Assembly (NCBI RefSeq): GCF_024297145.1
Contig: NZ_JANCTC010000023.1
Location: 1-64,000 of the forward strand
Source of the DNA: Mesorhizobium sp. LMG 17147
Lineage (GTDB): Bacteria; Pseudomonadota; Alphaproteobacteria; Rhizobiales; Rhizobiaceae
Direction of reading: 5' to 3'
Length of the DNA stretch: 64,000 bases
Part shown: piece after piece, positions 1 through 64,000 of the stretch
Position numbering within the stretch: the stretch's first letter is position 1
Layout of the letters: every line of letters begins with the position of its first letter
The notes under the pieces: generated by a model
Seen by the model: the letters and a program-made list of their open reading frames with translations, nothing else
Database searches by the model: none
What the model was told of the DNA's origin: nothing
Program-made: the position numbers and the translations under genes

Positions 1-1
1 C

Positions 2-76
2 AAGGTGCGCGTCGCCATGAGCAACGCCTTCGCCATGGGCGGCACGAACGCAGTTCTGGCATTCAGGCAGGTGTAG
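2..76 (+). CDS. nodE: C-terminal end of a NodE-type beta-ketoacyl synthase (partial)
   Basis: Only the last 24 codons are in the window. The peptide contains SNAFAMGGTNAVLAF, the C-terminal signature of the FabF/NodE condensing-enzyme family (SN.F.FGG.N). In rhizobia NodE helps make the polyunsaturated acyl chain of Nod factors. The nearby NodL-type gene and the symbiotic setting favour NodE over a housekeeping FabF, but so short a fragment cannot prove it. Confidence 0.55.
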   Translation, partial: KVRVAMSNAFAMGGTNAVLAFRQV

Positions 77-739
77 AAGCCATGCAAGACGCCTCATTTG
101 AGGTCACCTGTCGTATCTAGCTGCTTGAGGGGCGGGGCATTGTGATACAGGGGGAGCTGTGGGGCCCCTCTTTCTCGGCCTCGACGATGTGGAAGGAGCC
201 TGTGCGGCGAAACGGGCCGGCCCCCCAGGCCCAGAACTTGGGCGAAACCAACTCCCACCAAAGGACAGCCGGTTTAGTAGCCGAACAATGAAGCCTCGCT
301 CGACGAGCCGCCGCCTCTACTGTCAGCGGCATCACGCGGTTGAAGCGAACAGCGCAGCGGCTACTGTTCCGCACAACTCGGATGGCAATTGGGACAAGTC
401 CGCACATGTCGTCACGTACGCTGAACGCCGCAGGTACAGCCAAATTGGGGGCGGGGCGTTTCTGCCGTTTTGATAGAATTCTATCAAACTGACAATTTTC
501 CTTGCACAAATGCAAGGAGAGCTCGATTGACCCCTCCCTCTCTTGCGTCAACGATGGGTTTGCAGGCTGAGACGCTCGTCCTGGTGAAAGGCAACGATGC
601 TCAGGCGCCATTGCCATTTGCCGAGGGCGTCCGCGCGCCGGAAATTTCGAAGCAACAAAGGTGAGATCGAGAATGATGATGACGAAATACAACACAGCTC
701 ACCGTCCAGTGCAGTTCTACCGGCGGGTAGCGGAGTGGG
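77..739. other. 663-bp gap between nodE and nifA
   Basis: No open frame here looks like a protein I recognise. The stretch holds a 20-bp perfect palindrome (469-488) and, right after it, a small hairpin with arms CCTTGCA/TGCAAGG (500-517). I see no convincing -24/-12 element, NifA site or nod box. An in-frame TAG at 728 blocks any N-terminal extension of nifA, so the missing GAF domain is not hidden here in the same frame. Confidence 0.5.
469..488. promoter_or_regulatory. 20-bp perfect palindrome upstream of nifA
   Basis: TTTGATAGAATTCTATCAAA is self-complementary over all 20 bases. The half sites TTGAT/ATCAA are spaced by 8 bases, so it is not a canonical FixK/FNR box (spacing 4). It lies about 250 bp before the nifA start and may be an operator for a dimeric regulator. 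Which regulator is unknown. Confidence 0.45.
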
Positions 740-1798
740 ATGGGCTGCCAAATGGAACGTAAAAAGATCAGCAAGGAGATGCTTGGCGATAGTCAGGCGC
801 TGCGCAAGCTGCGTGAGCACCTTGTCAAGGTGGCCAAGGCGAAGACTACGGTCCTGTTGCGAGGTGAATCCGGAACCGGCAAGGAGCTGGTTGCCAAAGC
901 CATTCACGAGCTCTCGCCTCGCGCCAAGCAGCCCTTCATCAAGGTCAATTGCGCGGCGCTCACCGAGACGCTTCTGGAATCTGACTTGTTCGGTCATGAG
1001 AAGGGTGCCTTCACCGACGCGAGCAGTTTGCGCAAGGGGCGCTTTGAGGCTGCCGACAAAGGCACATTGTTTCTGGACGAGATTGGCGAAATATCAGGTT
1101 CGTTCCAGGCTAAGCTGCTGCGTGTCCTGCAGGAGCAGGAGTTTGAGCGCGTCGGCAGCAACCACACCATTAAAGTTGATGTTCGCGTGATTGCCGCAAC
1201 GAACAGGGACTTGGAAACGGCAGTTCAACGCAAGGAGTTCCGGCAAGACCTCTATTATCGCATCAACGTCGTCACTTTACGCGTGCCGGCATTGCGCGAA
1301 AGGCGAGGTGATATTCCGCTCTTGGCCGCTCAGTTTCTCAAGAACTTCAATACTGAGAATGATCACACGCTGACCTTCGCTCCCGAAGCGATTGAGGTGC
1401 TAATGAACTGCGAATTTCCAGGTAACATCCGAGAGCTCGAAAACTGCGTTCAACGGACGGCAGTTCTGGCGACGGGTCCATCAATCCTCAGAACTGACTT
1501 TGCCTGTTACGCGGATCAGTGCTTGGCCGCGGCGCTGTGGAAGAACGGACCGCCGACGTCAGAGACGTCGACTACGATCGAGCCTTCCGCCGCCTGTGCC
1601 GCCCCGCCCGTCGGCGACGGGCAAGCGCCGATAGGCCCTGCCACGACTCGTGGTAGGGTGCCCGATGCCGATACGGTCATTGCTGCCATGGAAAAGTGTG
1701 GCTGGGTGCAGGCAAAGGCGGCGCGCCTGCTCGGTTTGACCCCGCGCCAGATCGGCTACGTGCTGAGAAAACGCGGTATCGAGATCAAGCGTCTCTGA
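740..1798 (+). CDS. nifA: NifA, short form without GAF domain
   Basis: Sigma-54-dependent activator of nif/fix promoters, 352 aa. The AAA+ domain starts almost at the N-terminus: Walker A GESGTGKE at 42-49, Walker B TLFLDEIG near 109-116, and a C-terminal helix-turn-helix at about 313-352. The sensory GAF domain is absent; a stop at 728 precludes extension, and Rhizobium leguminosarum bv. trifolii NifA is known to lack it too. The oxygen-sensing cysteine pattern of rhizobial NifA is intact: C-x11-C-x19-C-x4-C, ending CYADQC. The sigma-54-contact loop reads GAFTDA (89-94) rather than GAFTGA. It probably drives most -24/-12 promoters in this window, since the other nifA (6728-7150) is dead. An alternative start is the ATG at 752. 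Confidence 0.9.
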   Translation: MGCQMERKKISKEMLGDSQALRKLREHLVKVAKAKTTVLLRGESGTGKELVAKAIHELSPRAKQPFIKVNCAALTETLLESDLFGHEKGAFTDASSLRKGRFEAADKGTLFLDEIGEISGSFQAKLLRVLQEQEFERVGSNHTIKVDVRVIAATNRDLETAVQRKEFRQDLYYRINVVTLRVPALRERRGDIPLLAAQFLKNFNTENDHTLTFAPEAIEVLMNCEFPGNIRELENCVQRTAVLATGPSILRTDFACYADQCLAAALWKNGPPTSETSTTIEPSAACAAPPVGDGQAPIGPATTRGRVPDADTVIAAMEKCGWVQAKAARLLGLTPRQIGYVLRKRGIEIKRL

Positions 1799-2382
1799 AA
1801 CAACCCGCCGAGCAAGAGCTGGAGCAGGTCAAGCATTGGTGCTCTGGCGCCGAGCCCATCGGCCAGGCTTACGAAGTGGGTGTGAACAGCGCTGCCAAGA
1901 TTCCGGCCGTGTGCTTTCTACCACCAGTCGTACTGGGGCTCTGCGACTGACAAACTAAAAAGGAGTATCCTATGGCTAGTAACTTCGCTCTACACCGCAA
2001 GGGCAAATCAATTCGACGTGCCTGAAATCCAGAAATAATCGATGTATCATTGGTGACACGCCAGCATGCGTAGAGGCGACGCGCAGATCTCCGCTGGCGG
2101 GACCTGCTCGATACATTAGCTGATGGCTTACCGCTCGATATCACGCAATCTGAGATGGGCATGAAAGTGAGTTCGACCGCTGGACAGTTGCCGACTTCGT
2201 CAGGTATTGGCCCCTGCGACCGGTTGATCTGCGATATCCAAATTCGCGGAAGTTGGTCGAGACGAACTGTCGCCCCGGCTCGTGACCGACCGCGCGCCCG
2301 GCAAGACCGAGTTACAAAGTTGCCGAGGCAGTTTGATGTGCGTTCCTGCATCACTGTACGGGACACGACCTGACGGGAGACT
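1799..2382. other. 584-bp gap between nifA and nodL
   Basis: No recognisable gene. A strong Shine-Dalgarno sequence (AAAAAGGAG, about 1957-1965) precedes an ATG at 1972, but that frame closes after 17 codons (stop at 2025). It is either a minicistron or the stump of a deleted gene. A weak nod-box-like string begins at 2027. Nothing else stands out. Confidence 0.4.
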
Positions 2383-2949
2383 ATGATGCGTAGCCAAAAA
2401 GAAAAGATGCTCGCAGGCGAGTTTTACAATGCGGCGGATCCGGAGATCCAAGCTGACCTGTTGGCCACCGGGGCTTGGCTCAAGCGGTACAATGATACGC
2501 TGGGGCAGACCACGGGGCATTGGCATGAGCTTTTGTCCGAGCGGCTGGGAGAGGTTGGGCGCGGAACGGTCATCCGTCCGCCCTTTTTTTGCGACTACGG
2601 ATTCAATATCCGCATTGGAGCCAATGCCTACATCAACTTCAACTGCGTTATTCTTGACGTGGTAGAGGTCAAAATCGGGCAAGGAACGGCAATTGGGCCT
2701 GCTGTGCAGATTTATACCGCCGATCATCCACATGATGCCGAGCAGCGGCAGGCCGGCCTGCAGGTCGGGCGTCCTGTTCGCATTGGCAGCCGTGTCTGGA
2801 TCGGCGGTGGAGCAATCATTCTGCCTGGCGTCACGATTGGTGATAATGCAGTGGTAGGCGCTGGCTGCGTGGTCACACGAGATGTTCCCGCCGGGGCAAA
2901 GGTAGTGGGAATTCCTGCTCGCGTGGCCGACCCACATAAACAGGCATAA
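2383..2949 (+). CDS. nodL: NodL-type sugar O-acetyltransferase
   Basis: 188 aa, full length for the NodL/LacA/Maa family of left-handed beta-helix acetyltransferases. The N-terminal maltose-acetyltransferase cap is present (KEKMLAGEFYNAADPEI). Hexapeptide repeats follow (IRIGANAYINFNCVILD, VRIGSRVWIGGGAIILPGVTIG), with the catalytic-type His in YTADHPHD. NodL adds an O-acetyl group to the non-reducing glucosamine of Nod factors, using acetyl-CoA in the cytoplasm. The start ATGATG follows a GGGAG-type ribosome site. No clear nod box was found. A housekeeping maltose acetyltransferase cannot be excluded on sequence alone, but position beside nod/nif genes favours NodL. Confidence 0.75.
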   Translation: MMRSQKEKMLAGEFYNAADPEIQADLLATGAWLKRYNDTLGQTTGHWHELLSERLGEVGRGTVIRPPFFCDYGFNIRIGANAYINFNCVILDVVEVKIGQGTAIGPAVQIYTADHPHDAEQRQAGLQVGRPVRIGSRVWIGGGAIILPGVTIGDNAVVGAGCVVTRDVPAGAKVVGIPARVADPHKQA

Positions 2950-3256
2950 TCAACCTCGTTGACCCTGGAGGTGCATGCGAACTGTCGAAACTGTGCCGAA
3001 TTTTTGTCGAAGCCATTGAGCGCTGCATATGTTGTCGCGACTCGGGCGCTTCAGTTCTTTTGCCACGGGGGTCACAAGATCATGTGCGTAATGCCGCCGC
3101 AACGTGCTCACGTCCCGCAGCAGCGGACCCTTTCACATGGCCCAACGAATTCAGAGCCTCCGTTGTGCTGCCACTAGCATTACTGCTCACGAATGTATTC
3201 CCAACTGAGTTTTCGCCCTTGGAGGCAAGCAGCGACTCACCAGCAATCGCCGGCCA
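2950..3256. other. Gap between convergent nodL and SIR2-like gene
   Basis: About 300 bp with no frame I can support. It separates two convergent genes and probably holds their ends of transcription, but I see no clear intrinsic terminator. Confidence 0.35.
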
Positions 3257-4150
3257 TTAATCCTGGCTAGCATCGACCCCGACGAGGCGAGCCGCGGCGT
3301 TGCGGATCGGCATGTCGATGACCGTGATTGCGCCTTCGGCAAGGAAACGACGTTCGTTTCTGGTCAGCGTAGCCGAATCGATCACCGCAAAATGTGGGCC
3401 AGTGGAGCGCTTCATCATCTGTCTGGCATATGTGCGCAGCATCTGATCGTTGAAGCGACAGCCAACGAAGAAAAAGCCCCGGTTGACGCGCCGTTGCTTC
3501 ACCACGTCCGGGATCGGCGTCTGGATATCAATTTCGGTTAGGACTTCGACGTAATCGGAATCAGCCACGAGGAAGTTTGCGGCCGGCCTGACGCTGCCGT
3601 GCGGCGCATAGAGCACCGTCCTTGCCACTTGTTCGGCGTCGAGTTCTGTTCCTGACAAATCGTAAGTTCTCGTCCAGATGTTACCAATTCCGGTCGCGCG
3701 CGTGGTTCCTTGTATCTCGACAACGTCTGTTTGGCCGGCCTCTGCAAGGGCTGCTCGCATGGCGCCATCGTACCAGCTGTCGATGATGACAGACAGTTGA
3801 AGGGTTGCGAGCCAGGCGTGAAGAACGGTCGGCTCGGCGGGGGCTGCGAATATCTCCGCCATCCACGCTTGAAGAGTCCGACGATGTCGGCGCTGCTCGA
3901 TAAACTGCGCGACCGACCACATATTGGTGCGGATCCTGGAAGGGGCAGGCGCCCGCTTGTTGAGTGCCGCGGCGACATCTTCCGGGGTGCAAGGTACAGG
4001 TGATTCCGGCGCGTTAAGCTGCAGAAGACCAGGACCGAGATAGGGGATCACTCGATCGGCCTTGAGAGCGCCCTTCAGCAGGTCAATCAGCTTTTTGGCA
4101 AAACTGCCCCGGACGACGACGAGATGGTCCCAGCTCAGCATCGTGTTCAT
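3257..4150 (-). CDS. SIR2-like domain protein in the nifB operon
   Basis: 297 aa. Residues ~30-60 contain DRVIPYLGPGLL, resembling the nucleotide-binding start of SIR2-like (SIR2_2) domains. A later block RRVNRGFFFVGCRFNDQMLRTYARQM also matches that family's C-terminal pattern. It is the last gene of nifB-fdxN-nifZ-fixU, 34 bp after fixU on the same strand, so probably co-expressed with nitrogenase cofactor genes. I recall similar proteins next to nifB in other rhizobia but know no proven role. Protein deacylation or NAD binding is inference from the fold only. Confidence 0.7.
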   Translation of the reverse strand: MNTMLSWDHLVVVRGSFAKKLIDLLKGALKADRVIPYLGPGLLQLNAPESPVPCTPEDVAAALNKRAPAPSRIRTNMWSVAQFIEQRRHRRTLQAWMAEIFAAPAEPTVLHAWLATLQLSVIIDSWYDGAMRAALAEAGQTDVVEIQGTTRATGIGNIWTRTYDLSGTELDAEQVARTVLYAPHGSVRPAANFLVADSDYVEVLTEIDIQTPIPDVVKQRRVNRGFFFVGCRFNDQMLRTYARQMMKRSTGPHFAVIDSATLTRNERRFLAEGAITVIDMPIRNAAARLVGVDASQD

Positions 4151-4184
4151 ACGCGTTTCCTCTCCGCCACTGAACCCACCGGCA

Positions 4185-4397
4185 TCAGGCCCCGTCGGAA
4201 ATCTTCATCGCCTCGACCGTGATCGGCAAACGCGTATCGCGCGGAAGGTCGGGCAGCATGAGCCGCCAACCATTCCTGAGCGTCACGGTCCCGCCCCATA
4301 AGTCTGCGTTCTCAATCTCGGTGATCGGCTCTTCGAGATCCTTCTTGGGGACATAAGCCGACAAGCCAGTAGCGGTCCTGCGAATCATTACTTTCAT
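4185..4397 (-). CDS. fixU: NifT/FixU family protein
   Basis: 70 aa, the usual size. Family hallmarks: start MKVMIRR, GLSAYVPKKDLEEPI, WGG.V.L.NGW and the end DTRLPITVEA. NifT/FixU is a small conserved protein of nif operons without a settled biochemical role. Its ATG overlaps the stop of nifZ (ATGA), so the two are translationally coupled. Transcription would come from the nifB promoter. Confidence 0.92.
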   Translation of the reverse strand: MKVMIRRTATGLSAYVPKKDLEEPITEIENADLWGGTVTLRNGWRLMLPDLPRDTRLPITVEAMKISDGA

Positions 4398-4723
4398 CCG
4401 GCTGTTCCTCCGTTGGAAATGCCTTCAGCTCCGCAGGGAACCTCGACTTTGTCGAGGCTAATGAGTTCGCGCGCTCGCATGCCGACGACCGTGCCACGAT
4501 CGATCCATTCGACCGCATAGATGAAGAATTGCTGGAGAAAGGTTCCAATGTCGCGCACGTAGCCTTCGTCGCCCTTCCGCACGAGGTTTTCGCCGATCTC
4601 CTTGCCGGGATAGGTTCCGTCGTTTTTTATGTGGCGTGTCGCACGGACCCGCTCACCCTGCATGAACCGTGGCGGTCTGCCGATTTCGACCTCCTGTTCG
4701 CGTCTGGACCACATGCTGTCCAT
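4394..4723 (-). CDS. nifZ: NifZ
   Basis: 109 aa. NifZ assists maturation of the P-cluster of the MoFe protein. The conserved core is visible: EIGRPPRFMQGERVRATRHI, then NDGTYPGKEIGE, then GDEGYVRDIGTFLQQFFIYAVEW. The AAAGGA ribosome site lies directly against the first ATG (4723), so the second ATG at 4714 (MWSRREQ) has better spacing and may be the true start. It follows fdxN and overlaps fixU. Confidence 0.9.
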   Translation of the reverse strand: MDSMWSRREQEVEIGRPPRFMQGERVRATRHIKNDGTYPGKEIGENLVRKGDEGYVRDIGTFLQQFFIYAVEWIDRGTVVGMRARELISLDKVEVPCGAEGISNGGTAG

Positions 4724-4797
4724 TCCTTTCTCGAGGCTTTTGGTGTGGTCGCGGTTTGCAGGCGTCCTCGTGCGGCGAACCCGACCTTCGGTAGGAA

Positions 4798-4992
4798 TCA
4801 AGCGGGAACGCAGGTTTTCGGTACCGGACAGACCGACACGCATTGCTGCGTATCGAAGGCCTCCTTGCATTCGGTGCACTTGTTTGGATCGATCACATAG
4901 GCGTCGCCCTTGAAATTGATCGCTTCCGAGGGACATTCGAACTCGCAGGCCCCGCATTGGGTACATTGGGATGCGATGATCTTGAAAGCCAT
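4798..4992 (-). CDS. fdxN: FdxN, bacterial-type 2[4Fe-4S] ferredoxin
   Basis: 64 aa. Two cluster motifs: [12 protein letters not shown] near the N-terminus, then [18 protein letters not shown], whose insertion between the second and third Cys is typical of nif/fix ferredoxins. In rhizobia FdxN is needed for nitrogen fixation and is placed as an electron donor in the NifB/nitrogenase pathway. It starts 29 bp after nifB on the same strand, behind AGGAG. Confidence 0.93.
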
Positions 4993-5021
4993 TCTAACTC
5001 CTGGTTATCGGACGAGACGGC

Positions 5022-6506
5022 TCAGGCCGTCGCCGCTAGTGGTCTGATCCCAAACTCGGCCGCGTAAAGTGCGCTGACTGCGGTCTCGATATAGTCATGG
5101 GCATAGGCGTCGGTTGCGCGCAGTCCAGCTCGCGAGAGTTGTTCCTTCGGGCGATTTCCGATCTTGGCGCATAGCACTATGTGTATGCCTTCGAGCGCAG
5201 CGATGACGCCCTCGAGGATGGCGTCTTCGCCCCCGCCTCCGAGGCAATACCGCTCGACCTTCCGATGCCCGACCAAGCTGATCCCTCTAGGCGAGACTTC
5301 ATAAACCTGGAATTCCTTCGCGTGGCCGAAGTGTTCGTTGACCCGTCCACCTCCCTTAGTGGCCACCGCAACCAGAAGCGACTTTTCGGAGTCTGTTGCC
5401 TTGACCATACCGATGGCTTCGCTCCTCGCCGCCTCATGATCACGGCGCTCGTGTGCGACCACCTGCCGATAGGCCTGACGCTTGCCAGCCTCGTAGGTGA
5501 CACCGTCGGGAATCCAGTCCAGCGTGAATTCCTGGCCACGATCTTCACCGAGCAGGCCGACAGCATCTGCCCGGCACTGCCGGCAGTGGCGCATCAACTT
5601 GGCGCCACCTTCAAGTCGATCCTGAAGGGCCATCATCTCCATTGCCGTTGGGCCGCGCTGCCCGATGAGTCCGTAGTGGGTGCCGTGCGCCGGGTCCGAA
5701 ATCAGAGGCATCACGTTGTGCAGGAACGCGCCCCGCTCCTTGACCATTTTGTTCACCTCAAACAGGTGCTGGTCGTTCACTCCAGGAATCATCACCGAGT
5801 TGATTTTGGTGAGGATGCCGCGCGCGCTCAGCATTTCCAGGCCCAACATCTGCCGCGCGTGCAAGATTCGAGCGGCTTCGATGCCGAAGTAGCGGCGATT
5901 TTCATAAAAGATCCAAGGATAAATCTTTGCGCCGACTTCCGGGTCGACCATGTTGATGGTGATCGTCACGTGATCAACATTCATTTCGGCAAGCTCGGCG
6001 ACATGGTCCGGCAGCACGAGCCCGTTGGTGGAGACGCACAGCTTTATGTCGGGGATTTCCCTGATGACGCGGTCGAACGTTGCCTTCGTTTTCTCCCAGT
6101 CGTAACAGGCATCCCCCGGCCCAGCGATGCCAAGAACCGAAAGCTGCGGAACTTTGTTGGCAACCGCGATGACCTTGCGTAGCGCTTGGTCGGGCGTCAG
6201 CTTCTCAGACACAACACCAGGCCGGCTCTCGTTGGCGCAATCGTATTTGCGATTGCAGTAGTTGCACTGGACATTGCAAGCCGGCGCGACCGCCACATGC
6301 ATACGCGCGAAATAGTGATGCGCTTCCTCCGAAAAGCAGGGGTGATCCTTGATCTTGTCCCAAATAGCCGGATCCACATCGCCCGGGCTGGTCGGCGACG
6401 AGCCGTAGGAGGACGGTGCGCAGCCACCGGATTTCGCGGCTGCCAGAAAACCCTCGGATGTCGTGCTAGTCGGCCCCTCAATCGAAATTATCGGTGAGGA
6501 CATCAA
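5022..6506 (-). CDS. nifB: NifB, radical SAM FeMo-cofactor synthase
   Basis: 494 aa. NifB fuses [4Fe-4S] units into NifB-co, the 8Fe-9S-C precursor of FeMo-co. The radical SAM motif CNVQCNYC (C-x3-C-x2-C) is in the N-terminal third, preceded by HPCFSEEAHHYFARMHVAVAP. The C-terminal NifX-like domain is present (VAVATKGGGRVNEHFGHAKEFQVYEV), so this is the two-domain form. Downstream are fdxN, nifZ, fixU and a SIR2-like gene. A sigma-54 promoter (6540-6555) and NifA site (6627-6642) lie upstream, putting the transcript start about 23 bp before the ATG. Confidence 0.97.
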   Translation of the reverse strand: MMSSPIISIEGPTSTTSEGFLAAAKSGGCAPSSYGSSPTSPGDVDPAIWDKIKDHPCFSEEAHHYFARMHVAVAPACNVQCNYCNRKYDCANESRPGVVSEKLTPDQALRKVIAVANKVPQLSVLGIAGPGDACYDWEKTKATFDRVIREIPDIKLCVSTNGLVLPDHVAELAEMNVDHVTITINMVDPEVGAKIYPWIFYENRRYFGIEAARILHARQMLGLEMLSARGILTKINSVMIPGVNDQHLFEVNKMVKERGAFLHNVMPLISDPAHGTHYGLIGQRGPTAMEMMALQDRLEGGAKLMRHCRQCRADAVGLLGEDRGQEFTLDWIPDGVTYEAGKRQAYRQVVAHERRDHEAARSEAIGMVKATDSEKSLLVAVATKGGGRVNEHFGHAKEFQVYEVSPRGISLVGHRKVERYCLGGGGEDAILEGVIAALEGIHIVLCAKIGNRPKEQLSRAGLRATDAYAHDYIETAVSALYAAEFGIRPLAATA

Positions 6507-6539
6507 ACGGCTCCGTTGCTGGTACGTCGCGGTTCAAGG

Positions 6540-6555
6540 TGCAAGAGCCATACCA
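6540..6555 (-). promoter_or_regulatory. Sigma-54 (-24/-12) promoter of nifB
   Basis: On the minus strand it reads TGGTATG-GCTC-TTGCA, against the consensus TGGCACG-N4-TTGCA. GG and GC have the required 10-base spacing. It faces nifB. Confidence 0.85.
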
Positions 6556-6626
6556 ACTTAAAAAAGCGGCTTCAGTTCACTATTTGGGTCGATGTCGGGT
6601 TGTGTGAGGCCGGCGCGACACAATTT

Positions 6627-6642
6627 TGTCCTGCTTGCGACA
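6627..6642. promoter_or_regulatory. NifA upstream activator site for nifB
   Basis: TGT-CCTGCTTGCG-ACA, a perfect TGT-N10-ACA, about 75-90 bp upstream of the nifB -24 element. Confidence 0.8.
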
Positions 6643-6727
6643 GTGCAAGTCCAAATCCGTTCAGAAGCACAAAGCACTCCTTGTCGCGCAGAGGGCGCGC
6701 AAGACCACTGGCCTGACGATTGGCTCA

Positions 6728-7150
6728 TCAGGCTCTTAGAATTTCCTTCACCTCGATGCTATGCCGGCGTATCGCCTAGCCGACTTGTCGCGGCGTGAGG
6801 CCGAGAATTCGAGCCGCATTAGCCTGAACCCAGCCGGCCTTCTCCATTGTGTCGATCAGCCGGTCACGCTCCGTCCGCCGCGGACCCAGCGCCGGTCCGG
6901 CCGTATCGTTAGAATCGCAACCGGCTATCTCGTGTTCAGGGGCGCCGATGCGCCGAACCGGCATCGTGCTGGGCCGTGAGAGCTCGTCGATGACATTGCC
7001 ACGTTCCGAAAGATTGGTTCCTTCCAGAGGAGAACGCGCAAGTGTGGCTGTTCTTTACACGCAGTTCTCCAGCTCGCGGACGTTGCCGGGGGAAATAGCA
7101 TTGCGAGATCAGCTCAACTGCCGACGGCGTAAAGCCATGGTTCTCCATAT
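6728..7150 (-). pseudogene. nifA: Decayed second nifA (C-terminal part)
   Basis: Read on the minus strand, fragments of NifA follow each other: TPSAVELISQCYFP at the end of the AAA+ domain (about 7090-7130), then the linker, then ERDRLIDTMEKAGWVQANAA and RILGLTPRQVG of the DNA-binding domain. One extra C in the CCCC run after CYFP shifts the frame. A TAA follows ENCV, and a TAG replaces the Tyr codon after RQVG. Beyond the TAG the frame still encodes AIRRHSIEVKE. Everything upstream of about 7150 is lost, next to an IS66 relic. This is the position held by nifA upstream of nifB in other rhizobia. Confidence 0.85.
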
Positions 7151-7258
7151 TTCAAGGGTAAGCGCTGTGTCCTTCCAGGAGTGCCCGCGATCTGTGGGCC
7201 TGCCGATTCTGAGGTGGATCGGAGATCGGCTTGTGTCTGAACTTGAACTTACGATTGA

Positions 7259-7548
7259 CCCTGAGCGGCAGCCTCGGCGTTTCGAGATGATCAACGGCGC
7301 TGTTAGTCGACGGCATTGGTCGATGGACGACAAGGGACGGAGTCATCGCCGAGACCCTGGAGCCGAACGCGGTGATCTCGGAGGTTGCCCGGCGCTACGG
7401 GCTGCGGCCGCGGCGGAACGCTCGCAAGCTTGCTACGTCCGCAGGACAGGCCACTCCCGCCTTTGTTCCGGCGGTGGTTTCGGTGGCGCCACCGGAACGA
7501 CCCGTTGGGCCTACATCCGTGCACCAGAACTCAAGGCCGCGGCCTGAG
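7259..7548 (+). pseudogene. IS66-family TnpA relic
   Basis: Translating across frames gives RRFEMINGAVSRRHWSMDDK, then VIAETLEPNAVISEVARRYG, then FVPAVVSVAPPE. These are the order and wording of the small IS66 TnpA (Orf1) protein. A frameshift after DDK and a short deletion where QLFTWRR would lie show it is dead. It abuts the truncated nifA and may have caused that truncation. Confidence 0.75.
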
Positions 7549-7580
7549 AATCGGCCGCCGCTCACCCTTTACTTGGTTCC

Positions 7581-8297
7581 TCAGCCGACAGCGCTAAGAA
7601 GGAGAGCAACTTCCGTCGGTGCGAGGATCGTTGCGTCGTGGCCAGTGGCGAGTTCCTGCCACGCCCAGCCATCCTGCTTCGCGACCCATTCTCGCGCTCC
7701 CGCCATCGGCGGGTGGAGTGGATTAGTGCAGACGACATAGGTTCGGGGCCTGCCGTTGCCGAGCGGGTGCTCGAGCTTAAGTCCGCTTTCGTAGGTGCCT
7801 GCCGGATGCGGTGTTATCCGGCGCCGCACCCAGTCCGTGAGCGAGTGTCCCTCGGGAATGCCGAATGCTGTTGGCGGCGGAGTCGGCATGAAGATACCCC
7901 GTCCTTCCTCCGCAACCAATTTTCGACGGGCGGCGACGATGTCGGGGGGCATGGTGCTGAATACACTTTGACCGCTCTCGACGATGGCGCCGTCGAGATA
8001 AACGAGATGGCTGATATGGTCGGGTATCCGGTCGGCGGCGCCGGTGATGCTGATGCCGCCTAGACTGTGACCGACAAGGATCACATCGCTCAGCTCTTCC
8101 GTCACAATGTGGTTGACGATGTCGGTCACGAATGTGTCGGGCGTGATGTCCTTGCACAGCAAATGTGCGCGTTCGCCGACACCTGTCTGGGTCGGCGTGG
8201 TCACGTGGTATCCCATCTTGCGAAGATTGGCGGCCACGTCCCGCCAACACCATCCGCCATGCCAGGCACCATGCACTAGCACATACGTCTTTGTCAT
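7581..8297 (-). CDS. Alpha/beta hydrolase, small esterase type
   Basis: 238 aa. The N-terminus TYVLVHGAWHGGWCW holds the oxyanion HG motif. GHSLGG is the nucleophile elbow (about residues 76-81), and GHDATI near the C-terminus supplies the catalytic His. This pattern matches the MES/hydroxynitrile-lyase-like esterases that also include plant methyl-salicylate esterases. The substrate is unknown. It lies between the nifA/IS66 relics and fixX on the same strand as fix; I found no sigma-54 promoter directly before it. Confidence 0.75.
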   Translation of the reverse strand: MTKTYVLVHGAWHGGWCWRDVAANLRKMGYHVTTPTQTGVGERAHLLCKDITPDTFVTDIVNHIVTEELSDVILVGHSLGGISITGAADRIPDHISHLVYLDGAIVESGQSVFSTMPPDIVAARRKLVAEEGRGIFMPTPPPTAFGIPEGHSLTDWVRRRITPHPAGTYESGLKLEHPLGNGRPRTYVVCTNPLHPPMAGAREWVAKQDGWAWQELATGHDATILAPTEVALLLSAVG

Positions 8298-8563
8298 GGG
8301 TTGTGCCGTTCCACTTGCTCACCGGCCGTTGTGGCTGCCATCCGGCACGATGGCCGGACGTTGTCCCAAAGGGGCTCGACCACGTGACCGGTGGTAAGTC
8401 CGGCGCACAGGGCACCGCCGTGGCCTGAGGACACCGCTAACGAGTCGAGGAAATTTGAATTGCGAAAGGCCAATATTCACTAGCTCTTTGCAAGTGGATG
8501 GAGAGGCTCATGGTGTGCCGCAGTTGCTCGCTGCCGGCATGCTCTTGGCACGGTCCCGGCTGA

Positions 8564-8863
8564 TCATCCGAACTTGAACAGGACACCAAAGCCGCCGCGC
8601 GGATAGTTCCACTCGATGTCGCCGCCTTTCTCGCACAATATCCGGCAGGTGCCGCATTCCATGCAGCCGTCGGCGGTGATCTCGACTTGACCCTTGTCAT
8701 TCAACTCATAGCATTTCGCTGGACAGACGTAGGTCAACGCAAGCAAGTTCGCGCTTGGCTTGTCGTGCGGTCGCACTATAATATGGGGGCGGCCGGAATC
8801 GACCAGATAGCGGTTCTGGTAAAGCTTGTCCTCGACACGAACCTTCGTCACTGCGATCGTCAT
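8564..8863 (-). CDS. fixX: FixX, ferredoxin-like protein
   Basis: 99 aa. Ends the fixABCX operon, which bifurcates electrons from NADH to quinone and to low-potential ferredoxin/flavodoxin for nitrogenase. A C-terminal ferredoxin-type motif [11 protein letters not shown] and an upstream Cys in YVCPAKCY provide cluster ligands. The start has a GAGGG ribosome site and lies 12 bp after fixC. Confidence 0.95.
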
Positions 8864-8875
8864 CTTGTACCCTCT

Positions 8876-10180
8876 TCAGCGCCATGCCAATGCCAGGCGG
8901 ACCGCGTCGCTGACCAACCCCCAGCGCGAGCGCGCGTTGATGAAGGCGGCCGTGGTGTTCTTTTCCTTCTCGATCTTCGGCGTGCCGTCGACACGCATGA
9001 AGTTCTGAGCGGCATGCGACATCAACCGCGGATAGCTGTCAAAAAAGTTGCTGGAATTGGTGTGGAGTAAGGCTGGCATGTCCTTGTATTTCTTAAGATC
9101 CTTGATCACAAAGGAGTCATCCAGCATCGTCTTGTAGAGCGCAAGGTTCGCTTTGGTCATAGGACCGTTGCGGCTTTTGACTTTGATGATCGCCTCAGCC
9201 GCGACACGACCCGAGGTCATGGCAAGGTTCGAACCCTCACGGTGAATGGCATTGTTCAGTTGCGCTGCGTCGCCGACGATGACCCAACCGTCGCCGAAGA
9301 GCTGCGGAATGGCCCTGTAACCACCTTCGGGGATAAGATGGGCGGCATATTCTTTCACCTCCGAGCCAGCGATCAGCGGCCGGATCGAAGGATGGTTTTT
9401 CATCGCATCTAGGAGGGCGGACGGGCTCTCCATCGTCGCGGCGAAATCCGAGACCAGGCAGCCGATGCCGAGTGAAATCGACTCCTTGTTGGTGTAAAGG
9501 AAGCCGAGCCCGGCCATGCTGCGAGAGATCGTGCCCACGGCCTCGATTACGCAGCCTTCATCGCCCTTGACACCGAACCGCTGGCCAATGACCTCTTCGG
9601 GCAAGAAATGCATTTCCTTGACGGCAAGCGCCACGGTCTCCGGCTTCGGCATCTCGCGCAGGCCTGCGCGAGTGCCAAGCAATCCCGACACCCCTTCTGC
9701 GAGAACGACCACATTCGCGAAGACCACTCCGCCAGCCCGGTCTGTGCGGACGCCGATCACCTTGCCATTGCCATCACGGACGAGTTCCGTCGCGGTCGTC
9801 TCACACAGGACCGTCGCGCCAGCCTCGCGCACCTTGCGGGAAAACCATTTGTCGAACTGGGCGCGGATGATCGTGTAGCGGTTGGGTTTCGCCTCATTGA
9901 AGTCGTCCGACCGGTAATGAATTCCGGTGTGAGACGTGTCGTCCATCACCCAAAGTCGCTGTTCGACCAGGTGCCGCTCGAGGGGCGCATCATCCCGGAA
10001 GTCCGGGATGATCTTCTCCAGCATGTTCGCGTACATTATGGCACCCTGGACGTTCTTAGAGCCCGGATATTCCCCGCGCTCCAACTGCAGTACCTTCAGC
10101 CCCTGGCTTGCCAAAGTGTAAGCAGCTGCGTTTCCGGACATGCCGGCTCCGACCACAATGGCATCGAATTGTTCAATCAT
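8876..10180 (-). CDS. fixC: FixC, flavoprotein-quinone oxidoreductase subunit
   Basis: 434 aa from the chosen start ([20 protein letters not shown]). The N-terminal FAD-binding GxGxxG lies inside VVGAGMSG, and [21 protein letters not shown] is the second FAD signature of the ETF-QO family. FixC passes electrons from the FixAB flavoprotein to quinone. I chose the ATG at 10180 because GGGAGAGG precedes it; an in-frame ATG at 10201 is upstream. It starts 10 bp after fixB ends. Confidence 0.95.
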
Positions 10181-10190
10181 GTCCTCTCCC

Positions 10191-11300
10191 TCAACTCGCA
10201 AGCTTGTCTCGACTGTGCGGCGACAGCCGCCGGGTGAAGGCTTCCGTCAGTGCGGGCAGGAAGCGGATTGCATCCGTGACGATCCCGAGGTGGGCGAACT
10301 CGAAAATCGGCGCGTTCGGATCGGTGTTGATCGCGACGATGAGATCGGCCCCCTCGACCCCAACTCGGTGCTGGATGGCGCCGGAAATTCCGGCCGCGAT
10401 GTAAAGCTTCGGTCGAATGGTCTTGCCAGTTTGGCCAATCTGCCGATCAGCCGGCATCCAGCCCTTCTGGACCAAGGGGCGCGAACAGCCATGCTCGGCG
10501 CCGATCGCTCGGGCAAGTTTCTTCACAAGCTGAAGGTTCTCCGCCGCGCCGAGACCGAGGCCTCCCGCAACCACGACATCCGCATAGGCAAGATTTGCCA
10601 TTGCCGACTGGTTATCCGGCAGGAAGCCGAGGACTTTGGTGACGATATCGTCCTCAACGAGCGACAGCTTGTGCCGCATGACACGCCCGACCGGCTTATC
10701 CACCCGCTGCGGCATAGGCATGACCCTTGGTCGCACCGTCGCCATTTGCGGCCGGTAGTTTAGTGTATAGATCGTACACAACAACGAGCCACCAAAAGTC
10801 GGACGGGTCGCGGCGAGTGAACCGTCGGAATCTACATCAAGTTCTGTGCAGTCGGCCGTGAGCCCCGTCTGCAGGGTCGTCGCTACCGAGCCCGCAAGAT
10901 CCCTGCCCAGTGTGGTCGCGCCGAGAAGGAGGATTTCGGGTTTATGGGTATTGACCAGATCCGTGAGCGCCTTGGCGAACGGCTCGTTCCGGTAGTCGGC
11001 GAGCGGCGGCGCATCGACGATGTAGACAAGATCCGCCCCGTAAGCGAAGGCCTCGGCAACAGCGTCCTCGACCATCTCGCCCGGCGGTCCCAGCACGACG
11101 CCCGCGAGCTGGACTTCAAGCTTGTCGGCTAATTTGCGGCCTTCACCCAGCAGTTCGAATGATACAGGATGCACATTGCCGCGTTCGAGCTCGAGGAAGA
11201 CCCACACGTGCCGGTAGTCTTTGAAACGGTCGGGAAGTTCTTTCTTTACACCGGAACGGCCGGGGGCGAGGCGAGGGGTAGCTTGGCTTGCGGTCGACAT
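10191..11300 (-). CDS. fixB: FixB, ETF alpha-type subunit
   Basis: 369 aa from MSTASQATP. FixB pairs with FixA as the bifurcating electron-transfer flavoprotein. The C-terminal FAD-binding part shows [10 protein letters not shown] and [16 protein letters not shown], standard for the alpha subunit. The start at 11300 has AGGAG six bases upstream; the open frame runs further up to 11345. The gene sits 16 bp after fixA. Confidence 0.95.
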
Positions 11301-11316
11301 TTTCTGCTCCTGGCCG

Positions 11317-12168
11317 TCACGTGCCGCTGTTGAAGGCCAACTCATGTTCCAGCGCCGGCCGGCGGGTTAAGATATTGGCGATGAGTTCATCGGCGATGTC
11401 CTGCAAGCACTTTTCCGCGGTGTCGATCTGCGCCGCGCTTTCTGCCCGTGCGGTGGGGGCGAAAACACGCTTGACGACTGTCGGCGAGCCACGCAGACCG
11501 CACCGGGTGAGATCATCAATGCCGGCGTCGGCTGCAGTCCACTTCACGACTTGGCTGCGCGCCGCGCAAAGAGCCTGCTGGAGCGAGCCCCGGCGGATTT
11601 CGTTGGTGTCTTCCAGCATGGTAATGAGGCAAGGGAGTCTGCTCTTCAGCAACTGGGTGCCGCCTTCGGCGCGACGCGCGACTTCGATCTCGCGCGTTTT
11701 GAGATCGATGGAGGCAATCTTCGCGACATAGGTAAGTTGCGATAGATCCAGGCGCTTGGCTATGCCGGGTCCGACCTGGGCGGTATCGCCGTCAATCGTC
11801 TGCTTGCCGGTGAAGACGATGTCCGGCCTGCCGAAAGTCTCCCCAATTTTTGCGATTGCTTGCGAAAGAGCAAAGGAGGTCGCCAGCGTATCGGATCCGG
11901 CAAAATAGCGGTCCGTCAAGAGAACTGCTCGGTCAGCACCGTAACCGAGCGCCTTTCGCAGCGAGTCCTCCGCCATGGGCGGACCCATTGTGAGCACAGT
12001 AACCTCGCCACCATGAACGTCGCGCAGTTTGAGCGCTTCTTCGAGGGCGAACAGGTCGTAGGGATTGATGATGGTCGGCACACCCTGACGCATGATCGTG
12101 TTCGTCACCGGGTGGACGCGGATCTGTGCCGAATCCGGCACCTGCTTGATGCAGATTACGATGTGCAT
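11317..12168 (-). CDS. fixA: FixA, ETF beta-type subunit
   Basis: 283 aa from [18 protein letters not shown]. FixA is the first gene of fixABCX. The ETF-beta signature is seen in [14 protein letters not shown] and in the central [14 protein letters not shown]. An open frame extends to 12216, but the sigma-54 promoter at 12225-12240 would start transcription near 12215, so the ATG at 12168 is the sensible start with a leader of about 47 bases. Confidence 0.95.
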
Positions 12169-12224
12169 TGGCGATTTCTCTAAGCTCCCAGTCCGGATGC
12201 GTGCTTGGCGGTTCACCTCATGCC

Positions 12225-12240
12225 TGCATCGTTCATGCCA
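12225..12240 (-). promoter_or_regulatory. Sigma-54 promoter of fixABCX
   Basis: Minus-strand TGGCATG-AACG-ATGCA, correct GG-N10-GC spacing, pointing into fixA. Confidence 0.82.
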
Positions 12241-12311
12241 AGTCTTCTTCCTGCCTCTATTCCAGAAGGTGGCTTCGTTTGCTTCCGAGGAGGCGTCATG
12301 AGGACTGGATT

Positions 12312-12327
12312 TGTCGACTTCTCGACA
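12312..12327. promoter_or_regulatory. NifA upstream activator site for fixA
   Basis: TGT-CGACTTCTCG-ACA, a perfect TGT-N10-ACA, about 72-87 bp upstream of the fixA -24 element. It lies near the start of the fixA-nifW gap, just before the nifW stop. Confidence 0.75.
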
Positions 12328-12355
12328 TTGTCGCGCCGCAGCCGTGTCGGGCTCA

Positions 12356-12733
12356 TTACTTTCCGAACCGCTTCAGTGCAGAGTCGAGAGGGACGAAGGC
12401 GCGGCCAGGTGCGGCACATATGTTTGGATCGTGGTCCCTTAGCACCTTGAACACACGTTGCGTGAGCGGCGAGGAAGTCGCGAAATCTTCGTAGGCGCGT
12501 TCCAGCTTGGCGCGTACCCGCGCGGCGATTACCTGGTCAGGCAGACCGGAGAAATCTTCTTCGGCAAGGTATTGGCCCACGCGCTTCATGATATGGAGCC
12601 GCGAGACATTCATCACTTTCGGGTCGTAGGAGACGCCAAGGCAGGCGAAGAAGTCCTCCGCAGCCGACAGCCCCTTCAGTCGCGCCAGGATATCGGTGGG
12701 ATCGATCGGGCGGCTGTCAGCGGAGCAGTTCAT
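12356..12733 (-). CDS. nifW: NifW, nitrogenase-stabilising protein
   Basis: 125 aa. Family features: DILARLKGLSAAEDFFACLGVSYDP at the N-terminal side and RAYEDFATSSPLTQRVFKVL toward the end. NifW helps protect or mature the MoFe protein. GGGAGAA precedes the ATG. It lies between nifS and fixA on the same strand; the fixA promoter begins after its end, so nifW is probably read from the hesB-nifS side. Confidence 0.93.
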   Translation of the reverse strand: MNCSADSRPIDPTDILARLKGLSAAEDFFACLGVSYDPKVMNVSRLHIMKRVGQYLAEEDFSGLPDQVIAARVRAKLERAYEDFATSSPLTQRVFKVLRDHDPNICAAPGRAFVPLDSALKRFGK

Positions 12734-12913
12734 TGTATTCTCCCGGCACGAAATTGTGGTGTCGATGCGTTGGTGACATTGCTGACGGCGTGCCGACCTC
12801 TGGCACGGCGGCTGGGCAAGAGACTTGGCGATCTCAAGCTTTTCTGAAGTGGTGAAGGCGACCCCGGGTTTGACCGCTCTCCATTGCGCAGGGTCGTCAC
12901 GTTGAGGAAGACC

Positions 12914-14125
12914 TCACGGCTCGTCGGCTATTGTGCCGCTCGGACCCGGGCCGGAATGAAGCTGTTCTGCACCTCGCCCGCACAGTCCAGCACTGGGAAC
13001 GGCCCGTAGCTTCTCGGTGATCGCAGGCAGGACCTCAAGCACGCGGTCTACGTCATCTTCGCCGTTGTCACGCGACAAGGAGAAGCGGACTGCCCCACAT
13101 GCCGCGTTCATAGCGATCAGAACATGGCTCGGTTCCAGTGAGCCAGAGGCACAGGCGGACCCGGCGGAACAGGCGATTCCCAGCCGGCTCAGGACAATTG
13201 GGATTGCATCGCCTTCGATACCTTCGAATCCAATGTTTGCAGTGTTTGGCAATCGCTCTTGCGGATCGCCGTTGATGGATGTGTTTGGGATGCGCTGGAT
13301 GATCCCGTTCTCAAGGCGGTCGCGCAACCATTTTATTCGTTTTGTCTCGTCCATGAATTTCAAGGCGAGTTCGGCCGCCATGCCCAGTCCGACTATGCCG
13401 GGTGTGTTTTCAGTGCCTGCACGCCGGTCGCGCTCTTGGTGCCCACCCTTGATCATGGAGGAGAAGCGCACGCCACGTCTTACATAAAGCGCGCCTATCC
13501 CCTTTGGACCATGCAGCTTGTGGGCGGAGAGCGACAGCATGTCGATCGCGGTCGATTTCAGCTCAATCGGAAGCCTTCCGACCGCCTGCACTGCATCAGT
13601 GTGGAAAAGCGCGCCGACTTCCCTGGCTAGATCGGCAAGCTTAACCACGGGAAAGATCGTACCGGTCTCATTGTTCGCCCACATTATCGAGACGATTGCC
13701 ACTTGTGGGGTGAGGGCGGTTCTGTAGGCGTCCAGGTCGAGCCGGCCGTGGTGATCGACTGGGATAATGTGCACCTTGACGCCGCGCGTCTTTTCAAGGT
13801 GCGCGCACAACTTCAGAACGGCCGGATGTTCAACCGCGGAAGTCACTATTTCCGTTCGGTCGGGCATCACCTCCAGCGCCGAAAGGATGGCTGTACTGTC
13901 GCTTTCAGTCCCGCCCGAGGTGAAGATGATCTCGTCCTCGAATCCCGCGCCGATGAGGGCTTGCAACTGTTGCCTCGCCTTTCTCACGGCTTCAGCAACC
14001 GATGCGCCATAGGCGTGCATGGACGAATGATTGCCAAATTGCTCCGTAAAGAAAGGCAACATCGCTCCAACGACTGCAGGATCAACCCGCGTCGTTGCGT
14101 TGTTGTCGAGATAGACAGGGCTCAT
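12914..14125 (-). CDS. nifS: NifS, cysteine desulfurase
   Basis: 403 aa. PLP enzyme that mobilises sulfur from cysteine for nitrogenase Fe-S clusters. The N-terminus MSPVYLDNNATTRVDP is classic. The PLP-lysine motif is in LSLSAHKLHGPKG, and the catalytic-Cys loop is CSAGSACASGSLEPSHVL. The last ~20 residues (after the conserved end) look like a non-conserved tail. It is preceded by a nifU relic and an IscA/HesB gene rather than by intact nifU. Confidence 0.95.
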   Translation of the reverse strand: MSPVYLDNNATTRVDPAVVGAMLPFFTEQFGNHSSMHAYGASVAEAVRKARQQLQALIGAGFEDEIIFTSGGTESDSTAILSALEVMPDRTEIVTSAVEHPAVLKLCAHLEKTRGVKVHIIPVDHHGRLDLDAYRTALTPQVAIVSIMWANNETGTIFPVVKLADLAREVGALFHTDAVQAVGRLPIELKSTAIDMLSLSAHKLHGPKGIGALYVRRGVRFSSMIKGGHQERDRRAGTENTPGIVGLGMAAELALKFMDETKRIKWLRDRLENGIIQRIPNTSINGDPQERLPNTANIGFEGIEGDAIPIVLSRLGIACSAGSACASGSLEPSHVLIAMNAACGAVRFSLSRDNGEDDVDRVLEVLPAITEKLRAVPSAGLCGRGAEQLHSGPGPSGTIADEP

Positions 14126-14319
14126 TGGGAGTGATCCTTCAACTGCTGAAATGATTCAAGGGTAGGCGGGCCATTGAACCTCTGGCGCATATCGTATCTG
14201 GTAAGGTGGGCGGCCGGGCGAGCGATGGCTTGGCTGACCGGTCGCTGTCGACATTGCCCTTTGGTGGCGGCATCCGCCGGGAATTCAGCTGTTTCGGGCA
14301 ATTTTGTTTGCTTGCCCAC

Positions 14320-14456
14320 GGCAACGATCGATGATCGCGATTTCGCGCATCACCGAACGCAATTGTTCCGGGCCGACAGTGCGTGTCGGCCGGTTCCAGA
14401 GCGCCGGCGGTTACCGGTTCGACGCAGTATTCCTTGGCGTCGCTATAGTCGAACAT
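14320..14456 (-). pseudogene. nifU: nifU N-terminal relic
   Basis: From an ATG at 14456 the frame reads MFDYSDAKEYCVEPVTAGAL and soon GTIAFGDA. This matches the start of the NifU scaffold domain (MW.YSEKV..HF.NP.N.G......GS..CGDA), but the Cys of CGDA is Phe and the rest of the protein is missing. It sits exactly where nifU precedes nifS in other nif clusters. The remainder of the gap to nifS (14126-14319) is unrecognised. Confidence 0.65.
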
Positions 14457-14473
14457 AGCCTGTTCCCTCGCAA

Positions 14474-14794
14474 TCATTTGCAGGACTTGCCGCAGCCGCA
14501 CGTCTCACGCGCATTGGGGTTATCGAAAACAAAGCCGGATGTTTCGAGCCCAGTGACGAAGTCCACGGTCATGCCGGCGGCATGGGGTTGGGAGCCTCTA
14601 TCCATGAACACCTTGAGCCCATCTCGCTCGATGATCGCATCGCCCTCACGTGAGACGCTCTCCAGGCCCATTGAGTATTGGAAGCCGGCGCAGCCGCCGG
14701 CATGGACCATGATGCGAAATCCTTCCGCCGGCTCGCTGGCGCGGTAAAGAGCGGCCTTGATGGCGGCAACAGCGTTGTCGGTGAGCGTAATCAT
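14474..14794 (-). CDS. IscA/HesB-type Fe-S assembly protein
   Basis: 106 aa from MITLTDNAVAAIKAAL. The three conserved cysteines are present: GGCAGFQY in the middle and CGCGKSC at the end (A-type carrier). Such proteins deliver Fe-S clusters and often sit with nifU/nifS. The start at 14794 has GAGGAG upstream and lies about 30 bases after the predicted sigma-54 transcript start, so the longer frame to 14833 is unlikely. First gene of the hesB-(nifU relic)-nifS-nifW unit. Confidence 0.9.
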   Translation of the reverse strand: MITLTDNAVAAIKAALYRASEPAEGFRIMVHAGGCAGFQYSMGLESVSREGDAIIERDGLKVFMDRGSQPHAAGMTVDFVTGLETSGFVFDNPNARETCGCGKSCK

Positions 14795-14835
14795 GGCTCG
14801 ATTTCTCCTCGGTCCGACGTTTTCGCGGATCATCT

Positions 14836-14851
14836 CGCATGGACCGTGCCA
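14836..14851 (-). promoter_or_regulatory. Sigma-54 promoter of hesB-nifS
   Basis: Minus-strand TGGCACG-GTCC-ATGCG. The -24 half is perfect and the GG-to-GC spacing correct. No perfect NifA site was found upstream; the nearest is a TGT-N12-ACA at about 14949-14966, shared with the divergent promoter. Confidence 0.7.
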
Positions 14852-15046
14852 AAGGGAAGACGTGTCAAAAACCGTAGGACATCCCGACGTCTCTTATGCT
14901 CGATTGCTGGGGAGACGTCCGACAACCGACACTTACTGTCGGGTTTGTCGCGTCCGCGTCACAGGAAGGGCGCCTGAGTTCGCGATGCACTCACGCGTAA
15001 AGCAATGAACAGAGCCAAAGATGTTCAGAGCTTGCCGCGGAGCAAC

Positions 15047-15062
15047 TGGCACGATTTTTGTG
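15047..15062 (+). promoter_or_regulatory. nifH-like sigma-54 promoter before the heme gene
   Basis: TGGCACG-ATTT-TTGTG: perfect -24 half, -12 half with GT for GC. The bases around it resemble the nifH promoter at 36422-36437, and upstream TGTCGGGTTTGTCGCGTCCG resembles the nifH activator region (about 36307-36326) with a 2-bp expansion that breaks the TGT-N10-ACA spacing. Confidence 0.6.
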
Positions 15063-15142
15063 AAGCCTTCGTTGCGGCGGCAAAATTGCCGGCCGATTCA
15101 CCTTTGGGTTGCCCTCGCAATCGAAGAACGAAGGAAAGCAAT

Positions 15143-15376
15143 ATGATCCATCAGACCCGCCTTGAGTGGGAAAGCAGCACCGCCGGTGGTACCCGAATGC
15201 TCGATCGGCCGATTGGCGCCGACCACCCAACAATCGCTCTCTACCGGCGATTGGCCGCTGACCGCCCGGAGACAGGATTCGACTGGCATGTGCCTGACGA
15301 TCGATCGCGTCCGCCGTGCACACCCCTGAGGCCCGTTTTTCGATCGATCGTCAAAAGAAGAACGGGGCGGGGGTAA
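15143..15376 (+). CDS. Small unknown protein behind nifH-like leader
   Basis: 77 aa starting MIHQTRLEWESSTAGG, in front of the heme gene with 4 bp between. Its leader (GAACGAAGGAAAGCAAT before the ATG) copies the nifH leader (GAACGAAGGAAGGAAAGCTATT). The protein is rich in Arg, Asp and Pro and matches no family I know. It may be a leader peptide or a remnant joined to a captured promoter. Confidence 0.4.
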   Translation: MIHQTRLEWESSTAGGTRMLDRPIGADHPTIALYRRLAADRPETGFDWHVPDDRSRPPCTPLRPVFRSIVKRRTGRG

Positions 15377-15380
15377 AAAC

Positions 15381-16517
15381 ATGGATCAGCGCAAGAAGCG
15401 GTCGCCCAACGAAATCCGGCGTGCGTGGGAAGTCTGTCCGAACATTCCCGCGCGTGATTTCGCCGCCCAATTGGCCATTTCGGAAGCGGAACTGGTCGCT
15501 GCCCATTGCGGTTTCGGCGCGGCACGCATCGACCCGCGCGTCAATCACCTTCTGACGGGCCTCGAATTCGTGGGCGAAGTGACGGCGCTGACCCGCAATC
15601 AAGGTGCCGTGCACGAAAAGATTGGCGTCTTCAACAGAGTGATAACCGGCAACAATCACGCCATGGTCCTTGGTGACGAATTCGACCTTCGCGTCTTCCC
15701 GCAGGCTTGGAGGTATGGTTTCGCTGTTGAAAGGCGCCATCGCGGCGGAATCCAGCGCAGTTTGCAATTCTTCGACGCCACCGGCGCAGCAGTGCATAAG
15801 GTGCATCTCAGGCCGGTCTCCAACCTTCATGCCTATCGAAAGCTGGTGGCCGAGCTCGTATCCGCCAACCAGGAGCCGACCATGTCGCTTAAGGCGAGAG
15901 TAGCCGACCTGGGCGCGAGGACTGCGGACTGGGCCGGCACGGTGGACGACCTACGCGAGCACTGGAGCCGGCTGACTGACGTCAACCTTCTAAAGACGCT
16001 CAAGCTCAGCCGCTGCCAGGCTTTGCGCATGGTCGGCCAGGATTACGCTTGGCTGCTCGACAATGCCGCAGTTGGCGCCGTGCTCCAGCGTGCGGCCGAA
16101 GACGAATTGCCGATCATGTGCTTCGTCGGCAACCGAGGTTCTATCCAGACCCATTCCGGCTTAATCAAGTCGGTCAAGCAGATCGGGCCGTGCATCTATG
16201 TGCTGGACGAAACGTTCCGGCTGCATCTCAGGACCCACCAAATCCGTGAGGTTTGGGCCGTGCGCAAGCCGACCAATGACAGTCACGTCACCTCGCTCGA
16301 AGCATATGGGTCCGACGGCAAGATTATCATCCAGTTGTTCGGTGCGCGCAAGGAAGGCGAACGCGAGCGCGACGACTGGCGGGTTCTGGCGGAAAACCTG
16401 CCTCGTTTCCCCGACAGCTACATGAGAAAAGACCGATCGTCGTCGGTGGGACGCCGGCGCCCATCTGCCTCCGCAGCCAGTAGCCGGGCATTGAAGCCGA
16501 GATCGGGGACACGATGA
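15381..16517 (+). CDS. hmuS: HmuS/HemS-type heme-degrading or heme-transfer protein
   Basis: 378 aa. The two similar halves of the HemS family are seen: ALTRNQGAVHEKIGVF, NNHAMVLGDEFDLRVFP and SLQFFDATGAAVHKVHLRP in the first, and MCFVGNRGSIQTHSG, VLDETFRLHLRT and VRKPTNDSHVTSLEAY in the second. HmuS binds heme in the cytoplasm and transfers or opens it; in rhizobia it is normally part of iron-regulated heme uptake. Here it stands alone, without hmuTUV or hmuR, behind a nifH-like sigma-54 promoter, suggesting heme turnover in the bacteroid. The C-terminus after ENLPRFPDSY is not conserved. Confidence 0.85.
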   Translation: MDQRKKRSPNEIRRAWEVCPNIPARDFAAQLAISEAELVAAHCGFGAARIDPRVNHLLTGLEFVGEVTALTRNQGAVHEKIGVFNRVITGNNHAMVLGDEFDLRVFPQAWRYGFAVERRHRGGIQRSLQFFDATGAAVHKVHLRPVSNLHAYRKLVAELVSANQEPTMSLKARVADLGARTADWAGTVDDLREHWSRLTDVNLLKTLKLSRCQALRMVGQDYAWLLDNAAVGAVLQRAAEDELPIMCFVGNRGSIQTHSGLIKSVKQIGPCIYVLDETFRLHLRTHQIREVWAVRKPTNDSHVTSLEAYGSDGKIIIQLFGARKEGERERDDWRVLAENLPRFPDSYMRKDRSSSVGRRRPSASAASSRALKPRSGTR

Positions 16518-16676
16518 CGCAATAAGCGCGCTGTATTATCGCAACGCGATGAGCAGGAAGCAATTTGGCGCTGCCCCATCGACCGCATGGTTACGACGAA
16601 GCCGCGGCCTTTGGGCCGAGCTCAGAGGTGACAATAGCGTGAACGCCGCCGACCGTCGTCACTCCCCACCAGGCGG

Positions 16677-17909
16677 TCAGGTTTTGCGGTTCGGGCCGAG
16701 CAAAAATACTGTCAAGACAGCGAGGAACGTAGCAACCGCGCTGTAGACAAAGACACTGGCAATACCCGTGTGATCCACCAATAGGCCACCGAAAGCTGTG
16801 CCGGCTGCGATGGGCACTTGGAAGGCTATGACCATCAGTACACCAGCGCTCTCGGCCTGTTCCGGAGCGACGCGCAGCACCATCCAGGTCTGCAATCCGA
16901 CCGGGACTGCGCCAAAAGCAAAGCCCCATACGGTAACTGCAATTGCCGAGATCAAGGCCGATGCTCCCATCGTCAGGAGCGAGACAGCGGCTACGGCAAT
17001 GAGCAGGGGCGGCAGGGCCGCGACCGCCTTGAGACTGTGTTTGGTGAGGAATGCGCCGGCTAAATTGCCGAAGACGCCGGCCGTGCCAAAAGCAAGGAAC
17101 ACGAGCGGGATCGACTTCTTGTCGAGCGCAGGAACGCTCTCAAGAAAGGCGCGGATGTAGGCGAAGCTGGCAAAATGGCCGGAAGCGACCAATAGCACGA
17201 CTAGCACCGCAACCTTCATCGCCGGATTCTTCGCGACATCCAGCGGACTGCGGAATCTGCGCACTTCGATCGGAGGCAGTGGCGGAATGGTTACGAGTTG
17301 CACGAGCAGCGCAACGGCACTCACGATTGCGGCGACCTTGAACGAGGCTCGCCATCCCCAAATGTCACCGACATAAGCGCCGATTGGAGCCGCGCAGACG
17401 GAGGCGACAGAAACGCCGGTGAGGATGATCGACATGGCGCGCGGCATGAGGTGACTTGGAACCAGCCGCATCGCCAACGCTGCCGAAATTGACCAAAAAC
17501 CACCAAGCGATATGCCAAGGACGACGCGTGCCGCCAGCAAAACCGGCAGCGACCCCGCAACCTCCGCCAGAACGTTCGACAGGATCAGCAGGAGCGTCAT
17601 CGCCCAGATGACGACCCTGCGGTCCAGACGCTTTGTCACGATGGCGATTATCGGTGCCGAGATCGCCGCGACGATTGCGGTCGCTGTTAGCGCCTGTCCA
17701 GCCGTGCCCGTGGTGATACGGAGATCATGCGCGAGCGGTGTCAGAACGCTGGCGGGCAGAAACTCTGCCGTCACAAGCCCGAAGGTGCCGAAGGAAAGCG
17801 AAATGATGGCACCCCATGCAGGGCCAGAACGTTGATAGGGACTTTCTGGGTCAAGCCGATCTCGGTCGAACAAAGCCGCGTCCACTAAATCTGTCGCCGA
17901 TTCGGTCAT
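16677..17909 (-). CDS. MFS drug/nucleoside exporter (DHA1-like)
   Basis: 410 aa with about 12 hydrophobic segments. The first is ISLSFGTFGLVTAEFLPASVLTPLA, typical of the YdhP/NepI/Ara-J exporters, and motif LDRRVVIWAMTLLL follows the second segment. ARVVLGISLGGFWSISAALAMRL is the fourth-helix motif of the same group. It would export small molecules at the inner membrane; the substrate is unknown. It converges with the heme gene. No sigma-54 promoter was seen. Confidence 0.85.
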   Translation of the reverse strand: MTESATDLVDAALFDRDRLDPESPYQRSGPAWGAIISLSFGTFGLVTAEFLPASVLTPLAHDLRITTGTAGQALTATAIVAAISAPIIAIVTKRLDRRVVIWAMTLLLILSNVLAEVAGSLPVLLAARVVLGISLGGFWSISAALAMRLVPSHLMPRAMSIILTGVSVASVCAAPIGAYVGDIWGWRASFKVAAIVSAVALLVQLVTIPPLPPIEVRRFRSPLDVAKNPAMKVAVLVVLLVASGHFASFAYIRAFLESVPALDKKSIPLVFLAFGTAGVFGNLAGAFLTKHSLKAVAALPPLLIAVAAVSLLTMGASALISAIAVTVWGFAFGAVPVGLQTWMVLRVAPEQAESAGVLMVIAFQVPIAAGTAFGGLLVDHTGIASVFVYSAVATFLAVLTVFLLGPNRKT

Positions 17910-19180
17910 GAATGAGTTCTCCGGCTAGGAGCTGTTGCAGCAGGGGTGGCTACATCGCCGGGGATCAAAGCCGCGAGACCTTCCGGCGGCGGCCAGTCGG
18001 CATCAGTCGAGGCCTCGGCGCCCGACGCATCCGAGGCCTCATCGGAGGGCCGACGGACCCAACCGTCGACAATGCGGGAGAGTTCTCGGCGCGGTCGCAT
18101 CGATCGCATTCGTCGAAGTGCGGCCTGTTCACTGCGAACCAAGCAAGCCGAACGCGGTGTCCTCGATCGAGGCCTTGATTGGGGGATGATCGACGATCTC
18201 TATATTGCTTTGAAGCAGGAAGTTCCGTCGCCATATGTGGTTATCCTGGCAGCCAGAATTGAGCGGTTGTCGCAAGCACCAAGGCGGTCGCAATGAGTGC
18301 AACGAGGCGGAAGTCTGATCGATGGCTGCGGTTCGATGGCCGCGCGATCGACAAAATTGAGGTGATGAGTTATCCCTTTTGAAGCCGTTGCTCCCAATTT
18401 TGGGATAAGGTGATTGCAGGCGGTCCCAGCAACGTCGGGCGGCCTTTTTGGTGATCGAATTCATGGGACGACACTCTCGGTCCGTGACGCATCTGCGAAT
18501 GACTGCGCAAGTTCCGTGCCATCAACGACAAATCTGGCTCTGCTGAGCGGGTGGTGGAGGCACGAGCGTGGGCTATCCCAAGAGCTTGCCGCAAGGTTGT
18601 TCGAAGTTGAGGTGCCGGATAGACCGCAAATATGTCGGGCGGCCTGGGGTTGGCCAACACGAAGATGCGCAAGTTCAAAAGGACGAGCTGAACCCTTGCC
18701 GATATCCGTCCGAGGCTGATCTGGAGAAGGTCAAGAACTGCGTCTTGAAGGCTTCCGCCGCACCGGCAAATGCGAAGCCAAGGTGCTGGGCAAGATGGAC
18801 AGGGCCATCCAACCCGTCGACTGGACGCTCATGGCGTCGGTGTGGCTCTGTAGCTGGCGAGAAAAACGCCCTGCTGAAAGACAAAAGCTCGTGTGGCCGG
18901 CTCTGAAGGACGGCCAATGAGGCAGGCGAGGAGAGGCTATAGTCCATTCGTGTAGACTGATCTTGTCCCACGGAGGCGGCTAACCACCCCGCCAGACATC
19001 ATCGAGGGGAGCGCCACTAGGCTCACCCCAAGTGTTGGTCATTTCCACCTGGGTGACCTCGGCCAAGTCACCAAGCCGCTTAGCGCAAGCTTTCGAACTG
19101 GATGCTCCCCGGGCACATGATCGGCTAGCGATCCCACCAGTTGAGTTGCTCCAAGTCGGTGTCTAGCTTTCTACATTCTG
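17910..19180. other. 1.27-kb region without a supportable gene
   Basis: Many short overlapping frames on both strands (for example around 17946-18296 and 18568-18906), none with a domain I recognise. Base composition and broken frames suggest remnants of mobile or accessory DNA. The P450 control region begins right after it. Confidence 0.35.
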
Positions 19181-19196
19181 TGTCCGACGCTGGACA
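19181..19196. promoter_or_regulatory. NifA upstream activator site for the P450 operon
   Basis: TGT-CCGACGCTGG-ACA, a perfect TGT-N10-ACA, about 85-100 bp upstream of the -24 element. Confidence 0.82.
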
Positions 19197-19279
19197 AGAA
19201 TGTTGCAATCCCGACCAGCAAGTCAGCGCAGGCGCCACCTGCTGCCCAGCAAACAGCAAGGATTATCGAAAGACGAATT

Positions 19280-19295
19280 CGGCACGGAGCTTGCA
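19280..19295 (+). promoter_or_regulatory. Sigma-54 promoter of the P450 operon
   Basis: CGGCACG-GAGC-TTGCA matches the consensus at all positions except the first. It predicts a transcript start at about 19306, directly before the first ATG of the P450 frame. Confidence 0.88.
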
Positions 19296-19306
19296 CCAAC
19301 GATTGC

Positions 19307-20572
19307 ATGCAAATGCCGACAGCATCTCATGAACGGTCTCTCGATTCTGGCGCGGTTAAATCGCGGCCGGTTCCAGATCATGTCCCGCCCGAAATGGTGA
19401 GGGACTTCAACCTGTTTACGTCGCCCGGCATGTTGCCGACCGCTAACGGGGATCCGCATGCAGCGGTTGCTTGCATTCATGCCGGGCCTCCGATCTTTTA
19501 TTCAACCAGCAACACGCGCGACGGTCGGGGTACCTGGGTCATCACTCGCGCGAGCGACCAGCGCCGGGTGCTGCAGGACACCGAAACGTTTTCCAGCCAT
19601 CGCAGCATCTTCGCCTCTGTGCTCGGCGAGAGCTGGCCGATGATCCCGCTTGAGCTCGATCCGCCATTCCACGGTGTTTTTCGCTCACTGCTCAATCCGC
19701 TGCTTTCGCCAAAGCGGGTAATGGCATTGGAGCCGGCTGTCCGGGAACGAGCGATCAAGCTGATCGACAGGATCGCCGCATCAGGCACGAGCTGCGACAT
19801 CATGAAGGATTTTGCAGTTCCGTTCGCGGTCAATATCTTCCTTCGCTTTATTGGGCTTTCGGACGACGGACTAGAAACATTTGTCGGCTGGGCTAGAGAT
19901 CTGCTCCACGGCGATAAGGAGCAACGACCACCCGCAGCCCGGACGATCGTGGCCTTCATCGACGAACTTGCCACCGAGCGCCGCAAGGAGCCGGTCGATG
20001 ATTTCATGACCTTCATCGTGAAGGCAAAGGTCGAGGGCCGTCTGCTCAGTGACGAAGAAGTCCGTGGCATCGGCGTGCTTGTGTTTGTCGCGGGGCTCGA
20101 CACGGTCTCAGCAGCCATATGCTTCGACTTGGCCCATCTCGCGCGCAACCCCAAAGATCAGGAATTGCTACGAAGCGAACCGGACCGGACTGCCGTCGCT
20201 GCGGAAGAATTGCTGCGCGCCTATTCGACCATTCAGATGATCCGAGTGGCAACGAAGGATGTCGACTTCAAAGGCGCGCCGATCCGCAAGGGAGACTATG
20301 TTTCCTGTGCCACGATGATTGCCAATCGTGACCCGGCGGAATTCGAATGCCCGAATGAGATCGATCTGGCGCGCGAGGACAACCGGCACGCTGCCTTTGG
20401 CTATGGTCCCCATCGTTGTCTTGGCTCACACCTTGCCCGGCGGGAGATTGTCATTGGCCTGGAGGAGTGGCTGGCGCGCATCCCAGCCTTTCGGATCAAG
20501 ACAGGGACTGAACCTATCACCTTCGGCGGCCATGTGTTCGGGATCGAGAATCTGATCCTGGACTGGTCCTGA
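19307..20572 (+). CDS. Cytochrome P450 (CYP127-like)
   Basis: 421 aa, soluble bacterial class. I-helix AGLDTVSA, ExxR as EELLR, and the heme-binding loop [17 protein letters not shown] with the thiolate ligand at Cys371. First gene of an operon with a ferredoxin-SnoaL fusion, a double SDR and an LLM oxidoreductase, resembling the y4vG-J set of Sinorhizobium fredii NGR234, known to me as a NifA-linked locus. The substrate is unknown. The predicted sigma-54 transcript begins almost at the ATG (19307; second ATG 19313), so the message would be leaderless unless translation starts later, for example at 19394. Confidence 0.9.
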
Positions 20573-20601
20573 AGTTTCAGCCAACGACATTGGAGTTCGC
20601 T

Positions 20602-21450
20602 ATGCGTGTCGTCGTACATAAAGCCAGATGCCAGGGTCATGCGCGCTGCTGGGCGCGGGCGCCGAGAGTCTTCAAGCTTGATGACGCCGGCTACATCTTG
20701 CCCGGTGATATTGATGTTGCCGATGGGGAGCAACTGCTTGCCTCAAAAGGGGTACGAGCCTGCCCCGAACAAGCTCTGGAAGTTGACGAGCCCCCCGCTA
20801 ACTCAGTTGTAGAGAGAGACACACGCAAAGTGCAGACTGGCATCGGGAAGGATAAAACAATCATACAATTCGCGACAGACCCTGTCGACCACGCGAAAAT
20901 TACCGAACTGCGTGACCGAGAGGCGATCCGCAACTGCCTGTATCGGTACTGCCGCGGGATAGACCGCGCCGATGAGGCGGCGCTGCGTAGCGCATACTGG
21001 CCCGAAGCGTATGACAGGCACGGTCCCTATTGCGGACCGGCAGAGGACTTCATCCAATTTGCTCTCGGTCTGCCGGGGCACCGTAATATCCATCAAATCA
21101 CGAACAGCCTGATCGACTTCATCAGTTCAGCAGAGGCCGCGGTCGAGAGCTATTTCACCGCGCTGCAACGCGGACCGGATACAGACCAAGAAATACGTCA
21201 GACGCTGCTTTGCGGCCGTTACTGCGATCTGTTTCAGAAGAGGCAGGACGAGTGGCGAATTGCGGAACGGACAGTCGTCTACGATTGGGTTGAGGAGCAA
21301 ATCCCGCCAGCGATTCTTGAGGCAGATAGGTTCGGCCGGCGACAGCCGATTGGAGCACCACATCCAGACGATCCCATCTACCAGTTGCTCAAGGGTCACA
21401 TCCCCACCGACCAAGATGGCGTCGAGGGTCCCCAACTGGGAGCTGCATAA
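20602..21450 (+). CDS. Ferredoxin fused to a SnoaL-like domain
   Basis: 282 aa from [10 protein letters not shown]. Residues 1-65 form a P450-type ferredoxin: [19 protein letters not shown], then [11 protein letters not shown]. Three cysteines in C-x5-C...CP suggest a [3Fe-4S] cluster, the usual donor for bacterial P450s. After a linker, residues ~95-230 ([62 protein letters not shown]) resemble SnoaL-like/NTF2-fold ring hydroxylases or cyclases. GGAG lies 6 bases before the ATG; a TTG at 20590 is possible. It begins 29 bp after the P450. Confidence 0.85.
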
Positions 21451-21598
21451 GTGGGTAGAAATGGAGGATGAGCGCCCTACGGGAACGACATCTGTGTGGG
21501 GCCGCAACTGGCGGTCACTGCAACGATTTGGCTCGGCCCTTCATTCCGCCCAAGGTTGATGGGCTGAGATCACAAGCGGTCATCGTGGAGAAGCTCTC

Positions 21599-23200
21599 GT
21601 GAAACTGGCAGCACGCACCGTAATCATCACAGGCGCTGCGGGCGGGATCGGCCGTGCCCTGGTCGATATCCTTGCCGCGGACGGAGACACTGTAGTTGCG
21701 GTGGACCTTCCGGGCAGTGGTGTGGTTGAACTGGCTCGGGATCTCGGGTCGCCGCACGTCGGTCTGGAGTGCGATGTGTCGCGAGAGAAGGACATGCTCT
21801 CACTTTTCGGCCAGGTCGAAGCACGGTTCGCGCAAATCGATGTCCTCATCAACAATGCGGCGGTTGGACCCACGATGGATAGGATCATCGACACCGCTGT
21901 CGATACCTTCCGACGCGGCGTGACAGTGAACCTTATTGGGCCATTCGTTATGGCCCGGGAAGCGGCGCGGCGCATGAAGCCGGGCGGTGCGATCGTCAAT
22001 GTGGCTTCGATGGCGGGCGTGGTCGGCAATCCCAGGCGCAACGCCTACGCAGCCTCGAAAGCTGGCGTGATCTCGTTGACAAAGTCCCTTGCATGCGAGT
22101 GGGCTATGCGAGGAATCCGCGTCACGGCGGTGGCGCCGGGCTCCGTCCGCACCCCAATGGTCACAGAACTGGCACGCGCTGGCAAAATGGACCTCGCGGC
22201 GATACGCCGCCGCGTGCCGATGGGGCGCTTGGCTCGCCCCGACGAGATCGCCAGGGTCGTGCGTTTTCTGAGCAGCACGCAGGCGCGCTACATCACCGGC
22301 TCGGTGCTGGCAGTCGACGGAGGCTGGATGTCATTCAACCAGCCGGGGGATGCTCACCCGCCGGTGGATGGTGCGCTCCAAGCCGAGCTCTCCTGTCCGG
22401 CCGAATGCACAGATGCGCGAATCGTGCTCGTCACCGGTGGCGCAAAAAGCATTGGCGCGGCCGTCGCTCGCCGCTTTGCCGCGAACGGCGACACCGTCGT
22501 GATTGCTGATAAAGATGGCACTGCAGCGGCAGAGCTGGCTACATCGCTCCCCGGCAAGCATCTGGCGAAATCGCTGGACGTGGCCGTCGAGAGCGATGTG
22601 GTGTCGATGTTCGAAGAACTGAGGGGACGCTTCGGGTATATCGATGTTCTGGTCAATAGTGCTGATACCGCCGACAGGATTGTGCCTGCGATCGAGCAAC
22701 TGTCGAAACAGCTCGAACACGTCCTGGATGTCAACCTTACCGGCGCCTTCACCTGCGCGCGCGAAGCGATCAAGGCTATGCGCCCGGGCGGCGTGATCCT
22801 CAATCTCGGGTCGATCGACAGCTTTCTGCCGTTCGCGCCGCGCCATGCCTACGGCGCCTCCAAGGCGGGGATGGATATGCTGACCCGTTGCATGGCGGCC
22901 GAACTCGGGCCGGTCGGAATTCGGACAGCCACCGTCGCTCCTGGCCACATCCGCACGCCCGCACTTGCTCAGTTGGCCAAAGCCGGCCGCATCGACCTGG
23001 CAGCAATCGGACGACGCATCCCCATGGGCAGGATGGGACGGCCAGAAGACGTCGCAGATGCATCGTTCTTCCTTGCTTCGTCTGACGCCTCATACATCAA
23101 CGGCTCGATCCTCTACGTGGACGGCGGCTGGACCTCGTTCGGTGATGCGGGAAACGCCAGCGAACTCTATGACGAATGTTTTGCGGAGGCCGCAGGTTAA
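21599..23200 (+). CDS. Tandem short-chain dehydrogenase/reductase fusion
   Basis: 533 aa containing two complete SDR modules. Module 1: ITGAAGGIGRA near residue 10, Ser/Tyr/Lys with YAASKAG (Tyr about 150, Lys about 154), ending AVDGGWMSF. Module 2: TGGAKSIGAAVA near 279, YGASKAG (Tyr about 418), ending YVDGGWTSF. Each has a Rossmann nucleotide motif and the active-site Y-x3-K, so both look catalytic. It starts with GTG behind GGAG, 148 bp after the ferredoxin fusion. It probably oxidises or reduces the P450 product. Confidence 0.9.
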   Translation: MKLAARTVIITGAAGGIGRALVDILAADGDTVVAVDLPGSGVVELARDLGSPHVGLECDVSREKDMLSLFGQVEARFAQIDVLINNAAVGPTMDRIIDTAVDTFRRGVTVNLIGPFVMAREAARRMKPGGAIVNVASMAGVVGNPRRNAYAASKAGVISLTKSLACEWAMRGIRVTAVAPGSVRTPMVTELARAGKMDLAAIRRRVPMGRLARPDEIARVVRFLSSTQARYITGSVLAVDGGWMSFNQPGDAHPPVDGALQAELSCPAECTDARIVLVTGGAKSIGAAVARRFAANGDTVVIADKDGTAAAELATSLPGKHLAKSLDVAVESDVVSMFEELRGRFGYIDVLVNSADTADRIVPAIEQLSKQLEHVLDVNLTGAFTCAREAIKAMRPGGVILNLGSIDSFLPFAPRHAYGASKAGMDMLTRCMAAELGPVGIRTATVAPGHIRTPALAQLAKAGRIDLAAIGRRIPMGRMGRPEDVADASFFLASSDASYINGSILYVDGGWTSFGDAGNASELYDECFAEAAG

Positions 23201-23337
23201 TTGCCAGGCCTTCGCAGGCGACCGGCCGAGCATTATGAAGCCTCGGCTCCACGACGCACCCGAGGTGCTTGAGATCCAAGCATGTGCATGCCGAGCACAT
23301 TCCCGGTCGGCTGACGTGTCTATAACGAGGAGAAATC

Positions 23338-24390
23338 ATGGAATTTGCCACGTTCATTCTGGCCGCCCAGCGTGGCTATCACCAATCCTCAGAAAGCGTC
23401 ATCCGCAACTCCATCGAACAGGCCGTCGCTTCGGAGCAGGCTGGGTTCAACACCGCGTGGTTTGCTGAGCACCACTTCAACAATTACAGCCTCATACCAT
23501 CCCCGCTGATGATGGTGGCGCACTGCGCCGGCTTGACAAGCACGATTCGCCTGGGCACTGCCGTCTGCGTGCTGCCGCTTTACCAACCGCAGCGCCTGCT
23601 GTCCGAGATCGGCTTCGCCGACATCGTTGCGAACGGCCGTCTCGAGCTCGGCGTAGGCTTGGGATACCAGCAGTTCGAGTTCGAACGGTTCGGCGTGGAC
23701 ATCAATGAGGCGCCGGCCGTCTTTTCGGAATACCTGGACATCATTCTCAAGGGCCTCAACCAAAACGTCTTCGAACACGACGGCCAGTATGAGAAGATCC
23801 CCCCAACAGCGATTTCGGTCCGCACAGTCCAGCAGCCGACGCCGCCTATCTGGATCGCTGGCGGAGCCGCACGGATGGCTCGGGCCTACCGCGACGGGCA
23901 CAATTTTTTTGTCACAGCCTTCCACGACGGCTTAGAGACTTTGACCACACTGCGTGAATCAGTCGAGAGGGCGGCGGCATCCGAGGAAAAGAACGTCACC
24001 GACGTCAAGATATCGCTGCTGCGCTGCTGCTATGCCAGCCACGACGAGTTGGAGATCAACAGCTATCTCGACAATGCCCGCTTCCAGCGCCGGCTTTCTG
24101 AAGCCCTGCATCAGCGCCGCCAACAGAGCCACGATGGCTATCTGCTGCAGGAGACACCGACCCAGCAGGATCTGTCCTTCGACACCATGCGCAAAAATTT
24201 GCCGATTGGCAGCGTAAATCGCGTGATTGATCGCCTGCTGGAAGAGATCGATATCTTGAAACCGGACCAGATCGCAGTTCAGACTCAATTGGGCGACTTC
24301 GACCAAAAGACGATGCTGCGCCAGATCGAGCTCTGGGGCGACAAGATCATCCCTGCGGTCAACAAGGCGCTTTGTCATGCCGGAAGCTGA
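23338..24390 (+). CDS. LLM-class flavin-dependent oxidoreductase
   Basis: 350 aa of the bacterial luciferase-like fold: EFATFILAAQRGYHQSS at the N-terminus, FNTAWFAEHHFNNYSLIPSP, then IRLGTAVCVLPLYQPQRLLSEI and GRLELGVGLGYQQFEFERFG. These enzymes use FMNH2 or F420 and O2 for monooxygenation. Fourth gene of the P450 operon, 137 bp after the SDR fusion, with GAGGAG before the ATG. Its end overlaps the start of nifQ. Confidence 0.9.
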   Translation: MEFATFILAAQRGYHQSSESVIRNSIEQAVASEQAGFNTAWFAEHHFNNYSLIPSPLMMVAHCAGLTSTIRLGTAVCVLPLYQPQRLLSEIGFADIVANGRLELGVGLGYQQFEFERFGVDINEAPAVFSEYLDIILKGLNQNVFEHDGQYEKIPPTAISVRTVQQPTPPIWIAGGAARMARAYRDGHNFFVTAFHDGLETLTTLRESVERAAASEEKNVTDVKISLLRCCYASHDELEINSYLDNARFQRRLSEALHQRRQQSHDGYLLQETPTQQDLSFDTMRKNLPIGSVNRVIDRLLEEIDILKPDQIAVQTQLGDFDQKTMLRQIELWGDKIIPAVNKALCHAGS

Positions 24391-25004
24391 AGCCGGCCGT
24401 TACGATGATGGCTGCCTATCCACGCGCGCAATGGCGTGGGTCCGAGCTAGGAAGGAGCTTCGATCAGCATGTGCTGCCCTGCGTGCTTTCGCGTTCGCTT
24501 GAGGAGGTCCAGGCGGGCGAGGTGTTGGCGACGGAGGGGACAGGCCTTTCGTCTGTCGAATTGCGTGATGTCTTGGCCGCAACTTTCCCGTCTACCTCCA
24601 GCAGCGTATTCGCTTTGGAGGAGTTGAGCGAGCCCGAGCCGGAACTGGAAGAGGAGCTGCTGCGCCGGCTGCTGCTAGCGCATGCTGCGCCGGGCGACCC
24701 GGCGAGCGCCCGCTTGGCCAAGATCATCGCCCGGCGTGCGATGCGCACGGACCATCTTTGGCGGGATCTTGGCCTCTCAAATCGCGCTGAGCTCAGCCGC
24801 CTGCTTGCCAGACATTTTCCCGCGCTGGCGGCAGGCAACACAAAAAACATGAAATGGAAAAAGTACTTTTACCGCAAGCTGTGTGAGGCCGAAGGCTTTT
24901 CGTCATGCACTGCACCCAGTTGTCGGGAATGCCATGACTTCGAAAGCTGCTTCGGCCCGGAGGAAGTTGAGAGTCGCCTCTCGCCGACCAGGAATGTCGG
25001 TTAG
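24372..25004 (+). CDS. nifQ: NifQ, molybdenum donor for FeMo-co
   Basis: 210 aa. The C-terminal metal motif of NifQ is complete: CTAPSCRECHDFESC (C-x4-C-x2-C-x5-C), preceded by MKWKKYFYRKLCEAEGF. NifQ carries a Mo-Fe-S cluster and hands molybdenum to NifEN/NifH. The chosen ATG overlaps the LLM gene by 19 bases and has AAGG upstream; MMAAYPR at 24405 is an alternative start. The 3' end overlaps the convergent rpoN end by 4 bases. Confidence 0.9.
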   Translation: MSCRKLKPAVTMMAAYPRAQWRGSELGRSFDQHVLPCVLSRSLEEVQAGEVLATEGTGLSSVELRDVLAATFPSTSSSVFALEELSEPEPELEEELLRRLLLAHAAPGDPASARLAKIIARRAMRTDHLWRDLGLSNRAELSRLLARHFPALAAGNTKNMKWKKYFYRKLCEAEGFSSCTAPSCRECHDFESCFGPEEVESRLSPTRNVG

Positions 25005-26434
25005 TCACTTCGCTTGATCGCAGCTGCGGACAAACGCTTTTCGCGGCGCCGTCGTATGGAGGAAGGGATGTTCATCGCCTCGCGATATTTGGTGACGGTA
25101 CGGCGAGCGACATCGATGCCGGTCTCCTTGAGCTGAGCAACGATGTCTTCGTCGGAATGTACCTTGTCGAGCGATTCTTCGGCTATGATTGCCTTGATCC
25201 GATGGCGGACAGCTTTGGCGGAGTGCGCGTCGCCGCCCTCGCAGGATGCGATTGGCGCCGCGAAAAAATACTTCAGCTCGAACACCCCGCGCGGAGTCAA
25301 CATGTACCTGTTCGAAGTCACCCGGCTTACCGTCGACTCGTGCATGTCGATCTCGTGAGCGACATTTCTGAGATAGAGAGGCCGCAGATGGGCGGCGCCG
25401 TGTTTCAAAAAGTCATCCTGCTGGCGCACGATTTCGGTCGCAACCTTAAGGATCGTATTAGCGCGCTGCTTGAGACTGCTGATCAGCCAGTTCCCTTTTT
25501 CCTGGCAATGGTCGAGAAACGCTTTGCCTTCCGGATTTTGCTTGGTCAGCTGCTTGATTTCGGCGACATAGGTTTGGTTAATCAACACTTTGGGCAGCGT
25601 GGCCGGATCAAGCTCCACCCGCCATCCACCTTCGGACGAGGGCATTACCCAGACGTCCGGTACGATGGTTTCCGGCGTCCCGGACTGGAACCGGTCTCCA
25701 GGCTTGGGATCGAGCGCGCGGATTTCGTTCCTCATGTCGAGGAGATCCTCCTCGTCGACTCCGCAACGCTGCTTCAATCCCTGAAAATCCCCCCGTGCAA
25801 GCATCTCGAGATTGGCGACCAAAGCTGCCATAGCCGGGTCGAACCGGTCTTGCTGGCGCAGCTGAATCTCCAGGCATTCGCTGAGAGTTCGCGCAAAAAT
25901 CCCCGGCGGATCAAATTGCTGCAAGATTCCGATGACCCGTTCCACATCAGCTTGCCGAACGTTTAACCTCCCGGCCAGATCGAAAAGGTTTACCTGAAGA
26001 TAGCCAGTGTCCTCCAGATGGGCGGCGAGCTGTCCGGCAATCAGCCGCTCCTGGGGGGTGAACGGGGTGAGGGCGACCTGGCGGGCGACATGGTCGTGCA
26101 ATGTTTCGGTGTGGGCGGTAAACTCCTCGACGGCAGGTCGATCGTTGCCGCTACTGCGTTGCGACTTCCATTGCCCGCGCCCGCCAGACGGCCCGCCAAT
26201 GGGCGATTCGCCGATTTCGCTTCTGCTTTGACTGCTCCGCTGATCCTCCCCTGGCAGCGGCGAAACGTCGTCAAACGGGTCAGGCTTCAAAACGGGGTTC
26301 TTCTCGAGTGCCTGCTCCACGAGCTGATGGAGTTCAGTATGCGTCAATCGCAGCAAGCGAATAGCTTCAATGGCTTGAGGCGATAAGACCATACGTTGCT
26401 TCTGGCGTTGAAGCAGGCTTGCTGAGAGATGCAT
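25001..26434 (-). CDS. rpoN: RpoN, sigma-54 factor (symbiotic copy)
   Basis: 477 aa. N-terminal region I is Gln/Leu-rich (SASLLQRQKQRMVLSPQAIEAIRLL) and contacts the activator. The core-binding middle region follows. The RpoN box ARRTVTKYRE lies near the C-terminus, preceded by the helix-turn-helix MHESTVSRVTSNRYM. It recognises the -24/-12 promoters listed here. It sits 69 bp downstream of the peroxiredoxin gene on the same strand, the same pairing as rpoN2-prxS of Rhizobium etli, so it is probably co-transcribed and NifA-dependent. Confidence 0.95.
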   Translation of the reverse strand: MHLSASLLQRQKQRMVLSPQAIEAIRLLRLTHTELHQLVEQALEKNPVLKPDPFDDVSPLPGEDQRSSQSRSEIGESPIGGPSGGRGQWKSQRSSGNDRPAVEEFTAHTETLHDHVARQVALTPFTPQERLIAGQLAAHLEDTGYLQVNLFDLAGRLNVRQADVERVIGILQQFDPPGIFARTLSECLEIQLRQQDRFDPAMAALVANLEMLARGDFQGLKQRCGVDEEDLLDMRNEIRALDPKPGDRFQSGTPETIVPDVWVMPSSEGGWRVELDPATLPKVLINQTYVAEIKQLTKQNPEGKAFLDHCQEKGNWLISSLKQRANTILKVATEIVRQQDDFLKHGAAHLRPLYLRNVAHEIDMHESTVSRVTSNRYMLTPRGVFELKYFFAAPIASCEGGDAHSAKAVRHRIKAIIAEESLDKVHSDEDIVAQLKETGIDVARRTVTKYREAMNIPSSIRRRREKRLSAAAIKRSD

Positions 26435-26503
26435 GTTGAACCGGTAATCTGCCGAGGAGGCTCTAGTGTGTGCTGGGGTTGTGTGAGACTTGCCACTTCT
26501 GGG

Positions 26504-27037
26504 TCATGCCGCCGCCTTCAGTTTGTCGAGAACGTTTTGCGGGGATGAAACGCCATAGGGGTCCGTCTCGCAGTTGTCACAGAAGCCTTCCTCCTCGAAC
26601 CACTGCTCCACCACGCCATCGTCGATCAGAGCGGCGTATCGCCAGGAGCGCATTCCAAAGCCCAGATTGTCCTTCGCGACCAGCATGCCCATCTTGCGCG
26701 TGAACTCGCCCGACCCGTCTGGGATCAGCTCGATCTTCTGCAGCCCCAAGGACTTTCCCCACGCATTCATGACGAAAGCATCGTTGACTGAGACGCAGTA
26801 GATCGCGTCAATTCGCAGTTCCAGAAATTGATCATAGAGTTTTTCGAAATCGGGCAGTTGGAAGGTCGAGCAGGTCGGGGTGAAGGCGCCAGGCAGCGAG
26901 AACAGGATAACGCGCTTGCCCCCGAAATAATCGTCGGAGGTCTTGTTCTCCCACCGATAAGGATTTGGCCCCCCGATCGACTCATCGCGAACACGCGTGC
27001 GAAAGGTCACGAGAGGAACGTTCTTTCTATCGGTCAT
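26504..27037 (-). CDS. prxS: Peroxiredoxin (Prx5 type, PrxS-like)
   Basis: 177 aa. The peroxidatic Cys lies in FSLPGAFTPTCSTFQLPDFEKLYDQF. A short C-terminal extension holds FCDNCETDPYGVSSPQNVL. PrxS of R. etli is a nodule peroxiredoxin co-transcribed with rpoN2, matching this arrangement. It would reduce peroxides made in bacteroids. GGGAG lies 8 bases before the ATG. The promoter is about 270 bp upstream. Confidence 0.92.
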   Translation of the reverse strand: MTDRKNVPLVTFRTRVRDESIGGPNPYRWENKTSDDYFGGKRVILFSLPGAFTPTCSTFQLPDFEKLYDQFLELRIDAIYCVSVNDAFVMNAWGKSLGLQKIELIPDGSGEFTRKMGMLVAKDNLGFGMRSWRYAALIDDGVVEQWFEEEGFCDNCETDPYGVSSPQNVLDKLKAAA

Positions 27038-27307
27038 TGATTTGCTCCCAGGCCAAAGTGGTACGGTGCATTTTTCGGTTAAACTGAAGCGGCATCGACT
27101 TCGGTGGACAGTTCCGGCAGCCTTTCGCCCTGGCGTGGTTGCCTCGGACCAGTCTTGTGCAAGACCGCCCCCGAGCAGGGACGTTTAACGGCGACGAGCT
27201 TCCAGTTTTCCGCGGGGACGGGGAATGTTTGCTCGCGTGCTTTATCGAGCTTTGAGAGGTAGGCATGGTCTCCAACCGTGGTTTTGACTGCGTTCAAGCG
27301 ACCGAGT
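27038..27307. other. Long leader between the prxS promoter and gene
   Basis: About 260 bases lie between the predicted sigma-54 transcript start (about 27298) and the prxS ATG. Minus-strand frames cross it (27079-27324 and 27027-27275), but neither resembles a known protein. An untranslated leader or a lost gene are both possible. Confidence 0.35.
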
Positions 27308-27323
27308 CGCAAGCGCCATGCCA
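27308..27323 (-). promoter_or_regulatory. Sigma-54 promoter of prxS-rpoN
   Basis: Minus-strand TGGCATG-GCGC-TTGCG with correct GG-N10-GC spacing. Confidence 0.75.
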
Positions 27324-27452
27324 ATTGACCCCATGCCTTGGGTTCACTTCGGTTTTTGCAGCAACTTTCGTGTTGTGCAGTAATGCCGGTCGATATTATT
27401 GCTCAAGCAGCACTGGAAATTGGGTGGGACTCCGTTCGGCAAACCCGGCCTT

Positions 27453-27468
27453 TGTCCGAAGCCGGACA
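27453..27468. promoter_or_regulatory. NifA upstream activator site for prxS-rpoN
   Basis: TGT-CCGAAGCCGG-ACA, perfect TGT-N10-ACA, 130 bp upstream of the -24 element. Confidence 0.72.
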
Positions 27469-28032
27469 CGAATGTCGGAAATTAGCCAAACGCCAGGACC
27501 TGGGGCGGGTTAAGAAACGTTGCCGTGGGCACCGTTCTTCAGCACAATTGCGCCACGCGAGCATGGCTCCCAGCGTCAATGCCGTGCAGCAGCGAGACGA
27601 AAGTCACTGCAGAATATCAACCTCTGCGAAGTCGTTGAGACCCAGCATGTGCGAGCCGTTCGAGCCGCAGATCAAGGCATGCTCGAGGAAGAGCTCGTGC
27701 TCTCGGCAGCAAGTGTTGCGACGTCTGACAAGGATCGTCGCGCTTCAAGGAAAAGAACCTGAATGGTGCACGGCTTGTGAAGGCCTGGCGCATGGAAATG
27801 GCTGGGCTGATCATCCTCCATGGCGGTTGGATGAAGAGCTGGCCCCTATCTCCCTCAGCTGCAACGGGGGGAGATAGGGCATGCCGGTCTATCGCGCTGG
27901 GTAACATTCCTAGGTGAGGCAATAAGGGGAGCAATTTCTCATTTCGGCCGACACGACCCAGCTCTCCTTTCATGCGCTGATTCCCCTAGGGAAATCGCGA
28001 CTCCAGCCTTCCTATGCAGCGAATCGCGGTGC
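27469..28032. other. 564-bp gap with no supportable gene
   Basis: Overlapping frames on both strands (for example a plus-strand frame reading LCEVVETQHVRAVRAADQGM near 27600-27690) look like coding remnants, but I cannot name them. Confidence 0.3.
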
Positions 28033-28113
28033 TGTCCGATGTCCGACAATGTCGGATGCGGATCGTAGCTGGGCTAGATCCGTCACTTTGCCTCGAATGG
28101 TTTCCCACTGGCC
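28027..28113 (-). repeat. Diverged ~85-bp repeat, copy A
   Basis: Counterpart of 52342-52427 on the opposite strand. It reads DLAQLRSASDIVGHRTAP on the minus strand and overlaps the control region of the asnB relic. Confidence 0.6.
28033..28048. promoter_or_regulatory. NifA-type activator site before the asnB relic
   Basis: TGT-CCGATGTCCG-ACA is a perfect TGT-N10-ACA about 62-76 bp upstream of a weak -24/-12 element, TGGCCTA-ATAT-CTGCT (28109-28124). It lies inside a diverged repeat also found at 52342-52427, so it could be fortuitous. Confidence 0.5.
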
Positions 28114-28167
28114 TAATATCTGCTTCGCCCCAAATGCGGCGACAGTTATCTCAGGAGGGAGCCAAAC

Positions 28168-28816
28168 CTGTGCGGCATCTGTGAATGGATCGACTTCAAT
28201 CGAGACCTCGGAGGTCCCGACGCGCGAAGGAGCTTGCCGATATGACGGCCACCATGGCGAACCGCGGTCCGGACGACGAGGGGACTTGGATCGGCGGGCC
28301 TGCGGCGCTGGGACACCACCGCCTGGCAATCATCGAGATCCATGGCGGCCGTCAGCCGATGATGCTCCAGGAGGATGGCCGACCTGACTTGGTGCTCGTC
28401 TACACGGGTGAGACTTACAACTACCGCGAGCTGCGTCAACAGCTGGCCGGCCTAGGCCATCGCATGAACACGAGCAGTGACACCGAGGTGGCGCTGCACC
28501 GCCCCCGCGGGTGGGGCTCTTCGGCGGGTACACTTTTTTCACGAAATCCGTGAATGTTTCTCGCGACATCATCCCGCAATCGGTGGTGCAGCGGGTGAAG
28601 AGCCCGTATCCGGCTATCCAGGATGCCGCCTACGACAAAATGCTACGTACGCGGTTCACTGCGGTGCTGGACGACCCTAGTGCGGCAGTGGCACCGCTGT
28701 TGTCCGTCGACAGGTCCCGCGCTTTGCTCGGTGCGACCAACAACCTTAAGGGGCTAGGGCGTATCCTGACCCTGCAAGATCTCCTCGCCGACTATAAGGT
28801 GCGCCTCACGATCTGA
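28168..28816 (+). pseudogene. asnB: asnB-type asparagine synthetase, internally deleted
   Basis: Behind AGGAGGGA the frame begins CTG-TGC-GGC-ATC, i.e. the CGI start of a class II glutamine amidotransferase with ATG changed to CTG. A frameshift follows, then TATMANRGPDDEG and GGRQPMMLQEDG from the glutaminase domain, up to SSDTEVAL. The next recognisable part is the extreme C-terminus: VKSPYPAIQDAAYDKMLRTR and NNLKGLGRILTLQDLLADYK. Most of the synthetase domain (roughly 400 codons) is missing. Such genes make asparagine from aspartate. Confidence 0.8.
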
Positions 28817-28984
28817 GACGATGGGACAGGATGGCCAAGGAGGTGCGCCGTCTTGCATGCCCCGCCAGCGAGGCGAACCCTCTTGGCTACGCGCGCCACC
28901 AGAGACGCTCCATATCGTCAGGCCCGCGTCTCATGCTCAGATGAGCCGGTATTTGGCTCTCTCATCAGCGAACCGAGAGAGCCC

Positions 28985-29225
28985 ATGCCAAGACGGAAGC
29001 AAGCAAGACGAACGAGCGTCAGAGATACCCTGCGCCTGACCCATAAACAGGGCAGTCCGGTGGGCGAGGTGGCAGAGCAACTGAGGTTCGGCAAGACCTC
29101 GGTTTCCACCTATTTCTGCGGGCGCTGGAGGCGGGCTGTCGTGCTGGCCCTGCATGCGGCTTTGACGACGATGCGATGTTGAAACACCGTCTGTTGCGCC
29201 GAATCGGCCGTCGGCCACACGTTGG
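28985..29225 (+). pseudogene. IS21-family IstA relic
   Basis: Starts MPRRKQARRTSVRDTLRLTH and runs through GEVAEQLRFGKTSVSTY, the N-terminal helix-turn-helix of IstA-type transposases. After a frameshift FDDDAMLKHRLLRRIGR can still be read. The rest of the transposase and istB are gone. Confidence 0.7.
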
Positions 29226-29390
29226 GTCGTCATCAGGTTCTCGACAGCTTCCCGGTGTCAAATCCAAACCGTGGTCGGCGATCCCCACCAAGGTGGGAAG
29301 GCAGCGCTGACACAGCCGAACGTCGATCAAGTCACGATCAACGATTGCCTCATGTCACATGCCCTGCGGGACTGAAAAACGGAGAAGAAC

Positions 29391-30587
29391 ATGTGCGATG
29401 CAAAACTGAAGACCGTGCTTTCGCTTTTTTCGCCGGTGGCCAGCAAATTAGATGCTCTCTCGTCCAACGGACCAGCGACGGATGCAAATTGCGTTAAGCT
29501 AAATACGAACGAGAACCCGTTTCCGTTGCCGAAGAGCGTAATGCAAAGTGCAATTGCTGCGATCGAACACCAGTATCTTTATCCGGAAGACGACAATCTC
29601 AGCTTAAGGGCAGCTGCCTCCGACACTTACGGATTTTCCAAAGATCAGGTGATTGCCGGCAACGGTTCGTCGGAACTGCTCGGACTCATCTACAGAGCTT
29701 TCCTCGCCCCAGGAGATAGAGTGGCGATGCTGTCGCCCGGATTTTCGTTCAACCGTAAACTTGCCATGTTGCAGGGTGCCGAGTTTCTCGAAATCGCATC
29801 GAGCGAAGCTCATCCCCTGCCGATAGAAAAACTGCTGTCCGGCCCCGCAAAAGACGCGAAGTTCATTCTGTTGGCTAATCCGAACAATCCGACCGGAACA
29901 TTCGTGCCGGTGGCCGAAATCGAACGCCTTGTGGAGCAAGCAGATCGCTTGATCGTCTTGGATGAGGCCTACGTTGACTTCGCACCCGACCATGCCCTGC
30001 GCCTCGTCAATAGGCATCCGAATCTTTTGATCTTGAGGACTTTTTCAAAGAGCTATGCTGCCGCTGGCGTGCGAGTCGGCTTCGGTTTCGGTCACCCAGA
30101 AATCATTGGCAGGCTGCGCAACATCCAGAATGTCTTCAACATGAACGTGATCGGGCAGGCGGTCGGGAAAAGCATTCTTGCGCATCGCCACGCCTACGAA
30201 GAGAACCACAGGCACATCAAGCATGAACGACAGCGAGTGACCCTGGCGCTGTTGCAACTTGGCTTTTCAGTAACACCCTCCCACGCAAACTTTTTGCTGG
30301 CCCGTGTGCCGGCGGGACAGGAGGGCTCATGCTGGCAAGCCGCGTTGAAAGAGCAGAAGATCCTCATCGCCAGCTTTCCTGACATAGATTTGAAGAACTG
30401 CATTCGCGTCAGCATTGGCACCACAGAGCAGATGGACAAATTCCTTGCTGCCGCCAAAAACGTTTGTATGAACGTTAAGAGGAATCGCGGTATGCACAAG
30501 CATGAAGTCAATTCACATTGCTTTGGAAATGTATCAAGTAATAAGTGTCGATGTGTTGTGAGTTATGATGTTTCCAATAGTGGATAA
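29391..30587 (+). CDS. hisC: Histidinol-phosphate aminotransferase-like protein
   Basis: 398 aa PLP aminotransferase, class I/II fold. KLNTNENPFPLP at the N-terminus, NPNNPTGTF, LIVLDEAYVDF, and the PLP-lysine in LRTFSKSYAAAGVRVGFG identify the HisC subgroup. HisC converts imidazole-acetol phosphate to histidinol phosphate, but symbiotic paralogues may act on other amino acids. The last ~35 residues are AT-rich and not family-like, so the original gene may have ended near residue 360. GGAG lies 6 bases before the ATG. The next gene follows by 27 bp. Confidence 0.85.
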   Translation: MCDAKLKTVLSLFSPVASKLDALSSNGPATDANCVKLNTNENPFPLPKSVMQSAIAAIEHQYLYPEDDNLSLRAAASDTYGFSKDQVIAGNGSSELLGLIYRAFLAPGDRVAMLSPGFSFNRKLAMLQGAEFLEIASSEAHPLPIEKLLSGPAKDAKFILLANPNNPTGTFVPVAEIERLVEQADRLIVLDEAYVDFAPDHALRLVNRHPNLLILRTFSKSYAAAGVRVGFGFGHPEIIGRLRNIQNVFNMNVIGQAVGKSILAHRHAYEENHRHIKHERQRVTLALLQLGFSVTPSHANFLLARVPAGQEGSCWQAALKEQKILIASFPDIDLKNCIRVSIGTTEQMDKFLAAAKNVCMNVKRNRGMHKHEVNSHCFGNVSSNKCRCVVSYDVSNSG

Positions 30588-30614
30588 ATCATAGGTAATT
30601 TGGAGAATAATTAA

Positions 30615-31649
30615 TTGAAGAAAATTTTCGCTTCGGGCCTGACCTTCGGCATCTTCGATCATCTGGACGAAAACGGCGATGACATCGCCCAACAATATGC
30701 AGATCGGCTGAGCCTAGCAGAAGCGTGCGATGGCTATGGCTTTTATGCGTATCATCTCGCAGAGCACCACTGTACGCCGCATGGCAGAGGTCCATCACCG
30801 AATTTGTTCTTAGCGAGCGTCGCCCAGCGAACCCGCAGTCTTCGTGTTGGTCCCATGGTAATGCTACTTGCGCTCTATCATCCGCTGCGTGCCTTCGAGG
30901 AGATCTGCATGCTTGATCAGTTGAGCGGCGGCAGGCTTGAACTCGGCATAGGGCGCGGCTCTGCTCCGACTGAATTGGGATACTTCGGGGTTGCTGTAGA
31001 AGCAGCACCAGAACAGTATGCGGAGGCCAGCGAGATTCTCATCAATGCGATGAAAGGCGGGACGCTTTCTTATCAGGGCCGCCACTTTGAGTTGAAAGAC
31101 GTTCCGCTGACGTTGAGACCTCACCAATATCCCCATCCGCCGACATGGATCGCCACCAATCGACCCGAGCCGGCTAGCTGGGCCGCCGCGAATGGGGCAA
31201 ACATCGCCTGCGTCGGACCTTCCACTTCTGTTCGCAGCGTTACCGACGCGTTCCGCGCCGCCCGAATTCACGATGCTGACATTGGCCACCAAGCGCCATT
31301 TCTTGGATTGCTCCGAATGGTGGTGATAGAGCGTTCTGAAACAGATGCGTATTTGCTCGCAGCACCTGCCTATGAACGATGGCTCAAGAGCTTCAAATTT
31401 CTATACGAACTAAATGCCATTCCCACTCCACCAAACTTGCCTCTGAACTTCGATGCAGCAATTGAAAGTGAATTGTGCGTCGTGGGAACGGCAGCTTCTG
31501 TCCGAAAAGCTCTCCTTGATCAGTTGGAAGAGGCAGGTGCTAATTATCTTCTGTGTCAACTGGCATTTGGGGATTTGCCGCTGGATGCGTCCCTATACAC
31601 CGCATCGACCATTCGATCCGAAATCATGGCTCGAGTTGGCGCATCGTGA
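30615..31649 (+). CDS. LLM-class flavin-dependent oxidoreductase, second paralogue
   Basis: 344 aa starting with TTG behind GGAG. Luciferase-like signatures: FGIFDHLDENGDDIAQQYADRL, YGFYAYHLAEHHCTP, LRVGPMVMLLALYHPLRAFEEI and GRLELGIGRGSAPTELGYFG. It lies 27 bp after hisC, so the two are probably co-expressed. Lower G+C in this stretch than in the nif genes hints at separate acquisition. The substrate is unknown; it differs clearly from the paralogue at 23338. Confidence 0.88.
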   Translation: MKKIFASGLTFGIFDHLDENGDDIAQQYADRLSLAEACDGYGFYAYHLAEHHCTPHGRGPSPNLFLASVAQRTRSLRVGPMVMLLALYHPLRAFEEICMLDQLSGGRLELGIGRGSAPTELGYFGVAVEAAPEQYAEASEILINAMKGGTLSYQGRHFELKDVPLTLRPHQYPHPPTWIATNRPEPASWAAANGANIACVGPSTSVRSVTDAFRAARIHDADIGHQAPFLGLLRMVVIERSETDAYLLAAPAYERWLKSFKFLYELNAIPTPPNLPLNFDAAIESELCVVGTAASVRKALLDQLEEAGANYLLCQLAFGDLPLDASLYTASTIRSEIMARVGAS

Positions 31650-31728
31650 AATCCGTTGCGTGATTGGAGGAGCAGCGGCAGCGCTGCTCCTCATTCCGAA
31701 ACGGTTGTGGGGCCGAACTCTTGTGTCA

Positions 31729-32330
31729 GGCGTAAACCACTAGAGCACGTCCTGTTTGATCCAGTTCATATCCTGCGGCTTTGAAGTAGTTGGCACATTC
31801 GGCTGGGGTGAAGAGGTCGACGACCGCGCCGACGCGTCTCATAGAGCCTTGATGGTTCTCTCGGCTTTGCTCGCAGCAGCGCCTTAAGTTTGGCGAAGGC
31901 GTTCTCAATCGGATTGAAGTCGGGACTGTAGGGCGGCAGGTAGAGCAGGCTCGCGCCTGCGGCCTCAATCGCGTCGCGCACGCCGGCGGCCTTGTGGGCG
32001 GGCAGGTCGCCCATGACGACTACGTCGCCCCGCGACAATGTCGGTGAAGGCCTTGGTCTTCCAGTGGCATGTGGCACGCCGGCCTGGCAGCGCTCGCCGC
32101 GCAGGGTTCTCCAGGCGGATGTCGCCAATGTCAAATTTGCTGGCATCCATGCCGCCATCGCTTTCTGGTTCCAGATCGAAAAATCGCCGAATGGAACCAG
32201 CGCATCAACCTGCGCCTCAAGGAGCTCACTGCCACTTTCGGTCGGCGGGGTGTGCCGCCCCACAAATAGAACATCAATTGTCGTGCCAACCGCGCAAGCG
32301 AAGGCCAGAAAGCCAACCTGTGTTTCTACG
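31729..32330 (-). pseudogene. IS630-family transposase relic
   Basis: Minus-strand frames give [40 protein letters not shown] and [14 protein letters not shown], the DDE core of IS630 transposases, then [23 protein letters not shown] after a frameshift. Several frame breaks and a missing first half show it is inactive. Confidence 0.82.
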
Positions 32331-32556
32331 GCTTAATTGAGAGGCAGCCGATGTCGGCCGAACATCACCTTGTCTCGAAGTCGACGAATCCGACAGCAGG
32401 TTGCGAAAGTGCGCGCGACGCGAACAAACTGCTGAAGCGCTCAACTCTTATTGATCACGCGTGTTGGACGCGAACCATTCTCGTTCCAATCGGGCTGAGC
32501 GCAAATTCTCCCGGTTCACAAAATTGCGTTGCTGGAGTAGTGGGGGCGCAGAGAAA
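32331..32556. other. Upstream region of queC
   Basis: Gap between the IS630 relic and the riboswitch. No gene or sigma-54 element seen; the queC promoter is presumably here. Confidence 0.35.
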
Positions 32557-32558
32557 TC

Positions 32559-32590
32559 TCCGGTCGCAGCCTTACCCGGTCAAAACAAGG
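32559..32590 (+). promoter_or_regulatory. preQ1-I-like riboswitch controlling queC
   Basis: Pieces in order: stem CCGG (32560-32563), loop TCGCAG, CCTTAC, closing CCGG (32576-32579), then tail CAAAACAAGG (32581-32590). The loop and the A-rich tail ending in AAGG match the class I preQ1 aptamer of Thermoanaerobacter tengcongensis (loop UCGCAG, tail CAAAACAAGG). The AAGG is also the Shine-Dalgarno of queC, six bases before the ATG, so preQ1 binding would hide it and block translation. Confidence 0.8.
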
Positions 32591-32596
32591 ATACCA

Positions 32597-33298
32597 ATGA
32601 TGAAGACTCTCGCCGTCTGCTCTGGCGGATTGGACTCCGTTTCCCTTGCTCGCATGGTGGCAGCGGAGCATGAACTCACCGGCCTTCTATCTTTCGACTA
32701 TGGCCAACGGCACAGGAAGGAATTGGGCTTCGCCGCTCTTTGCGCGGAGCGACTGAAGGTCCCGCACCAGATCATCGACCTCCGCGAAATTGGCCGTGGC
32801 CTTTCCGGCTCAGCGCTCACCGACAGTGTCGACGTGCCGGACGGCCATTACGCCGAAGATACTATGAAGATTACGGTGGTGCCGAACCGCAATGCCATCA
32901 TGTTTGCAATCGCCTTCGGGCTGGCCGCCACGCATAAGGCAGAAGCGGTGGCGGCGGCCGTGCATGGTGGGGATCATTTCATCTATCCAGATTGCCGTCC
33001 GGCCTTCATCGAAGCTTTCCAGACAATGCAAGACCGCGCGCTCGACGGCTATGCGCAGATACGCCTCTATGCACCGTACGTGAACCTCGGAAAAGCTGAC
33101 ATTGTGGCGGATGGCGCAAGATACGGCACCCCGTTTGCCGAGACCTGGTCCTGTTACAAGGGCGGCGTGCGTCACTGCGGGCGATGCGGGACCTGCGTCG
33201 AGCGGCGCGAAGCGTTCCATCTCGCCGGGCACGCTGATCCCACCGACTACGAGGACGCCGATTTCTGGCTCGAGGCACTCCGCAGGAGGCGCGCGTAA
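32597..33298 (+). CDS. queC: QueC, 7-cyano-7-deazaguanine (preQ0) synthase
   Basis: 233 aa. The PP-loop ATPase motif is SGGLDS near the N-terminus, followed by SFDYGQRHRKEL. VPNRNAIMFAIAFGLA and AVHGGDHFIYPDCRP are family blocks, and four cysteines near the end (SCYKGGVRHCGRCGTCVER) bind zinc. QueC turns carboxy-deazaguanine into preQ0 in queuosine synthesis. The start was set by the AAGG of the riboswitch, although the frame is open further upstream. It overlaps queD by one base. Confidence 0.94.
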   Translation: MMKTLAVCSGGLDSVSLARMVAAEHELTGLLSFDYGQRHRKELGFAALCAERLKVPHQIIDLREIGRGLSGSALTDSVDVPDGHYAEDTMKITVVPNRNAIMFAIAFGLAATHKAEAVAAAVHGGDHFIYPDCRPAFIEAFQTMQDRALDGYAQIRLYAPYVNLGKADIVADGARYGTPFAETWSCYKGGVRHCGRCGTCVERREAFHLAGHADPTDYEDADFWLEALRRRRA

Positions 33299-33654
33299 TG
33301 TTCCACATCAGCAAGGAATTCCACTTCTCGGCCTCGCATCAGCTCACCTCCTTGCCCCCCAACCATCAATGTGCGCGCCTGCACGGGCATAACTATATCG
33401 TCGTAGTGGAGCTATCGGCCAAGGAACTGGACGCCCGCGGCTTCGTGCGCGACTATCACGATCTGGCGCCGCTCAAACGCTATATTGACGAGAGCTTCGA
33501 CCATCGGCACCTCAACGACGTGCTGGGACATGAGAAAGTCACGGCGGAATGCCTGGCCAGACATTTCTATGAATGGTGCAAGGCACGTCTGCCGCAGACC
33601 ACGGCCGTGCGCGTTAGCGAAACACCGAAAACTTGGGCGGAATACCGTCCGTGA
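33298..33654 (+). CDS. queD: QueD, 6-carboxytetrahydropterin synthase
   Basis: 118 aa. Zinc-binding His residues appear in [24 protein letters not shown], with the catalytic Cys in [36 protein letters not shown] completes the site. It converts dihydroneopterin triphosphate to 6-carboxy-tetrahydropterin. Its ATG overlaps the TAA of queC and its TGA overlaps the GTG of queE, so the three are translationally coupled. Confidence 0.94.
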
Positions 33655-34385
33655 CCGACATGCATCCCGCAATCCGTGTGAGCGAGATATTTGGGCCGAC
33701 GATCCAGGGCGAGGGCGTGCTCATCGGCTTGCCGACGGTGTTCATCAGAACCGGCGGATGTGATTATCGCTGTTCATGGTGCGACAGCCTTCACGCGGTG
33801 GACAATCAGTATCGCAATGAATGGCTACCGATGCCGATCGATGCCGTGTGGCAAACCGTCCATGCGCTTTCCGGCGGCAGGCCGGTTATGGTCTCCTTGT
33901 CAGGCGGCAACCCGGCCATTCAGCCGTTCGGTCCCCTCATAGAACGAGGCCATCGCGAGGGCTATCGTTTTGCACTGGAAACGCAGGGTTCCGTGGTGAG
34001 GGAGTGGTTTGCGGATCTTGACGTGCTGATCCTTAGCCCAAAGCCGCCGTCCAGCGAAATGACGACCAGTTGGGCTGCGTTTGAGGCGTGCCTCGAAGCG
34101 GCGCAAGAGAAGCCGCAAATCGTGCTCAAGCTCGTCGTTTTCGACGAGAGTGACTATGCCTACGCCAAAGAAGTCGCGGCGCGATATCCGCACCTTCCGA
34201 TCTATCTGCAACCCGGCAATCACACGCCGCCGCGCCCTGGCAGTGAAGACACCTCTGTCGACTTGGACGGAATAATGATGCGAATGGAATGGCTTGTCGA
34301 AAGGGTGACCAGCGACAGGTGGTTCGAAGCCCGCGTGTTGCCGCAGCTGCACGTTCTGCTTTGGGGTAACAAGAGGGCGGTCTAG
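33651..34385 (+). CDS. queE: QueE, 7-carboxy-7-deazaguanine synthase
   Basis: 244 aa from the GTG overlapping the queD stop (GTGA); ATG 33660 ([12 protein letters not shown]) is an alternative. Radical SAM enzyme with Cys in [12 protein letters not shown] (C-x3-C-x2-C) and FGPTIQGEG upstream. The island copy has queC, D and E but no queF, tgt or folE in this window, so the pathway must be completed by chromosomal genes. Confidence 0.93.
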
Positions 34386-34962
34386 TCTGCGGCTTGCGTC
34401 GCACCGGAAGGCCGGGCTCCGACGGCTTGGCAGGCTCTCTTAGCGTGCCGAGTACAGCCGAGCTTTGTTCGCGCCAGCGGTCTCGCATTGTGCGGCTGGA
34501 AACCGCCCGGACACCCGCTGCCGGCGTGTGTTACCTTGACTCCGATGAGCGGTCGTCACGCAAAGTTGAAATCCGCAAGAACTGGCCTTCTCGCCCCAGC
34601 TGCTTGACTGTTTCCTCCGTCGCAAGCACGTCATCCCTCCCATCCTTGTCCAGCCCTTATCGATGTATCTCATGGTCCGGCCTGACGCTCGACTGTCAGA
34701 CACCAGAACGCCAAAGGGGCTGGCCCGCCGGTCAACGGCAGCTGCTAAACAGAACGGCGATGTGCATGGGAATGCATCCGTTGCTTAAATGCCTTCCATA
34801 AAGAAGATCGATTTCCTCACTGGCCCAACGATCTCATGGATTTGTTCACGCAACAGGTGAAGCCGTCCGAGATTACGGCGCAACTCGGCTCGGCTTCGTT
34901 CCGGTCGGGGCATACGCTACCCGCACCGTCGGACCCTTTGCCCGCGCGTGTTCGATTGCCGC
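34386..34962. other. 577-bp gap without a supportable gene
   Basis: Short frames on both strands, none recognised. It separates the que operon from the convergent toxin-antitoxin-like genes. Confidence 0.35.
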
Positions 34963-35386
34963 TCACTCGTCATCTTCTGGCGGTTCTAGTTTGCCAACCG
35001 AAACCTCTAGCCTCGTGGTGCACTCAATAAGGTTAGCTAGCAATTTGGCATCAATGTCTGTGTGCCCCTCGTACTCGGAGAGGTTTCGCTCGTTGTGCGC
35101 CTTTAGAAAAATCTGAATGTCAGCCTTGTCGGTTCCGACGGTATGAACGAGCGCTTGAAACACCGAAGTGCGATTGTCCGAGCGATAGCCTTCGCGGCGT
35201 AGGGCTGCCAGGGCAAGCCGATGCGCAGCTCCATATAAGAGAGTGAATTGGCTGTCGGGGTCGAGACCTTTCTGTGCGTCAGTTAAATTCTTGCGCGCGC
35301 CACCCAGCATGCCGTCATATTCGGACAGCGATGGGGCTCACTTTTCATCAGCCCAATCTTTACGAGGTTGTCTAGTTCTTGCTTGC
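34963..35386 (-). pseudogene. HEPN-domain protein, frameshifted
   Basis: The main open part reads MLGGARKNLTDAQKGLDP, AHRLALAALRREGYR and SVFQALVHTVG, a small helical protein of the HEPN/DUF86-like kind. Its true N-terminus lies upstream in another frame (SVGKQELDNLVKIGLMKSEP), overlapping the end of the MNT gene. The two halves meet at a run of four G on the plus strand (35333-35336); one missing base there would explain the break. HEPN proteins are usually the toxin RNases of MNT-HEPN pairs. Confidence 0.6.
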
Positions 35387-35935
35387 CCACGCTTGTAAAT
35401 CTTTCTCCGAGCCGATGAGGAAAATCTTTGGAAGGGTACTTACCTTGCGGACAAACGACCCTTTCTGAGACGCCTTTCGTTGCCATTCCTCCGGCGACAG
35501 AAATGTCGGACTGACCTTTCGGCCTAGTCTCAGTTCCGCGTTTTGTGCGGCTGAATAAAGTTCAGAGAGGTTCAGGTTATCGCCGACCACCATCAAATCG
35601 ATATCGCTGCGTTCTGTGTCCGTGCCTTTGGCGACTGAACCGTACACGAAGGCAGATTTGATCGAATGAAAGTGCGACAGCAATTCCCTTAGTGGCTCGG
35701 TTGGTATTTGGTTCTTAAGTGAAAAGTGCGCCGTGCTCTGCAAAGCAGGGGGGGCTGCGTTCTCAGGCCCCGCGCTAGTGCCGTCACGATGCGCCTTTAG
35801 GCGCTGGTATTCATCGACCGAAAGCAGCACAAGCCGTTCGCGGCCATTCTTGCTGATGATCACGGGTTCCGCTAGCGCCTTGTCCTGATACAGCCCAAAG
35901 TTGCGCTGAAATTCAACCGAGCTAATGACCGACAT
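35372..35935 (-). CDS. Phd/YefM antitoxin domain fused to MNT nucleotidyltransferase
   Basis: 187 aa from MSVISSVEFQRNFG. Residues 1-55 look like a Phd/YefM antitoxin (QDKALAEPVIISKNGRERLV, LSVDEYQRLKAHRD). Residues ~85-187 are a minimal nucleotidyltransferase: FVYGSVAKGTDTERSDIDLMVVG has the GS...D-x-D motif. MNT antitoxins neutralise HEPN toxins by adding AMP. The upstream ATG at 35959 lies almost on a predicted -10 region, so I prefer 35935. The ORF is intact although its HEPN partner is broken. Confidence 0.75.
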   Translation of the reverse strand: MSVISSVEFQRNFGLYQDKALAEPVIISKNGRERLVLLSVDEYQRLKAHRDGTSAGPENAAPPALQSTAHFSLKNQIPTEPLRELLSHFHSIKSAFVYGSVAKGTDTERSDIDLMVVGDNLNLSELYSAAQNAELRLGRKVSPTFLSPEEWQRKASQKGSFVRKVSTLPKIFLIGSEKDLQAWASKN

Positions 35936-35962
35936 AGAATTGTCCCGATAATCCGTCATATC

Positions 35963-35973
35963 CGTATAATACG
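35963..35973. promoter_or_regulatory. Palindrome/-10 region of the Phd-MNT gene
   Basis: CGTAT-A-ATACG is an 11-bp palindrome overlapping a possible -10 box on the minus strand. Phd-type proteins commonly repress their own promoters by binding such repeats. Confidence 0.4.
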
Positions 35974-36315
35974 TATCTTTTTGAAAATATCAATGATCTC
36001 GTGCTAAGGTACTGAATTATTTGCCTTCGATATAGCGCGTCGGCGGAACCAACTCGTAGACGGGCTATGAAAGGTTAAGCGCGGATGTCTATCGGCCGCC
36101 GGCGTTCCCGCTCCGCAAGCCTGCCTGAACTATTCCGCGCGGCGGTCAAGCCCCAGGCTCCTGCTCATCCAGCGACCGCCCGATCAATAGCAGGCTGGAA
36201 AGACAATAGCCGACGTCTTCCGATGGCTCGCCATCAGCTTTGGGCTAGCTCCCCATTATCCCGCTTCGAGCTCCACAGGGCGGTTTCGATGGCGCACGAC
36301 AATCTGTGTCGGCTT
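35974..36315. other. Gap between Phd-MNT and the nifH control region
   Basis: No supportable gene. A 95-codon frame (36085-36372) runs across the NifA site and looks like chance. Confidence 0.4.
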
Positions 36316-36331
36316 TGTCGTGTCCGTGACA
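36316..36331. promoter_or_regulatory. NifA upstream activator site for nifH
   Basis: TGT-CGTGTCCGTG-ACA, perfect TGT-N10-ACA, about 90-105 bp upstream of the -24 element. Confidence 0.9.
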
Positions 36332-36421
36332 GACGCCTGAAAGGCCCGCTCGCGCGTTTTGCCGCCGTCTAAGTGGCTGGAATTTAATAACAAAGTTTCT
36401 TCTCGGATCGGCCGATCACGC

Positions 36422-36437
36422 TGGTACGCTTTTTGCG
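36422..36437 (+). promoter_or_regulatory. Sigma-54 promoter of nifHDKENX
   Basis: TGGTACG-CTTT-TTGCG with correct GG-N10-GC spacing, about 90 bp before the nifH ATG. Confidence 0.9.
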
Positions 36438-36503
36438 ATGCTTGGTGTGAGGCGGCACGAGCTGCCTATCGGCACTTGTGTCGCGGGCAGTCGCGATGAT
36501 TAG

Positions 36504-37418
<915 letters not shown>

Positions 37419-37504
37419 TGACATTAGCGCTGCCATGAATCGGCGCGCCTTGCAGAGAACGGCGCCTATCCGTTGAGGCGTCACCCAACCTTGAAAGGGG
37501 ACTC

Positions 37505-39007
37505 ATGAGCCGGGAATACGAGAATGACGGTGCTCTTCATGCGAAGCTTATCGAAGAGGTGCTGTCGCATTATCCCGACAAGGCGGCGAAGCGCCGCAAG
37601 AAGCACCTCAACGTCGCAAAGAGCGGCAACGAGGCTGGCGGGGAAAGCGAGGTCCTTTCCGAATGCGACGTCAAATCGAACATCAAGTCCATTCCCGGGG
37701 TGATGACGATTCGCGGCTGTGCATATGCGGGTTCGAAAGGCGTGGTGTGGGGGCCAGTCAAGGATATGGTCCATATCTCGCACGGCCCGGTCGGCTGCGG
37801 CCAATACTCTTGGTCGCAGCGCCGCAACTACTACGTCGGTACGACGGGCGTCGACACGTTCGGGACAATGCAGTTCACCTCCGATTTCCAGGAGAAGGAC
37901 ATCGTCTTCGGCGGCGACAAGAAGCTGGAACAGATCATTGACGAGATTGAAGTCTTGTTTCCGCTCAACAACGGCATCACCGTGCAATCCGAATGCCCTA
38001 TCGGCCTGATTGGCGATGACACCGAGGCGGTTTCTCGCAAAAAGACCAAGGAGTATGACAAGACGATCGTGCCGGTACGCTGCGAGGGTTTCCGCGGCGT
38101 CTCGCAGTCGCTTGGCCACCACATCGCCAATGATGCGATCCGGGATTGGGTCTTCGACAAAAAGGATGTCAAGTTCGAGGCCGGCCCCTACGACGTCAAC
38201 GTCATCGGCGACTACAATATCGGCGGCGATGCCTGGGCCTCGCGCATACTGCTTGAGGAGATAGGGCTGCGCGTGGTCGGCAACTGGTCGGGTGACGCCA
38301 CACTCGCAGAGATCGAGCGCGCCCCGAAGGCTAAGCTCAATCTTATCCACTGCTACCGGTCGATGAACTACATCTGTCGGCATATGGAGGAAAAGTATGG
38401 CGTCGCTTGGATGGAGTACAATTTCTTCGGTCCCTCCCAGATCGAAGCCTCTCTGCGCAACATAGCCAAGCATTTTGGGCCGGAAATCGAGGAGAAGACC
38501 GAAAAGGTCATTGCCAAGTACAGGCCGCTTGTTGATGCGGTCATCGCCAAGTACCTGTCGCGCCTGGAAGGAAATACCGTGATGCTCTATGTCGGCGGCC
38601 TGCGCCCCCGCCACGTCGTCACGGCCTACGAGGACCTCGGCATGGTCATCGTGGGCACCGGCTATGAATTCGCCCACAGCGACGACTATCAGCGCACCGG
38701 CCACTACGTGAAGAACGGCACGCTGATCTATGATGACGTGACCGGCTATGAGTTGGAGAAATTCATCGAAGGGATTCGCCCAAATCTGGTCGGCTCGGGA
38801 ATCAAAGAAAAATACCCGGTGCAGAAGATGGGCATACCGTTCCGCCAGATGCATTCCTGGGATTATTCAGGCCCGTATCACGGCTACGATGGCTTTGCCA
38901 TTTTCGCACGTGATGTGGATCTCGCCATCAACAACCCGGTCTGGGACCTATTCCACGCGCCTTGGAAAAGAAGCCGGGGCGATGAGCGGGCGATGGCTGC
39001 CGAATAA
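37505..39007 (+). CDS. nifD: NifD, MoFe protein alpha subunit
   Basis: 500 aa. P-cluster cysteines in [20 protein letters not shown] and [11 protein letters not shown]; the FeMo-co ligand Cys is in [10 protein letters not shown] and the ligand His in [19 protein letters not shown]. It starts 86 bp after nifH behind AAAGGGGA. Confidence 0.99.
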
Positions 39008-39136
39008 ACATCTGCTTTAGCCCCAGTCTCCCACTGAGACGGTGAACTCCCGCGGCCTCTGATCCGCCGGAGCCTGGAACGTCTTGACGTCCTGAGCTGC
39101 CGTACCGCGCAGCCAGATGCAAAAGAGGTAATCATC

Positions 39137-40678
39137 ATGCCGCAGTCGGCTGAAAAAATTCTCGATCACGCTCCCCTGTTCCGCGAGCCGGAATACAGAA
39201 AGATGCTCGCTGAGAAGAAGCTAAACTTCGAATGTCCGCACCCCGATGAGATCGTTTCCGATCAGCGCGATTTCACCCAGACGTGGGAATACCGCGAAAA
39301 GAACCTCGCCCGCAAAGCGCTTGTCGTGAACCCGGCCAAGGCCTGCCAGCCGCTGGGTGCGGTATTCGCTGCCGCCGGCTTCGAACGAACCATGTCCTTC
39401 GTCCACGGCAGCCAAGGTTGCGTCGCCTATTACCGCTCGCACCTGTCGCGCCATTTCAAGGAGCCTGCCGCGGCGGTCTCCTCCTCAATGACCGAGGATG
39501 CGGCGGTGTTTGGCGGCCTGAAGAACATGGTCGACGGGCTCGCCAACACCTACCAGCTCTACGACCCGAAGATGATTGCCGTGTCGACGACCTGTATGGC
39601 AGAGGTCATTGGCGACGACCTGCACAGCTTCATCCAGAACGCCAAGGACGAAGGTTCAGTCCCGCGCGACTTCGACGTGCCCTTTGCCCACACGCCGGCC
39701 TTCGTTGGCAGTCATGTCGACGGCTATGACAACATGGTCAAAGGCATTTTGGAGCACTTCTGGAAAGGCCAGGAGCGTACGCAAGTCGAAGGAGCCATCA
39801 ACATCATTCCGGGCTTCGACGGCTTCTGCGTCGGCAACAACCGGGAGCTCAAGCGCCTGCTCGATGTAATGGGCGTGTCCTACACATTCATCCAGGATGC
39901 CTCTGACCAGTTCGATACGCCTTCGGACGGTGAATACCGCATGTATGACGGGGGCACGAAGATCAACGAGGTGAAGAAGGCCCTCAACGCCGAGGCAACG
40001 CTTTCGCTGCAGCATCACAACACCCGAAAGACGCTGGGCTATTGCGAGGAGGTCGGGCAGGCGACGGCCTCGTTCCACTATCCGCTCGGCGTTCAGGCGA
40101 CCGACGAATTCCTGATGGAGGTCGCGGCGATTTCCGGCAAGGAGATCCCCGAGGCAATTCGCCTCGAGCGCGGCCGACTGGTAGACGCCATGGCGGACAG
40201 CCAATCCTGGTTGCATGGTAAGAAATACGCCATCTACGGCGATCCCGACTTCGTTCACGCGATGGCCCGCTTTGTCATGGAGACCGGCGGCGAGCCAACC
40301 CATTGCCTCGCCACCAATGGCACCTCGGCATGGGAAGCCGATTTGAAGAAGCTGCTAGCATCCTCGCCTTTCGGCAAGGCTGCCCAGGTTTGGGCGGGCA
40401 AGGACCTGTGGGCGCTGCGCTCACTGCTCTTTACCGAGCCGGTGGACCTTTTGATCGGCAATTCCTACGGCAAGTACCTGGAGCGCGACACCGGAACGCC
40501 GCTGATCCGGCTGATGTTTCCGATCTTCGATCGGCACCATCATCACCGCTTTGCGCTCTTTGGCTACCAGGGCGCGTTGCGCGTGCTTACGACGATCCTC
40601 GACAAGATCTTCGACAAACTCGATCGCGAGACGAGCGAGACGGGTGTGACGGATTATTCCTATGACCTCACGCGCTAA
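39137..40678 (+). CDS. nifK: NifK, MoFe protein beta subunit
   Basis: 513 aa. P-cluster ligands in [29 protein letters not shown] and [13 protein letters not shown]. It forms the alpha2-beta2 MoFe protein with NifD. GAGG precedes the ATG, 129 bp after nifD. Confidence 0.99.
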
Positions 40679-40739
40679 GAGCCGTGGCCGGCTTTTCGCC
40701 GAGGCCATTCCTTGCCCAATGGACTGGGGAGGCTGAGCA

Positions 40740-42215
40740 ATGTCCTCCCTCAGCGCCAAAATCAAGGACGCCTTCGATGAGCCCGCCTGCGATAAGAACC
40801 GTGGCAAAGATGCCAAGGCGCGCAAGGAGGGCTGCTCGAAGTCGCTGACACCAGGGGCGGCAGCCGGCGGCTGCGCCTTTGACGGAGCCAAGATCGTCCT
40901 GCAGCCGATCACCGACGTTGCGCATCTGGTCCATGCGCCGCTTGCCTGCGAGGGCAATTCTTGGGACAACCGTGGTGCGGTTTCGTCAGGGCCGACCTTG
41001 TGGCGGACAAGCTTCACGACCGACCTCACCGAACTCGACCTGGTGATGGGGCAGGGCGAGCGGAAACTCTTCAAGGCGATCCGCGAGATCAAGCACACAT
41101 ACGCGCCGCCGGCGATCTTCGTCTACTCGACTTGCGTAACGGCGCTGATCGGTGACGACATCGAGGCCGTGTGCAAACGCGCCACGGAAAAGTTCGGTTT
41201 GGCCGTGGTGCCGATCAATGCGCCTGGCCTGGCAGGCTCCAAGAACCTCGGCAACAAGCTCGCCGCCGAGGCGTTGCTCGATCATGTCATCGGCACGGTC
41301 GAACCCGACGACCCCGGGCCCTACGACATCAACATCCTTGGCGAATTCAACCTCTCGGGCGAATTCTGGCTTGTAAAGCCGCTCCTCGATCGGCTCGGGA
41401 TCCGGGTGCGCGCCTGCATTCCCGGCGATGCGCGTTACCGCGACATTGCTTCCGCGCACCGCGCCCGGGCGGCAATGATGGTGTGCTCGACCGCGCTGAT
41501 CAGTCTTGCCCGCAAGATGGAGGAGCGCTGGGACATCCCGTTCTTCGAGGGCTCCTTCTATGGCATCTCCGACACATCGCAAGCTCTTCGCAACCTTGTC
41601 AGGCTGCTGGTGAGGAAGGGCGCCGATCCGGAGATCCTCGAGCGCACAGAGACGCTGATCGCGCAGCAGGAGGCGATCGCGTGGAAGAAACTCGAATCCT
41701 ACCGGCAAAGGCTCCAAGGCAAGCGCGTGCTGCTCAACACAGGCGGTGTGAAGTCCTGGTCGGTTGTCCATGCGCTGATGGAGATCGGAATCGAGATCGT
41801 CGGCACCTCGGTCAAGAAATCTACGGTGCAGGACAAGGAGCGCATCAAACAAGTTCTCAAGCACGACAAGCACATGTTCGAATCCATGGCTGCGCGCGAG
41901 CTGTACGCCATGCTCTCTGAACACAGGGCCGATATCATGCTGTCGGGCGGTCGCACGCAATTCATTGCGCTCAAGGCCAAGACGCCCTGGCTCGATATCA
42001 ACCAGGAGCGCCAGCATCCTTATGCCGGCTATGACGGCATGGTGGAACTCGTACGCCAGATCGACCTCGCCATTCACAATCCGATCTGGTCTCAGGTGCG
42101 CCAGCCGGCCCCGTGGGATTGCCAGCCTGATCTGATAGGCGAATTGCCGTGCACGAGGAACGAGACCGCGTACCTGTTTGATGAATTCGCCTGCGCGACG
42201 GCACACGAGTGTTGA
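40740..42215 (+). CDS. nifE: NifE, FeMo-co scaffold subunit
   Basis: 491 aa homologous to NifD: GGCAFDGAKIVLQPITDVAH, CEGNSWDNRG and STCVTALIGDDIEAVC. With NifN it forms the scaffold that matures NifB-co into FeMo-co. The upstream spacer from nifK is 61 bp. Confidence 0.98.
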   Translation: MSSLSAKIKDAFDEPACDKNRGKDAKARKEGCSKSLTPGAAAGGCAFDGAKIVLQPITDVAHLVHAPLACEGNSWDNRGAVSSGPTLWRTSFTTDLTELDLVMGQGERKLFKAIREIKHTYAPPAIFVYSTCVTALIGDDIEAVCKRATEKFGLAVVPINAPGLAGSKNLGNKLAAEALLDHVIGTVEPDDPGPYDINILGEFNLSGEFWLVKPLLDRLGIRVRACIPGDARYRDIASAHRARAAMMVCSTALISLARKMEERWDIPFFEGSFYGISDTSQALRNLVRLLVRKGADPEILERTETLIAQQEAIAWKKLESYRQRLQGKRVLLNTGGVKSWSVVHALMEIGIEIVGTSVKKSTVQDKERIKQVLKHDKHMFESMAARELYAMLSEHRADIMLSGGRTQFIALKAKTPWLDINQERQHPYAGYDGMVELVRQIDLAIHNPIWSQVRQPAPWDCQPDLIGELPCTRNETAYLFDEFACATAHEC

Positions 42216-42223
42216 GGCGACCG

Positions 42224-43606
42224 ATGGCCCGCATCCTTCTCCAGAGCAAATCGGCTGCGGTCAACCCGCTGAAGTCGTCGCAGCCGCTGGGTGCCGCCTT
42301 TGCCTTTCTTGGCGTCGACGGTGCGATGCCGCTGTTCCACGGCAGCCAGGGATGCACAAGCTTTGCGCTCGTTCTCTTCGTGCGGCACTTCAAAGAAGCG
42401 ATTCCCTTGCAGACTACGGCGATGGATGAGGTGGCGACCATCCTCGGCGCAGCCGACCATCTGGAAGAGGCGATCCTCAACCTCAAGAACCGCACGAAGC
42501 CAAAGCTGATCGGGGTGTGCACGACCGCGCTCGTGGAGACGCGTGGCGAAGATTGCGCGGGTGATATTGCCAACATTAAGCTGAAGCACACGCAAGAGCT
42601 TGCGGGTACGGAGGTCGTGCTGGCCAACACGCCGGATTTTGACGGCGCGATCGAAGAGGGCTGGGCCAGGGCAGTCACCGCAATGATCGAAGGGATTACA
42701 CGCTCGGGCGAACGGGCGCGGCACCCGAAGAAGATCGCAATCCTGCCCGGATGCAACCTCACTGTCGCCGACGTCGAGCACATGCGGGACATGGTTGAAA
42801 GCTTTGGGCTCAAGCCGGTTATTCTGCCCGACATCTCAGGCTCGCTCGACGGTACGGTTCCTGACCGCTGGGTAGCGACCACATACGGCGGCACCAGCGT
42901 CGAGGACATTCGCGAGTTGGGCACGGCCATGCAATGCATCGCCATCGGTGAGCACATGCGCCGCCCGGCGAAAGCGCTGCTCGGGTTGACCGGCGTGCCT
43001 TACGTGTTGTTCCAGTCACTGACTGGGCTGCAGGACACGGACCGCTTCGTGTCGCTGCTGTCTTCGATTTCGGGCGCGGCGGTACCGGCCCGCGTGCGCC
43101 GGCGCCGGGCGCAATTGCAGGACGCGATGCTCGACGGACATTTCCATTTCGGCGGCAAGAAAATTGCCATCGCTGCCGAACCAGACCAGCTGTTCCAACT
43201 TGCAACCTTCTTTGCTGGCCTCGGCTCCGAGATAGCCGCGGCCGTCACAACGACCGACAGGTCTAAAATTCTCGAGAAAGTCCCGGCGGTTTCGGTTCAG
43301 ATCGGCGATCTCGGCGATCTGGAAAGTCTTGCCGTCGGTGCTGACCTGCTTGTCACGCATTCGCACGGGCGCCAAGCATCGGAGCGGCTCCGAATTCCGC
43401 TCATGCGCATCGGGTTCCCGGTCTTCGATCGACTAGGCAGCCAGCACAAGCTCGCAATTCTCTATCAGGGCACCCGCGACCTGATCTTCGAGGTCGCCAA
43501 CATCTTCCAGGCCAACCAACACGCGCCCACTCCTGAGGCGCTTGATCCACTCCGTAATCGAGAAATATCACATGAACGCTGTTCGCCGCCTCTCGCTGGT
43601 CAGTAA
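42224..43606 (+). CDS. nifN: NifN, FeMo-co scaffold subunit
   Basis: 460 aa homologous to NifK: NPLKSSQPLGAAFAFLGVDG, HGSQGCTSFALVLFVRHFKE and CTTALVETRGED. The ATG at 42224 (MARILLQSKSAA) starts 8 bp after the nifE stop. Its 3' end overlaps nifX by 35 bases. Confidence 0.98.
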   Translation: MARILLQSKSAAVNPLKSSQPLGAAFAFLGVDGAMPLFHGSQGCTSFALVLFVRHFKEAIPLQTTAMDEVATILGAADHLEEAILNLKNRTKPKLIGVCTTALVETRGEDCAGDIANIKLKHTQELAGTEVVLANTPDFDGAIEEGWARAVTAMIEGITRSGERARHPKKIAILPGCNLTVADVEHMRDMVESFGLKPVILPDISGSLDGTVPDRWVATTYGGTSVEDIRELGTAMQCIAIGEHMRRPAKALLGLTGVPYVLFQSLTGLQDTDRFVSLLSSISGAAVPARVRRRRAQLQDAMLDGHFHFGGKKIAIAAEPDQLFQLATFFAGLGSEIAAAVTTTDRSKILEKVPAVSVQIGDLGDLESLAVGADLLVTHSHGRQASERLRIPLMRIGFPVFDRLGSQHKLAILYQGTRDLIFEVANIFQANQHAPTPEALDPLRNREISHERCSPPLAGQ

Positions 43607-44069
43607 TGAGGTTTTCGCCCCGATGCCTGAACGACGTGCGGGCGCATTGCGCGTTGCGATCGCCACTCAGGACATGCAGAACCTCAATGCCCATTTCGGG
43701 TCGGCCAGGCGCTTTGCTGTCTACGACGTGACGCGCGAGGAATGGAATCTCGTCGAAGCCGTGGCCTTCGATGACGTTTCGGATGAAAGCGGGGAGCATC
43801 GGGCCGAGGGCGATGACCGCATCACGCCCAAGGTGGATGCGCTGAAAGGCTGTCATCTGCTGTTTTGTCTGGCGATTGGCGGACCTTCGGCAGCCAAGGT
43901 TGTCGCGGCAAAAATCCACCCGATCAAAGTGGCGGAGCCCCAATCCATCCGAGAGGTGCTGTTGCGCACGCAGATGATGCTCAGGACGTGTCCTCCGCCC
44001 TGGCTGCGCAAGGTGCTGGCGCAAGCGGGCGTTGCCGAAACGAAACCGTCCTTCGAGGACGAGGACTGA
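43572..44069 (+). CDS. nifX: NifX, FeMo-co precursor carrier
   Basis: 165 aa. [23 protein letters not shown] is the NifX/NifB-C/NafY dinitrogenase-factor fold, and later [25 protein letters not shown]. It binds NifB-co/VK-cluster and exchanges it with NifEN. The start overlaps the end of nifN; GAGAAA is the only ribosome-site-like string. Confidence 0.96.
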
Positions 44070-44083
44070 TAGGAGGACGCCAA

Positions 44084-44563
44084 ATGTCTGACCCCGCAAT
44101 CCCCCCAGCTGTCACCGAAGACGAGGCGGCTCTTTGCACCCCGTTCGTCAAATGCCTCGTGCGGCTGATCCGTGCTCAGGATTCCTATGGCTCGTGGGAA
44201 CGCAAAGCGGACGCCGAGCTGCTGGGCGACTTCATCATTACCAAGGAACAGCGCCGAGCGATCCCGATCATCGGAGATCCCGATCCGGACGTGCTGTGGA
44301 GGCTCCACAAGTACTACGCCGCCATCGGGCTTGCGATCGAGGAGCGCTGCGGCCTTATGGCATCGCCGATGATCCAGGTGAGCCATGAGGGTTTTGGTCG
44401 GGTGCTTTTCACGACCGGACGGTTGGTCGTTTTGTCCAAAACGCTGCGCGATGTCCACCGGTTTGGCTTCGAGACGCTCCTGAAGCTCGCCACGGCCGGT
44501 ACGAAGCTGGTCGACGATGGGATTGCAGTCATCGAAGCCTTTCCCCACGTGGCGCTGGCATGA
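44084..44563 (+). CDS. NifX-associated protein (DUF269), copy 1
   Basis: 159 aa. Family features: [39 protein letters not shown] and [30 protein letters not shown]. It belongs to the small proteins that follow nifX; the function is not established. AGGAGG lies before the ATG, 14 bp after nifX. Its stop overlaps a following ATG. A shorter diverged copy is at 55103. Confidence 0.93.
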
Positions 44564-44670
44564 TGGGCGCGATTTTCGAGAAAGGCCATCATGACGGAAC
44601 CGAGAAACTTTGTTGGCCAGCCCCCTCGATCCAGGGGCTCGAGGCCGACCAGGTTGCTGGGGTATCGCTG

Positions 44671-45375
44671 ATGAAGAAGCCGCTGGTCCTGATCTGCTCG
44701 CAAGATGCCGAGTTCTATCTGCTCTACAGTCACATACTGGAGGTGGACGGTTTCAGCAGTGAGACGGCAGACGGCGCGAAGGCTGCGCTGGCCTTGGCCG
44801 ACCAACGGGAGCTTCAGGCCGTGGTGCTGGATTGCGACCCAGCCAGCATAAACGGGCCCGCAATTTGCGCCCACCTCAAGCGGGAACCGCGCACCACCGA
44901 CCTGCCCATTATCGCCCTGATCGCGCCTGGCGCCGAGCACCAGCACCTCGATCTCTTGAAGGCAGGCGTTGAGAGCTTTGTGCGGCCAGTGGCTCCGGCC
45001 AAGCTGCTCGACTGCCTGCGGGCGAGGCTCGGGCTGACCAAGCGTGGTTCGAACGGGGTTGAAAACGGCAGTTGGATTTGTTGTGGAGGCCTGGAGATGA
45101 AGCTCGATGCCCGTCGGGTTCGCGGTAATGGCCACGACATCCATCTCGGACGGATCGAGTTCAACGTGCTGCGGCTTATGATTGAGGCCCCCGGCAAGGT
45201 CTTCAGCCGGGACGAGTTTATCGGGGCGGCTTGGCCGGCCAACATTCATGTCGGTGAACGCACCGTCGATGTCCATATCAGCCGGATCAGAAGGGCGCTG
45301 AAAACGGCCTTGCCCGGCAGCGTCATTCGCACCGTCAGGTCGGCCGGCTACTCGCTCGAGAAGCCGGACGACTGA
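44671..45375 (+). CDS. OmpR/PhoB-type response regulator, atypical receiver
   Basis: 234 aa from MKKPLVLICSQDAEF, the usual PhoB size. The C-terminal winged helix is clear: FNVLRLMIEAPGKVFSRDEF, then VGERTVDVHISRIRRALK and IRTVRSAGYSLE. The receiver keeps an Asp (VVLDCDPASING), but the conserved Lys is Arg (FVRPVAP), the Thr/Ser position is Ala (IALIAPG) and the acidic pair is weak. No sensor kinase is near. The frame could start at 44560, where ATGA overlaps the previous stop. Confidence 0.82.
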   Translation: MKKPLVLICSQDAEFYLLYSHILEVDGFSSETADGAKAALALADQRELQAVVLDCDPASINGPAICAHLKREPRTTDLPIIALIAPGAEHQHLDLLKAGVESFVRPVAPAKLLDCLRARLGLTKRGSNGVENGSWICCGGLEMKLDARRVRGNGHDIHLGRIEFNVLRLMIEAPGKVFSRDEFIGAAWPANIHVGERTVDVHISRIRRALKTALPGSVIRTVRSAGYSLEKPDD

Positions 45376-45396
45376 AATCGGTGGTCGAATGTGGTG

Positions 45397-45424
45397 CCGC
45401 TCTCTCTTCCTCCGCTGAGAGCGG
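45397..45424 (+). terminator. Possible hairpin terminator after the response regulator
   Basis: Arms CCGCTCTC and GAGAGCGG (8 bp) around a 12-base loop. No long T run follows, so termination is only a guess. Confidence 0.35.
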
Positions 45425-45472
45425 TGTTGCCGCTTTGAGACGCTCCTAACGAAGACCAGGAGAAGCAGGCAA

Positions 45473-46345
45473 ATGGAATTTAAAAGCATATTCTGTGTGA
45501 CGGGTGCTGATCATTCTGATGAGGACCTCACAACAGCTGCCGGACTGTGTGCCGAGGTCGGCGCGCACCTATCCGTACTGATTATACCGCCTCCATTGCT
45601 CTTGATGTCGTCTCCGCCCCTCGAGTGGGGTACGGGACGTGCACAGGCAATTGCAGTACCGAATTATCGATTTCAGCAAATCGAGAAATTTTCACAGGAC
45701 GTGACCAGAATGGAAAGACGGTCCGCGGATATCCTCAAACGGCTGAAAGCTATGTCGCTTTCCTGTGACGTTGACACCGACTATTGCGATCCGGCTAGCC
45801 TCGGTGAAGTGGCGCGACAGCGGGCGCTCTGCGCTGACCTGACGATCGTTGGAGCGGACCTCCTCAACGATGAGACTCTCGGACCTCCTGTTGTCAACGG
45901 CTGCTTGTTCGATAGCGGAAAGCCGGTGCTCATCGTGCCGAAGGGCGCTAAGGCGACCCTGTCGCCTCGACGCGTGCTGGTCGGCTGGGATTCGCGCGTA
46001 GAGGCCTCGCGTGCGGTTCGGGAAGCTCTTAGTCTCCTATCCGCTGCTGAGGAAGTTTGTGTCGCTATGGTCGATCCGAAGGCGCAAAACAACGGGAAAG
46101 GTGCGCAGTCTGGAGCAGACATCGCTGCCTATCTTACTCGGCACGGTGCTCGGGTCTCGGTTGACCTGCTTAAGAGCGCCGGTAAATCGGCGGCCACAGT
46201 GCTGACGCAGCACGCGGCCGACACCTGCGCCGACATGATAGTCATGGGTGCTTATGGCAGCCGTGGGCTGCGTGAGCGGATTTTCGGCGGTCCGCCGAGC
46301 TGGAGCTTTGAGAAGACCACATTGCCGCTGTTTTTGGCTCGCTGA
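45473..46345 (+). CDS. Tandem universal stress protein (UspA family)
   Basis: 290 aa with two Usp modules. The second carries the ATP-binding signature region MIVMGAYGSRGLRERIFGGPPSW near the end. The first is more diverged (HLSVLIIPPPLLL, ADLTIVGADLLND). UspA proteins respond to oxygen limitation and stress in the cytoplasm. AGGAG lies about 12 bases before the ATG. It is 97 bp after the response regulator. Confidence 0.88.
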   Translation: MEFKSIFCVTGADHSDEDLTTAAGLCAEVGAHLSVLIIPPPLLLMSSPPLEWGTGRAQAIAVPNYRFQQIEKFSQDVTRMERRSADILKRLKAMSLSCDVDTDYCDPASLGEVARQRALCADLTIVGADLLNDETLGPPVVNGCLFDSGKPVLIVPKGAKATLSPRRVLVGWDSRVEASRAVREALSLLSAAEEVCVAMVDPKAQNNGKGAQSGADIAAYLTRHGARVSVDLLKSAGKSAATVLTQHAADTCADMIVMGAYGSRGLRERIFGGPPSWSFEKTTLPLFLAR

Positions 46346-46744
46346 TCAGTTCCGTAGCAACACCGATCAGGTCGTAGGACCGCCAACCAGTCCGAAGTCG
46401 TCGTCGGTTACCGGTCGGATTGCGGAGACATGGCTGGATCCGCGAACATCTTGCGACGCTTTTCAGAGCCAAACCGGACGCCTCGACTGCTTCAGGACGC
46501 TCTCGTGCATCCAACTCGTGCGAGATCGTCTGTAACGGGCAGTAAAGACGAACGGCTGCAGCAGACCGCAGCCAAGCCACAGGGCGGGTGTACCAGGGGA
46601 CCCCCACCTCGGGGCGCGAACCCTGTTGGCCCCTGATCAGTACCCGGACGCGGGTCAAATCGGCGGCTGCCCCCTGTCAGGCCTGCGGTGTGCAAGGGCC
46701 GCTGCCGCGGAGCTTCCTCTGCCCGATCGTCGGGCGTGCGACAA
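46346..46744. other. Gap after uspA without a supportable gene
   Basis: About 400 bp of broken short frames; nothing recognised. The monooxygenase promoter region follows. Confidence 0.35.
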
Positions 46745-46760
46745 TGTCGGGTTCCAGACG
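46745..46760. promoter_or_regulatory. NifA-type activator site (one mismatch) for the monooxygenase
   Basis: TGT-CGGGTTCCAG-ACG, one base off TGT-N10-ACA. It shares TGTCGGGTTC with the site at 62080 and resembles that at 53346. Confidence 0.55.
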
Positions 46761-46803
46761 AGCTGGAATTACGCGAACTCGTTGGTTTGACGTTTTCTTT
46801 ATC

Positions 46804-46819
46804 CGGCACGCTGCATGCA
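46804..46819 (+). promoter_or_regulatory. Sigma-54 promoter upstream of the monooxygenase gene
   Basis: CGGCACG-CTGC-ATGCA with correct spacing. It predicts a transcript start near 46830 and a leader of about 360 bases before the GTG at 47188. Two short frames in the leader (from 46815 and 46819) are unrecognised. Confidence 0.7.
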
Positions 46820-47187
46820 TGGGAGTCTACGAACGCATTACGAGCCGTTATCCATGGTTACGCCCCTCGAAGAAAGAGCCGCTTCCGTCGTAACCGGGAA
46901 ACAGCCAATCCTGGGGTGGAGGCAGCCGCTAGGAGCCGCCGTAAAATCCGGAGAGCTGCGCGACAGCATCACACGCTTTCCTTCCGCTCTTGGGTTCGGA
47001 TGATGCGGTGCCCGCTGTCGATGTCGCCCATTGAGCCCAAGATCTGGAAGGCCGCGCAGGCCTTTTGCCTTCCTCTCAGTCGGGACCGCGGCTCAAGGAT
47101 GCCTGTGAGGTTCGCAATGCTCAATGCCTGGCGGTCGCCGCGCACATGCCGCTGAGTTGGAAAACACTCCTAGAGGAGCAAGGATAA

Positions 47188-48486
47188 GTGGACCTCTTTT
47201 GCATTGGTATCGGTGCTGGGCCGTCTAATTTGAGCCTTGCGTGTCAGATACAGGAAGAGATTGCGCAAGGGGCACTGTTCCTGGATCGGCAGGTTGATTT
47301 CCGCGGACATCCAGGCAGCGCTTTCGATTGCGCGGAGCTCCAGGTCGGCCACTTCCAGGATCTGGTTACTCTGGTCAATCCGCGATCAGCCTACACATTC
47401 GTAAACTACCTCCACGAGAACGGGCGTCTTTACCATTTCCTCAATGCGCAATTTCACGGGGTGCTCAGAGCCGAGTTCGCTCAATATCTCAACTGGGCGT
47501 TCCAGAAGAATCCGCTTGTCCGTGGCGGCGAGGCCGTTCGCGAAATCCGCTTTGACGGCGAGTTTCGCGTGCGGACGGACAACGCGGTCCTTGATGCGAG
47601 AAACCTCGTCATCGACATAGGCAAGCAGGCGCAAATTCCGCCTCAGTTTCATGGCTGGACTGGACCCAACCTGTTCCACTCATCTGAGTTGGCCCACATC
47701 AATCCTGAGGTGCAAAAAAAGCATGTCTGCGTTGTTGGCGGCGGACAGTCGGGAGCCGAGCTGCTGCTGCACCTTGTCGGCCGGCCGAAAGAACGGCGGC
47801 CCGCGGCGATCACTTGGGTCTTGACGCGCGAGATGCCTTTCGACGACCACCCGTTCACAAACGAGCTGTTCACGCCTTGCTTTTCGGATCGTTTTGCGGC
47901 CATGAGCGAGGTGCATCGCCAGCTGTTCCTGCGGCGTTTCGCGCTTGCCTCCGACGGGATTTCAGAAAGCACGTTGCGCGCGGTCTATCAGGCGCTCTAC
48001 CACCACGCCTTTCTCGAGCCACACCAATGCGACATCACACTGCGGCCAAGTTGCAACGTGTCGCGCTGCATCAACGCAGGGGCGGGGCACAGGCTCACGC
48101 TGCAGCGCGGCATGGATAACATCGGAGAAGTAACCGCGGACATCGTCATCCTGGCCATGGGGTACGAGAACGCGCTGCCGGACTTCCTGGAACCGATCGC
48201 AGATCGCCTCGAGCAGATCGGCAATGAGCTCGCCACCGGCGAGGATTTTTCGGTGTACTGGGACGGACCGCGAGACAGACGCCTTTTCGTTCAGAACGCC
48301 TGCCTTGGACAGCGCGGGCTGGCTGATCCGAACTTTGGCCTGCTGGCCTGGCGAGCGCGCCGCATCCTGGACAGCCTTCTGGGGCGCCCGCCATGCACCA
48401 ATCCCGAGCATCTGGGCTTCATCAGCCGTACGTTGATCGAGCGCCGGCCCGACCTCGTAGCCGAAGAAATGGGCAGCGGGATATAA
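47188..48486 (+). CDS. Lysine/ornithine N-monooxygenase-like flavoprotein (SidA/IucD/PvdA type)
   Basis: 432 aa, GTG start behind AGGAGCAAGG. The FAD site is CIGIGAGPSNLSLACQ at the N-terminus. QVGHFQDLVTLVNPRSAYTFVNYLHENGRL is the hallmark block of siderophore N-hydroxylases, and the NADPH site is VCVVGGGQSGAELLLHL. ATGYEN-type motif reads LAMGYENALPDF. These enzymes N-hydroxylate ornithine, lysine or diamines for hydroxamate siderophores. No siderophore synthetase lies nearby. A sigma-54 promoter upstream suggests expression in nodules. Confidence 0.85.
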   Translation: MDLFCIGIGAGPSNLSLACQIQEEIAQGALFLDRQVDFRGHPGSAFDCAELQVGHFQDLVTLVNPRSAYTFVNYLHENGRLYHFLNAQFHGVLRAEFAQYLNWAFQKNPLVRGGEAVREIRFDGEFRVRTDNAVLDARNLVIDIGKQAQIPPQFHGWTGPNLFHSSELAHINPEVQKKHVCVVGGGQSGAELLLHLVGRPKERRPAAITWVLTREMPFDDHPFTNELFTPCFSDRFAAMSEVHRQLFLRRFALASDGISESTLRAVYQALYHHAFLEPHQCDITLRPSCNVSRCINAGAGHRLTLQRGMDNIGEVTADIVILAMGYENALPDFLEPIADRLEQIGNELATGEDFSVYWDGPRDRRLFVQNACLGQRGLADPNFGLLAWRARRILDSLLGRPPCTNPEHLGFISRTLIERRPDLVAEEMGSGI

Positions 48487-49273
48487 CTGGTCTACTATTG
48501 TTCATTGGCGGTGGCATCCAGGGAATGATGTACGCCTTCGTTGCGGCGAACGCGGGAGCCTTAGCCCAGATCATCTTGACCGAATAAGCACTCGGGCCCT
48601 GAGGCACATCGTATATTCTGCGGACGTTTCCCCTACGCTCGTTAAGTCCTTACGTTCACTCGAAAGAGTGCGGTAGCCTCAGCGGCCATGGCTGAGCCCG
48701 CGCTCAGCGGGGAGGGTCCTTGCCTTTGGCGATGCATGTCGTGGCTGGACCCGGTGAGTTAGGTGAGTCCGGCCCGGTCTACCCAGCCCCTGCGCCCGCC
48801 CCGAAGCCGCTCGCCCGCTCAGCGCTATCGAGGGGGCGCTCGCGCGGCTTCGCTGACCGCCGCGTTACAGCGTAAGGACGCGACCCCAGTGAAGGCATAC
48901 TCCAGTGTCGCCAATCCCGTTTGGTTGGCCCGCCGCAAGCCGGTCTTCCAACCAAAGGCCGAACTCGCCAATTCGCCAGCCAACTCCACCAACGATTGTC
49001 TAAATCCGCTACCCAGGGCGGTTCGCTCGGGCTCGCTTGCTTGAGCACGGCACAGACGGGATCGCGAGCATGATGCCGCGGAATGGGAACGCATCATGCT
49101 TGGGCACGAGGGCCCGTGCCAACGCGCATCGCGCCAATCGGCGTCGTCACGTCCGAGATTCAGCACCGGCTGCTCGGCGCTTTTACGCTCGCATCATGGG
49201 CCGGCATGCCGCTGGCGATCCATGACGCGATGCCGCCGAGGCTGCTAGTTCATGGAAAGCGATAAGCACTAGA
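48487..49273. other. 787-bp gap without a supportable gene
   Basis: Contains short hydrophobic and Arg/Pro-rich frames (for example GLLLFIGGGIQGMMYAFVAA at about 48490-48560, and IQHRLLGAFTLASWAGMPLA near 49160-49220). They may be gene stumps. I recognise none. Confidence 0.3.
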
Positions 49274-49624
49274 TTAATGGGCAACCTCGTCGGGACCGAA
49301 AAGGGCGCTAAACCGGCTGGCTAGATCGATCCAGGGTGCCGCGTCTCCGCGCTCTGAAGCTATTCGAACGACCGTCGCCAGATAATCGGTAAAAGCCTTC
49401 AGTCTGATGGCGCCTTGCTCAGAAAGGTGGTCAATGGCGTCAAGCGGCTGGTGAACGGCAGCCAGCATATGTTGCACCAAAAGCAGTGAGGATGGGCAAG
49501 GGCAGTCGCTCTTACTCGCGAGGCGCCTGCACTCGCTGCAAAGCGGCGGAATGTCCTCTAAGGCTAGGTCGCCGGAAAGCCGTTGTATGAGATTGTCAGT
49601 GGCGTTCCACAAATTCGCTCGCAT
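49274..49624 (-). CDS. Unknown small protein downstream of pyrE
   Basis: 116 aa from [20 protein letters not shown], overlapping the end of pyrE by 29 bases on the same strand, so probably coupled to it. Cysteines cluster in [18 protein letters not shown]. No family recognised. A longer start at 49651 would overlap pyrE further. Confidence 0.45.
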
Positions 49625-50192
49625 GCAGAACGGAATGCAGCGTGACCCCATGTTGGGCTAGCAGCGCCGTAGCTCCCTCGTCGCGGTCCACGAGGCAAGC
49701 AGCGTCACCTACAATGCCCCCGGCGCGGCGAACCTCTTCAATCGCCTTCAATATCGACTTGCCGCTTGTGGCAACGTCGTCAACGATCAGGACGACTTTT
49801 CCCTCGAGATCTTCTTTGGGCCCAAGACCTTCAATCACGTCCCTTGTGCCATGAGGCTTTGGAGTCTTGCGAACGAAGATCGTGTTTATGGGTTTGTTCA
49901 TCGCCGAGCTGACAGCTGCCATCGATCCGATTACGGGGACCGCTCCCATTTCAAGGCCGCCGACGTACTCTGCTTTCACTTGCTCAGCGATTTTTAGGAA
50001 CTCAAGAGCGGCAAGTTGCGCGCCTCGCGCCATCATCATGGTAGGCTTCATATTGAAATAGATGTCGCTCTCTATGCCCGACGAGAGCGTGTAGCGTCCG
50101 GATCGAAAAGAGCGCTCACGGACGATTTCGCGGAGTTCGTCCTTGTCGTGTTGGCTGGAATCAACTGGTCTGAATTTTGCCAGTGCCGCCAT
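49596..50192 (-). CDS. pyrE: Orotate phosphoribosyltransferase (PyrE type)
   Basis: 198 aa. The PRPP-binding signature is [42 protein letters not shown] is the substrate side and [13 protein letters not shown] the flexible-loop side. It makes OMP from orotate and PRPP for pyrimidines. An island-borne copy is presumably extra to the chromosomal gene. GAGG lies 9 bases before the ATG. Promoter unknown. Confidence 0.88.
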
Positions 50193-51219
50193 AGATCTGA
50201 CCTCGCCCTAGGGAAAAAATTGGGTGCGGCATGCACCTAGTCACTACCGCTATGTGGCTTATGCAAGTGTTCGCGGGGTGTGTCAATTAATGTCAATACC
50301 GGTGCGACCGTTTCGCGCAGATTTTTCCATTATCGTTATTGGGTGCCTAAAGCGTGATCACGGGTTTCCCTACGGCTGGGTAGCGTTGGCTACCCGCCCT
50401 TGCCCGATCTCGGCAGGCACGGCTTTTCTCGATGCGGGCCGTCTCTTTGAGGATTTGGGCGTTTCATCCTCGTCCGCTCGAGTTCCGCCTCGCTCGGCCC
50501 CGTTTGCGCCAGCTTCTTAACCAGGTTGCGCATGAGGTGAGCGTTTCGGCCGCCATGTCGGCCCGTGTCGCTCTTGTGATGACGAGTGGGCAAGGCCGCG
50601 CTTTTAGTGCAACCTCCTCGTAGAGGCGCGAGAGGTAAAGTTCGAGCCGCCGAGAATTTTTGTCATCAGCACCGCGGCGCAACATTTCGGCTCGCTTCAT
50701 CTGACGACGGTAAAAAGCAAAGTTCAAGGTAGGTCGTAGTCCACCTCCCCTGCCGGCCGAGTCTTTACGGCGATATCGGCGACAGGGGCGAGCGTCTGCC
50801 TCTGAGGCAGACGCCGAACAGCAGGCCGAGCCTTACACTGATTTTGGTGACATTGAGTTCGCCGACACCCGTGAGATGGAGCCTATCACGGGCGGGAAGC
50901 GCCTTGTGGCAGAACTCGACAAGCGGCGCTACGTTCTGGACGCCGGCGTTGCTGACAGGACATCGAGGCGCCCGAAGGTTTCGATTGCCTGCATCAGCCG
51001 CGTTCCACCTGCCTCTCACCCTGGCAACCATTTTTCGTCAATCGATCGATCCCGGACGCCGTTGTTGGACTTCGCTGTGATCAAGATCCGCGGACCACTC
51101 TTGCTCCCTCGCGGGCGAACCGCGCTTTCGTTGCCGACCCCGCTCGCGGCTTCGGCGATCACCGCCACCTTGTCGATAAGCCGGCCACCGGCTCCCCGTC
51201 GCGCTGGTTCAATAAAATA
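50193..51219. other. 1.03-kb gap with remnant frames and a strong palindrome
   Basis: A minus-strand frame (50464-50727) begins MNFAFYRRQMKRAEMLRRGA and looks coding, but the likely continuation is in another frame, so it may be a broken gene. It matches nothing I know. A 23-bp palindrome lies at 50792-50814. Plus-strand reading near 50870-50960 (REMEPITGGKRLVAELDKRR) is also unrecognised. Confidence 0.35.
50792..50814. repeat. 23-bp perfect palindrome
   Basis: Arms GCGTCTGCCTC and GAGGCAGACGC around a single T. It could be an operator, an IS remnant or a hairpin; no T run follows. Confidence 0.55.
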
Positions 51220-52005
51220 TCATTGTGAAAGTTCATGGTTTCTTCCTTTCCGATGGCGAGGCTCGGCTTCCGCGAGATAGTCGTGGACGACCTTCCCGAG
51301 CGCGAGCGTGAGATCGGCGACGAGGTGTACGGCCGAGACTACTTCCAGCACCGGCAGTTCGGCGACGGGGGCAAGCGCATGCGACCAGAGGTTCAGGGCT
51401 GCCGGGCCGGTCCAGGCGCCTCTCAGATCGATGTCCTCCAGGTGGTATTCCACGAGTTCGCAGATGCGCGGCGTGCCGTCGACATGCGGGATGATTTTGA
51501 GGAGGAAGTTCGGGTCGGCGAGCGAGGCCTTAACGCTCGCAAGGTCCGCGGCCCGGTGCTTGTAGCCCATCGTACCCGTCGCGACGCGGACCGGGCCGTA
51601 GTCCAGCGTGCCAACAAGCGTGTCCGTCTCTGTTCGGAGCGTTGGGCTGGCGAGCTTCTTGGGAAAGCCCCACAACTCGCGTCCGCCCGCTGTCGGCGGA
51701 TGGTCGTCGAGAAACATGCAGTGGGTGTAGCTCCCCATGCGGCCGCAGAAGGAGACAGGGATGACCTGTCCGCTTTCCGTGTAGTCGCCGAAGCCCGTCG
51801 AGTCCGGCATGCGAATGAACTCGAATTTGACCAGAGGCTCGCACACCTGAAGCGGCTCCGGCACAAGGTCGCGCAGTTTTTGCGGATCGGTGCGATATGT
51901 GATGATCAGATACTCCCGGTTGCTGAAGCGATATGGGCCGGGTGGGTAGGCCGGGCTGGTCAGGGGCATGGCGAAAGCTCTCCCACGGACGGTATCTTGG
52001 TGCAT
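51220..52005 (-). CDS. Acetoacetate decarboxylase-like protein
   Basis: 261 aa from [11 protein letters not shown]. The ADC fold is shown by [28 protein letters not shown], and [12 protein letters not shown], in which one Lys would be the Schiff-base lysine. Members decarboxylate acetoacetate or act on related keto acids. The start at 52005 has AAGGAA upstream; the frame opens to 52032. No operon partner and no sigma-54 promoter seen. Confidence 0.82.
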
Positions 52006-53345
52006 GTTTGAAATTCCTTTGTGCTGGCTCAAGTGGGCTTAGATAGGTCTCGATGATGGCGGCGAGGCTCTCCGAGGTGCCTTCGTTAGCCTGGATGCAT
52101 GGCGTGATCGCGCGTAGCCATTTTGCGCTGGGCAATTGCCTCGGGGCGCACTCATTGTATGGTCGCGGACGCGGTTCCATGGGTCCGGTTGTGGTCGAGA
52201 GGCAAGATTCGAGGTAAAGTGATTTTGTTCCTCATTTGAAGGCGCTGCTTCCCGTCTGCTCTCGTGGTAGGAGGAAGTGGAGTGGCGGCCAGCTCCGATT
52301 TCGCCTCATGGCGGGGTTTGCGGATCAACGCGCACGCGCCATGCCAAATGAGAAATCGTCGAGGCAAAGCGATAGATCTTGCTCAGCTACGTTACGTATC
52401 CGACGTTGTCGGACATCGGATAGCGCCGAACGGGACCGCTTGCGGATTGGGAGGACGTCTCGTTCTTTTGCGCAAGAGGACCTCCGCCCCTCAGGCAAAT
52501 AGCTCCGACCGGGGCGCTATGCTTCACCACCGTCGGCCCGGGAAGTAGCGCTCTTTATGCCGAGGTGTTCTCCCACTGGAGGCCGCGCATTCGCCATCAT
52601 GTGAAAGAGTTCTACCTGCTCGACGACCAGAAATTCTCGACCAGCCGCGGCCATGCGGCTAGGGCAAGGAGGCTCTGGGCCCAAAGGCAGGTTGACGTCG
52701 TGCGTACCCATTCGGCGCTGGTACGCCCGCAAGGTGAGCTGGACGCGCTCCGCCGGGGGAACGAGCCATTTCAAGGGATCTTGCGATATCCGTCCTGTTA
52801 CCCTCGCCGTCTTTACCGGTGTGGTTCGAGGCGCTAGTCAGCGTGACGCGCCTTGCATAGTGCCCGATCACCCGACAACGCCTGTGATCCATCGCGAGGA
52901 AATACAGCGGACCTCATTTGCTGGCAGAATGCCTATCCGACCCAAGTACCTTCTAATGGCGGCTGGCTATCCTGCGGCGCAGATTACTGCAGTCGCGCTC
53001 GAACGTGGGCAGGTAGCGTCGCTCGACGCCTGGCTGCAGAAGTGGAGGCATCGAAGGGCATCCGATACATTGGTGCAGCATTACGTGCTGTCGGGACTCA
53101 ACGCCGCGCTGATTGAGCCCAATGCCGCCGACTTGGCAGCCGCGTGGTGATTTATGTCCACGAGGCAAGGATCCACACGCGGCGGTGGCGGCACGAGGAC
53201 CAAGCCGCCCCGCACTTTCGACCCGGCGCCAAAGTGCCACTGCTCGAGGACGCCGGCCAGTCTAATGACAGGCGAGCCATCCAAGCTCTCACCTGTCCTA
53301 AAGCGGCTGGCTCAAGAGGGCGAAACCCGACAGCGGCAGAAGACA
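52006..53345. other. 1.34-kb region of remnant frames
   Basis: No gene I can support. 52342-52427 is a diverged copy of 28027-28113 (opposite strand). Plus-strand frames between 52560 and 53150 (ending RPKYLLMAAGYPAAQITAVA) and minus-strand frames (AAAGREFLVVEQVELFHMM near 52580-52640) look semi-coding but unidentified. Confidence 0.35.
52342..52427 (+). repeat. Diverged ~85-bp repeat, copy B
   Basis: Matches the reverse complement of 28027-28113 at roughly four of five bases by eye, sharing TCGAGGCAAAG, CAGCTACG and TTGTCGGACATCGGA. In translation both give DLAQLR..SD.VGHR.AP, so it may be the C-terminus of a dispersed gene. Confidence 0.6.
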
Positions 53346-53361
53346 TGTCAGGTTCACGACT
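53346..53361. promoter_or_regulatory. NifA-type activator site (one mismatch) for the TlpA-like gene
   Basis: TGT-CAGGTTCACG-ACT, one base off the consensus, about 70-85 bp upstream of the -24 element and similar to the sites at 46745 and 62080. Confidence 0.55.
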
Positions 53362-53430
53362 ATCGGCCGTGTTTGGGCTCGTGGAGAATTTTCAAAGCAT
53401 TCCCCGCCGCTTACCGGAGCTGAGAGGGGT

Positions 53431-53446
53431 TGGCACGCCCATTGCT
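53431..53446 (+). promoter_or_regulatory. Sigma-54 promoter of the TlpA-like gene
   Basis: TGGCACG-CCCA-TTGCT, a near-perfect -24/-12 element. Predicted transcript start about 53457, 140 bases before the likely ATG. Confidence 0.88.
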
Positions 53447-53599
53447 GCTTGATGGGCGGCAACACTGTGAGAGGGCTGAATCGCATGCAAACGCGCAAGA
53501 CGAGCGATGGCTTCCTGATCCGTGTGTTGCGATTCTGACAGAGAAACCAACTACGCATAAAAGCCACGAAAGGTGTGGGTAGCTTTGGATAAGAACATC

Positions 53600-54757
53600 A
53601 TGGAACTGCGTATGGGGTCCCCGGCTCCTCCGATCAAAGTGGAGAACTGGCTGCGTGGCGAGCCCATCACGAACTTTAAGCCCGGCAAGGTCTACCTCGT
53701 TGAATTTTGGGCGACTTGGTGCGGACCATGTGTGACGGCCATGCCGCATTTGGTTGAACTGCAGGAGAAACATGCAGACAGCGGATTTGAGATTATCGGA
53801 GTCGCAGCTGGCGAACGGGCTGCAACCGCGGACGAGGCACGTACTAAGGTGGATGCCTGGCTGACCGAGAAGTTCTCGAATCTGAATTATCGTATCGCGT
53901 TCGATTACACTGGCGAAATGAACAAGCTCTGGATGGATCCCAGCTCTTCGATCGGGATTCCCACCTCGTTCGTGGTCGACCGCGACGGCCACATCGCTTT
54001 TATCGGCCACCCGGCGGAACTCGATGACGTTTTGCCGAAAGTCCTTAACGGCAGCTGGCGCAGCAGCTACGAAGCGAAAGCCGCCGATGCAAAGCGAATC
54101 GCGCGTAACCAAAGTATAGCGCGCGAAAGGTCGCTGACCCGGCCGATATACGCCAAACTTAGGCCGGCGATGCAGGACGAGGATTGGACAGCGGCACTAT
54201 TGGCCATCGAAGAAGGCCTCGCCGTGATGCCAGACTCTTTTCATTTTCGGGAGATTCATGCGGATCTTCTGCTTCACAAGCTGCGCGACATCAAAACCGG
54301 CTTGCCGCTTATGCGCCAATTGGTCGAGGACGCGATCGACAAAAAGTTCGAAGCGGTGTCTTGGATGGTCATGGCGCTGAACCAACTCTTCGATCCCACG
54401 ATCGATAACTCCCATCTTCCGCATGATGATCGCTTTGCGATGGGCAATGAGCTCTCAGAACAGATCCTGGAACTTAATCCTCCGCAAGGCGACGGGCCCC
54501 TTAAATTCCTTTGGTACATCCCGGTCGCTCAGTATTATTACGAGAGCGGCAACAAGGATCGCGCGGTCGAGTTGATCGAGGTGGCAATCAAATCGCTGGA
54601 CCACCCGGAGCCAATGCCGGACCACACCAAACAGCACTACCTCACCCCGTTGCTCCAAGCCCTGGCCAACTACACGGGTGAGCCCGCCTGTCATGCAGAT
54701 ATCTGTGTGGCTCCGCAAAATGAGGCTTTCGAAACTCAAAACGCAGTCACTTCCTGA
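53600..54757 (+). CDS. TlpA-like thioredoxin-domain protein with long helical C-terminus
   Basis: 385 aa from MELRMGSPAPPIKVENW; a GTG at 53573 is an in-frame alternative. Residues ~25-150 are a TlpA/ResA-type thioredoxin with active site ATWCGPCVTAMPHL and GIPTSFVVDRDGHIAFIGHP. No signal peptide or membrane anchor, unlike classic TlpA, so it may be cytoplasmic. Residues ~165-385 are helical and TPR-like (DWTAALLAIEEGLAVMPDSF, YYESGNKDRAVELIEVAIKSL). The sigma-54 promoter suggests a bacteroid role, possibly reducing a metalloprotein or nitrogenase-linked partner. Confidence 0.85.
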   Translation: MELRMGSPAPPIKVENWLRGEPITNFKPGKVYLVEFWATWCGPCVTAMPHLVELQEKHADSGFEIIGVAAGERAATADEARTKVDAWLTEKFSNLNYRIAFDYTGEMNKLWMDPSSSIGIPTSFVVDRDGHIAFIGHPAELDDVLPKVLNGSWRSSYEAKAADAKRIARNQSIARERSLTRPIYAKLRPAMQDEDWTAALLAIEEGLAVMPDSFHFREIHADLLLHKLRDIKTGLPLMRQLVEDAIDKKFEAVSWMVMALNQLFDPTIDNSHLPHDDRFAMGNELSEQILELNPPQGDGPLKFLWYIPVAQYYYESGNKDRAVELIEVAIKSLDHPEPMPDHTKQHYLTPLLQALANYTGEPACHADICVAPQNEAFETQNAVTS

Positions 54758-55102
54758 GCAAAGATCGCGAAGGGGATGACAATTGGAATTGAACACTGGC
54801 CAATCCGCCCATCGAGGCTCGCTTCGCAGCAAGTATGTCGATGCAGCAAGGGCGGGCGGCTTGCGGCAGGGTGGATTTCAATTGCGTTGACCACCGGTCG
54901 GATCGCGGCGCAGACGATGTGCGCCGCGAATTCGCGCCGTAGGTCTCGCACTCGTGGACATGTCGAGGTCGGCCACGGGGCACTCTTGGGTGGGGTTGGG
55001 CCGCCCAAGCCATTCGTCGGCCACGAAAGTGGGCCCGGAGTGGGCATCGCAGGAAAAGGAAATCGTCCCTCGAAGACGAAGACTGAAATGAGGAACAACG
55101 AA
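54758..55102. other. Gap containing a nifX 3'-end remnant
   Basis: From about 55041 to 55086 the sequence parallels the last 14 codons and stop of nifX (44028-44069) with a 2-bp expansion, and it is followed, as after nifX, by a DUF269 gene. The rest of the gap has no recognised feature. Confidence 0.55.
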
Positions 55103-55531
55103 ATGCCTCATGCACCGGTTGGCCCTGCTGTCAACAAGGACGAAGAAGCCCTTGCTCGCCCGTTCGTCAAATGCCTTCTGCGGCTGATCCGTACTCAGGA
55201 TTCCTTCGGCTTATGGGAAGGCAATTCGGACGCCGAGCTGCTGGCCGAATTCATCATCACCAAGGAACAGCAATGTGCGACCCCTCTCATCGGCCATCCT
55301 GATTCGGACGCGCTGTGGAGGCTCGACATGTTTTACACCGCCGTGGCGCTTGCGATTGAGGAGCGCTCCGGCGTGTCGACGTCGCCAATAATTGGAATGA
55401 AACCCCTGGGGGCTTCCGGCGGTTGGTCGTTCTATCGAGACGTCCACCGGTTCGGCTTCGAGACTTTCCGCAAACTGGCTGAGGCCGGTACGAAACTGGT
55501 CGACGATGCGACTGCAGCCATTGAAGCCTAG
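55103..55531 (+). CDS. NifX-associated protein (DUF269), copy 2
   Basis: 142 aa from MPHAPVGPAVNKDEEALARP. Closely parallels copy 1 (44084) through FVKCLLRLIRTQDSFGLWE and FIITKEQQCATPLIG. About 13 residues are missing before [11 protein letters not shown], and it ends five residues earlier at a TAG where copy 1 reads on. AGGAA lies 8 bases before the ATG. It is followed by DUF683 and fdxB, the order expected after nifX in other diazotrophs, so this may be the ancestral set and copy 1 the duplicate, or the reverse. Confidence 0.88.
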   Translation: MPHAPVGPAVNKDEEALARPFVKCLLRLIRTQDSFGLWEGNSDAELLAEFIITKEQQCATPLIGHPDSDALWRLDMFYTAVALAIEERSGVSTSPIIGMKPLGASGGWSFYRDVHRFGFETFRKLAEAGTKLVDDATAAIEA

Positions 55532-55577
55532 CCCGAGATGGCGCGCATCAAGAAAACCATTGTTCCAGGAAGGATCT

Positions 55578-55781
55578 ATGTCAGACCTAGATAAGATGAG
55601 GAAGAAAGTCCGAAAGCTCCAGTTGCGTGCAGCTATTGCCAAGATGGCATTGCAGGACCTTGTCGAGGGTCTGCCGAAAAAGTGGGCCGACATACAGGAA
55701 GTCGCCGAGAAAACCCACGCCGTTTATGCCGAGTTGGATGTTGCCAAGAGAGAACTCGCTTCAATGAAGAATTTAGGATGA
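55578..55781 (+). CDS. DUF683 (CCE_0567-like) small nif protein
   Basis: 67 aa, entirely helical: MSDLDKMRKKVRKLQLRAAI, then MALQDLVEGLPKKWADIQEVAEKT and VYAELDVAKRELASMK. This small family travels with nifX, DUF269 and fdxB and is thought to bind metal or cofactor; its role is not settled. GGAAGG precedes the ATG. The stop overlaps the fdxB start. Confidence 0.92.
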   Translation: MSDLDKMRKKVRKLQLRAAIAKMALQDLVEGLPKKWADIQEVAEKTHAVYAELDVAKRELASMKNLG

Positions 55782-56095
55782 TGCGCACATTCACCACCCG
55801 TGACGGCTCCATTTGGATGCCGTTGTACCTGACCTTCATCGATAGCAAGACCTGCATCGGCTGCGGCCGTTGTTTCAAGGTCTGCTCGCGTGATGTGATG
55901 CATCTTCACGGCGTCGATGACGCGGGTGAAATCCTCGGCCCCTGCGATGACGAGGACGACGATTTCGACGGCGAGCTCAATCGCATGATCATGGTTGTCG
56001 CCAATGCCGGCCGCTGCATCGGCTGCGGAGCCTGCGCCCGCGTCTGCCCCAAGAACTGCCAGACCCATGTTGCGGCCGACGAGCTCGCAGCATGA
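55778..56095 (+). CDS. fdxB: FdxB, nif-specific ferredoxin III
   Basis: 105 aa from MMRTFTTRDGSIWMP. Two 4Fe-4S motifs: CIGCGRCFKVCSRDVM and CIGCGACARVCPKNC, separated by an acidic stretch (CDDEDDDFDGEL) characteristic of FdxB. It supplies electrons for nitrogenase or cofactor assembly. ATGA overlap with DUF683. Confidence 0.94.
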   Translation: MMRTFTTRDGSIWMPLYLTFIDSKTCIGCGRCFKVCSRDVMHLHGVDDAGEILGPCDDEDDDFDGELNRMIMVVANAGRCIGCGACARVCPKNCQTHVAADELAA

Positions 56096-56122
56096 TCAGG
56101 CCGAAAAACCAGGAGAACGGCG

Positions 56123-56500
56123 TTGCACTTCACATCCTTTTGTCGGCTCCTGGGGCTGGTCCTGTGCAGCAATGCTTTGATTGTTTACGTCGCTTTGGAT
56201 TCGCTCCGTCTGGCAGTCGTCACGACGCTGGCCTGTTCGCTGCTGCTTCAGGCCTGCTATTTCGGCAGCGTGCTCTTTCTGATCTGGCAGTCTAGCCGCG
56301 CTCGTGGAACTCGCCTCAGCCGCCAGCATGTCGATGGTTCCAGGAAAGCTTGGTACCAGTCGTCTGACTCTGATCAGCTGCGGAATGAAATTTCAGCTGT
56401 GTCCCGGCTTGGTCGAATGCCCAGCATGCGCTGCTGTTTTGATGCGCGGATGACAGGATCAGTGCTCAGCCCCACACCAATTTTGGTCACGCTCTCATGA
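56123..56500 (+). CDS. ExoX/PsiA-like exopolysaccharide production repressor
   Basis: 125 aa from a TTG behind AGGAG. Two membrane helices at the N-terminus (LLGLVLCSNALIVYVALDSL and LACSLLLQACYFGSVLFLIW) followed by a basic stretch match the small inhibitor ExoX/Psi family, which restrains succinoglycan-type EPS synthesis at the inner membrane. Family members are about 75-100 aa, so the last part (after about residue 80) may be read-through. It lies 27 bp after fdxB and may belong to that operon. Confidence 0.65.
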   Translation: MHFTSFCRLLGLVLCSNALIVYVALDSLRLAVVTTLACSLLLQACYFGSVLFLIWQSSRARGTRLSRQHVDGSRKAWYQSSDSDQLRNEISAVSRLGRMPSMRCCFDARMTGSVLSPTPILVTLS

Positions 56501-56773
56501 CTGAGCTGATCGTATAGGGAATCTGTGTTCGGCTAAGACGCGACCACATTCGGTTTGTCCTTAGGCCGGGAGATGCGGGTGGTTGGTCGATTAGGCACAT
56601 AAGAGTCATCGCAGCACGCCGGATGCGGTCTGCTTGTCGCAATGACAAACTCGGTGCTGTAATAACGATGAACGTCTTCTTCACCCGCTTCGAAAGACGG
56701 GTGGCTTTGATCACACATACCCTTGGGCTGACCGGTGCGTAGCCGGTTCAGGTACTTTTTTGCTGGAGAAAGC

Positions 56774-57787
56774 ATGCTGGAAAAATTCGAACGTTATCCG
56801 CTCACCTTTGGGCCCACGCCGATCGAGAGGCTCGACCGCCTCGGCAAGCATCTGGGCGACAAGGTGGAAATCTACGCCAAACGCGAGGACTGCAACTCCG
56901 GTCTCGCGTTCGGCGGAAACAAGCTGCGCAAGCTCGAATACATTGTGCCCGACGCGATCGCGTCAGATGCCGATACGCTCGTCACAATCGGTGGCGTGCA
57001 GTCCAACCATACGCGCATGGTCGCTGCGGTCGCCGCCAAGATCGGCATGAAATGCCTCCTGGTCCAGGAGAGCTGGGTCCCGCATGATGATGCCGTCTAC
57101 GACCGGGTCGGCAATATCCTCTTGAGCCGCATCATGGGGGCAGAGGTGCGCCTGGTTGACGAGGGCTTTGACATCGGCATCCGCCGCAGCTGGGAAAAGG
57201 CACTTTATGAGGTCAAGGCAAGGGGCGGCAGGCCCTATGCGATACCGGCCGGCGCCTCTGTCCACAAATACGGCGGCCTGGGCTATGTGGGGTTCGCTGA
57301 GGAGGTGCGCGCCCAGGAAAAGCAGCTTGGGTTTGCCTTCGACTATATCGTCGTCTGTACGGTGACTGGTTCAACCCACGGCGGCATGCTCGTCGGGTTC
57401 GCCAAGGACGGTCGACAGCGCAACGTGATTGGTATCGATGCCTCCGCCATGCCCGCCAAGACCAAGGCGCAGGTGCTTGGCATCGCCCAAAATACAGCGA
57501 AGCTCGTCCACCTCGGAACGGAAATTGTCGAGGCAGACGTGGTGTTGCTCAAGGACTACGCGTACCCGGGTTATGGCGTTCCATCGGAGGAAACCAAAGA
57601 GGCAATCCGTCTGTGCGCGCGGCTCGAGGGCATGATTACCGATCCCGTTTACGAGGGCAAATCGATGCAAGGGATGATCGACCTCGTCCAGAGGGGCTTC
57701 TTTCCAGAGGGATCGAGGGTCCTCTACGCACATCTAGGCGGCGCGCCGGCGATCAACGGGTACGGCTACACGTTTCGCAACGGCTGA
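56774..57787 (+). CDS. acdS: AcdS, 1-aminocyclopropane-1-carboxylate deaminase
   Basis: 337 aa from [20 protein letters not shown]. The PLP lysine is in [12 protein letters not shown], the nucleophile region is [16 protein letters not shown], and [14 protein letters not shown] binds phosphate. Full length. It cleaves the ethylene precursor ACC to ammonia and 2-oxobutyrate, lowering plant ethylene. In M. loti acdS is expressed in nodules under NifA. Here I see only a weak -24/-12 candidate (TGGGCTG-ACCG-GTGCG, 56724-56739) and no perfect NifA site. GGAG lies 6 bases before the ATG. Confidence 0.95.
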
Positions 57788-57794
57788 CATTCCG

Positions 57795-58090
57795 CAGACT
57801 ACGATTCCCCGTCCTGCCGTACCGGACGTGCATAACACCGTTCAGCGCTGGGCCGGAAAGGCCGAGGTCAATTTCGCGGACGTCGATGATCTGTAGAACT
57901 GTTCATTCGCTCCGCAGAGGGCCGGCGAATCCAATCTCGTCCTAGGGCGTTGGCCGTAATCGAAAGACACGAGGCCGGCGAGTTCGTGCTCAGCTGCCAC
58001 TCTGGTAGCAAGGGAACGGAATCCAATCCCCCGGAGCAAATGGCGAGAGTTGAGCGAAGACTGCGGTCGGAGCTCCTGCGCTTCCGGGTC
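57795..58090 (-). pseudogene. queC: Decayed second queC with riboswitch remnant
   Basis: Minus-strand reading gives AAEHELAGLVSFDYGQRP next to fragments matching the start of QueC and its CAER / IIDLREIG blocks, with frameshifts and a missing ATG. Upstream (about 58055-58070) CTCCGACCGCAGTCTT resembles the 5' half of the intact preQ1 aptamer (CTCCGGTCGCAGCCTT) with the rest deleted. It ends beside acdS. Confidence 0.75.
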
Positions 58091-58513
58091 TGCGAGGGAC
58101 GCCTTTGCGAACCGAAGGGAGTTTGATGCGTTGACGTGCTGGCGTGCGGCAGGTTGGGCCAGCGACAGGGCTCCCAGCCGGCCGGGAAGCACCGCCCTCT
58201 TCAATGTGCGTTGACTTCGCTTTCTTTGGCGAAATGTGGGTAACGGCGAGGGCCGCACACTTCCCGGACCCAAATGACCGCCGACATTGCCGCCCTTTTG
58301 GTGCGTTCGCCGTGAGGCGCGACAATTCGGTGCCGGCGTGTAACTGCGCGCATTCGCCGAAGCTTAGACGTGGTGCATTCCCGCCCGCCCGCTCGGCGGA
58401 CGTTCCGGCCGTGGTGGTTTTGCCGGCCGTAACGCCCCCCGCTCGTCGGTAAGGCCTCACTGCCACACGCCTCTCCGGCAACGGCTCGGCGCATCGCGCA
58501 ACCCGGTTGGCGA
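58091..58513. other. Gap between the queC relic and the ABC exporter
   Basis: About 420 bp with no supportable gene; short frames only. Confidence 0.35.
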
Positions 58514-60301
58514 TCAGGCAAGGCCTTTCGCTAGTTCCAATGCCTGCCGTTCATATAGGCGGCGGTAAATGCCACCATCGATACCGACCAGCGCCGCATG
58601 ATCGCCGTCCTCGACAATGCGGCCGCGGTCGAAGACGAGCAGACGATCGAGCGCGCGGACCGTCGACAGCCGGTGTGCGATGACAAGCGTGGTCCGACCA
58701 ACCATCAGCCGATCCATCGCTTCTTGAATGAGCACCTCGGATTCCGAATCGAGGCTTGACGTCGCCTCGTCCAGGATGAGGATCGGCGCGTTCGCCAGGA
58801 AGGCGCGCGCGATCGCCACCCGCTGGCGTTCGCCGCCTGAGAGCTTTAAACCCCTTTCGCCGACCAAGGTCCGATAGCCCTTCGGCAGGGGCGCGATGAA
58901 TTCGTGTGCACTGGCCATTCGTGCCGCTTGCTCGATCTCGGCCTGGCTAGCACCAGGCCGGCCATAAGCGATGTTCTCGGCTAGCGACCTGTGAAACAGG
59001 ATAGGCTCCTGCTGCACTATTGCAATCTGCGAACGAAGCGATTCTTGGGTCACCTCGGAGACGTCCTGGCCGTCAATCAGGATCCGGCCGCCACTCAGGT
59101 CGTAGAGTCTCTGGATGAGCTTCACGAGTGTTGTCTTGCCGGAACCGGAGGGACCAACCAGCCCGACCCTCTCGCCAGCTTCAATCGACAGCGAACATTC
59201 GCTGTAAAGCGGCAGGAGATGGTTGCTGTAGCGGAAATGGACGTTCTCGAAAACAATGCGCCCCTTTGTGATCCGGATCGGCTTGGCCGCTGAATGGTCG
59301 GCAACATCCAGCTGCTGATTGTGGATGGCGACCAGTTCTTCTATTTCATTAACCGAGCGCTGCACGTTGCGGACGTGCACGCCGGTATCACGCAGATAGC
59401 CCTGGAGGACGACGAGGGACGTGAGAACATATGCGATCTCGCCAGGCGTTGCACGTCCATCCGACGACAGTAAAAGGGCATACCCGACCACCGCCATCCT
59501 GAGAGCCACCAAAGTGACACCTTGGGTTGAACTAATTGTCGTTCCGCGCATCCAAGCCCGGCGCGTGCGGTGCCGCCATTTGGTAACGATCTTTGCTAGG
59601 CGCTCGTCTTCGCGGCCCTCGGCGCCGAAGCCCTTGACCACAGCGTTGCAGCTGACCGCATCCGCAAGCGCTCCGCCGAGCCTTGTGTCCCACCCGTTAG
59701 CAAGGCTCGCCGCCGGCGCGACATAGCTGAGCGACAGCGAAATCGCAAATGCAAGGTAGATGATAGCGCCGCACGCAAAGATCAGGCCCATGACCGGCCA
59801 GTGCCAGCCGAGCAGCGCCGTCGAACCTACCAAAATGATAAAGGACGGGAGCAGCGCGATTAATATAGTGCTGTTTAGGAGCTCAAGCGCCCCCATGCCG
59901 CGTGTTATCTTGCGCACTGTCGAGCCGGCGAAGCTGTTCGCATGCCAGTCTGTCGAAAAGCGCTGGAGGTGATAGAACGCTTCGTTCGCGACATCGGACA
60001 TCATCTTCAGCACCAAGTCGTTCAGGCCAATCAAGGCGACGTGGCGAATGGCAATGGCACCGAGTGCTAGTGCAAACGGTACAGAGAAGGCTGCAAGGAC
60101 AGTGTCGCCTCGGAAAACAGCGTCGATGAGACGGCCTGAATAGAGCGGCACCAGCACGTCAGCCAGCGTGGAGGCGAGCATCGCGCTCATGATGATCGCG
60201 AGCCGGGCCGGCTGCCGGTTCCAGAGGTGGACAGTAAAAGTAAAGACGTCGCGACAAGTGGCATCGCGCCCATGGACGGGGAAGCGTTTCATGGTTTCCA
60301 A
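58514..60301 (-). CDS. ABC-type exporter, fused permease and ATPase
   Basis: 595 aa. Residues ~20-310 form six membrane helices of an ABC exporter. The C-terminal ATPase has Walker A GPSGSGKTT, Q-loop IAIVQQEPILF, signature LSGGERQRVAIARAFL, Walker B PILILDEATSSLDS and H-loop IAHRLSTVRALDR. It acts as a homodimer exporting lipids, peptides or saccharides. The substrate is unknown. A second ATG at 60292 is possible. A fragment of a related gene lies at 63745-63830. Confidence 0.93.
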   Translation of the reverse strand: METMKRFPVHGRDATCRDVFTFTVHLWNRQPARLAIIMSAMLASTLADVLVPLYSGRLIDAVFRGDTVLAAFSVPFALALGAIAIRHVALIGLNDLVLKMMSDVANEAFYHLQRFSTDWHANSFAGSTVRKITRGMGALELLNSTILIALLPSFIILVGSTALLGWHWPVMGLIFACGAIIYLAFAISLSLSYVAPAASLANGWDTRLGGALADAVSCNAVVKGFGAEGREDERLAKIVTKWRHRTRRAWMRGTTISSTQGVTLVALRMAVVGYALLLSSDGRATPGEIAYVLTSLVVLQGYLRDTGVHVRNVQRSVNEIEELVAIHNQQLDVADHSAAKPIRITKGRIVFENVHFRYSNHLLPLYSECSLSIEAGERVGLVGPSGSGKTTLVKLIQRLYDLSGGRILIDGQDVSEVTQESLRSQIAIVQQEPILFHRSLAENIAYGRPGASQAEIEQAARMASAHEFIAPLPKGYRTLVGERGLKLSGGERQRVAIARAFLANAPILILDEATSSLDSESEVLIQEAMDRLMVGRTTLVIAHRLSTVRALDRLLVFDRGRIVEDGDHAALVGIDGGIYRRLYERQALELAKGLA

Positions 60302-60754
60302 GCTGGCGCATCAACACGCTCGGTCCCAAAGAAGTTAAATGACAAAGCTGGAATTTTCGACCTCCCCCACACAGGATCAGTTTGGCGGGCAGCTCCTGCC
60401 GCCTCGCAACGGTGGGCTTCAAAAGTCGTGCCAACTGAGCGGGACCAGCCGCACCGGCAGGTTACCGAGCCTGGAGAAAGTCAGCTGGGATCCAGTCGAA
60501 TACGATTGCTACGGCTATCCCAAACTCGAGGGAGATTGCAAAAGAAAGGCCGATGCTATCGATGTAAAATTGTTCTTCTTTATGCTTTAAGCGTGTTTGG
60601 CGATCATCACCTGGTGCATCACGTTGCCTCGATCAAATAAGTACAGTTGCAACGCAGCTTTCTCACGTGCCCGGCGCTTAGGTGCTGATTTCAAAAACGC
60701 GCCGCGAATACTTTCCTGCCCATATTCCGTCAATCGAATGCTCGACTGTCGGAT
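60302..60754. other. Gap between the divergent ABC exporter and luxR
   Basis: No supportable gene or clear promoter for the exporter. The luxR control elements follow. Confidence 0.35.
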
Positions 60755-60770
60755 TGTGCGCTCCCCGACA
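60755..60770. promoter_or_regulatory. NifA upstream activator site for luxR
   Basis: TGT-GCGCTCCCCG-ACA, perfect TGT-N10-ACA, about 75-90 bp upstream of the -24 element. Confidence 0.65.
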
Positions 60771-60845
60771 CAGTGCTGTTCGGTTCGCCTCCTGGGTACC
60801 TCGCTCCAGTCGGTTTACAACCTGAAGAAAGCTCCGCTCGCAAGG

Positions 60846-60861
60846 TGGCACGACTCTTGAT
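60846..60861 (+). promoter_or_regulatory. Sigma-54-like promoter of luxR
   Basis: TGGCACG-ACTC-TTGAT: perfect -24 half, -12 has GA where GC is usual. Predicted start about 60872. Confidence 0.55.
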
Positions 60862-60970
60862 CGTACGTCTTTAGGTGGCGGAAGAAACTCCGGCTGTCGA
60901 TTCCCATACTACGCATGTTGCGATGCTGGGCTGGAGCTGCGCACCTGAGGACGCAACTGAAGGAGAGATC

Positions 60971-61714
60971 GTGGAACTCCCGCGGATCGAGTTAGGTCTA
61001 TTCCTCGACATGACTGATGATATCGCGCAATCCGAACAGTTGTTCGAACTGTTGTCCGCGTTTGCGCTGAAGTTCGATTGCCCGTGGATTGCCTATGGCC
61101 CGCTCGCATCAAAACAGAGGGTTTTCAAGCCGAACCGACAGGATTCTGTGGTGATGTGGAATTATCCTGCTGAATGGCAGGAGCGCTACTCAAGAATGGG
61201 CTATGCCAAAATAGACCCACTCATCAAGAAAGGTCGAAAGGAGGCAGGGGCCTTTCGATGGAGCGAGGTGTATACCGATGAAAGCATAACTGAAGATGGA
61301 CGCCGCGTCCTGGACGAAGCAGCAACATTCGGCTTGAGGTCAGGCGTTACCGTCCCATTACATGGCCCTGCTGACAGCTTTAGGTTTATGAGTTTTGCTC
61401 AATCCTCGGACTGCGAATTGCAAAATAGAGCGATCACCTACCTGCAAATGGCCGCGCTACGGTTTCATCTGAGGGTTTTGAAGCTCGGCACTCCGACTGA
61501 ACCGGAGCAAATTTATAAGCTCTCTGCGAGAGAAATAGAGTGCATTTATTGGGTGTCGAAAGGAAAATCGTCATGGGAAATAGGAACTATTTTAGGCAGA
61601 TCACGAAATACGATAGATTTCCATTTAAAAAATGTAATGCGGAAGTTGGATGCGACCAGCAGAACGGTAGCTGTTGTAAAAGCTTTGGAACTTGGGATTA
61701 TCGAACGGCAGTAG
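60971..61714 (+). CDS. LuxR-family quorum-sensing-type regulator
   Basis: 247 aa from a GTG with AAGGAGA five to six bases upstream; the frame is open to 60875, but the predicted transcript starts there. The N-terminal autoinducer-binding domain keeps key residues: W and Y around WQERYSRMGYAKIDPLI, D-P, and F-x-W in AFRWSEV, then GLRSGVTVPLHGP. The C-terminal GerE-type helix-turn-helix is LSAREIECIYWVSKGKSSWE, then EIGTILGRSRNTIDFHLKNVMRKL. No luxI lies in the window, so it may be an orphan sensing its own or foreign acyl-homoserine lactones. Confidence 0.88.
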   Translation: MELPRIELGLFLDMTDDIAQSEQLFELLSAFALKFDCPWIAYGPLASKQRVFKPNRQDSVVMWNYPAEWQERYSRMGYAKIDPLIKKGRKEAGAFRWSEVYTDESITEDGRRVLDEAATFGLRSGVTVPLHGPADSFRFMSFAQSSDCELQNRAITYLQMAALRFHLRVLKLGTPTEPEQIYKLSAREIECIYWVSKGKSSWEIGTILGRSRNTIDFHLKNVMRKLDATSRTVAVVKALELGIIERQ

Positions 61715-61716
61715 GT

Positions 61717-61926
61717 TGCGCAGCTAGTTCTCCGCCCGTAGTAGCGCGAGTGATAGCCGAGACGCTCCGGCGTGCGCTCGCTCTTCGAAGCATCCAGCGC
61801 ATCGTCCATCTCGGCCTCGAGCACCTCCTGCATGACCGCGCGGATCACCTCGTTCAATCTATCCGGGTTCCAAAGCAGAATGTCTTTGACGGCAGCGCTG
61901 GCGGTCTTACTTTCTGTCTTGATCAT
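61717..61926 (-). pseudogene. IS256-family transposase N-terminal relic
   Basis: Minus-strand frame reads LNEVIRAVMQEVLEAEMDDA and ASKSERTPERLGYHSRYYGR, the N-terminal block of IS256-type transposases. The rest is missing; the truncation point falls just after the luxR stop. Confidence 0.78.
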
Positions 61927-62079
61927 GGCGGCGTTCCTTCCAGGGAATCGGTGACGTTGAACACCACCCTGTCATGACCGCCCACTCTCAGCGAATTTGC
62001 AGAACTCAGCACGCCATTCCGTCTTAAGCGACTGACGCATGAGTGATGTGTGTCCAAATCTGACAGCCGTCAGAAAACA
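61927..62079. other. Probable IS256 end sequence and spacer
   Basis: Upstream flank of the IS256 relic. No gene. Confidence 0.3.
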
Positions 62080-62095
62080 TGTCGGGTTCAAAACA
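62080..62095. promoter_or_regulatory. NifA upstream activator site (acdS relic / radical SAM)
   Basis: TGT-CGGGTTCAAA-ACA, perfect TGT-N10-ACA, about 67-82 bp upstream of the -24 element. Confidence 0.75.
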
Positions 62096-62161
62096 GCGGA
62101 GCGTCTTGGGCCTGTCGGGCTTTTCGAAGCCCATCACGCAGTAACTGCGCGCCAGGCGCAC

Positions 62162-62177
62162 TGGCACGGCCTTTGCT
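62162..62177 (+). promoter_or_regulatory. Sigma-54 promoter (acdS relic / radical SAM)
   Basis: TGGCACG-GCCT-TTGCT, a near-perfect element. Predicted transcript start about 62188. An acdS fragment follows at once, then the radical SAM gene about 370 bases downstream. Confidence 0.85.
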
Positions 62178-62234
62178 GGTCGAGGTGCGGCAATATAGGG
62201 TGAGGGTTGACCCGCATGAGAACACGGAACTCGC

Positions 62235-62345
62235 TCGATGAAAGGGGTGATCGACCTCATCCAGAAAGCTTCTTTCCGGCGGGTTCGAGGGTGCTGTGCG
62301 CGCATCTCGGCGATGGGCCAGCGATCACCGGTTGAGGCTACATCT
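62235..62345 (+). pseudogene. acdS: acdS C-terminal fragment
   Basis: The DNA parallels the last ~35 codons of acdS (from [20 protein letters not shown]): GVIDLIQKASF, then after a frameshift SRVLCAHLG..PAITG. The first 300 codons are deleted. Its position right behind a NifA/sigma-54 promoter suggests an acdS copy was once driven from here. Confidence 0.7.
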
Positions 62346-62560
62346 CCGGAGCGAGTGATGCCTCGAAAGATGCAATGCTGTCTCTGGTCCGACGCGCTCG
62401 AAGTTTGTGAGGAGTCGGCCCGGCAAATCGGCGAACCGGGCGGCTTAGGCTGCCAAAAGGGTAGATGGCCGCGTTGCCTCAGTAGATCAGCAGGCGGTGC
62501 CAGAAAGCCAAAGGCACACCATCGTGGCGCTTCGACGTAAGTAGATGGGAGTCGTCACCA

Positions 62561-63403
62561 GTGATTTTGCCGGAACTTCGCTTAGCAAACACAGCCGGCA
62601 GGGTTTTGGAGATAACGACGACCACGGGATGTGTCGTAGGATGTTCATATTGTCCCCAGGACAAGTTCGCGGTCCGGCAAAGAAAAGTGTCTCATGCGAG
62701 TCATCTGGGTCTTGAAGATTTCAAGCGGTGTCTAGCCCGCGTACCGGCTTCCGTCGACATTGGTTTTGCGGGATACTCCGAACCTTGGCTCAATCCGGAC
62801 TGCACCGAAATGGTGGAGCACGCCTTCGCCAAAGGCCATGGCATCAGGATTTTTACGACGCTGGTGGGAATGAACGGGCAGGACCTGCAACGATTGCAAG
62901 CCTTGCGCTTGGGCGTATTCGTGGTTCATGTTTTCGATGATGGCACCTACATGAACAGCCGCCTGGTCGGAGACAAGTATCGCGATCTGGTTCGTCAACT
63001 CGTCGACGCGGATATCCCCTTGATCCGGTTCGTGGCTTTGGGCGAGCCCCACCCAGATATAGCCGACATTATTCCTACCGAAGCACTGATAAAAGCGCGG
63101 CCCATGAGCAGTAGGGGTGGAAGCGTCGACCCTAAGATCGTTGCACCACGCCAGCCAGTGGTCGGAGCCCTAACCTGCGTGGACGAACGGCAGTATCGGA
63201 ATGTTCTTCTTCCAAACAGCGACGTTACCCTGTGCTCCATGGATTTTGAACGGCGTCACGTATTGGGCAACCTTCTATATGAGGGTTACTCCGCTCTGTT
63301 TGAAAAGCCAGTTTTTCGCGAAATCGTCGACCGCATGAATGGAGCGGATGGTTTTCTGCTTTGCAGAATGTGTGAATTCGCCGACCCAAACGACCGGACC
63401 TGA
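62561..63403 (+). CDS. Radical SAM protein with SPASM-like C-terminal cysteines
   Basis: 280 aa, GTG start behind GGGAG. The radical SAM motif is CVVGCSYC (C-x3-C-x2-C) near residue 24. Further Cys residues at LTCVDER, TLCSMDFE and LLCRMCE near the C-terminus fit an auxiliary (SPASM/twitch) Fe-S cluster, as in peptide- or sugar-modifying enzymes. VDIGFAGYSEPWLNPD is the post-motif strand region of this fold. Substrate unknown; no precursor peptide gene was recognised nearby. It could be read from the sigma-54 promoter at 62162. Confidence 0.82.
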   Translation: MILPELRLANTAGRVLEITTTTGCVVGCSYCPQDKFAVRQRKVSHASHLGLEDFKRCLARVPASVDIGFAGYSEPWLNPDCTEMVEHAFAKGHGIRIFTTLVGMNGQDLQRLQALRLGVFVVHVFDDGTYMNSRLVGDKYRDLVRQLVDADIPLIRFVALGEPHPDIADIIPTEALIKARPMSSRGGSVDPKIVAPRQPVVGALTCVDERQYRNVLLPNSDVTLCSMDFERRHVLGNLLYEGYSALFEKPVFREIVDRMNGADGFLLCRMCEFADPNDRT

Positions 63404-63487
63404 GCGGATGCCGGCCGAGAGGGCGTACCTGGCAATCCGGATGGCCCCACGGCACATGCACCTGCCGGCGACGCGATCGTGTTTTCA

Positions 63488-63660
63488 CGTTACGCGAGCA
63501 TGATCCCGTAGGCGCGGCAGTGGGCCTCGACCATTCCGAGACGAGTTCATCGAAAGTGGTCTTCGGCTTCCAACCGAGCTTGTCGGCCTGCCTGCCTTGA
63601 GGTAACGCCGATCACAGGTCAACCTCGGTCGGACGGAAACAGCGTTGTCGATCCCGATCA
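63488..63660 (-). pseudogene. GDP-mannose 4,6-dehydratase (NoeL/Gmd) C-terminal relic
   Basis: Minus-strand reading gives FRPTEVDL, then after frame breaks KLGWKPKTTFDELVSE and MVEAHCRAYGIMLA, the C-terminal end of Gmd/NoeL. NoeL provides GDP-fucose precursors for Nod-factor fucosylation; bacterial Gmd serves surface polysaccharides. Confidence 0.65.
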
Positions 63661-63744
63661 GCGCTTGATTGCTTACTCACGGCCCACCTCGTCAACGCCT
63701 TTACCCTCCCAGACTATCTCCTTTTCGACTCGCCTGAAGGCAGC

Positions 63745-63830
63745 AGCCCCAGCTGCGGCCGGGGATGGTTGCCGTCGCGGTAGTGGACGTTCTCGAAACC
63801 GATTCGGCCCTTCGCCAGCGCGTCTCTCGG
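63745..63830 (-). pseudogene. ABC exporter fragment
   Basis: Minus-strand GRIGFENVHYRDGNHPRP matches GRIVFENVHFRYSNHLLP of the exporter at 58514-60301 (start of its ATPase domain). Only about 30 codons remain. The flanks up to 64000 have no recognised gene. Confidence 0.65.
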
Positions 63831-64000
63831 TTGCTTCCGCCTGGCCTACAAACGGGCTTTCCGTCAAGGGCGCCCACGGCGGCCCGCCCTCTTGACCCGG
63901 CGGCTCGGGCCAATCATCTCGCGCAAGAGATCGGAATCCGCAGTCTTCTCCAAGAGAGCGCGGCTTTCGCTCTGTCATCGGTCATCAAATAGTTTCTTGA
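63831..64000. other. End of the window
   Basis: No supportable feature; frames on both strands are open but unrecognised and may continue outside. Confidence 0.3.

Follow-up and report, generated by a model that had tools for sequence, protein, structure and literature searches.

What does a rhizobium oxidize with a NifA-controlled cytochrome P450 operon that stands directly ahead of nifQ, and does such a set of genes build a compound or convert one? We addressed this question for a locus in the window, i.e., the whole analyzed stretch of 64,000 nucleotides from Mesorhizobium sp. LMG 17147, in which positions 19160-25004 contain a NifA/sigma-54 promoter followed by genes for a CYP101-like P450, a ferredoxin-SnoaL fusion, a double SDR, a luciferase-like monooxygenase (LLM) and NifQ. 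The features are as follows.

19160-19175 and 19181-19196, plus strand: two NifA upstream activator sites (UAS), TGT-N10-ACA, by sequence motif
19280-19295, plus strand: sigma-54 -24/-12 element, CGGCACG-N4-TTGCA, by motif score
19307-20572, plus strand: cytochrome P450, CYP127A-type, 421 aa (Pfam PF00067; 73.6% to the NGR234 P450)
20602-21450, plus strand: ferredoxin Fer4_15 (aa 3-61) fused in one ORF to a dehydratase-type SnoaL_4 domain (aa 102-224), 282 aa (Pfam)
21451-21598, plus strand: gap at the position where catabolic operons carry a flavin reductase gene
21599-23200, plus strand: double SDR (PRK06484-like), GTG start, 533 aa, two SDR domains in one ORF (Pfam)
23338-24390, plus strand: LLM, 350 aa, proposed type II Baeyer-Villiger monooxygenase (BVMO) (Pfam Bac_luciferase)
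24405-25004, plus strand: nifQ, last gene of the unit, first in-frame ATG at 24405 (Pfam NifQ)

Organization of the locus and its promoter

ORF, Pfam and motif analyses recovered the four open reading frames, nifQ and the promoter where a preliminary description had placed them. Its phrase "four redox enzymes" fits two oxygenases and one double dehydrogenase, but the fourth protein is a ferredoxin-dehydratase fusion, and SnoaL is not a redox domain. The end point that it gave, 24390, is the end of the LLM gene and leaves out nifQ; since the nifQ ATG follows with a spacing of only 14 bp, co-transcription is likely on sequence grounds, and nifQ probably belongs to the unit.

By homology the locus is the known y4vGHIJ (CYP127A-type) operon, whose order of P450, SnoaL, double SDR and LLM is present in the window, and for which we found no prior functional characterization in the literature. 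The resemblance to S. fredii NGR234 proposed earlier was confirmed as orthology: the P450, SnoaL, double SDR and LLM of nifQ-dctA1-y4vGHIJ (L035) share 63-82% identity with those of the window. We take the names y4vG-J, assigned by gene order, to apply to these four genes and the P450 to be CYP127A1; the NGR234 operon is reportedly the subject of a study by Fumeaux et al. in 2011. Both operons are linked to nifQ, but in NGR234 the NifA/sigma-54 promoter precedes nifQ, which comes first together with a dicarboxylate symporter gene, whereas nifQ is last in the window. The NGR234 stretch has no ferredoxin match and therefore no counterpart of the fusion found in the window. The M. japonicum member is named CYP127A3 in an excerpt of PMC8197338.

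Lone TGT-N10-ACA sites were not significant (13 in the window versus 8.1 ± 3.1 in shuffles), so only the pairing of a UAS with a -24/-12 element was used to call a promoter. Such a pair is significant: the element at 19280 scores 11/12, with UAS 83 and 104 bp upstream, and no equivalent plus-strand pair occurred when the window was shuffled 100 times (at a score of at least 10, the mean was 0.03 pairs per window). The predicted +1, counted by hand, lies at about 19306, immediately ahead of the P450 ATG. The -24 box contains one mismatch, CGGCACG in place of TGGCACG, and this variant is kept in nine loci (L038, L039, L093, L097, L099, L106, L109, L111 and L121, of which L038 and L111 are a single record). 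Because a strict GC at -12 missed expected promoters, this requirement was relaxed for the final scan. In it the window has both a UAS and a sigma-54 promoter; of 34 symbiotic loci, 22 have both as well, five have a -24/-12 element alone and seven have neither, some of the latter being cut by a contig end. None of eight non-symbiotic loci had such a promoter in the 900 bp scanned.

The proposed NifA control thus agrees both with this pair and with published data on M. loti R7A, where, according to the sections of PMC3538637 on this gene, msi332-331, preceded by a sigma-54 promoter, encode a P450 that depends on NifA2 and possibly a ferredoxin, and msi332::lacZ expression was ~30-fold lower in an apparent nifA2 mutant. 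The table row of that paper names only the P450 and the ferredoxin, after a nifQ fragment.

Catabolic relatives and predicted chemistry

To place the SnoaL-SDR-LLM trio, we compared the best 80 of 543 relatives in order of similarity to a Variovorax query; the loci extended at most 10 kb to each side and many reached a contig end, so that absence refers to the stretch available. Five non-nif Hyphomicrobiales loci (L077, L078, L084, L100 and L107), including Aquibium and Mesorhizobium sp. L-8-3, contain the trio in the window's order at 61-84% identity (SnoaL 61-70%, SDR 67-70%, LLM 69-84%). Beside it they encode an ADP-forming CoA ligase (5/5), an SMP-30 lactonase (4/5), a Liv binding protein (4/5) and a flavin reductase (4/5, or 5/5 when a second search is added); in L100 the order is SDR2-binding protein-lactonase-ligase-SnoaL-flavin reductase-double SDR-LLM. 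At the same thresholds, each of these four neighbours was found in 0 of 33 symbiotic loci, eight of which were chosen by hand from plasmid matches and two of which (L038/L111) are one record. The catabolic operons differ further in that their stretches contain no nif genes and the 900 bp before SnoaL no NifA promoter; in place of P450-ferredoxin they carry lactonase, CoA ligase, flavin reductase and transporter genes. Based on sequence, SnoaL-SDR-LLM and a catabolic operon have a common origin, which is a new finding here, and P450-ferredoxin appears to occupy the lactonase/ligase place under NifA control. The compound of the catabolic pathway is probably ring-shaped. Literature searches on LLM/SnoaL/flavin reductase clusters, lactonase/BVMO clusters, and bacterial jasmonate or abscisate degradation yielded nothing that we recognized as describing these genes.

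We consider it about an even chance that the operon oxidizes a cyclic small molecule in a pathway switched on by NifA and sigma-54, and that it was assembled when a P450-ferredoxin pair was placed before a trio of catabolic kin. Gene order, promoter sequence, common descent, flavin reductase remnants, co-distribution with nif and purifying selection are the observations behind this model, from which we infer each reaction, the reaction order, the direction of capture and the substrate class. The P450 would receive electrons from the ferredoxin and hydroxylate an unactivated carbon; the double SDR, with a YxxxK motif in each half of its translation, would oxidize the alcohol to a ketone, its two active sites perhaps serving two hydroxyls; the LinA/scytalone-dehydratase-like SnoaL domain would take water off a beta-hydroxyketone; and the LLM with reduced FMN would insert oxygen in Baeyer-Villiger fashion. 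Since lactonase and CoA ligase genes are not adjacent, the role of the symbiotic pathway is probably to convert or inactivate a compound of host or bacteroid origin, not to use it as food. It is odd for such a pathway that a regulator of low-oxygen conditions should control two enzymes that consume O2.

The nearest solved relatives of the P450 are CYP101 (P450cam). In the alignment the I-helix pair Asp251-Thr252 is kept, and, by hand count, Tyr96 is replaced by Trp, Phe87 by Ile and Ile395 by His; we assume the accepted roles of these P450cam residues, with Tyr96 binding camphor. The camphor pathway uses P450cam, a dehydrogenase and diketocamphane monooxygenase, and the window follows the same logic of P450, alcohol dehydrogenase and LLM-type oxygenase. 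It differs in its Fer4_15 ferredoxin (putidaredoxin-type in the camphor system), in the Trp at the Tyr96 position of the pocket, in the extra SnoaL, and in an LLM for which diketocamphane monooxygenase is no particularly close relative. Among 219 genomes surveyed, the closest P450 relative outside rhizobia was only 38% identical, so the survey gave no hint of a substrate.

The LLM has the luciferase-like TIM-barrel oxygenating component of type II BVMOs. A structure ranking did not single out Baeyer-Villiger enzymes (Atu2307, luciferase alpha and RslO1 at Z ~34-36, the solved type II BVMO at Z 28), which counts against the proposed reaction. No intact flavin reductase gene, the partner of a type II BVMO, adjoins the LLM in the window. 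With the L100 reductase as query, remnants after SnoaL were detected in 7 of 22 symbiotic gaps (E 5e-21 to 4e-6), against 0.25 hits at E<=0.05 in shuffled sets; in the window's own gap the signal is marginal (E 0.019 in one search, none in another). Since the symbiotic operons examined have lost the reductase or keep only a broken copy, the LLM would need another source of FMNH2.

Relatives of type I BVMOs were present in 11 of 32 loci in which no LLM was found versus 0 of 28 with one (P 0.0004, the loci not being independent), the 32 being the remainder at our thresholds (LLM at least 40% identity) and including the hand-picked remote L045-L047. These candidates are related to phenylacetone monooxygenase (E 4e-177), and only three of the 11 match the BVMO fingerprint FxGxxxHxxxW[PD] exactly. 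Because, in this sample, type I BVMO relatives were confined to sister clusters in which no LLM was found, Baeyer-Villiger oxidation is by analogy the likeliest LLM reaction. The Caenibius tardaugens pdc cluster for progesterone counts against an either-or pattern: there an LLM was shown to perform Baeyer-Villiger oxidation and a type I BVMO with the same activity stands beside it, while SnoaL is unmentioned in the text searched (PMC12239570). The SMP-30 lactonase was rejected as proof of lactone formation by the LLM; it occurs in 18 of the 32 LLM-free loci and in just 10 of 23 Variovorax-type loci with an LLM, and is therefore no marker of LLM chemistry.

Distribution and competing explanations

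Among 146 genomes of the genus, the P450 was present in 100 of 100 nifH-positive and 0 of 46 nifH-negative genomes; these genomes share symbiosis islands, so the matches are not independent events. The suggested survey of co-occurrence gave a perfect match limited to the genus: in an order-wide sample, 63 of 66 nifH-positive genomes had no such P450, and two (G023 and G281) had it without nifH at the limit set.

That the genes form one unit is true of the single promoter wherever all are present, but parts also occur without the rest beside them. We found P450-ferredoxin-nifQ (L160, L164), P450-Fd::SnoaL-nifQ (L162, L163) and P450-ferredoxin-SnoaL (L161), all without an adjacent SDR or LLM; R. 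tropici (L041) has SnoaL-SDR-LLM without an adjacent P450, its SDR having a stop in the matched stretch, and in R. jaguaris the P450 is located elsewhere on the plasmid (H94, H219). The genes are thus not one inseparable set, which sits uneasily with a single pathway. Since P450-ferredoxin(-SnoaL) also occurs alone, the operon may hold two functions on one NifA promoter, a nif-linked P450-ferredoxin(-SnoaL) and a partly dispensable second job for SDR-LLM; the LLM, found in 88 of the 100 nifH-positive genomes, is indeed less constant than the P450. We regard this as a possible but clearly less probable reading, given the shared promoter of complete operons and the LLM's dN/dS, at 0.13 the lowest of the operon medians (0.13-0.34), unlike a passenger. 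The operon genes are under purifying selection.

Somewhat less probable still is that the fusion acts as a tethered dehydratase, so that P450 and Fd::SnoaL form a nodule-specific net desaturase and SDR-LLM an optional Baeyer-Villiger ring opening. Carried by the ferredoxin, which docks to the P450 as its electron donor, SnoaL would meet the freshly hydroxylated product and remove water, and the substrate of the pair would be what matters in nif-bearing mesorhizobia. Among relatives, ferredoxin and SnoaL are fused or separate, or the ferredoxin is missing. The fusion ORF is open in at least 46 of the 100 nifH-positive genomes among the matches listed (35 at 97-100% identity, 11 at 69-73%), and stays open in L162 and L163, both without adjacent SDR or LLM. 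The start codon that SnoaL has in split homologues is lost in the window (GTC) and in L162 (ACG), with ATG kept in L163 and L158. The SnoaL fold is closest to LinA, scytalone dehydratase and the bile-acid dehydratase BaiE, and the Asp and His of LinA, presumably its catalytic pair Asp25/His73, align with residues of the window protein, so that fold and Asp-His pair are both present. The ferredoxin part of the predicted structure is mostly below pLDDT 50. This fusion is an unusual protein design on its own.

The preliminary description had proposed a small-molecule pathway, which our results support; the common ancestry of SnoaL-SDR-LLM with catabolic genes makes biosynthesis a less obvious guess. 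We accordingly rate it rather unlikely that the operon makes a signal or hormone-like product for the plant, the trio being akin to catabolic clusters and the Pfam domain search finding no prenyl synthase or cyclase among the genes of the unit. In its favour, CoA ligases and lactonases of the catabolic families were found near none of the 33 symbiotic loci, which leaves no obvious route for breaking the product down, and gibberellin is made by other rhizobial P450 operons. CYP127 also co-occurs with CYP112, CYP114, CYP117 and CYP173 in 10 species, according to an excerpt of PMC8197338.

We doubt even more that P450 and LLM mainly serve the respiratory protection of nitrogenase, by taking up oxygen or as a redox valve. 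NifA control would suit this role, and the P450 (cpx) is listed among NifA targets of adaptation to microoxia in a passage of PMC4999443, but an oxygen sink needs no dehydratase and double dehydrogenase akin to catabolic enzymes, the LLM's flavin reductase is lost, and dN/dS of the substrate-processing enzymes is low.

Under the preferred reading of a switched oxidation pathway, bacteroids would act on one particular cyclic compound during nitrogen fixation, with a terpenoid, oxylipin or hormone of the host as plausible candidates. A long-known NifA target now has testable chemistry: it has kin in catabolic operons, a type of reaction is predicted for every enzyme, and the substrate can be looked for in free-living Aquibium and Variovorax.

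That the operon is the decaying remnant of a catabolic one, travelling along with the nif genes, is very improbable: some loci do contain SDR copies with stops or shortened (L040, L041, L087, L091, L093, L119), P450 fragments (L036, L037, L123) and flavin reductase remnants, and the R7A P450 strain was scored effective, but that msi332 fusion strain is a cis-merodiploid and does not inactivate the gene (PMC3538637), no stop interrupts the P450 matches in the 100 nifH-positive genomes, and LLM dN/dS between the window and five symbiotic relatives is 0.077-0.113.

The operon and its promoter

Based on the preliminary description, four open reading frames, nifQ and a promoter were expected, and all were found as described. 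The first two frames are:

19307-20572, cytochrome P450, with P450cam and other CYP101 enzymes as closest solved structures (E 5.5e-66)
20602-21450, ferredoxin (Fd) and SnoaL in a single open frame, with Fer4_15 and SnoaL_4 domains

The third frame encodes a double short-chain dehydrogenase (SDR; 719 bits, with the cut-off of NCBIfam PRK06484 at 713 bits) and the fourth a Bac_luciferase protein, the luciferase-like monooxygenase (LLM), with the first in-frame ATG of nifQ 14 bp downstream. Downstream of nifQ lie genes for sigma-54, in convergent orientation, and for a peroxiredoxin. The operon is already known from NGR234 and M. loti, and the NGR234 unit differs from ours in having no ferredoxin match. 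No description of the operon's chemistry was found in our search of open-access papers.

The sequence supports the proposed NifA control. A lone activator site (UAS, TGT-N10-ACA) in 64 kb means little, but its pairing with a sigma-54 (-24/-12) element stands out, since three pairs scoring at least 11 were found on the plus strand of the window, including the operon's, and none in 100 shuffled windows. Among the 34 symbiotic loci with a SnoaL gene, 22 carry the pair before the first gene (nifQ, P450 or SnoaL), five show the -24/-12 element but no UAS, and seven show neither; the pair was found in none of eight non-symbiotic loci, where the scan covered only the 900 bp before SnoaL. Nodule beta-galactosidase values of 446.6, 273.5 and 14.6 have been measured for the P450 ortholog in M. 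loti R7A (PMC3538637); going by the table legend, we take these to be the wild type, the nifA1 mutant and the nifA2 mutant, respectively. In the same report, the msi332 strain JS53, scored as effective, is a cis-merodiploid (CMD) whose P450 gene is not inactivated (PMC3538637); the normal symbiosis of JS53 is therefore uninformative on the need for the P450.

The predicted sigma-54 start (~19306, within 19294-19313) falls at the P450 ATG (19307; a second ATG lies at 19313), which would give a transcript with almost no leader. Where relatives share this element, the distance from promoter to gene ranges from 95 bp (locus L097) to 334 bp (L121). The P450 of the window carries an N-terminal extension.

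Relationship to catabolic operons

SnoaL relatives from species genomes were ranked by a Variovorax query, and the best 80 of 543 were compared. Within these, the SnoaL-SDR-LLM trio was found at five loci of non-symbiotic Hyphomicrobiales (L077, L078, L084, L100 and L107), with identities to the window of 61-70% for SnoaL, 67-70% for the SDR and 69-84% for the LLM. All five trios have an ADP-forming CoA ligase and a flavin reductase as neighbors, while an SMP-30 lactonase, a Liv-type binding protein and a further SDR each occur at four of the five; neither nif genes nor a P450 of the operon's family were found in the stretch around them. The order in L100 is second SDR, binding protein, lactonase, ligase, SnoaL, flavin reductase, double SDR and LLM. 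Remoter versions, with LLM identities of 43-57%, occur in Variovorax and other Comamonadaceae and in Sulfitobacter; most of these also include two acyl-CoA dehydrogenases (22/23 each) and an enoyl-CoA hydratase (23/23). At the same thresholds, these degradation genes were found in none of 33 symbiotic loci (eight hand-picked from plasmid matches, and L038 and L111 being the same record).

The clearest trace of shared descent with the catabolic operon is a set of flavin reductase remnants: 7 of 22 symbiotic gaps 3' of SnoaL, the position of this gene in the catabolic operon, match the L100 reductase (E 5e-21 to 4e-6), and the shuffled control gave 0.25 matches at E 0.05 per set. The trace in the window itself is marginal, with E 0.019 in one search and no match in another. 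In a quick LLM tree, Variovorax, Sulfitobacter and L078 lie outside, and L077, L084, L100 and L107 share an unresolved fork with the symbiotic LLMs. On this tree, descent from catabolic to symbiotic operons is the likelier direction, if not a proven one. Median pairwise dN/dS, from 8 to 13 sequences per gene (with non-symbiotic L078 and L100 in the SnoaL, SDR and LLM sets), was 0.18 for P450, 0.34 for Fd, 0.18 for SnoaL, 0.25 for SDR and 0.13 for LLM, and all five genes look to be kept by selection.

Distribution, modules and the ferredoxin-SnoaL fusion

Within Mesorhizobium, nifH was found in 100 of 146 genomes and the P450 in those same 100, with no stop within the matches listed; Fd and/or SnoaL are present in the same 100, and the LLM in 88 of them plus one nifH-negative genome. 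Outside the genus the link between P450 and nifH is loose: among 397 genomes across the order, 66 have nifH, five the P450 and three both. The plasmid search showed the LLM to be common on Rhizobium and Sinorhizobium plasmids. The gene set is decaying in some of them: P450 fragments occur in copies from S. meliloti and R. leguminosarum, and the SDR of S. meliloti, of R. etli and of others is short or broken. Genome G403, where nifH was not found at the threshold used, has an LLM (87%) and a partial SDR on a 4.7 kb contig (L159; contig C70), which may be of symbiotic or catabolic origin.

Apart from the full set, P450-Fd-nifQ occurs in L160 and L164, P450-Fd::SnoaL-nifQ in L162 and L163, where the fusion is still open without SDR or LLM adjoining, and P450-Fd-SnoaL close to nifHDK in L161. 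R. tropici L041 has SnoaL-SDR-LLM with no adjoining P450 and one stop in the matched SDR stretch. Fd and SnoaL form one stop-free frame in 46 of the 100 nifH-positive Mesorhizobium genomes, 35 at 97-100% identity to the window and 11 at 69-73%, among the matches listed. The SnoaL start codon of split homologues is replaced by GTC in the window and ACG in L162; L163 and L158 retain an internal ATG, from which SnoaL could still be translated on its own. In M. huakuii 7653R the Fd C-terminus lies in the SnoaL frame, but a frame change splits the two.

Predicted chemistry and other features of the window

SnoaL matches the folds of LinA, scytalone dehydratase and bile-acid 7-alpha-dehydratase, and the LinA Asp and His align in SnoaL and are invariant across nine SnoaL sequences. 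The P450 retains the I-helix Asp-Thr. By hand count on the alignment, with P450cam numbering and pocket roles, Tyr96 is replaced by Trp, Phe87 by Ile, Thr101 by Leu and Ile395 by His; the pocket would therefore be mostly apolar, yet not camphor's. In a putative pathway, whose order and substrate we infer, the steps would be hydroxylation by the P450, oxidation to a ketone, dehydration and oxygen insertion.

A relative of type I Baeyer-Villiger monooxygenases was found in 11 of 32 sister loci in which no LLM was found (those left over at an LLM identity of at least 40%, three hand-picked) and in none of 28 with LLM, mostly among the best 80 of 543; the chance probability of this alternation, 0.0004, assumes independent loci, which these are not. 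The 11 relatives share 74-100% identity, have phenylacetone monooxygenase as nearest solved structure (3.6e-177) and include three exact matches to the Baeyer-Villiger fingerprint. Baeyer-Villiger oxidation of progesterone by an LLM is on record, though with a type I enzyme alongside (PMC12239570). The fold ranking counts against such a role here, with Atu2307 monooxygenase, luciferase alpha and RslO1 nearest (Z about 36-34) and diketocamphane monooxygenase at Z 28. In the open-access literature we found no prior description of the shared descent, the reductase remnant, this alternation, the P450-nifH match in the genus or the ferredoxin-dehydratase fusion, which we consider new here.

Between the sigma-54/peroxiredoxin genes and nifH, a row at 29391-34385 (aminotransferase, second luciferase-like monooxygenase, QueC-like protein, weak radical SAM match) is a possible further small-molecule unit. 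A SIR2-like domain protein (3257-4150) lies within the nif region, and a lysine/ornithine N-monooxygenase at 47188-48486; for R7A, a sirtuin-like Msi351 behind nifB and msi280, an L-lysine 6-monooxygenase gene that has a promoter of the NifA type, are listed (PMC3538637). Near-perfect sigma-54 elements were also found at 53431, before a peroxiredoxin/thioredoxin-like frame, and, together with a NifA UAS, at 60846, before a LuxR-type regulator, and at 62162, before a frame (62561-63403) without Pfam match.
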